Source: a virus. From it: DNA of 41,567 nt. The stretch is taken from IMG/VR virus record IMGVR_UViG_3300015245_000022, positions 1-41,567 of that record; one strand, given 5' to 3'. How positions within the stretch are numbered: position 1 is the first letter of the stretch; each line of letters begins with the position of its first letter. Positions 1 to 41,567 of the stretch are shown here, in pieces. The notes beneath the pieces are model-generated. The model was not told the DNA's origin. It was given only the letters and a program-made list of their open reading frames with translations, and searched no databases. A program made the position numbers and the translations under genes.

Positions 1-77
1 CGCTCGGTGTGTGTTCTAGGCGGGTCGAATAACATGTCCATCCGGCCATCGAAAATGCGGCTGTGGACGGTATTGAG
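1..77. repeat. Left copy of 77-bp exact terminal repeat
   Basis: Bases 1-77 are identical to 41491-41567. A gene crosses the join in frame (203 to 1, then 41490 to 41382), so the repeat closes a circle of about 41,490 bp. Its length equals a k-mer size commonly used by de Bruijn assemblers. It is therefore best read as an assembly overlap of a circular or circularly permuted genome, not as a biological terminal repeat. Confidence 0.95.
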
Positions 78-203
78 CGACACGCCTGTGATGGCGGCAA
101 TCTCGCGGCGAGTGAGCAGACCGTGCACAGTCTGAATTCTTTTCGCTACCCACTTGCCGTTCGATAGCCGGTCACGGACCAACCGCTCATGACTTGTCGC
201 CAT
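1..203 (-). CDS. Small helix-turn-helix protein, N-terminal part (gene crosses contig ends)
   Basis: This is the first 67 codons of a 103-residue protein whose remainder lies at 41490-41382. The ATG at 203 is preceded by a strong AACAGGGAG ribosome-binding site. Residues about 31-50 form a helix-turn-helix: a RREIAAITGVS helix, then a LNTVHSRI recognition-type helix. The C-terminus, on the other contig end, is Lys/Arg-rich. The stop overlaps the DNA polymerase start as ATGA (41382-41385), so the two are translationally coupled. The protein could be a small DNA-binding regulator or a replication accessory protein. The fold is supported by the sequence; the role is inferred from operon position only. 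Confidence 0.8.
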   Translation of the reverse strand, partial: MATSHERLVRDRLSNGKWVAKRIQTVHGLLTRREIAAITGVSLNTVHSRIFDGRMDMLFDPPRTHTE

Positions 204-306
204 GGATGTAGCCTCCCTGTTCGAAACGATCGCCAGCGGCCGGCACGGAGGCCCTATTCGCCGCAATCGGCAATGAGGGAACTGGTCACGGACTGGCGAT
301 AGCGGA

Positions 307-1230
307 TCAGCGGCGGCGGGCGCCGCGATCCGCATTCCGGCCGCGCACATCCTCGCGCGCGGCTTCGACTTCCGGTTCGGGCCGTGGGCCGGGACCGGCG
401 CGCCGGCCAAAGGTATCGCGGTCGCGCTGTGCGGCATAAGCAGCCTCTTGCCGCTGCATATCCGCCTCGGTAGGTTCCGAAACCGCAGCGTGGGTTGTGG
501 GACGCGATGGCCGTCCAGGGCCACGCTCAGGTGTTCCAGGAACCGCGGCTTGTTCTGGTGTCACAGTGATGGATGGTCCGATCGCTCCGGCCACCGGCGG
601 TGTATCGCCACTTATCCCGGTCCACTCGACAATGGCGAAAGCGGGAGTGTAGATGTCCTTATTCCAAGTCTTATGGAAATATTTCTCACTGTACATTTCC
701 AGGACTGGAACCAGTAAGTCACGTTCGCTGCTGGAAATTCGCCGAGCGAATTCTTCCATCAATTTGCGGCACATTTGCAGGCCGCCGCGAGACGTCGGCT
801 TGTAGACCAGATCGGTGCCCTTGTCTGGCCCGTCGATAATCTTCATGTCGATGGAGATCTGGAAGGACCAACGAGGTTGCTGATCGGCTTGGGCGCGTTT
901 GTCGGTTTCCAGTTCAGGTAAATTGCCGATCATAGGTACGGGTTCGGTGATTGGCCATAGCAGCGCGGCCGGCTCGTTATCGACGGTATACGCGATCTCA
1001 TTTGTCGAGCGCTTGAAAGCGATGTAGCCGTGTTGAATAGTCATCGGATTGACAGCGAGAAGCGCCCGCTCGTCAAGTTGTGTGCTATCCTGACCGAAGA
1101 CCCAAGCGCCGGAATCGGTCAGGCGCAAAATTGGCCGGCCATCATCGGTCGAAATCGCTGCGGCAGCCTTGACCAGCGCTGCCGCATACCGCTGCATGCC
1201 ACTGTCGTTTTTCATAAGGTCTGTAGACAT
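307..1230 (-). CDS. Phage replication-operon protein, possible ssDNA-binding protein
   Basis: This 307-residue protein lies between a DUF2800 nuclease gene (27 bp upstream) and the HTH/polymerase pair. In many phages this slot next to DUF2800 and polA is held by a DUF2815-type ssDNA-binding protein. I cannot see a diagnostic motif, so SSB function is inference from position. The N-terminal two-thirds looks globular with beta-rich stretches (WSFQISIDMKII). The last 80 or so residues are Pro/Arg/Glu-rich and end in a basic RNADRGARRR tail, probably disordered and able to contact nucleic acid. The ATG at 1230 has only a weak AAGTGAG ribosome site. Confidence 0.8.
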   Translation of the reverse strand: MSTDLMKNDSGMQRYAAALVKAAAAISTDDGRPILRLTDSGAWVFGQDSTQLDERALLAVNPMTIQHGYIAFKRSTNEIAYTVDNEPAALLWPITEPVPMIGNLPELETDKRAQADQQPRWSFQISIDMKIIDGPDKGTDLVYKPTSRGGLQMCRKLMEEFARRISSSERDLLVPVLEMYSEKYFHKTWNKDIYTPAFAIVEWTGISGDTPPVAGAIGPSITVTPEQAAVPGTPERGPGRPSRPTTHAAVSEPTEADMQRQEAAYAAQRDRDTFGRRAGPGPRPEPEVEAAREDVRGRNADRGARRR

Positions 1231-1257
1231 TTGGTACTCACTTTCTCGATTGATATT

Positions 1258-2409
1258 TTAAGCGATCGCCTTCAGCATGTTGCCGAGCCGGGTGAAGGTG
1301 CCTTCGTCGGGGGTGTCCCGCCTCACCAGCTTCTCGCCGTTCTCGTTACGCTCGATGTGGGTTTTGAAGAACCGAGCGACTTTTTTGTCGGGCGCCTGGA
1401 TGGCCTTCAGTCTCTTCTCCGCTTGTGCTGGCGAAATGCATTTCTTCACTGTGCGGTCGGCAAGTGGGACCCCCATGCGACCGAGCGAAGCCCAGGCCGC
1501 GTCTTCGTCCTTCCAGGCCCGGTTGCCGTAGGAGGTCTCCAAGCCCCATCCGGGGATCTGCACACCGGCTTGCGCGTTGCGCAGCGCCGCTGTGCGCAGT
1601 TCTTTCACATAGGCCTCGATCGCCGGTAGCTCATTCAGCCGGCGGGCCAACTCGTTGGCGCCGAGACCGGCGAGGTCCGTGGTGACATCGCCCGAGAGCA
1701 TGGTGTGATAGGCGCGGCAGTCGACCTTGCCCTTGCACCAGCGGCAGTGCTCGCCAGTGACGTAGACACGCTCGCCATCGACAGCATTTTTTAGATCCTG
1801 GACGAAGAATTGCAGGTCCTCATAGGTGTAATAACCGACTGAGGCGTATCTATCCGGGCTGAGCTTGGCGCTGGGCTGAAAGATCCAGGCTTCATAACGC
1901 TCGACGATCGGCAGATAGCTGCAATGGATTGCCGCAGCGAGGTAGAATCGCATCTGGTCGTTCTCTTCGGCATTCACCAAATGGTTGTCGCCAAACTTCC
2001 AATCGATAATGCCGCAGCGGCCGGATTTTTCATCATCGAAGATGACGTCGGCCGTGCCGAATGCACCTTCCATAAGACCTTCGAAATGTATCTTCCGCTC
2101 CTGATCGCAGTAGGCACCTATTGGCACAGTGTCGTCGAAGAAGCCGAGTGCCGGCCATACCTTGTCGCGGAGCATATCTTCCGTGATGCGCACGCTTTCC
2201 ATCTCGATGCCTTTGAATTGCCGGGACAGCTCTTCTCGGTCCATGTTTTCGCGGATCGCGGTCTCAGTGATGCTGTGCAGCGCCGTGCCGGTGGCCGCGT
2301 AGATATTCCAGCCTTCTACCGGCACGCCTTGCGACTGCTCGATCGAGGCATTGCAAATACGGCGCAGCGCGGCCGTGGAACCGCCGACAACGGTCGAATG
2401 TTTGGTCAC
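1258..2409 (-). CDS. DUF2800 PD-(D/E)XK nuclease, Cas4/AddB-like
   Basis: A 383-residue RecB-family nuclease of the DUF2800 phage group. From the chosen start the nuclease core contains H45 (TALHSITE), D121 (GTADVIF), and D136 and K138 (IIDWKFG), the classic D...DxK arrangement. C19 near the N-terminus together with C222, C225 and C231 (HCRWCKGKVDC) matches the split four-cysteine iron-sulphur staple of Cas4 and AddB. The start chosen is the GTG at 2409, because it overlaps the upstream stop as GTGA and removes a non-conserved 21-residue extension. The likely role is processing of DNA ends during phage replication or recombination. Confidence 0.88.
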   Translation of the reverse strand: MTKHSTVVGGSTAALRRICNASIEQSQGVPVEGWNIYAATGTALHSITETAIRENMDREELSRQFKGIEMESVRITEDMLRDKVWPALGFFDDTVPIGAYCDQERKIHFEGLMEGAFGTADVIFDDEKSGRCGIIDWKFGDNHLVNAEENDQMRFYLAAAIHCSYLPIVERYEAWIFQPSAKLSPDRYASVGYYTYEDLQFFVQDLKNAVDGERVYVTGEHCRWCKGKVDCRAYHTMLSGDVTTDLAGLGANELARRLNELPAIEAYVKELRTAALRNAQAGVQIPGWGLETSYGNRAWKDEDAAWASLGRMGVPLADRTVKKCISPAQAEKRLKAIQAPDKKVARFFKTHIERNENGEKLVRRDTPDEGTFTRLGNMLKAIA

Positions 2410-2621
2410 TGGTCTTTTTCCTTTGTGTCGGCAATGGCCGAGTCGACGCGATCGGCGCTCGCGGTCAGGCAACCGGCGAGGAACCTCGCTTCGTCGGGTG
2501 TGATGGCTATGGTGGGCGGATCGAACTGGAGACGCACGCAGCCAAAGCCGTCTACAACCGTGACATGGTAATCGGTAGTCTTGCCCGTGTAAGCCACGCC
2601 ATGGACTTCCTTTATCGTCAC
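2406..2621 (-). CDS. Small conserved-looking phage protein
   Basis: This 71-residue protein starts with GTG at 2621 behind an AAAGGAAA ribosome site and overlaps the DUF2800 nuclease start by 4 bp (GTGA). The sequence has alternating beta-type stretches (DYHVTVV, VRLQFD) and an acidic C-terminal helix ending TKEKDQ. I do not recognise the family. Tight coupling to the nuclease suggests a partner or an early accessory protein, but nothing in the sequence shows a reaction. Confidence 0.72.
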   Translation of the reverse strand: MTIKEVHGVAYTGKTTDYHVTVVDGFGCVRLQFDPPTIAITPDEARFLAGCLTASADRVDSAIADTKEKDQ

Positions 2622-2642
2622 AGGACTATTTCCTTTCGGGAA

Positions 2643-2945
2643 TCAATATGTCAGGATCTTTGCCCGTTGGCACAACCTGGCATGCACATAGGGCACATGA
2701 TGCTCCAGATCTGTGAAGCAGAGTCCGCGCTTTAGTGCAGCACGTCCGACACGCCCCTTCGCATCCGCCAGCAAGCGTCGCCGGATATGCGCGTGTGCGA
2801 TGGCCTGTTCGAACTGTTTTTTCTGCTTTTCGTGCCATTTGGATTCCTGACCGCAGGCGAACATCAGTCCGGGGATGCAGCATACGAGCAGTGTGGCGTA
2901 GACGATGACGCAGAAACTGACGATATGAATTGCAAGGTCGACCAT
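2643..2945 (-). CDS. Small single-pass membrane protein heading the replication operon
   Basis: This 100-residue protein has one strong hydrophobic segment at residues about 4-30 (rich in V, I, F and L with CC in the middle), followed by a Lys/Gln-rich amphipathic helix and an Arg-rich tail. The predicted topology is N-terminal anchor with a basic cytoplasmic domain. The start at 2945 follows an AACAGGGAG ribosome site, the same leader seen before three other genes. It is the first gene of the leftward replication operon. Possible roles include membrane tethering of replication or modification of the host envelope; neither is shown. An overlapping frame at 2626-2883 is rejected. Confidence 0.7.
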   Translation of the reverse strand: MVDLAIHIVSFCVIVYATLLVCCIPGLMFACGQESKWHEKQKKQFEQAIAHAHIRRRLLADAKGRVGRAALKRGLCFTDLEHHVPYVHARLCQRAKILTY

Positions 2946-2979
2946 GACGAAAAACTCCCTGTTTTCATTTTATGTGTAA

Positions 2980-3009
2980 TTTCTAGCGTCAAATATCCGG
3001 AGGTGTCAA
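2980..3009 (-). promoter_or_regulatory. Candidate leftward sigma70-type promoter for replication operon
   Basis: On the minus strand TTGACA (3009-3004) is followed by an 18-bp spacer and TAGAAA (2985-2980, 4 of 6 matches to TATAAT). It lies 35 bp upstream of the first leftward gene (start 2945) and overlaps the start of the divergent VRR-NUC gene at 3010. The spacing matches the clearer promoter at 11778-11807. Confidence 0.5.
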
Positions 3010-3288
3010 TTGCTGGAAACGAGTTTAGAGACGAAATTGCGCCTGTTGGTGCAAAAGATGGGTGGTTTTTGCATCAAGCTCAACCCCCAGTGGAATATCG
3101 GGATCCCCGATCGCGTCATAATTCTACCTAAGCGTGTAATCTTCGTAGAATTGAAACGGCCGGGCAGCCGGCGGCTATCGACGACGCAGAAATTCTGGCG
3201 CGACCGTCTACAACTCCTAGGTTGTGAATACTGGCTTTGCAATTCGGAGCAGAGAATCGAAGAAATGCTGATGCCGACGCGGGTATGA
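3010..3288 (+). CDS. VRR-NUC domain nuclease
   Basis: This 92-residue stand-alone VRR-NUC domain (PD-(D/E)XK superfamily) is typical of phages, where it usually neighbours a SNF2-type helicase, as here from 4519. The visible catalytic set is D34 in GIPD, then E47 and K49 in FVELKRPG. The start is TTG at 3010, six bases after a near-perfect GGAGGT ribosome site; no ATG fits better. Such proteins cut branched or flapped DNA, and a role in processing replication intermediates is expected. Its base composition is less GC-rich than most of the genome. Its stop lies inside the terminator of the convergent outer-membrane protein gene. Confidence 0.88.
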   Translation: MLETSLETKLRLLVQKMGGFCIKLNPQWNIGIPDRVIILPKRVIFVELKRPGSRRLSTTQKFWRDRLQLLGCEYWLCNSEQRIEEMLMPTRV

Positions 3289-3314
3289 AAAAAGCGGCGC
3301 ATCGATGGCGCCGC
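3288..3314 (-). terminator. Rho-independent terminator of the outer-membrane protein gene
   Basis: The stem GCGGCGC (3294-3300) pairs with GCGCCGC (3308-3314) around a 7-base loop. On the minus strand the hairpin is followed by six T (3293-3288). It ends the transcript of the 3352-4047 gene and overlaps the last base of the VRR-NUC stop. Confidence 0.85.
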
Positions 3315-3351
3315 CGAGTATCCTTTGGGAGGAAACGTGTGCAGGTGTTTC

Positions 3352-4047
3352 CTACTGCACAGGGAGCTTATACGTGATCCCGAACAGCCCGACAAGAGCT
3401 GAAGTATCGGTCTTGACGGAAAAGTTCCGTTCGTCGACGAGTGTCTCCTCGCCATAATTCACATACCGGCCGAGACCTTTCAGGTACCAGTTGTCATAAA
3501 GCCGGCTTTCGAAGCCGAGTTCACCGTAGTAGCCAAAGAAATCCGGGACCTTGAGGTGATCGCCACCTGCCAGACGGATGTCGTCCATCGAGGCGCCGGC
3601 AATACCGCCACTCACATAGAAGAGCGTGTCGGGACTGAGCATCAGGCCGAGGCGCGGTCCGAAAACATAACCCCAATCCTGTTCCGCGGACACGAGGTCC
3701 GTGCCGTCGACCGTGGTCTTGAACTCGGCATTGCCGAGGTTCAAGCCCCCCTGCACGCCAAGCACGATCCGGCCCATGACATGATAGTCGGCGCCGAGCT
3801 GCACTTCTCCGAACAGTCCATCCCGACCGAGGCTATCGATCGTGGCGCTATTGCCATAGTCGTCGGTGGCTTTCAGTTTGTCGTCCTGAAAATTATATCC
3901 ACCCAGAACGCCCACCCAGATTTCCAACGCTGTGCCGCTCGGGGTGACCGAAGGCGTGTCCTTCAATCCAGGGTTGTAAATATCCGCCGCATGCGCGGCG
4001 GAGACCCCCACAATCAGCAAAACGATTGTTGCAAGACTGCCTTTCAT
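3352..4047 (-). CDS. Outer-membrane beta-barrel protein, Omp25/RopB-like (phage-borne)
   Basis: This 231-residue protein has a textbook signal peptide: MKGS, then a hydrophobic core and an AHA cleavage site after residue 20, giving a mature N-terminus ADIYNP. The mature part consists of alternating amphipathic strands with Gly/aromatic turns (LGGYNF, VLGVQGGLNLG, FYVSGGIAG, LVGLFGITYKL), as in the 8-strand Omp25/Omp31/RopB porin-like family of alphaproteobacteria. It ends in PVQ rather than the usual terminal aromatic residue, which may slow BAM-dependent assembly. It is a lone leftward gene with its own ribosome site (GGAGAA) and terminator, inserted between rightward DNA-metabolism genes like a moron. 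The likely effect is a change to the host surface, for example superinfection exclusion; this is inference. Confidence 0.85.
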   Translation of the reverse strand: MKGSLATIVLLIVGVSAAHAADIYNPGLKDTPSVTPSGTALEIWVGVLGGYNFQDDKLKATDDYGNSATIDSLGRDGLFGEVQLGADYHVMGRIVLGVQGGLNLGNAEFKTTVDGTDLVSAEQDWGYVFGPRLGLMLSPDTLFYVSGGIAGASMDDIRLAGGDHLKVPDFFGYYGELGFESRLYDNWYLKGLGRYVNYGEETLVDERNFSVKTDTSALVGLFGITYKLPVQ

Positions 4048-4136
4048 TGTCTATTTCTCCATTCGTGCGCAGAATCGCGCAAACAGGGTCTAGCAAATAA
4101 AATTGTCACAGTTCTACAAAAAACAGGGAGAGTTGA

Positions 4137-4322
4137 ATGGACAGCGCGCAGATAAATGCCTTTATGGCGTGGATCGAGACACAAATTAAACTAGAAGTTG
4201 CACGAGATAACGATCCGCATTCACGAGAAACCGTCGAAGCACAGTATGACGAATCGGATTCACGTGAGCAACTAGCGAGAGCATTCGGCATGCTTGTCGT
4301 CTCGGATAGGCGGATTATGTGA
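4137..4322 (+). CDS. Small acidic protein, first gene of helicase operon
   Basis: This 61-residue, mostly helical protein starts at 4137 six bases after an AACAGGGAG ribosome site. It is the head of a rightward four-gene operon; its stop overlaps the next start as TGATG. It contains charged Glu/Arg helices and no recognisable domain. Its position before the helicase suggests an early accessory factor, but no function can be assigned. Confidence 0.7.
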   Translation: MDSAQINAFMAWIETQIKLEVARDNDPHSRETVEAQYDESDSREQLARAFGMLVVSDRRIM

Positions 4323-4522
4323 TGGTCACCGAGCATCTTGTGCAGCGGCGCGGGCAATTGTCGCCGGCCGATAACTATGTCGAATATGTCGTGCCGCATC
4401 TGATCACCGATGCGGCGGCCATCGAGACGCGCGGCAGTCGTCGGGGTACGATCATGCGGCTGATGCGCCATGCGTTCGAGGCGGGACGGGAGTATGAGCG
4501 GGCGAAGGCGACTGCCCGATGA
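4319..4522 (+). CDS. Small protein coupled to helicase
   Basis: A protein of 66 or 67 residues; the start is GTG 4319 or ATG 4322, the latter overlapping the upstream stop. The C-terminal half is an Arg-rich helix (RRGTIMRLMRHAFEAGREYERAKA). The stop overlaps the helicase start by four bases (ATGA), so production is coupled to the helicase. The family is not recognised; a helicase cofactor or nucleic-acid binding role would fit the basic helix. Confidence 0.7.
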   Translation: MMVTEHLVQRRGQLSPADNYVEYVVPHLITDAAAIETRGSRRGTIMRLMRHAFEAGREYERAKATAR

Positions 4523-5826
4523 CTCTGCCCCCGATGAACCCAATGCAAGAACGGATGATCGACTTTGCATTGGATATGCCTCATTGTGCGTGGTTTGCCT
4601 GTCCAGGTATGGGGAAGACCCGTGCTGCTTTGGATGTGATCGCACAGACTTCAGGCCGGACGCTGGTCATTGCGCCTAAGCTAGTCTGCTTGTCGGTGTG
4701 GCCGACAGAGAACCGCAAATGGGGCTATGATCACTCCATGCGCTTCCTGCACGGCCGGGACCGTCATCTCCGCGGCCGCGAGCGAGTAAGTCTGGTCAAC
4801 TACGACGCTCTCCCCTGGCTCGTCGAGCAGATGGAGCTGGAGCGCGAGTCCCCCTACGATCTTGTGATCTATGACGAGTTGTCGAAACTGAAGAACCCCG
4901 AGGCCAAGCGCTTCGCCGCGTGGGAGCATGTGCTCGGCCGGTTCGAATACCGGCTCGGCATGACCGGGACTCCGGTCGGCGCGCATCTCAAAGACCTGTT
5001 CGGCGAGATGTATGTGGTCGACCATGGCCGGTCGCTCGGCAGTGACTACCGACGGTTCTTGCGCCAGTATTTCCATGAGAACGAATACACCTACCAGCTC
5101 GAACCCTACAGCGACACCGAGGCGACGTTGCTCGATCTGATCCGGCCACGGGCGATCAGCTTCGACATCGACGATCTGGACATGCCGCCACTCATTCATA
5201 ACCCCGTCTCGCTGGAACTGCCCGGCGAGGTGGTACGCTATTATGAGGAGCTGCATGAGCACAGTCTGGTCGAAGACCTGGACGTCTACGCCATGAACGC
5301 GGCGGTGCGCTCGGGCAAGAAACGGCAGATGGCGAGCGGGACGGTGATCGATATGCAGGGCGAGCGGAAGCTGTTGCATGACGCCAAGGCCGAGCGGCTG
5401 GCGGAGATCGTCGCCGAGTTGCAAGGCCGGCCGGTGATGGTCTTCTTCGAGTTCCTGCACGACTACGAGGCAATCTGTAAGGTGCTGGGACCGACACCGG
5501 CACTCTATGGCGGGACGTCGACCCGGGATGCGGTCCAGCATGTGGAGGATTGGAACGCCGGCCGGCTGCCTGCCTTGGCCTTGCATCCCCGAAGCGCCGC
5601 GTATGGCGTAAATCTCCAAGATTCTGGGAGTGTTATCGTGTGGTTCACGATTCCGTGGTCATATGAGATGGTCCATCAAGGCACTTGTCGCCTCTGGCGA
5701 CAGGGACAGCGGAACAAAGTGATCGTGCATTATCTGATCGTGGCGGGTACCGAAGACGAACGTGTGTTCGACCGCGTCCAGGAACGCGCTGGCACGCATG
5801 ACCGGGTGATGGAGGGGTTGCTGTGA
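4519..5826 (+). CDS. SNF2-type DEAD/DEAH-box DNA helicase
   Basis: A 435-residue superfamily 2 ATPase. Walker A is PGMGKT at residues 29-34, Walker B is VIYDELS with D119 and E120, and motif III is TGTP at 149-152. A C-terminal RecA-like lobe ends with the arginine-finger motif HQGTCRLWRQGQ around 386-397, typical of phage SNF2-like helicases. The DEAH box reads DELS. The start overlaps the previous gene (ATGA) and the stop overlaps the next. Together with the VRR-NUC nuclease it probably remodels or processes replication forks and recombination intermediates. Confidence 0.93.
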   Translation: MTLPPMNPMQERMIDFALDMPHCAWFACPGMGKTRAALDVIAQTSGRTLVIAPKLVCLSVWPTENRKWGYDHSMRFLHGRDRHLRGRERVSLVNYDALPWLVEQMELERESPYDLVIYDELSKLKNPEAKRFAAWEHVLGRFEYRLGMTGTPVGAHLKDLFGEMYVVDHGRSLGSDYRRFLRQYFHENEYTYQLEPYSDTEATLLDLIRPRAISFDIDDLDMPPLIHNPVSLELPGEVVRYYEELHEHSLVEDLDVYAMNAAVRSGKKRQMASGTVIDMQGERKLLHDAKAERLAEIVAELQGRPVMVFFEFLHDYEAICKVLGPTPALYGGTSTRDAVQHVEDWNAGRLPALALHPRSAAYGVNLQDSGSVIVWFTIPWSYEMVHQGTCRLWRQGQRNKVIVHYLIVAGTEDERVFDRVQERAGTHDRVMEGLL

Positions 5827-6023
5827 TGAACAAGGCTGAAAAGCACGAGATCCGTCAGTGGGTAAGAGGCGAGAGACACCTTATGCCCCTAACGATATCC
5901 AACGAGGTCTCGGCAATACGTAGGGTTATTTTTGCAGAGCTGCGTAAGCGTAAGTTCGATTACGACAATTACCGTCGATGTTGGGTGCGCGACGTGAAAG
6001 AACCCGACCGTAACAGGGAGTAA
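5826..6023 (+). CDS. Small basic protein downstream of helicase
   Basis: This 65-residue protein starts at ATG 5826 (GTG 5823 is also possible), overlapping the helicase stop. It is rich in Arg and Lys (IRQWVRG, FAELRKRKF, NYRRCWVRDV) and mostly helical, so nucleic-acid binding is plausible. It is the last gene of the 4137-6023 operon. No family is recognised. A hairpin (6000-6034) spans its stop codon. Confidence 0.68.
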   Translation: MNKAEKHEIRQWVRGERHLMPLTISNEVSAIRRVIFAELRKRKFDYDNYRRCWVRDVKEPDRNRE

Positions 6024-6034
6024 CGATCGGGTTC
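6000..6034 (+). terminator. Hairpin at end of helicase operon
   Basis: GAACCCGACCG (6000-6010) can pair with CGATCGGGTTC (6024-6034), 10 of 11 positions, around a 13-base loop that contains AACAGGGAG and the TAA stop. There is no T run after it, so it may be a processing or weak termination structure rather than a classical terminator. The rest of 6035-6234 before the primase shows only AT-rich stretches and no convincing gene. Confidence 0.45.
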
Positions 6035-6234
6035 AGGGGTAGGCTCGCATGCATATACGGTCAGTGTCTTGCACACGACAGATGGCGCATCCGTGCCAAA
6101 AAGTCAAGGGTGCCGTAATTTGTTTTATTTTTCCCGCCATGTCGATTCCGCTCTTGCATCCATCCGCCGCCGGCCGGTAGGGTAAGCTTTCCGGAGACAC
6201 CCTGCCTCTACGATCTGCCTTTGCGGAGACGGTC

Positions 6235-8703
6235 ATGCTTGCACCGAATGAAGCCACGATCCGCGAGTTCTTGAGTACAGTCCTCCACGAACGTGGAATC
6301 ATCCACCTCTACCGCATAGACCCCACTCCCGACAATAAGAATAGAAAGCAGAGACCTGTCGGGTTTATCACCACATCCATAGACGACGCGATCGATTGGA
6401 TCGTCAAATACAACAAAAAGTGCAATATCTATTACGCGTGGAACTTTCCTTCCTCCATACAGACTAAGAAAGCTAAAGAAAAAGAGATCCTTTGGCTTGC
6501 CGGCTGCCACGTCGATATCGACTGCCCCGATGGACTCCTGCCGGACGCGCTCGCAAAGCTGAACTGGTTGCAAGTCACGGCGGAAAAATGCCGGAAGGCG
6601 ATCGTTTCGGCCATGCTACCAGTCCTGATCATGACTGGTAACGGCATCCAGGCGTTGTGGGAATTCGATGAGCCGATCCACGCCTCCGCCGAGATGGTAG
6701 AGAAGGTCACCGACCTCAACCGGCGCCTCGCCGCGCTGCTCGGTGGCGACAAATGCCACAATGTCGACCGGGTCCTGCGTTTGCCTGGCACGGTCAACTG
6801 GCCCGACACCAAGAAGCTCGCCAAGGGCTGTGTGCCAGTCCTGGCCGAGCTGTGGGGCACGGGGAACACATGGACCTTCGCCGAGCTGGAGAGCCTTCCC
6901 CCGGCACCTGCGGCCACCTCGCCCACCCCAAGCGGCAAGCGCGAGGACCCTCGCCTGCACGAGTACACCGAGGGTTTCATACCGCTCGGGATAGCTGCAT
7001 TGTTGCAGGTCTGGCCCGACCTCGAACAGCGGCTCGACGGTAAGCCTTCGCACTCCGAAGCGTTGTTTTCCTTCGTCTGGTATGCTGCCGATGCGTTGCT
7101 CTACCTATCGCAGGGCCGCGATGACATCGCCGACTATGCCATCTCCAAAGACATCCGCCGCAACATTATCGAGCTGATGTATGAGAGTGGCTTCTCCTTC
7201 CTCGATCATATGGAGCGTAACGGACCGGGCAAGGTCGGTCGCGATATCGAGAAGGCACTCGCGGGTTATGTGGAAGCCAAGCAAGGCCGCACGAAACATA
7301 CGCTTGCCCGCCGGGTCGAGCAGAACCGGCAACGGATCGATCGTGACGCCAAGCCGGCCGATGCGCGCACAGCCGTCGATTGGCGCCAGATCTTTCTCCA
7401 GTTCACGCGCAAGCGGATGCGCAAGGAAGATTTGCCGAACTGCCGCATGGGCCGCGACACGGTGGCAGTCCAGCAGCCGACCACAGAAGTCAATATCCGG
7501 TATTGCCTGGAGAGATGGCAGATCACGGCGAGCTGGGACGCGATGCGCGAGCAGCCGGACTATCTGTGCAAGAATGAGGAAGCCCCGACTGCCTTGCGCG
7601 AGATCCAACGGACCATGCCCGACGACCAGAAGGCTCGCGGGCTGGAGGCGCTGATCATCGATGCGCTGCAGGATATGGGGCTGAGCGGCAGGCGGGAGCT
7701 GAGCGGGATCCTGCAGGAGATCGCCCGTAACGACCGCTATCACCCGTTGGAGGACTACGTCACGAGCCGGCCGTGGGACGGCGTGCCGCGCATCGCGGAC
7801 GTCGCTGCCTGCCTGCAAAGCGCGAACCCGTTGAAGGAGACCTATCTGCGGATCTTCTTCCGCGCCTGTGTCGCGGCGGTGGTATCGCTCGACAGGTATA
7901 AGGTCACCGGCGATGTGGGCGAGCAGATATCGTCCGTGGTCGTATTGGTCGGGGCACAGGGCATCGGCAAGAGCCGGCTGTGGCAGGCGCTGACCCCCAC
8001 CGGCTTCCGGTCCAAGGGGTCCAGCCTGCGGCTCGGCACACACCGAGAGAGCGATGCCAAGCGCGAGTGTCTGACCGGTATGGTCTGCACCCTCAACGAG
8101 ATCGGACACACCTTCAAGCGCTCGGATGCCGAAGCATTGAAGGATTTCATCTCCCAGGACTATGACGAGTTTCGCGTCGCCTATGCCCAGCACCCGGTCT
8201 CGCGGCCGCGCATGACGGTGTTCACCGGTACGGAGAACGCGTTGGAGCTGAGCGATGAGACAGGTTCGAGGCGGTTCCTCGTGTTGGAGGTGAGCGCTAT
8301 CGACCTGCACGCCTTGGGGCGAATCGACCTGCAGCAGTGCTTCGCCGAGGCCTGGCACGAGGTTATGGAAGACGATCGACCGTGGTGGCTGACGGCGGAG
8401 CAGGATGCTGTCCGCGAGCAGTGGAACGCCAAGCACACGACCGAAGCGCCGGAGTGTGAAATGGTCCGCGAGTATCTGAACGATGTCGGGGCACAACACC
8501 AGTACCGGCCAGTCAGTATGCATCAGATCCGCAAGCTGTTCGATATGGACCCGCTGAATGGCAATAAGCGTTTTGCCAATATCAAGCGCATCCTCGATCA
8601 GTATAATATTGCATTCCATTACGAATATGAAGAGCAGGACCGGAAATACCACAAGGTATGGCTATTTCCGGTCTTGCCTGAGAAAATATCACTTATTGGC
8701 TAA
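6235..8703 (+). CDS. Primase-helicase: RepB-like primase with VirE-type P-loop ATPase
   Basis: An 822-residue two-part replication protein. The N-terminal region carries a RepB-like primase signature (CHVDIDC, with D94 and D96) and the RLPGTVNWP motif typical of this primase family. The C-terminal half is a virulence-associated E (VirE) helicase with Walker A GAQGIGKS at 573-580 and a downstream ETGSRRFLVLEV segment characteristic of the family. The start at 6235 has a GGAG site seven bases upstream. The protein should prime and unwind DNA for the phage family A polymerase. Its 3' end overlaps the convergent gene at 8689-8901 by 15 bp. Confidence 0.93.
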   Translation: MLAPNEATIREFLSTVLHERGIIHLYRIDPTPDNKNRKQRPVGFITTSIDDAIDWIVKYNKKCNIYYAWNFPSSIQTKKAKEKEILWLAGCHVDIDCPDGLLPDALAKLNWLQVTAEKCRKAIVSAMLPVLIMTGNGIQALWEFDEPIHASAEMVEKVTDLNRRLAALLGGDKCHNVDRVLRLPGTVNWPDTKKLAKGCVPVLAELWGTGNTWTFAELESLPPAPAATSPTPSGKREDPRLHEYTEGFIPLGIAALLQVWPDLEQRLDGKPSHSEALFSFVWYAADALLYLSQGRDDIADYAISKDIRRNIIELMYESGFSFLDHMERNGPGKVGRDIEKALAGYVEAKQGRTKHTLARRVEQNRQRIDRDAKPADARTAVDWRQIFLQFTRKRMRKEDLPNCRMGRDTVAVQQPTTEVNIRYCLERWQITASWDAMREQPDYLCKNEEAPTALREIQRTMPDDQKARGLEALIIDALQDMGLSGRRELSGILQEIARNDRYHPLEDYVTSRPWDGVPRIADVAACLQSANPLKETYLRIFFRACVAAVVSLDRYKVTGDVGEQISSVVVLVGAQGIGKSRLWQALTPTGFRSKGSSLRLGTHRESDAKRECLTGMVCTLNEIGHTFKRSDAEALKDFISQDYDEFRVAYAQHPVSRPRMTVFTGTENALELSDETGSRRFLVLEVSAIDLHALGRIDLQQCFAEAWHEVMEDDRPWWLTAEQDAVREQWNAKHTTEAPECEMVREYLNDVGAQHQYRPVSMHQIRKLFDMDPLNGNKRFANIKRILDQYNIAFHYEYEEQDRKYHKVWLFPVLPEKISLIG

Positions 8704-8901
8704 TTGACGGCATTTGTCACAAATATGCATCCATGTGCCGTAACTGTCATACGCTCGCCAGCCTCTAGCTCGCAGGAACGTTATTGCTTGTTGGAAATGA
8801 CGATCTTTAGCGTCGAGCGATTCGCGGCAGCCTTTTTCGTTGCAGGTCACCAGCCAATCGCCTTTATCGTCTGCTCGTGGGCGGGTTTTCTCGATGGTCA
8901 T
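8689..8901 (-). CDS. Small zinc-ribbon-like protein
   Basis: This 70-residue protein has two cysteine pairs, C20/C25 (CNEKGC) and C61/C64 (CDKC), consistent with a treble-clef or zinc-ribbon fold. Between them lies a helical segment QQAITFLRARGWRAY. Its start overlaps the XRE regulator stop as ATGA, and its end overlaps the primase gene on the other strand. It is probably a small nucleic-acid or protein-binding factor co-expressed with the regulator; the target is unknown. Confidence 0.75.
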   Translation of the reverse strand: MTIEKTRPRADDKGDWLVTCNEKGCRESLDAKDRHFQQAITFLRARGWRAYDSYGTWMHICDKCRQLANK

Positions 8902-9161
8902 TCGCCGACCGCCCGCCGTAGCAGGAGTCCGCGGAGCTCATGCGGCTTCCACAAGCCGACCATGAGCTGCACGAGCAGCGCACCGGCGACGGGTACGCTC
9001 GCGGCGAGTTCCCAGTTCGAGATGGTGGCAGGGGTGACGCCAAGCGCCAAGCCGAGCTGCCGTTGCGAGAGACGTAGATCCGTAGTGCGCAACTGGCGCA
9101 GCTCGGCGCCGGAGATCACAGCGCCGAGAGGATGGAAGGTGATAGGTGTGGTTGACACCAT
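8898..9161 (-). CDS. XRE/Cro-family transcriptional regulator
   Basis: An 87-residue protein with one helix-turn-helix at residues about 32-51 (LSQRQLGLALGV then TPATISNWE), the standard XRE pattern, followed by a hydrophobic dimerisation-type segment. The ATG at 9161 is preceded by AAGGAG nine bases upstream. It is a candidate ligand for the operator-like palindromes at 11800-11817 and 11938-11964. No lysogeny genes accompany it, so it is more likely an early/late switch regulator than an immunity repressor. Confidence 0.85.
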   Translation of the reverse strand: MVSTTPITFHPLGAVISGAELRQLRTTDLRLSQRQLGLALGVTPATISNWELAASVPVAGALLVQLMVGLWKPHELRGLLLRRAVGE

Positions 9162-9221
9162 GCGGGGGACTCCTTATAGTGATGGTGCGCTAGTACGAAG
9201 GCATAAGACGTTCGGATAAGA

Positions 9222-9253
9222 GCGGCTCGGGAGCATCCCCCCGAGCCGCTTTT
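9222..9253 (+). terminator. Rho-independent terminator (rightward)
   Basis: A perfect 10-bp stem, GCGGCTCGGG (9222-9231) with CCCGAGCCGC (9240-9249), has an 8-base loop and is followed by TTTT (9250-9253). It would stop rightward transcripts that run on from the primase gene. In the leftward direction the trailing bases are TCTTATCC, a weaker signal. Confidence 0.75.
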
Positions 9254-9258
9254 GCGTT

Positions 9259-9522
9259 TCAGTCGCCGTTTCCGATCTGCTCGGAGATCGCGTCTTCGAG
9301 AGCGGCGAAATCCTCGCCCATCGACACCAGCATTTCTTTTATCGCCAACAAAGCCATGAAAGCCCGCTCGCCCACCGGCAACCGCTCGCCCGCCGGCAAC
9401 GTATCTTTGCCAACAACGTAATTGCCCAGGTCAGCCATCACGAGAGCACTGTCGACCTGACAACGTAACACGCGAAGGTTGGCGCGGAACTCGTAGATGT
9501 TTTTTACGATAGGAAGAGTCAT
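9259..9522 (-). CDS. Small accessory protein
   Basis: An 87-residue acidic, mainly helical protein. The ATG at 9522 is preferred over the upstream GTG at 9549 because GGAG lies eight bases before it. A short internal near-repeat, LPAGERLPVGER, links two helical parts. No family is recognised. It sits between two terminator-like hairpins in the leftward accessory region, upstream of the XRE gene. Confidence 0.68.
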   Translation of the reverse strand: MTLPIVKNIYEFRANLRVLRCQVDSALVMADLGNYVVGKDTLPAGERLPVGERAFMALLAIKEMLVSMGEDFAALEDAISEQIGNGD

Positions 9523-9566
9523 AAGCAATACTCCGTAGGTCGTTGCCACAATTGGCTAAGTGCAAT

Positions 9567-9596
9567 AAAAAAGGCTCCCGGCGGTTACCGGGAGCC
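9567..9596 (-). terminator. Strong Rho-independent terminator (leftward)
   Basis: A 9-bp perfect stem, GGCTCCCGG (9573-9581) with CCGGGAGCC (9588-9596), has a 6-base loop. On the minus strand it is followed by TTTTTT (9572-9567). It lies directly after the 54-residue gene at 9604-9768. Confidence 0.9.
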
Positions 9597-9603
9597 TTAT
9601 GTA

Positions 9604-9768
9604 TTATCCGTCGTGTGCCGCTTCGTCGTCGATCCTCAGCTTGTCGTCATCGGATTTAGCGAGCTCGGCAACGATCCGCTTCTTCGCCTCGCTGCCGGTA
9701 AGCATGCCGTCGTAGTAGTGTTGGATATGGACTTCGATTTGCTCTAGGATCTCTTCAAACTTTTTCAT
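9604..9768 (-). CDS. 54-residue charged small protein
   Basis: A short gene: MKKFEEILEQ followed by a helix, then GSEAKKRIVAELAKSDDDK and an acidic end. The start at 9768 is six bases after AACAGGGAG, the strongest type of ribosome site in this genome, and a strong terminator follows the stop immediately. Both signals argue that it is real despite its size. It is mostly helical and acidic, which fits small phage proteins that bind host enzymes, but no function is shown. Confidence 0.72.
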   Translation of the reverse strand: MKKFEEILEQIEVHIQHYYDGMLTGSEAKKRIVAELAKSDDDKLRIDDEAAHDG

Positions 9769-9784
9769 GGTAGTCTCCCTGTTC

Positions 9785-9980
9785 GATAAAACCAGAGTAA
9801 CATGGGAGTAAAACTTGAGTCAATGCTGTCAAGCCTCAAAATTTTAATACTTTAGTCTAGGTGTCTGTGTGAAATACCACAAAAACTGATCACTTATACG
9901 TGTAGTGCACTGCAATACCACATAAAAGCCACAAAGGGAACGAAACAACGTCACAATGTTCTTCTGGTTTCGATAGGGTA
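9785..9980. other. AT-rich noncoding interval with short repeats
   Basis: No gene is visible. It holds two direct copies of AATACCACA (9873-9881 and 9914-9922) and a near-palindrome TGTAGTG/CACTGCA (9901-9914) between them. On the minus strand, TTGACA and TTGACT boxes near 9820-9835 have no convincing -10 partner. It could carry the promoter of the 9768 gene or iteron-like sites for the RepB-like primase; both are inference. Confidence 0.4.
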
Positions 9981-10024
9981 AAAACGAACCTCCAGGCGCC
10001 CGCTGGGGGGCTTGCGCCTGGAGG
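9981..10024 (-). terminator. Rho-independent terminator (leftward)
   Basis: A perfect 11-bp stem, CCTCCAGGCGC (9989-9999) with GCGCCTGGAGG (10014-10024), has a 14-base loop. On the minus strand it is followed by TTCGTTTTT. It terminates the small-gene operon that begins near 11768. Confidence 0.85.
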
Positions 10025-10065
10025 CGCCAGCGCGAAGCGGCAATCGCCCTCGCGCCGACTATCCG

Positions 10066-10272
10066 TCAGTGGCGAGGCCGAGCACCACCTCGGTGCACCT
10101 TGCCGCCCTTGTCGAGATGCAAAGTCTCGCGGACCGGGACGGCGTGGCTTGTGACGCGCGTCGTAGGCCCGACCTTCGCGATGATCTCACCATGCTTCAC
10201 AGCCCGCTCGGCGCTAGCGCTCCGACGAGGCTTGTGACCAAAACCGAGAAATTTCTTGATGGCTCGTAGCAT
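10066..10272 (-). CDS. Small basic protein
   Basis: A 68-residue protein starting MLRAIKKFLGFGHK, with an Arg/Lys-rich tail. The ATG at 10272 is preferred to 10299 because AAGGGAAG precedes it by about five bases. The N-terminal amphipathic helix and overall positive charge suggest membrane-surface or nucleic-acid contact. It is the last gene of the 11768-10066 operon, before the 9981-10024 terminator. The family is unknown. Confidence 0.65.
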   Translation of the reverse strand: MLRAIKKFLGFGHKPRRSASAERAVKHGEIIAKVGPTTRVTSHAVPVRETLHLDKGGKVHRGGARPRH

Positions 10273-10342
10273 GGAACTTCCCTTTCCGGTTTCGGACATT
10301 GGCGTCCGTCACTGCCGGCAGAGGCGCCGGCAGGAAGAGACG

Positions 10343-10612
10343 TCACGGCAGGCGAGAGCCCCAGGCGCTGGCGATGATGCGCTGCCGCCTGGCGGCCATC
10401 ACACAGGCTCGGGCATAGTCGACCATCCAGGTACGGTCGTGAGGCAGCGCGACGATCGGACCGAGCCATAGCTGGATGACCAGACGGTCGCGGAACTCCG
10501 ATCCGCGACGCAGATGCTTGGCGGCTTCGGCGCGATGCCGGGCCGCCATGCTGGTGGTGCTATCGGCGCCGTAGACGTGCCGATAGCCGGTAAGCCGTTT
10601 ACAACGTTGCAT
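10343..10612 (-). CDS. Small Arg-rich protein of unknown function
   Basis: An 89-residue protein with ATG at 10612 directly after AAGGAGAGG. It contains many Arg and Ala residues and one hydrophobic stretch (RLVIQLWLGPIVALP) in the middle, perhaps a core strand or membrane-associated helix. No family is recognised. It belongs to the leftward accessory operon. Confidence 0.65.
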   Translation of the reverse strand: MQRCKRLTGYRHVYGADSTTSMAARHRAEAAKHLRRGSEFRDRLVIQLWLGPIVALPHDRTWMVDYARACVMAARRQRIIASAWGSRLP

Positions 10613-10652
10613 AGTCCTCTCCTTCACACAGTCAGGTCAGGCGCCAGGATCG

Positions 10653-10856
10653 TCAGTAAGTCAACCTGCGTAAGCGAGCTATGGCTGCCACGCAGTCCGC
10701 GAGGTTGGTAGGAGTACTTGCGGCGGGGTCCTCCATGTCTACCCCATAGTGAGTCAGCATGCATTCCATACTGCGGAAATGCCTGTCGGAAGGGAGGAGC
10801 TCGTCCCTGAGGTCCTCCAGGTATTTCACGTTACGTCCGTGGGCTATCGGATCCAT
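10653..10856 (-). CDS. Small protein of unknown function
   Basis: A 67-residue protein with ATG at 10856 eight bases after GGAGT; the upstream GTG at 10880 is less likely. It has a helical N-terminal part (NVKYLEDLRDELLPSDRHF) and a C-terminal helix ADCVAAIARLRRL. Its leader overlaps the end of the gene at 10868. It is part of the leftward accessory operon; no function is assigned. Confidence 0.65.
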   Translation of the reverse strand: MDPIAHGRNVKYLEDLRDELLPSDRHFRSMECMLTHYGVDMEDPAASTPTNLADCVAAIARLRRLTY

Positions 10857-10867
10857 TTTCGATACTC

Positions 10868-11146
10868 CTAAGTGTTCCACGCCCGTTCGAGCTGCCTGCC
10901 GGCCTTGTGATAGATCCGGCGGACAGCCAGGAGGCGAGGCAGTTCGTGATGGGCATAGCGCATGGTCTCGGCGCGGACGCCGTAGGCCTTGCGCAGCTCG
11001 GCACGGAAGTGGCTATCGACCGTGGCGAGCCATCTGGCGGCTTGCCGGATGGTTCGGGCCTTGGTCCGAGGCAGTGGGAATGTGAGGCGCCCCTCCAACA
11101 GCACGGATGCGGTTGACGACCTCAGCCACGCTTTCAGGGTCGACAA
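10868..11146 (-). CDS. Small helical protein, start uncertain
   Basis: The well-formed part is the last 70 or so residues, a run of Ala/Arg helices (RQAARWLATVDSHFRAELRKAYG). TTG at 11146 has GGTGA just before it, but using it would overlap the upstream gene by 134 bp in another frame. GTG 11104 or TTG 11098 would shorten the overlap but lack a clear ribosome site. No family is recognised. It is part of the leftward accessory operon. Confidence 0.55.
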   Translation of the reverse strand: MSTLKAWLRSSTASVLLEGRLTFPLPRTKARTIRQAARWLATVDSHFRAELRKAYGVRAETMRYAHHELPRLLAVRRIYHKAGRQLERAWNT

Positions 11147-11253
11147 GAGTCACCAGTTGAACGCGAGTGAAGTTGTCGCCCGGCACACGGGTGAAGCCGA
11201 CGATGTGGGCGCCAGACGTTGCCGGCAGGGGCAGTCAAAGCGATGAAATTCAT
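11013..11253 (-). pseudogene. Apparently frameshifted small gene
   Basis: From ATG 11253 (AAAGG upstream) the frame reads MNFIALTAPAGNVW and then degrades. Shifting by +1 near 11208-11214 restores a protein-like frame (HIVGFTRVPGDNFTRVQLV, VDPESVAEVVNRIRAVGGAP) that runs to a stop at 11013. Together they would give about 79 residues. The break is at a CGCCCAC run. The cause may be a sequencing indel, a genuine mutation or a programmed shift. If only the downstream frame is used, GTG 11186 could start a 57-residue product. The 3' end overlaps the next gene. Confidence 0.55.
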
Positions 11254-11278
11254 AGGGTGAAACCTTTCAATGCACGGG

Positions 11279-11479
11279 TTAAGTATTTAGAATAGCAATA
11301 GCCGCGTCGAGAATTTCTACGTTCTTTTTTCGCCAGAAATCATTCGCCCATGCGGCGCGGTCGTCATAGACGCCACGACGCATCTGGTCGGCTTTCTCGG
11401 CAAGCCGCCGGACCTCCTCCTCCCGGAATTTGTCCAGGAGGAGGCTTGCTTGCAGGGTGTCAGCGATGCCCTTTGCCAT
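11279..11479 (-). CDS. Small helical protein
   Basis: A 66-residue protein with ATG at 11479 behind GGGAAG. It is nearly all helical and charged (LDKFREEEVRRLAEKADQMRR), consistent with a coiled coil or small dimer. It overlaps the end of the upstream zinc-binding gene by 20 bp. No family is recognised. It is the second gene of the operator-controlled operon. Confidence 0.68.
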   Translation of the reverse strand: MAKGIADTLQASLLLDKFREEEVRRLAEKADQMRRGVYDDRAAWANDFWRKKNVEILDAAIAILNT

Positions 11480-11768
11480 GGTTCTTCCCGCCACAAGAGC
11501 ATTCGCACCGCATCACTTTGCCAGTGGCATGAAGGCAGCGGTCATCACACACATGCCTGGACGGCCGGGCTTTGTATTCGACGGCACGCATGACCGGGAG
11601 CATGTCCCGGCTGCCAGCGGCGTAGCCAACCATCATGTCAAAACCATCGAAACGCCTGCCTTCGACCAGCGGGAAGCGCGTGGCGAACTCTGCATTCGGT
11701 AGACCGATGACGGAGATCAGTTCGGCCGTTTGACCGTTCCAATCGGAAAAATATTTGAGGCTGCTCAT
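11460..11768 (-). CDS. Small protein with C-terminal cysteine cluster, first gene of accessory operon
   Basis: A 102-residue protein. The N-terminal two-thirds looks globular. The C-terminus carries C74, C78, C88, C90 and C92 with H72, H97 and H101 (HVCDDRC ... CECSCGGKNHG), a compact metal-binding module also seen in other phage and bacterial small proteins. The ATG at 11768 has AGGAT eight bases upstream and sits 10 bp downstream of a TTGACA/TATAGG promoter. As the promoter-proximal early gene it is a candidate host-takeover or regulatory protein; this is inference. Confidence 0.75.
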   Translation of the reverse strand: MSSLKYFSDWNGQTAELISVIGLPNAEFATRFPLVEGRRFDGFDMMVGYAAGSRDMLPVMRAVEYKARPSRHVCDDRCLHATGKVMRCECSCGGKNHGKGHR

Positions 11769-11777
11769 AGTGCATAT

Positions 11778-11807
11778 CCTATAAAAGGGGTTTTTGGCTT
11801 ATGTCAA
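11778..11807 (-). promoter_or_regulatory. Leftward sigma70-type promoter of the small-gene operon
   Basis: On the minus strand TTGACA (11807-11802) is a perfect -35 box, followed by an 18-bp spacer and TATAGG (11783-11778). The first start codon (11768) follows closely. The -35 box lies within a palindromic operator. Confidence 0.8.
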
Positions 11808-11817
11808 AAGTGACATA
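11800..11817. promoter_or_regulatory. Operator-like palindrome over the -35 box
   Basis: TATGTCA (11800-11806) and TGACATA (11811-11817) are perfect inverted repeats separated by four bases, and the right-hand minus-strand arm contains the -35 hexamer. This is the expected geometry for repression. The XRE protein (8898-9161) or the HTH protein at the contig ends could bind it. Confidence 0.65.
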
Positions 11818-11937
11818 TGGTATCCCGGAGGTTGTAAGTAAATTTTTTTAGCACTTCGAAATTTGGTAACAGAATTTTGAATCGTGATTCCAGAATTTAG
11901 GGTGTGAGTGCGATTGCATAGCCAGAGCCCTTGCAGA

Positions 11938-11964
11938 GACATTAAAATAATTTGGGGTAATGTC
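11938..11964. promoter_or_regulatory. Second operator-like inverted repeat
   Basis: GACATTA (11938-11944) and TAATGTC (11958-11964) are perfect inverted repeats with a 13-base spacer. The half-site TGACATTA resembles TGACATA of the 11800 operator. On the minus strand TTGACA (11966-11961) overlaps the right arm, as at the other site, but its -10 partner is weak. Confidence 0.5.
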
Positions 11965-12232
11965 AAGAGGTTTTATATCGGTATGTATGCTGTTTTTGGT
12001 AACCGGCGAAAACCACGAAAAACACAAGGTGGTCGCGGCGGCAGCCGGGTTTTTAGGAAGACCGTTGTCTGTGATATACATACTATCGGGAGGGCTGAGT
12101 GAGAAAAAAGAACGAATCGTGAACACATTATGGAAAGTGCTATTAAGATCTGTCTCCTAGGGATGTATATCAGCAGACAACGGGTTGGCGCAAAGCTTGT
12201 GAAAAGCGTTGCTGAGTATGGTGTTTTTGGGG

Positions 12233-12261
12233 TTGATTCGAACTACCAATTACGGCATACT
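12233..12261 (+). promoter_or_regulatory. Candidate late-operon promoter
   Basis: TTGATT (12233-12238), a 17-bp spacer and CATACT (12256-12261) lie 50 bp before the first late gene (12311). A TATAAC further on (12276-12281) is an alternative -10 with a poor -35. Confidence 0.45.
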
Positions 12262-12310
12262 TACGTACATCCAAACTATAACCCGTTGATATGAAAGGAT
12301 TTTTCCGGTC

Positions 12311-12637
12311 ATGCGAGGAATGACGAAGCAACTTTTAGTCCGTATCGACATCGAGCATGAAGATGCGCTCGATGCGATCGTGAAATACGTGCAGCGGCGC
12401 CGTCGCTACAAGGTGGTGACGCGGTCGTCCGTGCTCCGTGAGATGATCATGGAGAAGGCTAGCTCGCTCGGCGAACCGTTGTCTCCGATCCGTACGGACG
12501 ACGCGGTGAATGCGCGGGCGGAGGCCTACATAGCGAAACAAGCGGCGATGATGAAGGATCGGGTTCCAATGTCCGAAGAAGAAGCCGAGCGCCTCTGGCG
12601 AGCGAATCAGCGTGAGAACGGAAGGCGAGGTGAGTGA
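12311..12637 (+). CDS. Ribbon-helix-helix-like protein, first late-operon gene
   Basis: A 108-residue protein. The N-terminal pattern is a strand KQLLVRID, then a helix, then SSVLREMIMEKA, resembling ribbon-helix-helix (Arc/CopG) DNA-binding proteins. The remainder is a charged helical tail. The start at 12311 has AAGGAT about 11 bases upstream; a second in-frame ATG at 12320 is too close to its own AGGA. As the promoter-proximal gene it may autoregulate late transcription. Fold assignment is moderate and the role is inferred. Confidence 0.7.
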   Translation: MRGMTKQLLVRIDIEHEDALDAIVKYVQRRRRYKVVTRSSVLREMIMEKASSLGEPLSPIRTDDAVNARAEAYIAKQAAMMKDRVPMSEEEAERLWRANQRENGRRGE

Positions 12638-12774
12638 TGCAGATCCAATGGCCGTTGGTGATTGTGGCAGCGATCCTCTTGGCTGTCGCAACCGTTGTGT
12701 GGTATGCCGATCGGGACGGTCTGTGTGAAGTTCGTAGGTTTGAGGGTGAGGTGTCGCAATGGTATCGCAGATGA
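12637..12774 (+). CDS. 45-residue single-pass membrane protein
   Basis: A short gene beginning MQIQWPLVIVAA with one transmembrane helix (residues about 6-22) and a charged C-terminus ending QWYRR. Its ATG overlaps the upstream stop as TGATG, with GAGGTGA just before. Its own stop overlaps the next gene by 16 bp. The size and topology fit a small holin accessory, antiholin or envelope protein. Function is not shown. Confidence 0.68.
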   Translation: MQIQWPLVIVAAILLAVATVVWYADRDGLCEVRRFEGEVSQWYRR

Positions 12775-13865
12775 ATGAGCCGCGAGCGCTGGTGATCAAA
12801 GTCCCGCGTCTCGATGGTTACAAGACGGTCGTGGTCAATGCCGCAGTCATCGTTTTCGGCTTGGCCAATGTGCTATGGCCGGCGAAGGTGCAGGCTGTGC
12901 CATCGGGAGAGACTATCGGACTGGTGTTCGATCAGGGACAGGGTGCCCTCGTGGCTGTGCTTGGGCTGGTCAACCTGCTGTTGCGGCTGATCACGGACCG
13001 GCCAGCGCTTGGCGGTGTGTTGAAGAAGGCCCCTAGCGGGCCGGCTGGCGGACAGGGACAGCCGGTGCATTCCGGTGTCGTGAGTGTCGGACCCGGCATG
13101 CCACCGGTGCAGTTGCTCGGTGGTGACGATTCGCCGATGGTAACCTCCAGCCTCTTCACGCCGATGGAGGGCACGTTGCAAATCATCCGGGACCCGGATG
13201 GCGAGGTCCGTGTGACGGACATCACTGCGCAGCATCGCGAGATGCGTCCGGCGCGGCCCTCGGAGCTTGCAGATTCTTGGACCGTGCGGGACGCTGTGAT
13301 GACCGATCGTGCATTCAACCCGCCGGCGACACTTGCGGAGATGTTGCGCGAGCCCGCGCAAGTTGTTAATCTGCAGGACCGCTTCCCAGATTTTCTTTAC
13401 CGGAAAAGGTCTATGTCCAAAAAGGAATCGATCAGCCTGCATGCGAATGCCTGGCCGGTCTTCGCTGTGCTGCTGATCGTGGCAATGATGGTCGCACTCT
13501 CCGGCTGCGCACAGCTTGCGGCGGTCAATGCGATCGGGACCGCGAAGACGGTCGAACAGAAAGCGTTTGCGTCTTATGGGACGTTCGTGGTGTTCGAAGA
13601 GCGTGCGGCCGCGCTGATCGCGGATCGCCAGATCCCGGTTGCGGTGCGTAAACGTATCCAGGCAGCGGATAAAGTGGCTAAGCCCGCCGCCGATACGGTG
13701 CTGACGCTGGCACAGGAGCTCGTACAGCTACGAAACGCTGCCGAGACGAGTGGGAGTACCTCCGAGAAGCTTACGGCCGTCACGAACGCGCTAACGGGCG
13801 CTCTGGCGTCATTGGCGCCGAAGATGACTGCACTTGTGGAAGCCGTCGAGGCGGTGACGCGATGA
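12759..13865 (+). CDS. Fused holin-like membrane region plus lipoprotein
   Basis: A 368-residue open frame with two distinct halves. Residues 1-80 contain two hydrophobic segments (VVVNAAVIVFGLANVLW and ALVAVLGLVNLLLRLIT) as in small holin-like phage proteins. A proline/glycine-rich linker follows. At residue 219 an internal MSKKES (ATG 13413, with GGAAAAGG upstream) begins a perfect lipoprotein signal, hydrophobic with lipobox LSGC (C250), followed by a helical domain. A lipobox 250 residues into a protein is not usable unless translation restarts. The frame probably makes two proteins, or is a recent stop-loss fusion. The first start, ATG 12759, follows GAGGTG. Confidence 0.8.
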   Translation: MVSQMNEPRALVIKVPRLDGYKTVVVNAAVIVFGLANVLWPAKVQAVPSGETIGLVFDQGQGALVAVLGLVNLLLRLITDRPALGGVLKKAPSGPAGGQGQPVHSGVVSVGPGMPPVQLLGGDDSPMVTSSLFTPMEGTLQIIRDPDGEVRVTDITAQHREMRPARPSELADSWTVRDAVMTDRAFNPPATLAEMLREPAQVVNLQDRFPDFLYRKRSMSKKESISLHANAWPVFAVLLIVAMMVALSGCAQLAAVNAIGTAKTVEQKAFASYGTFVVFEERAAALIADRQIPVAVRKRIQAADKVAKPAADTVLTLAQELVQLRNAAETSGSTSEKLTAVTNALTGALASLAPKMTALVEAVEAVTR

Positions 13866-14230
13866 GAGAGTCGATCGATCCGCCTTGTCCCGAATGCGGG
13901 CAATCCATGTTCCACACTTCGCAATGTTCACGGTTGCCACTTGAGCCGGAAGGGGTTGGTGTTCCCGTGCATGACGCTACTCGCGAGGTGCTCGCCGAGC
14001 GCGGCGCCCGTTACGGTCGGTTCGACAGCCATGCGGCGATTGCGCAGCGGCTGAAGGCGGATATGGCCGTGACGCCGAACTGGGGTAGACTGGCGCCCGA
14101 TCAGCGTGAGGCGCTGGAGATGATCCAGCACAAGGTTGCGCGGATCCTGAATGGCGACCCGGACTACGAGGATTCGTGGCGTGACATCGCCGGCTATGCG
14201 ACGCTGGTTGCGGATCGGTTGAAGGTGTGA
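13862..14230 (+). CDS. DUF6378 phage protein
   Basis: A 122-residue protein. The N-terminus has a zinc-knuckle-like CPECG with a later cysteine (QCSR). The conserved core VLAERGARYGRF, then REALEMIQHKVARILNGDP and DSWRDIAGYATLV, is the signature of the DUF6378 family found widely in phages of proteobacteria; its biochemical role is unknown. The start overlaps the lipoprotein stop by four bases (ATGA). Confidence 0.82.
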   Translation: MRESIDPPCPECGQSMFHTSQCSRLPLEPEGVGVPVHDATREVLAERGARYGRFDSHAAIAQRLKADMAVTPNWGRLAPDQREALEMIQHKVARILNGDPDYEDSWRDIAGYATLVADRLKV

Positions 14231-14233
14231 ACA

Positions 14234-14428
14234 GTGGTTTATGGTGCGCTTACTGCATTTTTGAATGATGGCAAATGTGCGGATATGCGTTCGCACGAGA
14301 TGATTTCTTGTGCATTGCAGTTCCACTATGAGCGGCAAGGGCATGTGATTCCGGATGTTCTTCGTCAAGATGTTGAATATTTGATGGATTTCGCGGTGAG
14401 ACGAGCAAGCGAACAGGAGCAGAAATGA
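14234..14428 (+). CDS. Small protein upstream of terminase
   Basis: A 64-residue protein starting with GTG at 14234 six bases after AAGGTG. It is helical, with two cysteines and an acidic C-terminus (RRASEQEQK). The stop overlaps the next ATG (ATGA). Local GC is a little lower than in its neighbours. No family is recognised. Confidence 0.65.
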   Translation: MVYGALTAFLNDGKCADMRSHEMISCALQFHYERQGHVIPDVLRQDVEYLMDFAVRRASEQEQK

Positions 14429-14796
14429 GCAACGGACAATTTTGGCTGATGCTGCCGCAAGTAATTAATCTTGTAGCGGCTGCCGTGCAGTATGCAGGTG
14501 TCAATCCGGCTGTGCCGAAATTCCTCGGTGTGCTGGCGCAGATCTCGGCGCAAGGCGAGGCCGCTTATGACGCGCTAACGCAGCTTAAAGACCTGGTCGT
14601 GCGCATGATCGCCGAAGGCCGCGAGCCGACCGACGATGAATGGGAAGCGCTGCGTATTCGCTCGGAAGTTGCATCGGATACCATTCAGAGCTATGATTTC
14701 GACAATGAAGTCCAGCTCGATCCTGGCTTTCCGCGACCGGTCGAGTCCACTGTGACCGGGGAAGTGCAGTCGCCGGATGAACCGAAAACGAGCTAA
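14425..14796 (+). CDS. Conserved phage protein preceding terminase
   Basis: A 123-residue protein. A hydrophobic N-terminal helix (FWLMLPQVINLVAAAVQYAG) is followed by helices and a motif GREPTDDEWEALRIRS seen in many phage proteins near the packaging genes, then an acidic disordered tail. The N-terminal helix could be a membrane or assembly contact. It overlaps the terminase small subunit gene by 20 bp. The function is unknown. Confidence 0.7.
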   Translation: MSNGQFWLMLPQVINLVAAAVQYAGVNPAVPKFLGVLAQISAQGEAAYDALTQLKDLVVRMIAEGREPTDDEWEALRIRSEVASDTIQSYDFDNEVQLDPGFPRPVESTVTGEVQSPDEPKTS

Positions 14797-15316
14797 GCGT
14801 TACTTGCCTCCCGAAGCAGAACCGGAACGCACCGTCATTGCCGATGACGGCGCGTTTGCGCGTTCGATGGTGCTGTGGTCGACCAGAGCCGAAGCTTGGG
14901 CGGCGGCAGAGAACCGTATGCCGCGTCATAGTCGCACGACGTTCAGCATGTCGTTCGTCGAACGTGCTCGCCGGTTGGGCAAGGCAGGGATCCTGGATAC
15001 CGGACGTATCGCGGTGCATTTCCGTTGTGCCGAGCAGACTGTCCGCAACTGGCGTACGAAGTTCCCCGAGTTCAATGCGGCTTTCGATGAAGGCGCGTTA
15101 GAGGCCGATCTGCGCTGCACGGATGTGGTGTTCGATGCCGCGTGTGGTGGTAGTGCGCCAGACGCGCGCTGGTGGCTGGAGCGTCGCAATGCCGCCTTCC
15201 GGCCTAAGCAGGATGTGCAGCAGTCCTACGACAAGAACACGCTCGCCGCATTGATCACGCGGCACGAGATGAGCGAAGACCAGCTCCGCGAGCAGGGTGT
15301 GATCGAGGATGGTTAG
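14777..15316 (+). CDS. terS: Terminase small subunit
   Basis: A 179-residue protein with a helix-turn-helix at residues about 75-94 (TGRIAVHFRCAEQTVRNW), preceded by a basic region and followed by helices carrying a DARWWLERR segment, as in phage small terminases. It lies directly before the large subunit with an 8-bp overlap. It should recognise the packaging site and load the large terminase. Assignment rests on the HTH architecture and position; sequence in this family is poorly conserved. Confidence 0.82.
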   Translation: MNRKRAKRYLPPEAEPERTVIADDGAFARSMVLWSTRAEAWAAAENRMPRHSRTTFSMSFVERARRLGKAGILDTGRIAVHFRCAEQTVRNWRTKFPEFNAAFDEGALEADLRCTDVVFDAACGGSAPDARWWLERRNAAFRPKQDVQQSYDKNTLAALITRHEMSEDQLREQGVIEDG

Positions 15317-16913
15317 CCAGTTCGAGCTACCGGCAGCGCCGCGCTTCAATTACGCGCGCATGTCGATCGAGATGCTGATCGCGAACCCGTTGTTGCGGCT
15401 CAACACGATCTACCAGATCGTCGACAAGAACGGTAACCTTGTGCCGTTCAAGATGAACGCCGAGCAGTATGACCTCTACAAGAACCGCCACAACCTCAAC
15501 ATCATCACCAAGGCGCGGCAGAAGGGCTTCACCACTCTCATTCAGTTGTTTTTGCTGGATACCGCGCTGTTCAACGCCAATACTTCGTGCGGTGTGATCG
15601 CGCATAATCAGGAGGACGCACGCAAGTTCTTCGATAAGAAGATCAAGCTCGCTTACGACATGATCCCGGACGACTTCCGTGAGCGCTTCTGTCCGGCAGC
15701 GGAACAGGACCGGGCTGGCCAGCTCAAGTTTGCCAACGGTTCTTACATCACTGTCGGTACGTCGATGCGCTCGGACACCGTGCAGTATCTGCACATCTCC
15801 GAGTTCGGCAAGATGTGTGCGAAGTTCCCGGATAAGGCAGACGAGGTCGTGTCGGGTGCGCTCAACGCCGTTGGGCCTGGCAATGTGGTGTTCATCGAGA
15901 GCACTGGCGAGGGCGCGCACGGGCATTTTTACGATATGGCGGTAACGGCACGGAAGGCCACCGAACGCGGCGATCGGCTGACTGCCATGGACTACAAGTT
16001 TTTCTTCTACCCGTGGTGGCAGTCGCCGGAATATGAGTTGCACGACTATGTGCAACTCGAATCCGATGACGAGAAGTATTTCCGTGAGCTGCAGCGCTAT
16101 CACGCCCTCGATCTGCCGGCGCCGAAGAAATACTGGTACGCGAAGAAACGACGCGAGCAACGCGACCGTATGTTTCGTGAGTACCCGTCGACGCCTGAAG
16201 AAGCCTTTCGGGGCATTCTCGATGGCGCACCGTTCGGCAGCATTATGGCTGGCTTGCGTCAGCAGGGTCGTGTGCGGCCAGTGCCATGGACGCCCAGTGT
16301 GCCCGTGAACACCTTCTGGGACCTTGGCCACAACGACAAGACCGCGATCTGGTTTCATCAACTTGTAGGTCATGAGAACCGTTTCATAGACTACTATGAA
16401 GACAGGCTGTTGCCTTTGCATCACTATGCGAAGGTTGTGCAAGAAAAGCGTTATGTCTATGGCGAGCATTATTTGCCGCATGACATAGAAGTGACCGAGC
16501 TGACACAGCGTGATTCGAAAACGCGACGCGAAATATTAGAAGAGCTTGGGATCAAGCCCACGATCGTCGTGCCACGCATACCGTCCGAGCAAGAAGGGAT
16601 CGATGCTACGCGCGACGTGATGGAGTCTTGTTTCTTCGACGACGAGAAGTGTGCGCAAGGCGTGCGTTGCTTGGAGAACGTGCGTTATCGCTGGGACGAC
16701 AAGAACCAAGAATTCCAACCGCATCTGCTACGGAACTGGGCCAAGCATGGCGGCGATAGCTTCATGCAATGGGGGCATGGATATCGTCACCGGCGCATGA
16801 TACAACAACCAAGTGAAGACACTAGCGAGCTGGCGCGCAGCGAACGGGCAACGAACCGCAGTTCGCATGGGCGCAGGAACCATCAGTTTACCGAGAACGA
16901 TTGGAGATTGTGA
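15309..16913 (+). CDS. terL: Terminase large subunit
   Basis: A 534-residue packaging motor. The ATPase domain has the Walker A variant KARQKGFTT (residues 68-76) and Walker B with catalytic glutamate YLHISE (E165). The C-terminal RNase H-like nuclease begins with FWDLGHND (D338, D343). The protein docks on the portal, pumps DNA into the prohead and cuts it. It overlaps the small subunit gene by 8 bp and is followed two bases later by a tiny basic gene. Confidence 0.95.
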   Translation: MVSQFELPAAPRFNYARMSIEMLIANPLLRLNTIYQIVDKNGNLVPFKMNAEQYDLYKNRHNLNIITKARQKGFTTLIQLFLLDTALFNANTSCGVIAHNQEDARKFFDKKIKLAYDMIPDDFRERFCPAAEQDRAGQLKFANGSYITVGTSMRSDTVQYLHISEFGKMCAKFPDKADEVVSGALNAVGPGNVVFIESTGEGAHGHFYDMAVTARKATERGDRLTAMDYKFFFYPWWQSPEYELHDYVQLESDDEKYFRELQRYHALDLPAPKKYWYAKKRREQRDRMFREYPSTPEEAFRGILDGAPFGSIMAGLRQQGRVRPVPWTPSVPVNTFWDLGHNDKTAIWFHQLVGHENRFIDYYEDRLLPLHHYAKVVQEKRYVYGEHYLPHDIEVTELTQRDSKTRREILEELGIKPTIVVPRIPSEQEGIDATRDVMESCFFDDEKCAQGVRCLENVRYRWDDKNQEFQPHLLRNWAKHGGDSFMQWGHGYRHRRMIQQPSEDTSELARSERATNRSSHGRRNHQFTENDWRL

Positions 16914-16914
16914 A

Positions 16915-17037
16915 ATGGCGAAGATGGGTCGCGGGACGGTTGGCAAGCGGGGCATGGGCAAGGGTGCGAAGTCGCATGTCGTGACTTCGAGCAAAGCGCC
17001 GGTGAAGATCAAGAGCACGAGCGGCAAAGGCTACTGA
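16915..17037 (+). CDS. 40-residue Gly/Lys-rich basic protein ending SGKGY
   Basis: The ATG at 16915 is preceded by GGAG eight bases upstream and starts two bases after the large terminase stop. The product, MAKMGRGTVGKRGMG and onward, is highly basic, rich in Gly, Lys and Ser, and ends SGKGY. The last codons and stop lie in a 41-bp direct repeat shared with the next small gene. A DNA-packaging or internal head role would fit the charge, but this is a guess. A longer upstream start (16813) is rejected because it overlaps terL. Confidence 0.68.
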   Translation: MAKMGRGTVGKRGMGKGAKSHVVTSSKAPVKIKSTSGKGY

Positions 17038-17059
17038 GATCTGCACATCGGCACTGCAG
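17019..17059 (+). repeat. 41-bp direct repeat, copy 1
   Basis: Identical to 17290-17330 except for one base (C at 17046, G in copy 2). It begins in the SGKGY codons of the 40-residue gene, includes the stop, and ends in a CTGCAG-type hairpin sequence. Confidence 0.93.
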
Positions 17060-17131
17060 TAGCGAGCCACTAGGCTTGCGGTCTTGGGACCGGCGTCTTC
17101 GGCGGCCTGCTGAACTGAAAGGATCGATCAC

Positions 17132-17308
17132 ATGCGTCGCAATGATATGACACTGATGTGCGCAGCTGAGCTGAAGATCGTGGAAGCGGTCGAGACCGTC
17201 GAGCGTATGGCTGCTGACTCTCGATTGACCGATGCCGTGACCTTGCTGCAGCAGGCTCGCGATAAAGTCGCCGATTACGTCGATGATCGGAGCGGCAAAG
17301 GCTACTGA
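17132..17308 (+). CDS. 58-residue helical protein ending SGKGY
   Basis: A small gene between terL and portal. ATG 17132 follows AAAGGATC. The product is a single long helix-forming chain (AAELKIVEAVETVERMAADS, then LLQQARDKVADYVDD) and ends RSGKGY, the same tail as the preceding basic protein. The tail is encoded by the second copy of the 41-bp repeat. The gene looks like an insertion of about 271 bp bounded by the repeats. A coiled-coil or assembly role is possible; no family is recognised. Confidence 0.65.
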   Translation: MRRNDMTLMCAAELKIVEAVETVERMAADSRLTDAVTLLQQARDKVADYVDDRSGKGY

Positions 17309-17330
17309 GATCTGCAGATCGGCACTGCAG
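17290..17330 (+). repeat. 41-bp direct repeat, copy 2
   Basis: 40 of 41 bases match 17019-17059. It contains the 12-bp palindrome GATCTGCAGATC and a potential CTGCAG/CTGCAG hairpin with a 7-base loop just after the stop codon. Confidence 0.93.
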
Positions 17331-17399
17331 GTGTGAGTCGCGTGGCGGTAGGTTCGACGCGTCCGACTGCGCGGCTCGCGTATTCGTGTGAGGGAAGCA

Positions 17400-19718
17400 A
17401 TGGCTAGGCGGCGTAAGGGTGACGACAAGGAACTGGTCGAACGGATCCAGTTCTTCGTCGATCGCGGCATCAATTCGGAGGGTGGCGACGTCACCAATCT
17501 GCGCCAGACCATGTTCTCCCGCTACTACGGTGAAGAGTTCGGCAACGAGCGGGACGGGTACTCAAAATACGTATCCCGCGAAGTACTTGAGAATGTGGAG
17601 TGGTGCCTACCCTCCATCATGCGTGTGTTCTTGGGCGGGACGCGCGCAGTCGAGTTCGCGGCGAGCGGATCGGAGGACGAAGATCAGGCGCGACATGAGA
17701 CCGACGTCGTAAACTACTGGTTCCACAACGGTTCCGAGGAAGACAGCGGTTTCCTCACGCTGTATTCGTGGGTGAAAGACATCCTGATGTATCCGAATGG
17801 TTACGTCAAAATCTCGGTGCGCGAATGGACCGAGACCGAGACGCAACGCTTCGTGCGTGCCAACGATGCGCAGTATCAGTTTGCGCAAGCGCAGCCGAAC
17901 GGCGATGTGGTAGTCGAGAAAGAGCATCCGGACGGGACGCGCGATATTGCGGTGTCGCATGAGAAAGAGCGCCGTCGCGCGGTGGTCGAGCCGCTGCCGC
18001 CGGATGAAGTGATCATCCAGCACGGCTATACCAAGCTCAACCTCGATGGCGCGGGGTTCGTTTGCCACCGAGTCCAGCGTACCATGTCGTGGTTGCGAGA
18101 GGAGGGGTTCACCGAGGCCGATCTTGAGGACCTTGGACCGACCGATAGCGAGACTTGGAATGACGAGAGGGTCGTCCGGCTGTTCTACACGGATGAGAAC
18201 CCGGACGACGCAGATGAGACGTTCGATGACGAGGCAGACCGCACCGTGTGGGTACATGAGTGCTATCTGCGTTTCGATGACGATGGCGATGGTATCGCCG
18301 AGCGACGCCGAGTGCTCATGGCTGGCACGAAGGTCCTGGAGAATGAGCCGGACGATTATGTGCCGATCGTCGCGGCGAGTGCCATTCTCATGCCGCATAA
18401 GCATATCGGGTTGTCCTATGCCGAGATCGTCAGCGACCTGCAGGAGCTGATCTCCACGCTGACGCGGCAGATGCTCGACAACATCTATCGGCAGAACGTG
18501 CGCCGCAAATATCTTGCCGAACAGGCGATCACCAGCGACAACGCGACGATGGATCAGATCCTCGATGGTCGGTCCGAGGTCGTGCTGGTGCGCGGCAACC
18601 CGGCCGAAGCGGTGATGCCCGAGCAGGTGCAGTCGCTGGTCGCCGAGATCGGCGCGGTAATCACCGAGTTTCGCAAGCTGCCCGAGATGCGCACCGGTGT
18701 GGCGCCGACGTTGACGCTCGATCCGTCTGTGCTGGAGAAATCTACCATGGGCGCCTTCCTCGGGGCGCTGGAGCAGGCAAGCCAGCGACTGGAGCTATTG
18801 ACGCGGCTGTTTGCCGAGACCGGGCTGAAGACGGTCTTTCAGAAGATCCACTATCTGCTTCGAACCTATTTCACCGAGCCTCAGCAGGTGAAGATCGCTG
18901 GCCAATGGGTATCGGCGGACCCGTCGAAGTGGAAGGCGCGTTCGAATATCAGCGTCAATGTCGGGCTCGGGTTCAACAACAAGCAGGTGATGATCGGCTT
19001 GCTCGTGCAGTTGCTCGGCATCCAGAAAGAGGCGTTGCAGATTGGGCTTGTCAATCCAAAGAAGCTCTATGCGACGCTGGAGCGGCTGATCGAGCAGGCC
19101 AATCTCGGTCATGCCGGGACCTATTTCATCGATCCCGATACGCCTGAATATCAAGGTCCGCCAAAGCCGCAACCGACAGCGCAAGACCAATTGGCGATGG
19201 CTCAAGCACAGAGTCTGGCGCAAGATTCCAAGCGCCGCGATGTCGAGGCCAAGGGTAAGCTTGACGACATGGTTGCGAAGCGGAAGGCGGAGACCGAACA
19301 GGCGCAGCTCGATGCGGATTTCAAGGCCGCCGAAGCGATGGACCGGCTCGATGAGTCCGAGCGCAAGAACAAAGACCTGAAGTCGCAGATCGCACTCCGT
19401 GATGCGCAGATTCAGGAGTTGAACGCTCGTGCGTTGAAGGAAGGTATCGCACCGGTGGATAGTACCGCGGCGGATGAGTTTGCGCGTGCCGGGCAGGAGT
19501 TGGCCGATACCGAAGACGGCGAGATGAACGGCGAGGCGCAGATGCCCGACCAGAGCGCACAGTTCGAGGACCTTCGGCAGTCGCTGTTGACCGATGTGCA
19601 GAAGATGTTGGCCGATCATACGCAGGAGATCAAGGCAGCGGTGAATGCGAACGCCATGGCGCCGCGCACGGTCAAATATGACGATGAAGGTAAACCTATT
19701 GGTGTGGAGATCGGATGA
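17400..19718 (+). CDS. Portal protein (P22-like)
   Basis: A 772-residue portal of the long podovirus type. The start is ATG 17400, five bases after AGGGA; the GTG at 17388 is part of that site. The N-terminal region is acidic and aromatic (YYGEEFGNERDGYSKYVSREV), followed by a beta-rich wing domain. The stem/crown part contains DNIYRQNVRRK, and a long Gln/Ala/Lys-rich coiled coil occupies residues about 590-690, typical of the barrel extension. It forms the dodecameric ring through which DNA is packaged and to which the tail attaches. It lies between terminase and capsid genes, as expected. Confidence 0.92.
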   Translation: MARRRKGDDKELVERIQFFVDRGINSEGGDVTNLRQTMFSRYYGEEFGNERDGYSKYVSREVLENVEWCLPSIMRVFLGGTRAVEFAASGSEDEDQARHETDVVNYWFHNGSEEDSGFLTLYSWVKDILMYPNGYVKISVREWTETETQRFVRANDAQYQFAQAQPNGDVVVEKEHPDGTRDIAVSHEKERRRAVVEPLPPDEVIIQHGYTKLNLDGAGFVCHRVQRTMSWLREEGFTEADLEDLGPTDSETWNDERVVRLFYTDENPDDADETFDDEADRTVWVHECYLRFDDDGDGIAERRRVLMAGTKVLENEPDDYVPIVAASAILMPHKHIGLSYAEIVSDLQELISTLTRQMLDNIYRQNVRRKYLAEQAITSDNATMDQILDGRSEVVLVRGNPAEAVMPEQVQSLVAEIGAVITEFRKLPEMRTGVAPTLTLDPSVLEKSTMGAFLGALEQASQRLELLTRLFAETGLKTVFQKIHYLLRTYFTEPQQVKIAGQWVSADPSKWKARSNISVNVGLGFNNKQVMIGLLVQLLGIQKEALQIGLVNPKKLYATLERLIEQANLGHAGTYFIDPDTPEYQGPPKPQPTAQDQLAMAQAQSLAQDSKRRDVEAKGKLDDMVAKRKAETEQAQLDADFKAAEAMDRLDESERKNKDLKSQIALRDAQIQELNARALKEGIAPVDSTAADEFARAGQELADTEDGEMNGEAQMPDQSAQFEDLRQSLLTDVQKMLADHTQEIKAAVNANAMAPRTVKYDDEGKPIGVEIG

Positions 19719-19987
19719 TGCGTGTGAAAGAACTGTCTGCGCGGTGTACCCTGGGGAGCTGTCCGGCAGTGTTCGAAGTTCTCGCCGAGCAGGAATGTGT
19801 AGATGCACTCACCTGTCCGGTAGTGGTTCGAGTTGAAGACGGCTCGGTTATCACCATCGGCCGCGAGATGACGCGGGAAGAGCTTACGGCGCTCGGTCTT
19901 GCCGATCGGGTCGGTCCGGGTGAGACTGCAATTATCCATGCACCTGGCTTTCTTGAAGGTGCATTGCTCGGTAATAAGGAGATCTGA
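19715..19987 (+). CDS. Small protein coupled to portal
   Basis: A 90-residue protein whose start overlaps the portal stop (ATGA). It has three cysteines near the N-terminus and a beta-rich middle (CPVVVRVEDGSVITIG). No family is recognised; a head or connector accessory protein is likely from position alone. Confidence 0.7.
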   Translation: MMRVKELSARCTLGSCPAVFEVLAEQECVDALTCPVVVRVEDGSVITIGREMTREELTALGLADRVGPGETAIIHAPGFLEGALLGNKEI

Positions 19988-19990
19988 TTC

Positions 19991-20398
19991 ATGGCACTTC
20001 AGTATTCGACTTCTGTAAGAAACGCCAAGCTCGATGCAGTCGAGACTGCGATCGGGACGGACGCAGTGATGAAAATTCGCACCGGTGCACAGCCGGCGGA
20101 CTGCGGCACGGCGGACAGTGGCACGGTGCTGGCGACGCTGACGCTGCCCACGGATTGGATGGCTGCGGCGAGCGGCGGGACGAAGGCCAAATCGGGCACG
20201 TGGCAGGATACCAGCGCCGATAACACGGGCACGGCGGCACATTTCCGTATCTATGCCAGCGATGGTACGACCTGCCACATCCAGGGCTCTGTGACCGCTA
20301 CAGGCGGTGGTGGTCAGCTGACAGTCGACAATACGTCGTTCGCTGCGGCACAGTCCTTCACCGTGACCAGTTTCACCTTGACGGCTGGAAATGCCTAA
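19991..20398 (+). CDS. Virion structural protein, conserved phage family
   Basis: A 135-residue beta-rich protein beginning MALQYSTSVRNAKLDAVET and ending SFTLTAGNA, a pattern seen repeatedly in structural gene clusters of proteobacterial phages. Its middle repeats threonine- and glycine-rich strands typical of capsid decoration or tail-surface proteins. AAGGAGATC precedes the ATG, and the stop overlaps the next ATG (TAATG). Surface decoration is the best guess; the family has no proven role that I know of. Confidence 0.75.
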   Translation: MALQYSTSVRNAKLDAVETAIGTDAVMKIRTGAQPADCGTADSGTVLATLTLPTDWMAAASGGTKAKSGTWQDTSADNTGTAAHFRIYASDGTTCHIQGSVTATGGGGQLTVDNTSFAAAQSFTVTSFTLTAGNA

Positions 20399-21162
20399 TG
20401 GCAATCGTGATTACAGGTCGCGACTCCAAGACGACGGAGGCGACTGGCACAGTCACGATTACGTCGAATTCGCACACGCCCAGCAATAGTTCTTTGTTGG
20501 TCGTTGCTGTCGCATTCATTAATGCCTCGACGTTGTTGACTGGCACCTTTTCGATTGCAGATAACCTTGCTGGCCACCTCACTTGGACAAAGCGCTTTTA
20601 TGTTGCCGAGAGCAATAGTGGATATACGGAGGCATTGGTCGTTTGGTCTGCGCCTGTAATCGTCGGGTTACCTATGACCGTTACGGTCAGTAGTTCGGAT
20701 GGAGCCAGTGATAACCACCACAACATTCACATCTTCGACGTGACCGATCATGACCCGACGACACCATTTGTTGCAAATTCGATAACCTCGCATGCGATCG
20801 GTGATGCGGCGTTTTCGATGAATCTGCCGAGCGCGCCAGCTTCGACTTCGCTTGTAGTCGGCATGCGCTCCCGCTGTTCGAATGGCGCTGAAAATAGCGG
20901 GCCGGTGACGCCAGGAGCGACATTCACCGAGCTGTTCGACACGCAGACGCCAACGGCTGCTTACACAAGTCTTCAGACTGAATATCGCACCGGGTCGACC
21001 TCGCAGGTTGTCGACTGGGCAGATGTGCAAGTCACTGGTAGTTCTTCAGGTGTGTTTACATCGAACGCACTCGGGTTTGAAATAGCCGTTGCTGGCGGTG
21101 CTGCAGCTACGTCGATGCCGCTGCGTCGTCGATCATCGCGGACGTTCAGGCAACGCTTTTAG
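20398..21162 (+). CDS. Ser/Thr-rich beta structural protein
   Basis: A 254-residue protein almost entirely of beta-type, Ser/Thr/Val-rich sequence with few charged residues. It ends abruptly in a basic tail, PLRRRSSRTFRQRF. Such a composition fits an Ig-like or jelly-roll virion surface protein; the basic tail could anchor it to another virion component. Translation is coupled to the previous gene (TAATG). No specific family is recognised. Confidence 0.72.
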   Translation: MAIVITGRDSKTTEATGTVTITSNSHTPSNSSLLVVAVAFINASTLLTGTFSIADNLAGHLTWTKRFYVAESNSGYTEALVVWSAPVIVGLPMTVTVSSSDGASDNHHNIHIFDVTDHDPTTPFVANSITSHAIGDAAFSMNLPSAPASTSLVVGMRSRCSNGAENSGPVTPGATFTELFDTQTPTAAYTSLQTEYRTGSTSQVVDWADVQVTGSSSGVFTSNALGFEIAVAGGAAATSMPLRRRSSRTFRQRF

Positions 21163-21171
21163 GAGGATGGA

Positions 21172-21654
21172 ATGGGCAGGATCTATACGGTCGGTTTTTC
21201 CGGGACAGTGACGGCGGCGGGTGGTGATACCGATCTTTGCGAGATATTGCCGGCTGCGCAGAAGCCGATCAAATTGCGTGGTTTCATCGTCGGGCAAACT
21301 TCTGAGGTTGGCGATGCGCAAGAGGAAGGTGTCCGTATCAGCATCGTTCGATTGCCGGCAACCGTAACCTCCGGCAATGGCACGGGTACGACGCCACAGC
21401 CGATGGATAGTGCGGACACGGCGGCAGGCGCCACGTGTGAAACCAATGGTACAACGGTGGCGACGACATCCAGTACAGCAGTCAATCTTTATGAATATGG
21501 CTGGAATATCCGTGGTGCACCGCTAGAGGTTTGGTATCCGGATGCTGCATATTGCCCCAAGGCCAAGAATGCCGAGGGTCTCGTCGTTCGTATGCAAACG
21601 ACACTCGCCGATGACGCGACTTTCGCGTTCACTGCAGTGATCGAGGAAGAATAG
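21172..21654 (+). CDS. Virion-associated protein, probable head decoration
   Basis: A 160-residue protein (MGRIYTVGFSGTVTAAGGDTDL at the start, FAFTAVIEEE at the end) of a beta-sandwich-like composition, found in structural clusters of many tailed phages. It has a strong AGGAGG site five bases before the ATG. The conserved ending and location between other decoration-type genes and the scaffold suggest a head surface protein. Function is not proven. Confidence 0.75.
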   Translation: MGRIYTVGFSGTVTAAGGDTDLCEILPAAQKPIKLRGFIVGQTSEVGDAQEEGVRISIVRLPATVTSGNGTGTTPQPMDSADTAAGATCETNGTTVATTSSTAVNLYEYGWNIRGAPLEVWYPDAAYCPKAKNAEGLVVRMQTTLADDATFAFTAVIEEE

Positions 21655-21658
21655 TCCT

Positions 21659-22504
21659 TTGCCCGTTTGGTTCGTCAGGACCGGGTTTCGGAAACGACGG
21701 CGGTTTTTACCGTCGAGCTTTGCCGGCTTGCATGCGTCGGCTGCGATTACCGAAGCCGACGATAGTGTCAGTTCGGCGAGCACACTTGCCCTGGCTGCAG
21801 CTGCTTCGATTACCGAAGCTGCTGACAGCGTCAGCGCAGCGAGTGTGTTGGCGATCGCGGGTGCGGCTGCGGTTACGGAGGCTGCCGACAGCGTATCTGC
21901 CGATGGCACCAGCGCCACCACGGGCGTCGCAGCGATCACCGAAGCGGATGACAGTATCGGTTCGGCCGCAACGCTCTCGTTGAGCGGGGCGAGCGCGGTC
22001 ACCGAGGCGGATGACAGTGTCGGCGCAGCGGGCGCGCTAGCCTTGGTTGGCGCTGCTGCGGTCACCGAGGCTGCAGATACGGTCAGCGCCGCTGGCGCGC
22101 TGGATGTGGGCATCTCCGGTTCGGCCGCGATCACCGAGGTCGATGACAGTGTGTCGAGTGTGGCGACGCTGACGTTGAGCGGCGCTGTTGCGATCACCGA
22201 GAATAACGATATCCTGCAGGCGACCGGGCTCAATGCCAATCCGGTGGTTCAGCAGCGTCGGCGCAAAGGCGGTGCGGGTGCGGGTCACGCGCATGCCATG
22301 ATCGTCAAGCCGGTGCAACGCCGGCAAGAGCCCGTTTCGGTGCAGCCGAAGAACAAACCGCGATCGCGCGCGCCAGTCGATGCAACGGACGTTCAGGCAG
22401 CGCTTTTGACTTTCGAGAAATTGCCGCCTATTGTGAAAAAGACGCGGCAACGCGATAAGAAATATGATCGATTGGCGATCGAGATGCTGTTGAGGTCTTC
22501 CTAA
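21659..22504 (+). CDS. Tandem-repeat structural protein (TEADDS repeats)
   Basis: A 281-residue protein starting with TTG at 21659, eight bases after GAGGAAGA. Residues about 26-188 are eight repeats of roughly 22 residues with the core (A/S)AxTEAxDSVSxA. The repeat core is almost uncharged apart from the Glu/Asp positions. Flanking parts are strongly basic (FRKRRRF at the start, KKTRQRDKKYDRL near the end). Such repeats build beta-solenoid or fibrous surface structures in phage proteins. Repeat number may vary between isolates. Confidence 0.8.
   Translation: MPVWFVRTGFRKRRRFLPSSFAGLHASAAITEADDSVSSASTLALAAAASITEAADSVSAASVLAIAGAAAVTEAADSVSADGTSATTGVAAITEADDSIGSAATLSLSGASAVTEADDSVGAAGALALVGAAAVTEAADTVSAAGALDVGISGSAAITEVDDSVSSVATLTLSGAVAITENNDILQATGLNANPVVQQRRRKGGAGAGHAHAMIVKPVQRRQEPVSVQPKNKPRSRAPVDATDVQAALLTFEKLPPIVKKTRQRDKKYDRLAIEMLLRSS
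21734..22222 (+). repeat. Eight degenerate 63-66-bp tandem repeats
   Basis: Each unit encodes an (A/V)(I/V)TEAxDS core (one per 21-22 codons). Units differ mainly at third bases and at two or three residues, so the array is old or under selection rather than a fresh duplication. The third and eighth units are the most diverged. Confidence 0.85.
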
Positions 22505-22758
22505 TGTCCCGCGACACTCCCGAACAGGAAGTAGCCCGTGCTCGCCGGCTCGCGGACAACATGGATTTCAAAGAGACTTTCGACCGCGCTCGCAACCAAT
22601 GCATTGCGGACCTTGAGAGCTGTGTGCTCGATGGTTCGGTAGCGAAAGATGAAATCGCGCTTGGACACGTTCGCAAACTGCATGCGTTGCTCGCGATCAA
22701 GATGGAAATGGTGCGGCCGATCCGCAATCGAATGCTGAAAGAGCAGAACGCCGAATAA
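22504..22758 (+). CDS. Small helical protein before scaffold
   Basis: An 84-residue, all-helical, charged protein (ARARRLADNMDFKETFDRAR). The start overlaps the repeat-protein stop (TAATG). Similar short helical proteins often precede scaffold genes in phages of this type. No biochemical role is known; a head-assembly accessory is likely from position. Confidence 0.7.
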   Translation: MSRDTPEQEVARARRLADNMDFKETFDRARNQCIADLESCVLDGSVAKDEIALGHVRKLHALLAIKMEMVRPIRNRMLKEQNAE

Positions 22759-22789
22759 CGTATAGCCCCCAGTTGCAGGTAAAAGTTGC

Positions 22790-23857
22790 ATGCCCCAGGA
22801 AAAACCCTTATCTTTAACGGAAGCTGGCAATCGGATTGCCGAGCGCGGTATTTCGAACCGCGTGATCCAAGCCGATGAGCAGATCACGAAGCATCGGAAT
22901 ACGCGGGGCGCGGACCCGGGACCTGACGAGGATCTGGAAGACGAGCCTGAAGAGCATGACGACGATCCAGATGACGACGCCGAAGAGCCCAACTCCGATG
23001 AGAGAGACTCAGATCCGGCAGATGAAGAGACCGACGATCGCGACGACGCCGAAGAGAAGACCGCAAGGCCCAACCTCGATGCCGAGTTTACGATCAAGGT
23101 CAATGGCGAGACCACGAAGGTCCCGCTACGCGAGCTGATCCAAGGCTACCAGCGTACCGAGGATTATCACCGCAAGACTCAAGACCTCGCCACCCATCGG
23201 CGAGACCTGCAGACGGCCCATTCCAAGGTCGCAGACCAGTTGGGTCAGAAGTTCTCCCTTGCAGACGGCATCGTGCAGACGGTGCGGCAACTGCTGGTCG
23301 GGGATGTGAACTCGGCAGACATGCAGAGACTCAGGATGGAGAACCCGCAAGCATGGCTCGTGCAGAGACAGGCTATGACGGATCGAGTGGAACAGGTCGA
23401 CGGCATCTTAACCCGGATCAAATCAGAGATAGAAAGGCATCACTCGGACACAGCTCAGCAGCGCAACGCGAATCTGGCGGCGCTCGTCGATCAGGAACTG
23501 GAAACCGTTCGTAGGCATATCCCTGGATGGGATAAGGATGGCAAAGGCCGGCTCGTCAAATATCTGACGGACAGCGGCTTCGTGCAGGACGAGTTGAACC
23601 AGATCTACGATAGTCGGATGCTCCGCATCGCGGAGAAGGCGAGGCTCTACGACGCTTTCCAGGCAGAGAAGAAACAATCGATGCAGAAGAAAGCGGCCAA
23701 GCCACCGAAGACCGTTGCGGCGAATGGGGGGCAACTCCAGAAGAAAGCATCTCCGACCGTGCAGAAGCAACGCGATTTCAGGTCGCGGCAGAAAGTTGCG
23801 AAGCAGACGGGGAACATGCGGGATGCTGGACGCGCCATCGCGGCTTTGCTCGACTGA
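22790..23857 (+). CDS. Capsid scaffolding protein
   Basis: A 355-residue protein with a basic N-terminus, an extremely acidic stretch (residues about 40-95, runs of D and E), then a conserved block VNGETTKVPLRELIQGYQRTEDY and a long coiled coil, ending in a Lys-rich tail. This is the standard scaffold architecture, placed directly before the major capsid gene. It should template prohead assembly and then leave. The ribosome site is weak (GCAGGTAAAAG). Confidence 0.85.
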   Translation: MPQEKPLSLTEAGNRIAERGISNRVIQADEQITKHRNTRGADPGPDEDLEDEPEEHDDDPDDDAEEPNSDERDSDPADEETDDRDDAEEKTARPNLDAEFTIKVNGETTKVPLRELIQGYQRTEDYHRKTQDLATHRRDLQTAHSKVADQLGQKFSLADGIVQTVRQLLVGDVNSADMQRLRMENPQAWLVQRQAMTDRVEQVDGILTRIKSEIERHHSDTAQQRNANLAALVDQELETVRRHIPGWDKDGKGRLVKYLTDSGFVQDELNQIYDSRMLRIAEKARLYDAFQAEKKQSMQKKAAKPPKTVAANGGQLQKKASPTVQKQRDFRSRQKVAKQTGNMRDAGRAIAALLD

Positions 23858-23876
23858 GGGTGTATTAGGGCGATAA

Positions 23877-24986
23877 ATGGCACCTCCTACCGGAGCACTC
23901 GATCGCACGGGCATTGGCAACAAGGCCCGTGAAGATCTGATGGACACCATCTACAACATTTCGCCGACCGAGCGGCCGGCGCATATGAAATGGGGCCGTG
24001 GCTCCTGCGATCAGGACGCACACGAGTGGGTCACCGACTCGCTCGCGGCGGCGCGGTCGGACAACAAGCACGTCGACGGCGATGACTTCTTCGCCGAAGG
24101 CGCGGCTGGCCAGGCTGGCTCGGGTTTCGTCGGTGTGTCGCTGACTGCGGGATCCCGCATTGGCAACCACTGTCAGATCTCCCGCAAAGATATCGTGACC
24201 ACGCGTCGCGCGGACAAGGTCCGCAAAGCCGGACGGCGCGACGAGCTGGGCTACCAGATCGCCAAGGGGGGCCGGGAGCTGCAGCGTGATTGCGAATCGG
24301 CGCTACTGGCCAATAATGCGGCTGTGCAGGGTACGACTACGGTTGCTGGTCAGGCAGGCTCCTACCTGGTCTGGATGCGGGCGAACACCAATCGGTATAA
24401 CTCCAATGGTGGCACGGATGGCGCGGATCCAGCGGCGCTCGTCAGCGGCTTTCCGACAGGTGCGGCGGCAGTCGATGCGGTTGGCGCGGTTGTTGCGCTG
24501 CGTGCACTGAGCGAGACGGATATCTTGACCGTTATCGCGAGCTGCTATGTGGCCGGTGGGCAGACGGACACCATCCTGATGCATCCGACCATCAAGCAGA
24601 AGTGGTCGAACTATATGTTCTCGCCGAGCAGCACGGACTCCGGCCGTATCGCGACGCAGTATCAGGATCAAGGTAAGAGCCCTAGCTCGGGTGCGACTGC
24701 GCTCGGGGCTGTCGACGTCTACGTCTCCGACTTCGGTGTGATCGACGTGATTCCGGATCGTTTCCAGCGGTCCCGCGATGTGTTGATCTTCGAAAGCGAT
24801 ATGTGGTCGATTGACTATCTGGACCCGTATCAGCAGTTCGACATTGCCAAATCTGGTGACAGTGAGAAGCGGGTTATGCTGGTCGACTTCACACTACGCG
24901 CGTCACAGCCAGAGAGTTCCGGCATCGTCGCGGATGTGAGCAGCACGCTTTCGATGGTCTTCGCTTCGTCAGTTAACGAGCCATGA
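23877..24986 (+). CDS. Major capsid protein, SU10-like (HK97 fold)
   Basis: A 369-residue protein of the SU10/DUF5309 major capsid family. Recognisable blocks include YNISPTERPAH near the N-terminus (residues about 25-35), the RADKVRKAGRRDEL segment of the spine helix region, and the C-terminal DLYQ-like motif LDPYQQFDIAKSGDSEKR. It lies between the scaffold and head-completion genes. No N-terminal delta domain is present, so the separate scaffold gene performs that role. A hairpin terminator follows the stop. Confidence 0.92.
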   Translation: MAPPTGALDRTGIGNKAREDLMDTIYNISPTERPAHMKWGRGSCDQDAHEWVTDSLAAARSDNKHVDGDDFFAEGAAGQAGSGFVGVSLTAGSRIGNHCQISRKDIVTTRRADKVRKAGRRDELGYQIAKGGRELQRDCESALLANNAAVQGTTTVAGQAGSYLVWMRANTNRYNSNGGTDGADPAALVSGFPTGAAAVDAVGAVVALRALSETDILTVIASCYVAGGQTDTILMHPTIKQKWSNYMFSPSSTDSGRIATQYQDQGKSPSSGATALGAVDVYVSDFGVIDVIPDRFQRSRDVLIFESDMWSIDYLDPYQQFDIAKSGDSEKRVMLVDFTLRASQPESSGIVADVSSTLSMVFASSVNEP

Positions 24987-24993
24987 TAGTGGC

Positions 24994-25020
24994 GGGCGCG
25001 GCATGAGCCGCGCCCAATTT
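24994..25020 (+). terminator. Hairpin after the major capsid gene
   Basis: GGGCGCGGC (24994-25002) and GCCGCGCCC (25007-25015) form a perfect 9-bp stem with an ATGA loop, followed by AATTT. It may be a partial terminator or an RNA stabiliser that raises capsid message level over downstream genes. Confidence 0.65.
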
Positions 25021-25032
25021 ACAGGAGATACT

Positions 25033-25584
25033 ATGCCCCTAGTTCGCATTCGCCGTATGGGCGATCAGTTTGCCACATGCGGTATCGGCATCCGCCCGCC
25101 CGATGATCGCATCAACGAGTCAGGCATTAACGAGCTATGTCCGAAGTTGGTGCCAGGACAGGTTGTGGAGGTGCCGGAGGGGCATAATATCATCAATCAG
25201 GCTTCGATTGAGATTGTGCAGCGGATCGAGAAAGACGAGATTCTCCGCCCGATCGTGTTCCCGGATGGCGAGACTGCGGATATGGCCGACCCGAGCAAGC
25301 GTAAGCTCGGCATCGAGGCGATCCGCGAGCGTATGGCGATGCTCACGAGCGCCGTAGACCACCGTGCAGCTGCCCTGGCGGCACGGCAGGAGCTTGGCTA
25401 TGACGGCGAGCGTGGTCACGTCAGCGACGATCCTAGAGCCATCCAGGAGGATTTTGGCCATGAGAGTGGCCGGGCCGATAACCGCATGCTGCGTGACGCC
25501 AAGGATGACGCGGAGCCGATCGCCGAGGGCGATCCGGTGACCACGACCCGTCGACGGACATCGGGACAGCGGCGCGGGCAATGA
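25033..25584 (+). CDS. Head-completion or virion protein of unknown function
   Basis: A 183-residue protein. ATG 25033 is chosen because AGGAGA precedes it by four bases; the upstream ATG at 25003 lies inside the terminator loop. The N-terminal 80 residues are beta-rich (MPLVRIRRMGDQFATCG). The C-terminus is charged and disordered, ending RRRTSGQRRGQ. It is coupled by ATGA to the next gene. A structural role is inferred from position after the capsid gene. Confidence 0.7.
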   Translation: MPLVRIRRMGDQFATCGIGIRPPDDRINESGINELCPKLVPGQVVEVPEGHNIINQASIEIVQRIEKDEILRPIVFPDGETADMADPSKRKLGIEAIRERMAMLTSAVDHRAAALAARQELGYDGERGHVSDDPRAIQEDFGHESGRADNRMLRDAKDDAEPIAEGDPVTTTRRRTSGQRRGQ

Positions 25585-25931
25585 TCGAGTTCGACCCGCG
25601 CAAGATGCATGGGACGCTGGATTTCGGTACGAACCATACCGGGATCATTCAATCCCGGCTGCATTTCACTGGTGATGAGATCATCTCGGAGGAACGCGGC
25701 CCGGCGCTGCTCACGCAACAGTGTTTCCAAGATGTGGAGCGCTTGCGGGATCAAATCGGCAAGCGCCGGCCGGGGGGTCATGTGGCGGGCCGCATTCCAC
25801 TGCCGCTCTATTATGCTTGGCAACGCGAGTGGGAACATACGGGCAAGCAGCACGGGGTCTTGTGGCGCGCCTTCCTGACCGGTAAGATCATGGACCGGGA
25901 CCATTCCAAGTTCAAGGTGCAGAACATCTGA
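25581..25931 (+). CDS. Conserved small virion-cluster protein
   Basis: A 116-residue protein of a type frequently found between capsid and adaptor genes in related phages. It contains an acidic N-terminal half and a C-terminal helical-aromatic segment (PLPLYYAWQREWEHTGKQHG) followed by KIMDRDHSKFKV. No enzymatic motif is seen. Its location suggests head-tail connector assembly. Confidence 0.7.
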   Translation: MIEFDPRKMHGTLDFGTNHTGIIQSRLHFTGDEIISEERGPALLTQQCFQDVERLRDQIGKRRPGGHVAGRIPLPLYYAWQREWEHTGKQHGVLWRAFLTGKIMDRDHSKFKVQNI

Positions 25932-25964
25932 TAGGCGTCACCATGCGCCGCAAGAGGTGAGCGC

Positions 25965-26609
25965 ATGACCGACTACTCTACCCTCAAATCCGACCTGTTG
26001 AGCTGGTCTGCCCGTGATGACCTCGCGGCGAGTACGGCATCTTTTATCATGGTCGCGGAAGCGTTCCTCGGTCGCCGTATCCGTTTGCTCGATCAGGAGA
26101 CCGACACCACGCTTACCGCATCGAGTCCGGACTATACCGCGACGCTGCCGGCTGGTTTCCTCGGTTTCAAGCATCTTTTCGTCGTCGGCAGCTCGCTGCC
26201 GGGGACCGAGTACCTGCCACCGAACAAGTTCCACGAGCTGGCCAACTCGCCGCGAGACGGTTTCAGCGTGCTGACTGGCGCCAAGACGCTCTACACCATC
26301 GAATCGGGCAAGGTGAAGTTGCTCGCGGCGGCCGGCGCCACTTCGGACGTAGTGCTGAACGCGACCTATTACGGCCGGCTGACCGCGCTCTCCGACGCGG
26401 CGCCGTCGAATGCGCTGCTCACCGATCACTACGATATCTATCTGCATGCCGGGCTCGTGGCGCTATGGACCTATGTCGGCAGCGACAAGGATGTATCCCG
26501 GCATGTCAAGTTCCGCGATGAAGCGATCGAGGGCTTGACGGAACACGAGAACAGGCGCCGTCGCGGCGTGGCGCCGCTCGCCGTCCGGCCGCCGGAAGTT
26601 GTGTTCTAA
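25965..26609 (+). CDS. Head-tail adaptor protein
   Basis: A 214-residue protein. It starts with a helical segment (YSTLKSDLLSWSARDDLAA, then an FIMVAEAFLGRRIRLLDQE helix) typical of phage adaptor proteins that dock under the portal, followed by a beta domain. RBS AGAGGTGA lies before the ATG. It is the counterpart of the T7 gp11/P22 gp4-type adaptor and should link the portal to the nozzle protein encoded next. Confidence 0.82.
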   Translation: MTDYSTLKSDLLSWSARDDLAASTASFIMVAEAFLGRRIRLLDQETDTTLTASSPDYTATLPAGFLGFKHLFVVGSSLPGTEYLPPNKFHELANSPRDGFSVLTGAKTLYTIESGKVKLLAAAGATSDVVLNATYYGRLTALSDAAPSNALLTDHYDIYLHAGLVALWTYVGSDKDVSRHVKFRDEAIEGLTEHENRRRRGVAPLAVRPPEVVF

Positions 26610-26620
26610 GGAGTGAGCTT

Positions 26621-28096
26621 GTGCCCGATCCCATCCAGCTTCCATTCGGCGCCTGGCTGCCCGATTTGCCGGCGAACAACAACCCGGGGGCGTTGATCGC
26701 GAAGAACTGTATCCCCGGACCGCAGTCCTATCGGGAACTGCGCTCACTCGCTTCTTTCACCGATGCGCTCGATGGGCCGGCGAAGGGTGTGTTTTGGGCG
26801 CGCAACGAGAGCGATACGGTATTCGCGTTTGCCGGCGATATGACTAAGCTTTACTTGCTCGACGCGTCGACTTCGTGGACGGATGTGAGCCAGGCCGCGA
26901 CGACCTACTCGGCGGATTTTTGGGACTTCGTCACTTTCGAGAACCGGGTGCTGGCCACGGACGGGTCGAGCAATATCCAGTTCTACGACCTTGGACTGTC
27001 GACGACATTCGACGATCTCGCCGGTTCGCCGCCGCACGCCAAGGTCATCGGTGTGGTGCGCGACTTCGTCGTGCTTGGTAATATCCGCGACGACGCGACG
27101 TTCAAACAGGATGCGATTGCATGGTCGGGTTTCAACAACACGGAGTTGTGGACGCCGTCTCGCGCCACGCAATCGGATCGGCTTTCACTGCGTGGCAATG
27201 GCGGCGCTGTGCGGCGTGTTGTTGGCGGTCAGACCGGATTTATCTTTCAGGAGAATTCGGTCCAGAAGATGGACTATGTTGGCCCTCCGACAGTCTTCCG
27301 TATCGACGAGTTTGCGACCAGTCATGGCACAAACGCCTCACGCGCAGTAACTGCGACAAAGGATTATGTTTTTTACTATGCCATGGACGGTTTCTACCGA
27401 TTGGATCGGCGGACGTTGGAGATTCGGCCGCTCAGCGCGGATCGCAATCAGGACTGGTTCACCCACGAGATCGCACCGGCTGAGATCTTCAACATGGTCG
27501 GCGCGGCGGCGCGGCTGCATCCGATCATCTATTGGGTATTCCGGACATCGTCTTCGGTGACGAATTATGACCGTATGCTGATCTATAATTGGGTTGCGGA
27601 CCGGTTCAGCTATGCCGAGATCGAGACGCAGTTCATCGGTGGGTTTGCCAGCACTGGCGCCAATCTCGACACGCTAGACACCGTGCTCGGCGGCGATATC
27701 GACGCGGCCAGCATCCCGGTCGACACGAACGCATTCGCCGGTGGAGTGCTCGATCTGATCGCCTTCGATTCGGACAATCAGGCGGCAGCCTTCGAAGGCC
27801 CGGCGCTGGTGGCCGAGTTCGATACCACGGAGTTCGGCGGCAGCGGCGATTTCATCTATCTCGATCATCTGCGGCCGATTGTGGATAGTGCGGGCGGTAC
27901 TGTGGAAGTGGCGCCGCTGACCAGAAACGGATTGAGTGCGACTCCCGTTCTTGGTTCGTTCGTTTCACTCAACAGGCTAGGCAATGCCAACGTCCGCACC
28001 AATCGGCAGTATCACCGCTACCGGGTGCGCATTACCGGTGGGTTCGAGCATGCGCAGCGCGTGGAGTTCGAGCCGCAAGCACGGGGGTCGCGATAA
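26621..28096 (+). CDS. Tail nozzle/stabilisation protein
   Basis: A 491-residue protein starting with GTG at 26621 after AAGGAGTGAG. It contains beta-propeller-like repeats (VFWARNESDTVFAFAG, LYLLDASTSWTDV, FEN and RVLATDGSSNIQFYDL) and the motif WSGFNNTELWTPS, characteristic of podovirus tail nozzle or P22 gp10-like stabilisation proteins. It should form the hexameric nozzle below the adaptor. Its stop overlaps the next ATG (TAATG). Confidence 0.85.
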   Translation: MPDPIQLPFGAWLPDLPANNNPGALIAKNCIPGPQSYRELRSLASFTDALDGPAKGVFWARNESDTVFAFAGDMTKLYLLDASTSWTDVSQAATTYSADFWDFVTFENRVLATDGSSNIQFYDLGLSTTFDDLAGSPPHAKVIGVVRDFVVLGNIRDDATFKQDAIAWSGFNNTELWTPSRATQSDRLSLRGNGGAVRRVVGGQTGFIFQENSVQKMDYVGPPTVFRIDEFATSHGTNASRAVTATKDYVFYYAMDGFYRLDRRTLEIRPLSADRNQDWFTHEIAPAEIFNMVGAAARLHPIIYWVFRTSSSVTNYDRMLIYNWVADRFSYAEIETQFIGGFASTGANLDTLDTVLGGDIDAASIPVDTNAFAGGVLDLIAFDSDNQAAAFEGPALVAEFDTTEFGGSGDFIYLDHLRPIVDSAGGTVEVAPLTRNGLSATPVLGSFVSLNRLGNANVRTNRQYHRYRVRITGGFEHAQRVEFEPQARGSR

Positions 28097-29256
28097 TGGC
28101 GCTCGGCGGCGGTGAAGACGGTAAGGGCAAGGGTGACAGCATGGCGGGTCTGCCTGCGATCTGGCCGGCGCCTGAAGAGCTGGCTGCGCGCCTTCGGCCG
28201 TCACCCGAGGAGACCGCGCTTGCCGGTATGGACCCGCTCGATGCGTTGCGTCTCTCCCGTGAGTTGCAGAACAAGCGAGTTTACACGCCAGAGCAGGCAG
28301 CGGCGAACCGCTTGCAGACTTTGACCGATGTGGGTCATGTGATCCCGGTCCTCGGCAACGTCATGTCGGCGCACGATGCGGTCAACTACTGGTCGGACGC
28401 GGCGACCAATGCCGACGAACTGGAGGCGCATAAATCGACCGTTCTGGGCCAGCTATCGGCGCTGGGGGCGATCACTGGCTTGCCGTTTGGGCGTACCGCC
28501 GCACAAGTCGCAAAAGAGGCGCCGGATACGCTACCGGTGATCTTTGCCTACCACGGTTCGCCTCACGATTTCAACGATTTCAAACTTGACAAGATTGGAA
28601 CCGGAGAGGGCGCGCAAGCTTATGGGCATGGGCTGTACTTTGCGGAGAATCCGGCGACGGCGATCTCATACAGAGAGGCGCTTGCAAAGAAGCATCAACT
28701 CAATCCGCAACAGGGCAATCTGGGCGATATCCGCAGCGCAGTCGATTGGCTGAACTCTGGCCGGAAAGGTGAGTCTCCATCCGCCGTGGGGCAGCACATC
28801 GATGACGCCATTCACGACCTGAGAAGCGACTACATCAAGGGTCCGTTCCCAAACCCGACCGACGCACAGATTGCCGCCCATCTGGAGGGCAACTTTGCGC
28901 CGCGCGGCCGCCTCTACCATACGGAACTCGACGTCAATCACGAAGACTTGCTGGACTGGGACAAGCCGCTGAGTCAGCAGAGCGAGAAGGTGCGCGTTTC
29001 ATTGGCTAAGCTCGGTCTGGATGAAGATACTGTCAAGCCATATCCGCGATTGGACTCACCGATAACCGGAGAACGGATTCTGCGCCAACTTCAAGTCAAT
29101 CATCAGATTGGCCCGGATGAAGCGACAAGTAAACTTTACGCCGCCGGCATCCCTGGCATCAGATATCTAGATCAAGGTTCTAGAGACGCCGGTAAGGGTA
29201 CGAGCAATTACGTCATCTTCGACGACAAGCTTGCAAAGATCTTGAGCAAGGAATGA
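28096..29256 (+). CDS. Virion-cluster protein with ADP-ribosyltransferase-like domain
   Basis: A 386-residue two-part protein. Residues 1-145 resemble a tail or ejection-type N-terminus with helices (PLDALRLSRELQNKR). Residues 149-386 carry an ADP-ribosyltransferase-like signature: AYHGSPHDF (H153), GTGEGAQAYGHGLYFAEN (Y181), and a C-terminal GTSNYVIFDD strand, as in the ART domains of phage large polyvalent proteins. The H and Y fit the H-Y-E class; the catalytic Glu is not certain. It is overlapped by the next gene (ATGA). The protein may ride in the virion and modify a host target after injection; this is inference. Confidence 0.82.
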   Translation: MALGGGEDGKGKGDSMAGLPAIWPAPEELAARLRPSPEETALAGMDPLDALRLSRELQNKRVYTPEQAAANRLQTLTDVGHVIPVLGNVMSAHDAVNYWSDAATNADELEAHKSTVLGQLSALGAITGLPFGRTAAQVAKEAPDTLPVIFAYHGSPHDFNDFKLDKIGTGEGAQAYGHGLYFAENPATAISYREALAKKHQLNPQQGNLGDIRSAVDWLNSGRKGESPSAVGQHIDDAIHDLRSDYIKGPFPNPTDAQIAAHLEGNFAPRGRLYHTELDVNHEDLLDWDKPLSQQSEKVRVSLAKLGLDEDTVKPYPRLDSPITGERILRQLQVNHQIGPDEATSKLYAAGIPGIRYLDQGSRDAGKGTSNYVIFDDKLAKILSKE

Positions 29257-29675
29257 GCAAACGGCAAGGGCGTTCATGTTTTGTGCTGATCCCGCCCCGT
29301 GAGGCGCTCGCCGAGTGGGGACGTTATGACCGGCCGATTGCCAGCGTGCTTGAAGAGTTCGACGCGGGGCAGACCATCGAAGACGTGCTGACTTGCATCC
29401 AGACCGGCCGCATGCAATTATGGCGCGAACTTAGTCGGCGCGCGGTCGGGGTCACGGAAGTCCTCGAATTTCCGAAGTACCGTGTGCTGCTCGTCTATAT
29501 CGTCGTGGGCAGCGGCGTCAGAGACTGGGCCGGCGGGCTTCAGCAACTCGAACGGTACGCTCGCGCTCGCGGCTGCAAATACCTTGAATTCGTCGGACGA
29601 CCGGGATGGGAAAAGCTTGCAGCGTTGCATGGCTTCGACCGGAAATTCATCCGTATGAGGAAATCGATGCAATGA
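29253..29675 (+). CDS. GNAT-fold-like phage protein
   Basis: A 140-residue protein. The C-terminal half (LEFPKYRVLLVYIVVGSGV, then LEFVGRPGWEKLAALHGFDRKFIRMRK) matches the acyltransferase-like fold of small phage proteins located between nozzle and ejection genes. A canonical acetyl-CoA pyrophosphate loop is not evident, so it may be structural rather than enzymatic. It is coupled on both sides by ATGA overlaps. Confidence 0.7.
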   Translation: MSKRQGRSCFVLIPPREALAEWGRYDRPIASVLEEFDAGQTIEDVLTCIQTGRMQLWRELSRRAVGVTEVLEFPKYRVLLVYIVVGSGVRDWAGGLQQLERYARARGCKYLEFVGRPGWEKLAALHGFDRKFIRMRKSMQ

Positions 29676-30634
29676 GCATGGGCGGTGGATCATCTGGCAG
29701 CAGCAACCAAACGACAACGACGGAACCCTGGTCGGAACAGAAGCCTTATCTGGAGCAGGGTTTTCAGCAGGCGCAGAACATTTACGAGAATGGTCCGCCG
29801 CAGTTCTTTCCCGGTCAGACCTATGTGGATTTTTCCCCCGAAACGGCATCGGCACTGTCTGCGACCGCAAACCGGGCAACATCTGGCTCGCCGGTCACCG
29901 TGAATGCTTCGGGTTACGCCTCGAACGTGCTCGGTGGCAATTCGGACAACCCTTATGCGCCTTTCCTCGCCAGTGGTGGTTCGAACCTTGCCCAGACCGC
30001 TGGTGGCAACTTTCTGAATAGCAATCCCTATCTCGATCAGACCTACGACGCTGCAGCGAAAAAGCTCACGGATTCATTTTCGAACTCCGTCGTGCCAACG
30101 ATCGCCTCTCAGTTCGGCGCCAGCGGCACGACGGGCAGTGCATTGATGGGACAGAACCTGACCGGCGCAGGGGGCGAGCTGACGGATTCGCTGGGGCAGC
30201 TCGCAGCGAACATCTATGGCGGCAACTACCAGCAGGAGCGGGACCGACAAGTCCAGGCCGCAACCGGGCTCACCAGTACCGGGACCAATCTCTATAACAC
30301 CGGTGTGAATGAACGCACGACCGCACTCGGCCTTTCGCCGACGATTGCCGGGGCGGAGTACACCGATGCGGAGAAGCTCGCCGGAGTCGGGCAGCAGGAA
30401 GAACAGCAGCAGGAGCGTGCACTTCAAGATCAAATCAATCGCTTCAATTTCAATCAGAACGCGCCGTTGTCGTCGTTACAGGACTATCTGGCTATGATCA
30501 GCGGCAATTACGGATCGACGTCGACGTCGCGTGGGTCGACGTCGACAGGTTCGAACCCGCTCGCAACTGGTATTGGCGCAGCGGCAACCGCTGCATCATT
30601 AGCTTCGGGAAGTCCGGCCGGAGGGGCTAAATAA
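29672..30634 (+). CDS. Probable internal virion/ejection protein A
   Basis: A 320-residue protein; ATG 29672 is chosen because it overlaps the previous stop (ATGA). The upstream in-frame start at 29606 would run 70 bp into that gene. It is rich in Gly, Ser, Asn and Gln, nearly free of aromatic clusters, with repeated NPYLDQTYD and QFGASGTTGSA segments and a Gln/Glu helical run. Such composition and position fit podovirus DNA-ejection proteins. No enzymatic motif is seen. Confidence 0.75.
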   Translation: MSMGGGSSGSSNQTTTTEPWSEQKPYLEQGFQQAQNIYENGPPQFFPGQTYVDFSPETASALSATANRATSGSPVTVNASGYASNVLGGNSDNPYAPFLASGGSNLAQTAGGNFLNSNPYLDQTYDAAAKKLTDSFSNSVVPTIASQFGASGTTGSALMGQNLTGAGGELTDSLGQLAANIYGGNYQQERDRQVQAATGLTSTGTNLYNTGVNERTTALGLSPTIAGAEYTDAEKLAGVGQQEEQQQERALQDQINRFNFNQNAPLSSLQDYLAMISGNYGSTSTSRGSTSTGSNPLATGIGAAATAASLASGSPAGGAK

Positions 30635-31453
30635 ATGGGTATGGATCCGATTTCAACGGCGCTAATCACCACAGCGGTCACGACAGGTGCGAAAGTTGCC
30701 GCTGATAAATTAAGTGGTGCTGGGGGCACCACTCCGGGGGCGGCGCCTGGGGGACCAAATCCGCTTACAGCGGGTTTATTGGCGCCGCCCCCGGAGCAGA
30801 ATCCGCAGTTCCACACTACCGATCAGCCAAGTTTGATCCAAGCGCCTGAACGCAATCCAATGATGCATGCGACGCCGGCCGAACAAGAAATGATGGCGCG
30901 TATGCATCCGCAAGCGCCGACTGTAGACTCGGTTCCCGCGACCGAGCTGCCACCCGGTGCGCCGCCACCTGCTCCAGCGCCGGTTGCCGGCCGGGCGCCG
31001 CTGACACCGGCGACACCGCCGCCGGGATTGCTGAGCGCCGTGGCCGCCGCGAGCCCGACGCGGGAGCCAAGCGAGGAAGCACCGTTGCAATCGTCGACAC
31101 CGGAAGCCTCGCCAGCAACGCCGGGTCTGCTTAGCGCGCTCACCAGCGGGCTCGGTTCGATTCAGGACCGGCTCGGCGATGCGGGTGAGAACCCGCTGTT
31201 TCAGGTTGGTATGGGCTTGCTCGCCTCGGGTTACGATCCGAAGGTCAATCCGTATCTGGCCATCCAGAAGGGCCTGGGAGGCGTCCAGGCAGGTCAGATC
31301 GCGGGCGCGACCGCCGATCGGACAGCCAAGGAAGCCGAGCAGCAGCAGCTTGTCGAGGCATTGCTGGCGCGTATCGGCGTCACGGGTGCGACCGGGAATA
31401 GTGTGAAAGTGCCAGCAAGCACAGTCGGCCAGGCGAGTTTGATAGGGCGATAA
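30635..31453 (+). CDS. Probable ejection protein B, Pro/Ala-rich
   Basis: A 272-residue protein with a short hydrophobic N-terminus (STALITTAVTTGAKVA), a long Pro/Ala-rich disordered middle with PPPAPAP-type runs, and a conserved C-terminal helical part (NPLFQVGMGLLASGYDPKVN and IQKGLGGVQAG). The C-terminal block is typical of phage internal virion proteins. GGAGGGG lies eight bases before the ATG. It probably forms part of the ejected protein set. Confidence 0.75.
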   Translation: MGMDPISTALITTAVTTGAKVAADKLSGAGGTTPGAAPGGPNPLTAGLLAPPPEQNPQFHTTDQPSLIQAPERNPMMHATPAEQEMMARMHPQAPTVDSVPATELPPGAPPPAPAPVAGRAPLTPATPPPGLLSAVAAASPTREPSEEAPLQSSTPEASPATPGLLSALTSGLGSIQDRLGDAGENPLFQVGMGLLASGYDPKVNPYLAIQKGLGGVQAGQIAGATADRTAKEAEQQQLVEALLARIGVTGATGNSVKVPASTVGQASLIGR

Positions 31454-31457
31454 CAGG

Positions 31458-32828
31458 ATGCCGACGTACGACCCTTGGACGATGCAGCCGCTGATGGAAT
31501 CGGCGGATGATGTGCGCGCGGCTCGCGCACCGGTCTTCCCTGTGCCGAATACCGCTGCCCAGACCGCTTCGTTGCCGATGCCCTTGCCGTCGACTGGTGG
31601 GCCTGGGCCGGCATATACGCCGCCTTCCGCGCCGATGCAGGGTGAGATCCTGCCGCCGCTGTCCGGCTTGCCGATCGATATGCCTCCTGCCGCTGGCGGG
31701 GGCTTGCCGACGCCTGCCAATCTCCCCGCAGCGCCGGGGGATGACCGTGACATGCTACGGCAAATGGGCATGGCACTTCTGCACGGCAATGTGGCGCAGC
31801 GAGTGCAGGGGTTGCAGCTGATATCCAAGGCGCGCCAGCTTACGGACGAAGAGCAGGGCAGCCGCGAGCGTCAGCGGTTGATGAATGTCATCGACGTGGC
31901 ACCAGTCGATGAGGCCACCAAGCATCGCGCGGCGATCGTGGCGCAGCTCGGCGCCAAGCCTGAGGACGTTGTGAAAGCGCTCGGGTTCGATCAGACCGGA
32001 GTCGGTGGTCCGGGAGGCATGGGCGGCGCGACAGGCGACGACTTCCTGAAGACTCTGCCTTCTGGCTACGCCAACATGGTGAAGAGTGCTAGCGAGGGTC
32101 GGTTGCCGATCACTGCGAGCTATGCACGGAGCAAACAGGGGTTGCAATTCATTCAATCGGTTTCGCAATACGATCCAACTTTCGATGCGATCGATTACCA
32201 GACGCGAGCGGGAGTGCGGAAGGCTTTCACTTCAGGCAAAGAGGGCCGTGATCTCAACGCGCTGAGCACGGCCATTCAGCATGTCGGTTTGCTGAGCGAC
32301 AAGGCCGAAGAACTGGACAATTACAGCGCTGTGGGACCTGGTGGGCTGCTGACTTCGGCCGCCAATATCGGCCGCAACACGGTCAAGGGATTGAGGCAGG
32401 ACCCGACCGTGAACACGTTCAACACTGCGCGCGACAAAGTGGCCGAAGAGTTCACCCGGCTCTATCGCGGCAGTGGCGGCAATGAGGCGGATATCCAACG
32501 TGAGGTGGCGAACCTGAACGCGGCCAACTCCCCGCCGCAATTGCGTCAAGCGATGCGTGCCATGACCGATCTGGCCATGGGCAAAATGCAGGCACTTTCC
32601 GACCAGTACAACTCCGGTATGGGCACTTCGAAGGACGCGCTTGGCGTGCTTGCCGATCTGCATCCGCGTCAGCATGCCGGTACTGCGGCGGCCATCGCGA
32701 AGATCGACCAGCGTGCGGCTGGCGGCAGCTCGGCGCCAGTGGCGGTTTCCAGCGAGGACGACTACAATGCGTTGCCGCCGGGGACACGCTTCGTCGGCCC
32801 TGACGGGCATGTGCGGAGGAAGCCATAA
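31458..32828 (+). CDS. Probable ejection protein C
   Basis: A 456-residue protein. After a Pro-rich N-terminus it is mainly helical, with a region (AIQHVGLLSDKAEELDNY, then FTRLYRGSGGNEADIQREVANLNAANSP) seen in many podovirus internal virion proteins. It ends in the motif DDYNALPPGTRFVGPDGHVRRK, a common C-terminal cap of such proteins. It should be stored in the capsid and help form the DNA translocation channel. Confidence 0.78.
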   Translation: MPTYDPWTMQPLMESADDVRAARAPVFPVPNTAAQTASLPMPLPSTGGPGPAYTPPSAPMQGEILPPLSGLPIDMPPAAGGGLPTPANLPAAPGDDRDMLRQMGMALLHGNVAQRVQGLQLISKARQLTDEEQGSRERQRLMNVIDVAPVDEATKHRAAIVAQLGAKPEDVVKALGFDQTGVGGPGGMGGATGDDFLKTLPSGYANMVKSASEGRLPITASYARSKQGLQFIQSVSQYDPTFDAIDYQTRAGVRKAFTSGKEGRDLNALSTAIQHVGLLSDKAEELDNYSAVGPGGLLTSAANIGRNTVKGLRQDPTVNTFNTARDKVAEEFTRLYRGSGGNEADIQREVANLNAANSPPQLRQAMRAMTDLAMGKMQALSDQYNSGMGTSKDALGVLADLHPRQHAGTAAAIAKIDQRAAGGSSAPVAVSSEDDYNALPPGTRFVGPDGHVRRKP

Positions 32829-34292
32829 ATGGGATGGCAGGATGCGCCGATCGAGCAGACCGCCGGGCCGGTGACATCGTTGCCGCCACTGCCCTCTGGC
32901 GAGTCCGGCAATCTGGCCGATGCGCTCTACAGCGGTCTGACCTTCGGCTATGGTGATGAGGTTTCCGGTGCGCTCTCCGGTGCGATCAGCAAGCTCACCG
33001 GTGGTGATTATCAGCCAGCGTACGAGCGTACACGCGATTACGTCCGAGCCCGCAATGCCGATTACGCAGAGAAATATCCGATCCGCAATATCGCCGGCAA
33101 TATCGCCGGAGGGCTCGCGACGCCGGTCGGGATATTTGGCGATGTGCTCGCGGCGCGGCCGATCGTATCGGCGGCCGGGCTCGGGACGGTCGCCGGGTTT
33201 GGCGAAGGCAAGGGTGGTGTCGAGAACCGGCTGGAGAACGCGGCGATCGGCGGTGGCGTTGGTACGGCAACGGGTGGTGCGCTGAAGGGGATCAGCAACT
33301 TGTCGGGGATGGTTTTTCCGACAATTGCAGCTCGTGCGGGAAAACCGGACTTTCAGCGGGCTGTGGCGAACCTCAAGGCGAACGATATTCCGGTCACCGC
33401 TGCTGAGATCATCAGTTCGCCACAAGGTCGGCTCGCGGAGCGTGCGGCAGGCGGGTATTTCGGGTTTGGAGATAATATTTCCAACCGGCCATTCGCGCTT
33501 TATTCGAAGCTGATGAGTCATGCGAACTTCGCGCCAGAAGACATAGAGCTTGGCGAACTTTCACAGGATGCAGTGCGACGCGCACAGCAACGGTTCAGTC
33601 AAGGATATGACAAGGCACTTACTGGTCTGCGTGTGAACTTGCCAGATATGGAGCCCGCACTCGGTAAGATCGAAGGTGCGTATGGTACGCTCGTACCATT
33701 CGAACAGCGGTCGAGACTCTCCAATGTGATCGACGATTTCCGGCAACTGGTCGATGCGAACCGTAACATCGGCGGCAAGGATTATCAGCGGTTGCGTTCG
33801 CATCTTGGCACGCTGCAAGAACGGACAGCGAACAGTCCTTCGGACAGCTACCTCTCGCCGGTCTATCGTTCGCTGAGGAATGCACTTGACGATGCTTTTC
33901 ATAAAGCTGCGCCGCCGGAAACTGCAGCGCAAGTCAAGGCGCTCAACAGTCAGTACGGTGCGTTCAAACTGCTGCAGCAGGCGGAAGGTAATCCGGAAGC
34001 GATCGACACGCTCGCGAATAGTGCTTGGCGCAATGGCCGGCGCGTTTCACCAGAATTTGTCCGGCTTGCGCGGGATTATCAGGGCGTGTTCCTGCGCGGT
34101 AAGTACGCAAGTAGCGGATCGCCGGAAAATCAAGCCGCGATATCGAAACTGGTCCCGCCGGTCCCGGCCGTTTTGCGTTCATTAGGTGCGGGATATCAAG
34201 CACATTTCCGGCCCTATACGCAGCCGCTGCACCAGATTCCGGCGTCCACTATCGCCGGCTTGCTTGCCGCCGATTCGAGGCTTGGCCAATGA
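32829..34292 (+). CDS. Probable ejection protein D with membrane-active Gly-rich region
   Basis: A 487-residue protein. Residues about 35-165 are Gly/Ala-rich and amphipathic (GYGDEVSGALSGAI, IAGNIAGGLATPVGIFGDVL, AAIGGGVGTATGGALKG), as in proteins that insert in the cell membrane during DNA ejection. The remainder is helical and charged. The start follows the previous stop with no gap. It forms the last of four consecutive probable ejection genes. Confidence 0.78.
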   Translation: MGWQDAPIEQTAGPVTSLPPLPSGESGNLADALYSGLTFGYGDEVSGALSGAISKLTGGDYQPAYERTRDYVRARNADYAEKYPIRNIAGNIAGGLATPVGIFGDVLAARPIVSAAGLGTVAGFGEGKGGVENRLENAAIGGGVGTATGGALKGISNLSGMVFPTIAARAGKPDFQRAVANLKANDIPVTAAEIISSPQGRLAERAAGGYFGFGDNISNRPFALYSKLMSHANFAPEDIELGELSQDAVRRAQQRFSQGYDKALTGLRVNLPDMEPALGKIEGAYGTLVPFEQRSRLSNVIDDFRQLVDANRNIGGKDYQRLRSHLGTLQERTANSPSDSYLSPVYRSLRNALDDAFHKAAPPETAAQVKALNSQYGAFKLLQQAEGNPEAIDTLANSAWRNGRRVSPEFVRLARDYQGVFLRGKYASSGSPENQAAISKLVPPVPAVLRSLGAGYQAHFRPYTQPLHQIPASTIAGLLAADSRLGQ

Positions 34293-34657
34293 CGATCAAT
34301 GCCGCACAAGGCTCCAGGCTCGCGCTTACCACTCCCGGTGACACCTCGAACCATGACGTGTTCACCGCAGCGCTGCCGACCGAATTGACTCGGCTCTTGG
34401 TGTGTAATGTATCGGCACTCGCCGCGACATTCCGGTTCTTCCATGTGCCGTTCGGCGGCTCGTCAGGTTCGACCAACGCGCTGTTCTGGGACGTCTCGAT
34501 CGCAACAGGTGCGACGTTCGACTTCGCGGCAGGTACCGACAATGCCGGGCCACAGCTGGCGGTCGGCGATATCCTGGCCGTGCGATCGGGGACGGCGAAC
34601 GCGCTGACGTTCAATATCTATGGTGTGACGGCATCCATCGCACCGGGGGCGAGATAG
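34289..34657 (+). CDS. Small tail-associated beta protein
   Basis: A 122-residue beta-rich protein beginning MTINAAQGSRLALTTPGD, overlapping the previous gene (ATGA) and abutting the tail-fibre gene. It looks like the small structural proteins that accompany fibre genes and may be a fibre base or cap. No catalytic motif is seen. Confidence 0.7.
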   Translation: MTINAAQGSRLALTTPGDTSNHDVFTAALPTELTRLLVCNVSALAATFRFFHVPFGGSSGSTNALFWDVSIATGATFDFAAGTDNAGPQLAVGDILAVRSGTANALTFNIYGVTASIAPGAR

Positions 34658-36199
34658 ATGGCAGAGATTTTCGATTGGGCGATAACGGCCGGTGGCAACA
34701 ACAGCGCGCCGCCAAACGGTTTCCCGGAGAATATGGACTACCGCGATGTCAACGACGCGGCGCGGGAGACTATGGCCGTGATCGCTCGCTGGCGAGATGC
34801 GGTGTCGGGCGTAGTGGTCTCGACTGGCACGCAGCCGGCCTATGTGCTCACGGTTTCCCAGACTTTCGCTGCCTATGCTGCCGGCATGGTGTTCGCTTTC
34901 AAGGCGCATGCGAGCGCGACAGGCGCGGTGACGCTCAATGTGAACACCAAGGGTGCGGTGAATGTGCTGGATTCGAAGGGCAACCAGCTTGGCTCCGGCG
35001 ATGTGCTGACCGGGGGTGTCTATATCGTCGCATACACGTCTGGCGGCAATTTCCGGGTCATCGGTCATCTGTCGGCGACCTCGATCCAAGCGCTGACGAA
35101 CAATACCGCGCGCCAGGCCTATGTGACCACGGGCACGCAGCCGGACTACGCGATCACCACCGGGCTCGGCTTGACCGCCTATGCCGATGGCCAGCTCTTC
35201 CCATTCATTGCCCATGCGGGAGCGACAGGAGCCGTGACGCTCAACGTCGACGGGCTCGGCGCCGGCAGCGTGCTGGACGATAATGGCGATCAGCTCACCT
35301 CGGGCGATATCCGGATTAACGGCCTCTATCTCGCGGTGCGACGCTCGACAGCCTTCCGCATCATCGGCGAGGTGATCAACCTGGCGACGCAGGTCAACGG
35401 GACCTTGCCGATTACCAATGGCGGTACCGGTGCGATAACGCAAGGTGCGGCACGCACGGCGCTTGGACTAGGTACGGGGGACAGTCCGACATTCGCGAAT
35501 GCGACTGCAGCGATCTTTAACGCCACGGATAGGTTCAGCCTGGATACCAACGGGTATCTCACCCTATCCGCGGGCACCCCCGTATTGAATTTCGATACGA
35601 ACGATTTTCTCAGTTTCACTCGGGCAGCTAATACCTATACGTTTTCCATTGGTGGGTCGGCAGTCCTGACATTGGGGGCAAACGGTCTGCCTGCGTGGCA
35701 GCTGATCGAACAGAACTCGGCTTCGGGTGTTGCGTCATTCTCGTTCTCCATTGCCGGCTACGATGAAGTTGAGGCATGGGTCTATATGTTGCCGGCGACG
35801 GATGGCGTGAAGCCGCAGATGCGCTTCAACCAAGGCGCAGGTGTGTTGACCGGGGCGAACGACTACAAATGGGGCAACCTGTCAGGTGACAGCCGATCGG
35901 AGAGCGCGGCGGCCGGGACGAACCTGATCGAGATGCAGGGCAGCGTCGGTACGCAAGGGAATGTGGCGACCGAAGCTTTCGATATGCGCCTGAACTTCCG
36001 GCGTCCGAATGCTACGGGGCTCAACAAGCGGGTGCAGATACTAGGCAGTTACGGACTGACCAGCGGCTTGCTGTTCACGGTGAACGGCGGCGGGATGCTG
36101 ATCGCCAATACCAACCCGATCACTGCGGTGCAGTGTTTCTACTCTAGTGGTAATGTGGCGACGGCGGTCTGGTCCGTGTTCGGCCGCAAGCTTATTTGA
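34658..36199 (+). CDS. Tail fibre protein with duplicated domain
   Basis: A 513-residue protein. The N-terminus (MAEIFDWAITAGGNNSAPPN, then a NMDYRDVNDAARETMA helix) is a common virion-attachment domain. Two homologous beta domains follow at residues about 55-135 and 155-235; both start TGTQP and contain HA(S/G)ATGAVTLNV, VLD, GD and a closing RxIG. A LPITNGGTGA repeat-type junction leads to a shaft and a C-terminal beta head (RRPNATGLNKRVQILGSYG), likely the receptor-binding part. It determines host adsorption. Confidence 0.85.
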   Translation: MAEIFDWAITAGGNNSAPPNGFPENMDYRDVNDAARETMAVIARWRDAVSGVVVSTGTQPAYVLTVSQTFAAYAAGMVFAFKAHASATGAVTLNVNTKGAVNVLDSKGNQLGSGDVLTGGVYIVAYTSGGNFRVIGHLSATSIQALTNNTARQAYVTTGTQPDYAITTGLGLTAYADGQLFPFIAHAGATGAVTLNVDGLGAGSVLDDNGDQLTSGDIRINGLYLAVRRSTAFRIIGEVINLATQVNGTLPITNGGTGAITQGAARTALGLGTGDSPTFANATAAIFNATDRFSLDTNGYLTLSAGTPVLNFDTNDFLSFTRAANTYTFSIGGSAVLTLGANGLPAWQLIEQNSASGVASFSFSIAGYDEVEAWVYMLPATDGVKPQMRFNQGAGVLTGANDYKWGNLSGDSRSESAAAGTNLIEMQGSVGTQGNVATEAFDMRLNFRRPNATGLNKRVQILGSYGLTSGLLFTVNGGGMLIANTNPITAVQCFYSSGNVATAVWSVFGRKLI

Positions 36200-36308
36200 T
36201 CGGGTGCAGCTCTTCGAACAAGCTGCCATCCTCGGTCGAATGGTCGTGCAGATCTTCCTCGGCCCAGCGGCGGAGAAAGGGAAACAGGAAGTGCAAGATA
36301 CCGAGCAT
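36192..36308 (-). CDS. Possible 38-residue antisense small protein
   Basis: A minus-strand frame in the 125-bp gap after the fibre gene: MLGILHFLFPFLRRWAEEDL and onward, ending HPIK. It has a hydrophobic N-terminal helix, good codon use for this genome and a GGTGG before the ATG, but no known family. It would be isolated and opposite to all surrounding genes, so it may be chance. The rest of the gap shows nothing else. Confidence 0.3.
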   Translation of the reverse strand: MLGILHFLFPFLRRWAEEDLHDHSTEDGSLFEELHPIK

Positions 36309-36324
36309 ATGAGCCACCGTTCGA

Positions 36325-36681
36325 ATGACTAGGAATCCCGTATCGTCGATGACACCAGATCAAGAGGTCAAGCTCAAGACGGCAACGACATGGATCCCGT
36401 TGACGCTGGTGGTATCGATTATCGGGCTTGTAGTTTACGCGACATGGGTGCTCTCGCAGGAGCGATCGCAGATCTATGGGCAGATTGGCCAAGTGAGCGC
36501 GGATGTCAAGGGGTTGTCGGAGAACGTGAAGGACCTCGCGATCGCGATCAACCGGCCGAACGCGACGACTATGACGAAACAGGAATGGATGCTAGATTGC
36601 CTGCGCCTGCAGATTGCAAACCCGAACTGGACCTGTCTCTATAGCGCGTCGTCGACGCATGCAAAGGAGCAACGAGAATGA
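36325..36681 (+). CDS. Membrane protein of lysis cassette
   Basis: A 118-residue protein (110 if ATG 36349 is used). One transmembrane helix lies at residues about 22-44 (WIPLTLVVSIIGLVVYATWVL), followed by a coiled-coil region and a C-terminal pair of cysteines (CLRLQIANPNWTC). Located immediately before the endolysin and overlapping its start (ATGA), it is a candidate holin or inner-membrane spanin. Topology fits an inner-membrane spanin better than a multi-pass holin. Confidence 0.72.
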   Translation: MTRNPVSSMTPDQEVKLKTATTWIPLTLVVSIIGLVVYATWVLSQERSQIYGQIGQVSADVKGLSENVKDLAIAINRPNATTMTKQEWMLDCLRLQIANPNWTCLYSASSTHAKEQRE

Positions 36682-37166
36682 GTCTCAGTCCCGACCATCT
36701 CCGCCAGCTTGTCGTGCGCCCGGCGCTCGTGCAGCTCGATCTGTGGAGCCGCGCGGCGGAGAACCTCGTGATGGGTACGGCGGCGCAGGAGAGCGGCATG
36801 CGCTATCTGAAACAGCTCGGCGGGCCGGCCATCGGGTTGTGGCAGATGGAGCCGGCGACCTACAACGATATCTGGGAGCGGTGGCTGAGCAAGAACCCTG
36901 CTATCGAAGAGCGGGTACTCCAGTTGGTAAGTTTCAAGAATGCGATCAAATCGCGCACTCCAGCGGTCACGGAGATGTACGGGAACCTGCCCTACGCTGC
37001 GGCGATGTGTCGCATATTCTATCGCCGCATCCCGGCGCCGCTGCCGGCGGCCGACGATGTGGAGGGTCTCGCAGACTATTGGAAGCAGCACTACAATTCG
37101 ATATTGGGTGCGGGCAAACCAGAGCAGTTCGTGCGCAATTACCAATCGACCTTAACCGTAGCCTGA
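36678..37166 (+). CDS. Endolysin, lytic transglycosylase/lysozyme-like
   Basis: A 162-residue protein with a lysozyme-like core: catalytic glutamate in GTAAQESG (E38), followed by IGLWQMEPATYNDIW, the GLWQ motif of phage muramidases and transglycosylases. No signal peptide or membrane anchor is seen, so release would need a holin. It lies between membrane proteins of the lysis cassette. It should cleave peptidoglycan to release progeny. Confidence 0.85.
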   Translation: MSLSPDHLRQLVVRPALVQLDLWSRAAENLVMGTAAQESGMRYLKQLGGPAIGLWQMEPATYNDIWERWLSKNPAIEERVLQLVSFKNAIKSRTPAVTEMYGNLPYAAAMCRIFYRRIPAPLPAADDVEGLADYWKQHYNSILGAGKPEQFVRNYQSTLTVA

Positions 37167-37176
37167 GGGGAACTTC

Positions 37177-37677
37177 ATGACCGTCAAATCCGTTTCGTTC
37201 ACATTCGCCCGTCCCACCGATACCACGGCCTACGCGGCTGGCGATCTGGTGGCCAACTCCACCACTATCGGGCAAGTGGTGATGCCGCTCTGGACGCTAT
37301 CCAGCATCGGCTTCGCCAATGGGTTCGTCCGTAATGCGCGGCTGCGCAAGTCGAACACCACGGTCACCAATGCTCAGTTCAGCTTGGCGCTGTTCAATGC
37401 CGCGATCCCGCTGATCCCGGCCGTTGCCGACAATGCGGCGATGACGCTGTCGAATGACGTGACGGGCTTCCTTGGCTCGATTGCCTTCGACCTGACCACG
37501 GGTGCCATCACCGGTTCCAATGGTGTCGTCAAGGCAGCTACGACGCAGCCGGCATTGGTGTTCAACGCGGCGTCCGGACAGGCGGCGGGCTTGCAGGGCG
37601 TACTGACCGCGACGGCAGCCTACACACCGGCTTCGGCCGAGAACTTCGAGGTTATCCTTGACCTATCGGATATCTAA
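37177..37677 (+). CDS. Beta-rich protein within lysis region
   Basis: A 166-residue protein (MTVKSVSFTFARPTDTTAYA) of Ala/Thr-rich beta character, resembling phage structural proteins more than lysis proteins. GAGGGGAA precedes the ATG. No motif identifies a function; it may be a minor virion protein. Its 3' end overlaps a small membrane peptide frame (37658-37774). Confidence 0.7.
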   Translation: MTVKSVSFTFARPTDTTAYAAGDLVANSTTIGQVVMPLWTLSSIGFANGFVRNARLRKSNTTVTNAQFSLALFNAAIPLIPAVADNAAMTLSNDVTGFLGSIAFDLTTGAITGSNGVVKAATTQPALVFNAASGQAAGLQGVLTATAAYTPASAENFEVILDLSDI

Positions 37678-37774
37678 AGCTTGGTCGCTCCTGGACGGCG
37701 TCTACGCCGTCGCGGGCTGTCTGATCGTTCTGGCGTTTGTCGCAGGGCTTGTGGTGGGTGCGCTATGCCTCTGA
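37658..37774 (+). CDS. 38-residue single-helix membrane peptide
   Basis: A TTG start at 37658 has GAGG six bases before it and lies inside the end of the preceding gene. The product has a charged N-terminus (LTYRISKAWSLLDG) and one strong transmembrane helix (CLIVLAFVAGLVVGALCL) up to the C-terminus. Such tiny single-helix proteins next to endolysin genes can be pinholin- or antiholin-like. It ends nine bases before the next ATG. The evidence is the ribosome site, hydrophobic profile and location. Confidence 0.55.
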   Translation: MTYRISKAWSLLDGVYAVAGCLIVLAFVAGLVVGALCL

Positions 37775-37782
37775 TGAGGTGA

Positions 37783-38298
37783 ATGATGGATCAGGAAGTC
37801 CACCAAACACTCGGCATTTTGCAGCAGCGTGTTCAGAGCATCGAGGCTGGAAATACAGACCTCCGAGCTAGCCTCAGTGCACTGAACACGAAGATGGACG
37901 AACGCTTTGGCTCGCTCTCCACCAAGTTGGATGAGCGATCTCGCACACCATGGTCGAACATCATCTCCGCTTGTGGCATGACCATGGGCATCATCACTGT
38001 CGTCGGCTCGCTGGCCATCTCACCACTCAGTCGAAAGCTCGCCGAAATTGGTACGGAGTATCGGTATCCGATCCATGCGGAGATCGTGCCGCGCGCCGAG
38101 CACCTGGAGAAGTGGCGGGCGAATGAGAAAGATATTGACAATGTCCGTCAGCGTATTGGTGTGGACGCGGCCAATTTGCAGCGGCAGGTCGATGAGCTGC
38201 GCACTCAATATAATGCGGTCTATGGCGCTCGTGACATCATCATGGACCTGAAAGATCGGCTGCAGCGGTTGGAGCTTGAGAACGCAAAAAAGTCGTAA
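37783..38298 (+). CDS. Coiled-coil membrane protein ending the late operon
   Basis: A 171-residue protein: an N-terminal coiled coil (residues about 5-50), a transmembrane segment around 57-80 (SACGMTMGIITVVGSLAISPL) and a long C-terminal coiled coil ending RLELENAKKS. The double coiled coil with one membrane helix resembles holin-accessory or spanin-like proteins. AGGTGA precedes the ATG. It is the last gene of the 26-kb rightward operon. Confidence 0.72.
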   Translation: MMDQEVHQTLGILQQRVQSIEAGNTDLRASLSALNTKMDERFGSLSTKLDERSRTPWSNIISACGMTMGIITVVGSLAISPLSRKLAEIGTEYRYPIHAEIVPRAEHLEKWRANEKDIDNVRQRIGVDAANLQRQVDELRTQYNAVYGARDIIMDLKDRLQRLELENAKKS

Positions 38299-38305
38299 GC
38301 GGCCA

Positions 38306-38332
38306 TTGGGCTGCTAAGTTAGAACAGCCCAA
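38306..38332. terminator. Hairpin between convergent operons
   Basis: TTGGGCTG (38306-38313) and CAGCCCAA (38325-38332) form a perfect 8-bp stem with an 11-base loop. It is placed between the late operon end and the leftward replication operon end. It lacks a T run in either direction, so termination may be weak or Rho-assisted. Confidence 0.55.
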
Positions 38333-38391
38333 GCGATGACCGCGACAATATCGGCGAGCACAATCAAACTGGAAATGACAGTGATCGTCAT
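38314..38391 (-). CDS. 25-residue hydrophobic micropeptide
   Basis: The product MTITVISSLIVLADIVAVIA and five more residues is essentially one transmembrane helix. Its ATG shares a base with the stop of the ParB-like gene (TGATG), so it would be translated by re-initiation. Very short coupled frames can be accidental, but the clean hydrophobic profile is notable. It is the last frame of the leftward operon. Confidence 0.4.
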   Translation of the reverse strand: MTITVISSLIVLADIVAVIAWAVLT

Positions 38392-39236
38392 CACGAACTC
38401 ACTAAGGTTTTTACTTCAAATTTTGTATGCAGATTCTTGTTCAATTCGTCCAGCATACCTTGTGCCCATACCTTAGCCCCGCCCCTAGCATAGTATGCAG
38501 ACGCGCGCCTAGCTGCGTTTACGAGTCTTTCCGATCCTACTTTAAGTAAACGCTCGCAGAACTTTTGATCTTTGAGCATCGCTATTTCCGAGCAGGTATG
38601 GATATAGTATAGGCCATCCAATAGGTGTTCGGCGATAGGCCCGACATTTCGGCACATTTCTACGCATATTCTGACCGTGGTCTCGAAAGCAGCTCTGTTT
38701 TCTTGTGCTTTGCGTAGCGACCAACCAACAGAAGCCAGTTCTAATGGAGATGCTGCGCCAGAAGATCGTGGTTTTACCCCCAGTTCACTAAAGAGATCCC
38801 GTATATAGATAGCGACGGGATCTTCCGCAGCTATTAATGCTTTGAATTTGTCGATACTGGAAAGCGGTTTTCGCACTGAATTAACATTCAAAAAACCTTT
38901 CGCTTCTTGCTCGACTGTATGAGTCAAGAAAACGATACAAGGAAGTGTAGTAATATCTGCACGTCGCATAGCTGCTATCACGCGATGTTGGCCATCGATT
39001 ACCCAATATTCACCACCACGTTTACCGATTACTATAGTTCCGCATGCGATCCAAGACCAGGCAGAAGCCATTTCGAGGGCTCTCCCGGTACTCAGTTGGC
39101 GTTGATAATCCGGATGCATTTTCAGGCGTTTCTTATCAAGCAGCATAAGCTCACCCGGTTGGTCTTTCAACTTCCAGGCGTATCTTTCGATCTTTGTTGT
39201 ATTCTTAGTGGTGTAATCTTTTTCGATGATGTTCAT
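38391..39236 (-). CDS. ParB/DGQHR-type protein (AT-rich cassette)
   Basis: A 281-residue ParB-like nuclease-fold protein with the diagnostic WVIDGQHRVIAA motif (D81 to R85) and an upstream HPDYQR element, as in DUF6551-like and DGQHR proteins of phages and islands. The helical C-terminal half may bind DNA or a partner. GGAGT lies about seven bases before the ATG at 39236. It follows the polymerase gene in the same operon but is much richer in A+T (20 G/C in bases 38401-38460 against 41 in 39601-39660), suggesting recent acquisition. Confidence 0.85.
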   Translation of the reverse strand: MNIIEKDYTTKNTTKIERYAWKLKDQPGELMLLDKKRLKMHPDYQRQLSTGRALEMASAWSWIACGTIVIGKRGGEYWVIDGQHRVIAAMRRADITTLPCIVFLTHTVEQEAKGFLNVNSVRKPLSSIDKFKALIAAEDPVAIYIRDLFSELGVKPRSSGAASPLELASVGWSLRKAQENRAAFETTVRICVEMCRNVGPIAEHLLDGLYYIHTCSEIAMLKDQKFCERLLKVGSERLVNAARRASAYYARGGAKVWAQGMLDELNKNLHTKFEVKTLVSS

Positions 39237-39273
39237 TGCAAGACTCCTTTGTTAATTTTTCGTGTGCCATAGC

Positions 39274-41385
39274 TCACGATTTCACCTTATATCGGAATCC
39301 GCTTTCGATCTCAGCCTGCAGCGGCAGCGCGTCGGCGCAGGGCCATGGTGGCGCAGTTTCCATCAACGCCTTCAGCTTACGACTGTCCTCCGGTACGTCC
39401 CGGCTCTCGATGACGATCTCGTCATGCGAATGCAGCACGACACGGAGCGACCATGGCTCGAACGGTGCGCTTCGGAGCGCCAGCATCAGCAGGTCCGCAC
39501 AAGCCGCCTGCGTGGCGTTCTCGGCGAGTAGCCCACCATAGAGTGCAATGCGCGGCCATTCGTCTTCATCCTTCTTTGGCCGCCACGAGGCCTTCAGTAC
39601 GGTGATGCCGAGCTTGTCATCGCCCCATGGCGTGGTCACGGTCTCGAATCGGGCGCCGGGATAGGGGATGCGTCGGCCGGAGGGTAGGATAGCATAGAGG
39701 CAGCCCATGCCGTCCAGAGCGTCGCGGTCGAACAGATACTGCACCTGGCCGGCGCCGAAGGAGCATCCCGGCCGCTCCATCGCGGCGAACATGGCCGTTT
39801 CCAATGAGGCCCAGAAGGTTGGCGCCCATGGGTTGTCCTCACGCCAACCGGCGACGATGTCGCGCACTTCAGGCTCGGGCAGGTGAACGCCGTAGGCTTT
39901 GGCCATTTTCTGGAAAGCCCCTGTCGAGCCTTGGTATCCGCAAGCGAGTGTGGGAACCTTACCGTAGGCTTGGCGCTCGTGCTTGTTGGCAGCGGTGATC
40001 GTGCGGCCGAGGATACGGCTCGCCTGATGCAGGTAGACATCCTCGCCACGGCGGTAGCGCGCCAGCAACTCGTCAGCGCGCGGATCGAGCGACAGCCAGG
40101 GCAGCATGCGTGCTTCGATCGCCGACCAATCGCCCCATACCAAGTCGAAGTCGCCGTGCGGGCAGCCGGTGAAGGTCGGCCGAATCAGCTTGGCGAGCGT
40201 GTGAATGGGTGGGCCGTACTGTCGTGGATCGCGTTTGAACGTGAACGCATCGATCATATTGCTAGCGTCCGGCGAGACTTCGCGTTTCAAATTGTGGACC
40301 TGCAGGCCCATCGAGGAGAACCGCGCTGTCTGCGCCGCCCCGGCAAACATGTACAAACCGTGAACGCGCTTCCGGTCTTCGGTCTCGTCGTGCACGAAGC
40401 GCTCGGAGATCGTTTCATATTTGGAAATGGTGCTTTTACCCGCCTGATCGAGAATCTCGATGAACTCGCGAATTTCCTCGGTCAGGAAGCCGGGCTGCAG
40501 GTCATCTTCGGCGATCAGATTGTTACGGGTGTCCGCATCGAAAGAGACCTTTTTCACACCAGCGTCGTAGAACTCGCATACCGTGATCGCAGCCGGGCTC
40601 ATGCGGGGCAGCGCCCATTCCTTGATGCGTTGGAACTGCCGGGGTGTGGTGACCCGATTGCCGGTAATCTTGGCAAGCCGCTCGTTAAACCACGCTTTCT
40701 CCTCATCGGCGAACTCGCAAGCGGCGGCGGCGAAGTGCGTATCGACGATCACCCCCCGATCGTTGATATATTCATTCTCCCAATAGGCTTCCAGGTCTGC
40801 CAGTCGCCAGGGAGACAGGATGCAGTGGATATCTCGTTCGGTCTCGACGTCCCGATCGCAATAGGCGTGCAGCAGATCGAGCGCTTCGTCTGTATGATGG
40901 CAACGTTTCATGCTCCGATCGAAGTCCGGTGCGCGCGGATCGCCTGCACCGCTTTTCCACCACGCGTTTTGTGTCTTTTCATCCGTTGGTCGGCACATTT
41001 TCAACATATGCAAATGGCCTTTGCGGTCTTTCTGGTGATGACGGCGGAAGAACTGCCCAGCAGTCTCCAGCTTGCTTGGCGCCGCAGCGGTCAGACGAGC
41101 TTGCGCGGCGACGCAGTCGAACGCTTCGATCGGCATCGCGGGCCAACCGTAACGGCGGACCATCACCGTGTTCCACATCGTCCGCTCGAAATTGGCGTTC
41201 CAAGCGAGAAAGGTATCGTTTCCAAACGGATATGGATCTCCCGGCCGCCAGCGCCGTACCGGGCCATCGCCGATCGCATAGGAGGCGAGCAGCACATCCG
41301 TGCTCGGATCGTCGGCATAACGATAGACACCGACCTTGGTCAGGTCGATCTCGGAGTACGATTCCATATCCAAATGTACTATCAT
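39274..41385 (-). CDS. polA: Family A DNA polymerase with 3'-5' exonuclease
   Basis: A 703-residue replicative polymerase. The proofreading domain has DMES (D6, E8), NANFERTMW and YCDRD (Y175, D179). The polymerase domain has motif A WGDWSAIEAR (D419, E424), motif B RQAYGKVPTLACGYQG (from R471) and motif C HSHDE (H654-E656). ATG 41385 is chosen because it overlaps the HTH gene stop as ATGA and MIVHLDMES is the natural family N-terminus; a 25-residue upstream extension is rejected. It works with the primase-helicase and the operon nuclease in genome replication. Confidence 0.95.
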   Translation of the reverse strand: MIVHLDMESYSEIDLTKVGVYRYADDPSTDVLLASYAIGDGPVRRWRPGDPYPFGNDTFLAWNANFERTMWNTVMVRRYGWPAMPIEAFDCVAAQARLTAAAPSKLETAGQFFRRHHQKDRKGHLHMLKMCRPTDEKTQNAWWKSGAGDPRAPDFDRSMKRCHHTDEALDLLHAYCDRDVETERDIHCILSPWRLADLEAYWENEYINDRGVIVDTHFAAAACEFADEEKAWFNERLAKITGNRVTTPRQFQRIKEWALPRMSPAAITVCEFYDAGVKKVSFDADTRNNLIAEDDLQPGFLTEEIREFIEILDQAGKSTISKYETISERFVHDETEDRKRVHGLYMFAGAAQTARFSSMGLQVHNLKREVSPDASNMIDAFTFKRDPRQYGPPIHTLAKLIRPTFTGCPHGDFDLVWGDWSAIEARMLPWLSLDPRADELLARYRRGEDVYLHQASRILGRTITAANKHERQAYGKVPTLACGYQGSTGAFQKMAKAYGVHLPEPEVRDIVAGWREDNPWAPTFWASLETAMFAAMERPGCSFGAGQVQYLFDRDALDGMGCLYAILPSGRRIPYPGARFETVTTPWGDDKLGITVLKASWRPKKDEDEWPRIALYGGLLAENATQAACADLLMLALRSAPFEPWSLRVVLHSHDEIVIESRDVPEDSRKLKALMETAPPWPCADALPLQAEIESGFRYKVKS

Positions 41386-41567
41386 GTGCCCGCTCGTTCT
41401 TTCGCCCGACGCGCCCGACGATCGGCCCATTTCTCGATGTATTTCGAGTCGTCGTGGCACTTACTTCCACGTTTTTCACGTGGGTGGCTGCGCTCGGTGT
41501 GTGTTCTAGGCGGGTCGAATAACATGTCCATCCGGCCATCGAAAATGCGGCTGTGGACGGTATTGAG
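41382..41567 (-). CDS. Small helix-turn-helix protein, C-terminal part (gene crosses contig ends)
   Basis: This continues the gene that starts at 203. Codons 68 to 103 lie at 41490-41382, and 41567-41491 repeats codons already present at 77-1. The C-terminal tail is basic (KYIEKWADRRARRAKERAG), with one Cys and two His that do not form an obvious zinc site. The stop overlaps the polymerase start. Confidence 0.8.
   Translation of the reverse strand, partial: LNTVHSRIFDGRMDMLFDPPRTHTERSHPREKRGSKCHDDSKYIEKWADRRARRAKERAGT
41491..41567. repeat. Right copy of 77-bp exact terminal repeat
   Basis: Identical to bases 1-77. Removing one copy yields an uninterrupted 103-residue reading frame across the join, which supports circular closure of the assembly. 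Confidence 0.95.

Follow-up and report, generated by a model that had tools for sequence, protein, structure and literature searches.

A phage-borne outer-membrane beta-barrel gene in a reversed cassette of a podovirus-like genome

The window analysed here, an IMG/VR record of 41,567 bp, is a complete circular phage genome with a 77-bp terminal direct repeat, and it carries a separately organized gene for an outer-membrane beta-barrel protein, which we consider, with a probability of roughly 80%, to be an accessory gene whose product alters the host surface. The gene and its cassette, as well as the family, fold and clade of the encoded protein, were established by computation; from the signal peptide and the fold we infer membrane insertion, and the most likely purpose of the protein is a change of the host surface that benefits the phage. 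Outer-membrane barrels encoded by phages are known as a kind of protein that has mostly gone unstudied (viral structure libraries hold many unstudied entries named “outer membrane protein beta-barrel”), and the present case provides a defined and separable gene on a complete genome, with which the question of how non-enterobacterial phages employ such barrels can be addressed.

A reversed cassette between two DNA-metabolism genes

Genes for terminase, portal, head, stabilisation and ejection proteins give the window a podovirus-like gene set. Contamination of the contig with host DNA was excluded by the single circular phage record, the terminal repeat and the presence of phage genes on both sides of the barrel gene. 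The initial annotation, made from the sequence alone, had described a reversed, self-contained gene with its own ribosome site and terminator, located between two DNA-metabolism genes, and all of these elements were recovered (Table 1). The barrel gene is flanked by VRR-NUC endonuclease and SNF2-type helicase genes, both on the other strand, with two small ORFs preceding the helicase gene. Its ORF starts with ATG, and its terminator (GGCGGCGC-(7 nt)-GCGCCGCT-TTTTT) is the richest in G-C pairs among the sites of a 3-kb region (fold z -2.1), where terminator-like sites numbered 5 in total compared to 3.0 +/- 1.6 in shuffled sequences. The divergent intergenic region contains a TGCGCA palindrome (4066-4071); beyond the start region, nothing convincing as a sigma-70 site was detected, and no clear promoter was identified for the barrel gene. 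A search of the entire window against Rfam gave no match.

Table 1 Features of the barrel gene and its surroundings in the window.
Feature	Position	Strand	Basis
VRR-NUC endonuclease gene, one flank	3010..3288	+	PF08774 E 1.5e-6; phrog_93 E 1.6e-16
Intrinsic terminator, 8-bp stem and T run	3293..3315	-	Terminator search
Outer-membrane beta-barrel protein gene, 231 aa	3352..4047	-	ORF, PF13505, AlphaFold2, tree
Signal-peptide coding region, predicted cleavage AHA/AD	3988..4047	-	Sequence; same position in relatives
Divergent intergenic region, 89 bp, expected promoter location	4048..4136		Sequence
Shine-Dalgarno-like GGAG, 9 nt upstream of ATG	4057..4060	-	Sequence
61-aa ORF, function unassigned, divergent neighbour	4137..4322	+	ORF list, Pfam and PHROG searches
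67-aa ORF, function unassigned	4319..4522	+	ORF list, Pfam search
SNF2-type DNA helicase gene, other flank	4519..5826	+	phrog_62 E 3.9e-108
VapE/VirE-type primase-helicase gene, same replication cassette	6235..8703	+	PF05272 E 7e-37

The GC content of the barrel gene at the three codon positions (0.62/0.40/0.69) is similar to that of the phage core genes, with which its synonymous codon usage also correlates (0.72), and this agreement indicates a real gene whose composition fits the phage. An artefactual ORF was excluded by the codon-position GC together with the profile match and its controls (see below).

Several observations bear on how the gene came to its location. Enterococcus phage phiFL4A has VirE, VRR_NUC and helicase genes in uninterrupted order, with no gap between VRR_NUC and helicase. 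The family profile, which recovers the window gene at E 3.6e-59 as well as rhizobial homologues, found no barrel gene in 26 portal-related phage records, some of which are fragments; the phages nearest by portal (L002, L009 and L010; 54–58%) are fragments that lack the early region. In three near-complete relatives, the interval from the DUF2800 exonuclease to the helicase holds other small ORFs. Taken together, the opposite strand, the split between VRR-NUC and helicase, the absence from the relatives searched and the different ORFs in the interval give the gene the layout of an inserted accessory gene. With regard to the features that characterize “morons”, we observed the strand, the gene's own terminator, the split and the absence from the relatives searched, and found neither a promoter nor a close empty site.

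The same setting bears on whether the barrel is part of the particle or acts at lysis, as might be proposed from three relatives (L063, L069 and L094) that are located near tail or lysis genes. Within the replication region, the window gene runs against its neighbours and encodes a signal peptide; it is also absent from all portal-related phages searched, and these features together make a virion or lysis component highly improbable.

Domain family, predicted fold and topology

A phage-encoded outer-membrane beta-barrel had been proposed at the outset, with a structure prediction and an Omp25-family profile search as suggested checks, and both were carried out. The Pfam family PF13505 (OMP_b-brl; curated cut-off 28.7 bits) matched the mature protein above the cut-off (31.9 bits, E 1.8e-7), but the precursor slightly below it (27.5 bits, E 4.1e-6), and no such match arose when the mature sequence was reversed (one version) or shuffled (five versions). 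No match to the Ail/Lom profile was detected; at E<=1 and at E<=10 alike, OMP_b-brl was the only Pfam family returned. AlphaFold2, supplied with 21 sequences (the barrel protein and 20 relatives), predicted eight long strands (pLDDT 84, pTM 0.76) that span residues 41–229 and form an antiparallel barrel; a model computed from the single sequence was discarded (pLDDT 31). Solved structures that match the predicted barrel include OmpA, OmpW, Ail and OmpX. Structures of the FadL family also rank high by E-value, but their TM-scores are low, which is expected since barrels of unequal strand number are being compared.

By inspection of the sequence, the precursor begins with a signal peptide at residues 1–20, for which the AHA cleavage proposed in the initial annotation was likewise predicted, with A-x-A at -3/-1 and the junction falling between MKGSLATIVLLIVGVSAAHA and ADIY. 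A presumably periplasmic N-terminal tail with a GLKDTP motif follows, and then the barrel. In the family alignment, the three turns measure 6–9 residues in nearly all members and the loops vary, outer loop 1 the most, a pattern consistent with periplasmic turns and external loops. Measured as an alignment region, loop 1 ranges from about 18 to 107 residues across the clade described below and reaches 83–107 residues in L063, L079 and L094. It comprises about 21 residues in the window protein; as this is short, the loop argument rests on the relatives. Such variability would fit outward loops under varied selection. In a further barrel (L149:6007-7329), outer loop 1 is enlarged by considerably more than 200 inserted residues, with cysteine repeats (LKDGKCY-like) among them.

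The last strand (LFGITYKL) is followed by PVQ, so that the C-terminal residue is Gln and not an aromatic, as the first reading of the sequence had also noted. Outer-membrane proteins carry an aromatic-rich beta-signal at this end (reviewed in PMC7383365), and that of the window protein is non-canonical for recognition by the BAM complex. The aromatic is missing in 9 of the 10 clade members compared to 3 of the 20 other rows of the tree (Fisher p 1.3e-4, uncorrected for relatedness), which makes the odd C-terminus a shared trait rather than a private oddity.

A clade of barrels from phage contigs

When used as a single query, the barrel protein found no relative in INPHARED, PLSDB, viral_contigs or genome_contigs. 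A degenerate DNA search for the first-strand motif WTGFY[VI]G retrieved some 22 barrel genes from viral contigs, and with phmmer the window protein matched L069 (E 1e-17), L079 (7e-12), L113 and L063, and later L121 and L119; L116 and L117, from an N-terminal motif search, were dismissed as chance hits. In a maximum-likelihood tree, the window protein falls within a ten-sequence clade drawn entirely from viral contigs (support 99/98; listed members L069, L079/L144, L121/L143, L119/L147, L063, L094, L113 and L108), and a tree built without the long branches L069 and L132 still joins it to the other seven (97/95). Its own branch is long, and it shares at most about 29% identity with the relatives in the tree. 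The cellular rows number only five (Sinorhizobium, Mesorhizobium and Methylovirgula, whose homologues the family profile also matches); they fall outside the clade in both trees, as does a copy from Agrobacterium phage Rivra. The clade is so far known only from IMG/VR phage contigs, the genome collection having been searched with short peptide patterns. The cellular relatives of the family are the sole basis on which Hyphomicrobiales are suggested as the host of the window phage; a portal-alignment scan of genome_contigs detected no prophages or hosts. As a side observation, CP090106.1, listed among plasmids under the label S. meliloti pSymB, is 3.7 Mb long and carries coaBC, and looks like a mislabelled chromosome.

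The description “Omp25/RopB-like” that the protein had initially received thus holds at the level of the PF13505 superfamily and fails at the level of the clade, the tree, with its five cellular rows and the Rivra copy, having excluded membership in an Omp25 clade. Like the Brucella and rhizobial Omp25/Omp31/RopB-type proteins, the window protein has the PF13505 barrel domain, a signal peptide and the same strand pattern; unlike them, it belongs to the separate phage-contig clade (97–99% bootstrap), has IWVGVLGG instead of the WTGFYVG motif and ends in ITYKLPVQ without a C-terminal aromatic. Its closest relatives are the other clade barrels, several of which share an N-terminal KD(T/A)P motif; several of them reside in temperate phages. 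The contigs in question contain Rha (L143), Erf and a methylase (L145), integrase (L147 and L150) and RecT (L151) genes, and a tail fibre gene is also present among them. The window barrel is a variant within the alphaproteobacterial PF13505 lineage, distinct from Ail/Lom, with a clade and traits of its own.

One isolated phage with such a gene was found, namely Rivra (PV764937), whose gp27 is an Omp25-like barrel annotated as hypothetical in a Hyphomicrobiales phage. Its product groups with chromosomal homologues of S. meliloti, unlike the window protein, and hence points to an independent capture from a host. The gene (PV764937.1 22482-23144; L115:7923-8585) encodes a barrel of the rhizobial type, and the phage has an integrase gene. 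That captures of this kind occur, and that the window protein is an orphan at close range in the single-protein queries (INPHARED, PLSDB and two sequence collections), would be in line with a recently acquired host Omp25/RopB gene that is decaying or carried as neutral passenger cargo. We regard this as improbable, as the gene resembles the phage core in codon-position GC and codon usage, the 231-aa frame is intact, and the protein groups with barrels from phage contigs and not with cellular ones.

In two contigs of this family, an exported coiled-coil-like protein is encoded directly 3' of the phage barrel gene (L145:6969-7937 and L154:6624-7604). The two proteins are 33% identical to each other and end in a YadA membrane anchor (PF03895, E 2.5e-6 and 0.0017, respectively), which makes a pair of phage barrel and trimeric autotransporter possible.

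Candidate roles at the host surface

The reading that we prefer, an accessory barrel acting on the host surface, can be followed from gene to membrane. A “moron”-type gene would have been inserted into the replication region of the phage, where it would be transcribed alone from the opposite strand until its own terminator stops transcription. The host Sec system would export the product, and the BAM complex would insert it as an eight-stranded barrel, probably with the loops outside and the short N-terminal tail in the periplasm. With the barrel in the host outer membrane, the infected cell would bear a surface protein made by the phage. Receptor masking, a block of superinfection and a change of the envelope, the roles initially put forward, all fit the predicted barrel, and we consider superinfection exclusion (including receptor masking) and a lysogenic-type conversion to be about equally likely versions, each of them plausible and short of even odds.

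Which version applies is connected to the lifestyle of the phage. A PF00589 search detected no tyrosine integrase in the window, the control genomes being positive in 14 of 14 cases, and if the phage is lytic, the absence of an integrase means that the barrel needs to provide its benefit within one infection, which favours exclusion. An XRE/Cro-like regulator and a ParB-like/DUF6551 protein are also encoded (8898-9161 and 38391-39236, respectively). The phage may be lytic or a plasmid-like prophage.

For exclusion, the barrel would block or cover the phage receptor, so that particles are not taken up by cells already infected by a sibling or by the debris of lysed cells. The predicted outer-membrane location and the separate transcription of the gene are consistent with this role, and there is a precedent in lytic phages, since the T5 lipoprotein Llp, which jams FhuA, and the Cor proteins exclude superinfection by blocking this receptor (PMC9586334). 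The likeness to T5 Llp and T1 Cor, which are encoded by phages, reside in the outer membrane and shield the surface of infected cells, is a functional analogy only: the known exclusion proteins are small lipoproteins and not barrels, and they have no relation to the window protein in sequence or fold.

For conversion, the barrel would confer a surface trait such as adhesion, resistance to stress or predators, or resistance to other phages, in the manner of phage lambda Lom, an eight-stranded barrel that has been reported to promote adhesion (PMC4198210). As in the window, Lom is a phage-borne, separately placed outer-membrane barrel with a signal peptide, and the structural matches include its family members Ail and OmpX, a resemblance confined to the fold; in contrast to Lom, which comes from a temperate enterobacterial phage, the window protein lies outside the Ail/Lom sequence family, with PF13505 as its only match. 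The presence of integrase, Rha, Erf or RecT genes on the contigs of clade relatives, and the YadA-anchored stalk protein that follows the barrel in L145 and L154, argue for this version. Against it, the window phage has no integrase match, even if its XRE/Cro-like and ParB-like genes leave lysogeny possible.

More tentatively, and with some doubt on our part, the clade could represent a phage-specific barrel lineage, apart from its cellular Omp25-like cousins, that moves among alphaproteobacterial phages, both lytic-looking and temperate, and remodels the surface of infected cells against rival phages by means of its variable outer loops, sometimes with a neighbouring YadA-anchored stalk. The KD[TA]P tail, the non-aromatic C-terminus and the variable loop 1 are hallmarks that make surface remodelling by alphaproteobacterial phages testable.

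A separate observation concerns the structural module of the window, where a protein encoded at 28096-29256 contains an ADP-ribosyltransferase-like domain (ART-PolyVal, E 1.7e-4, below the cut-off). Its gene is located 3' of that for the stabilisation protein and 5' of those for the ejection proteins, and the protein is possibly injected.
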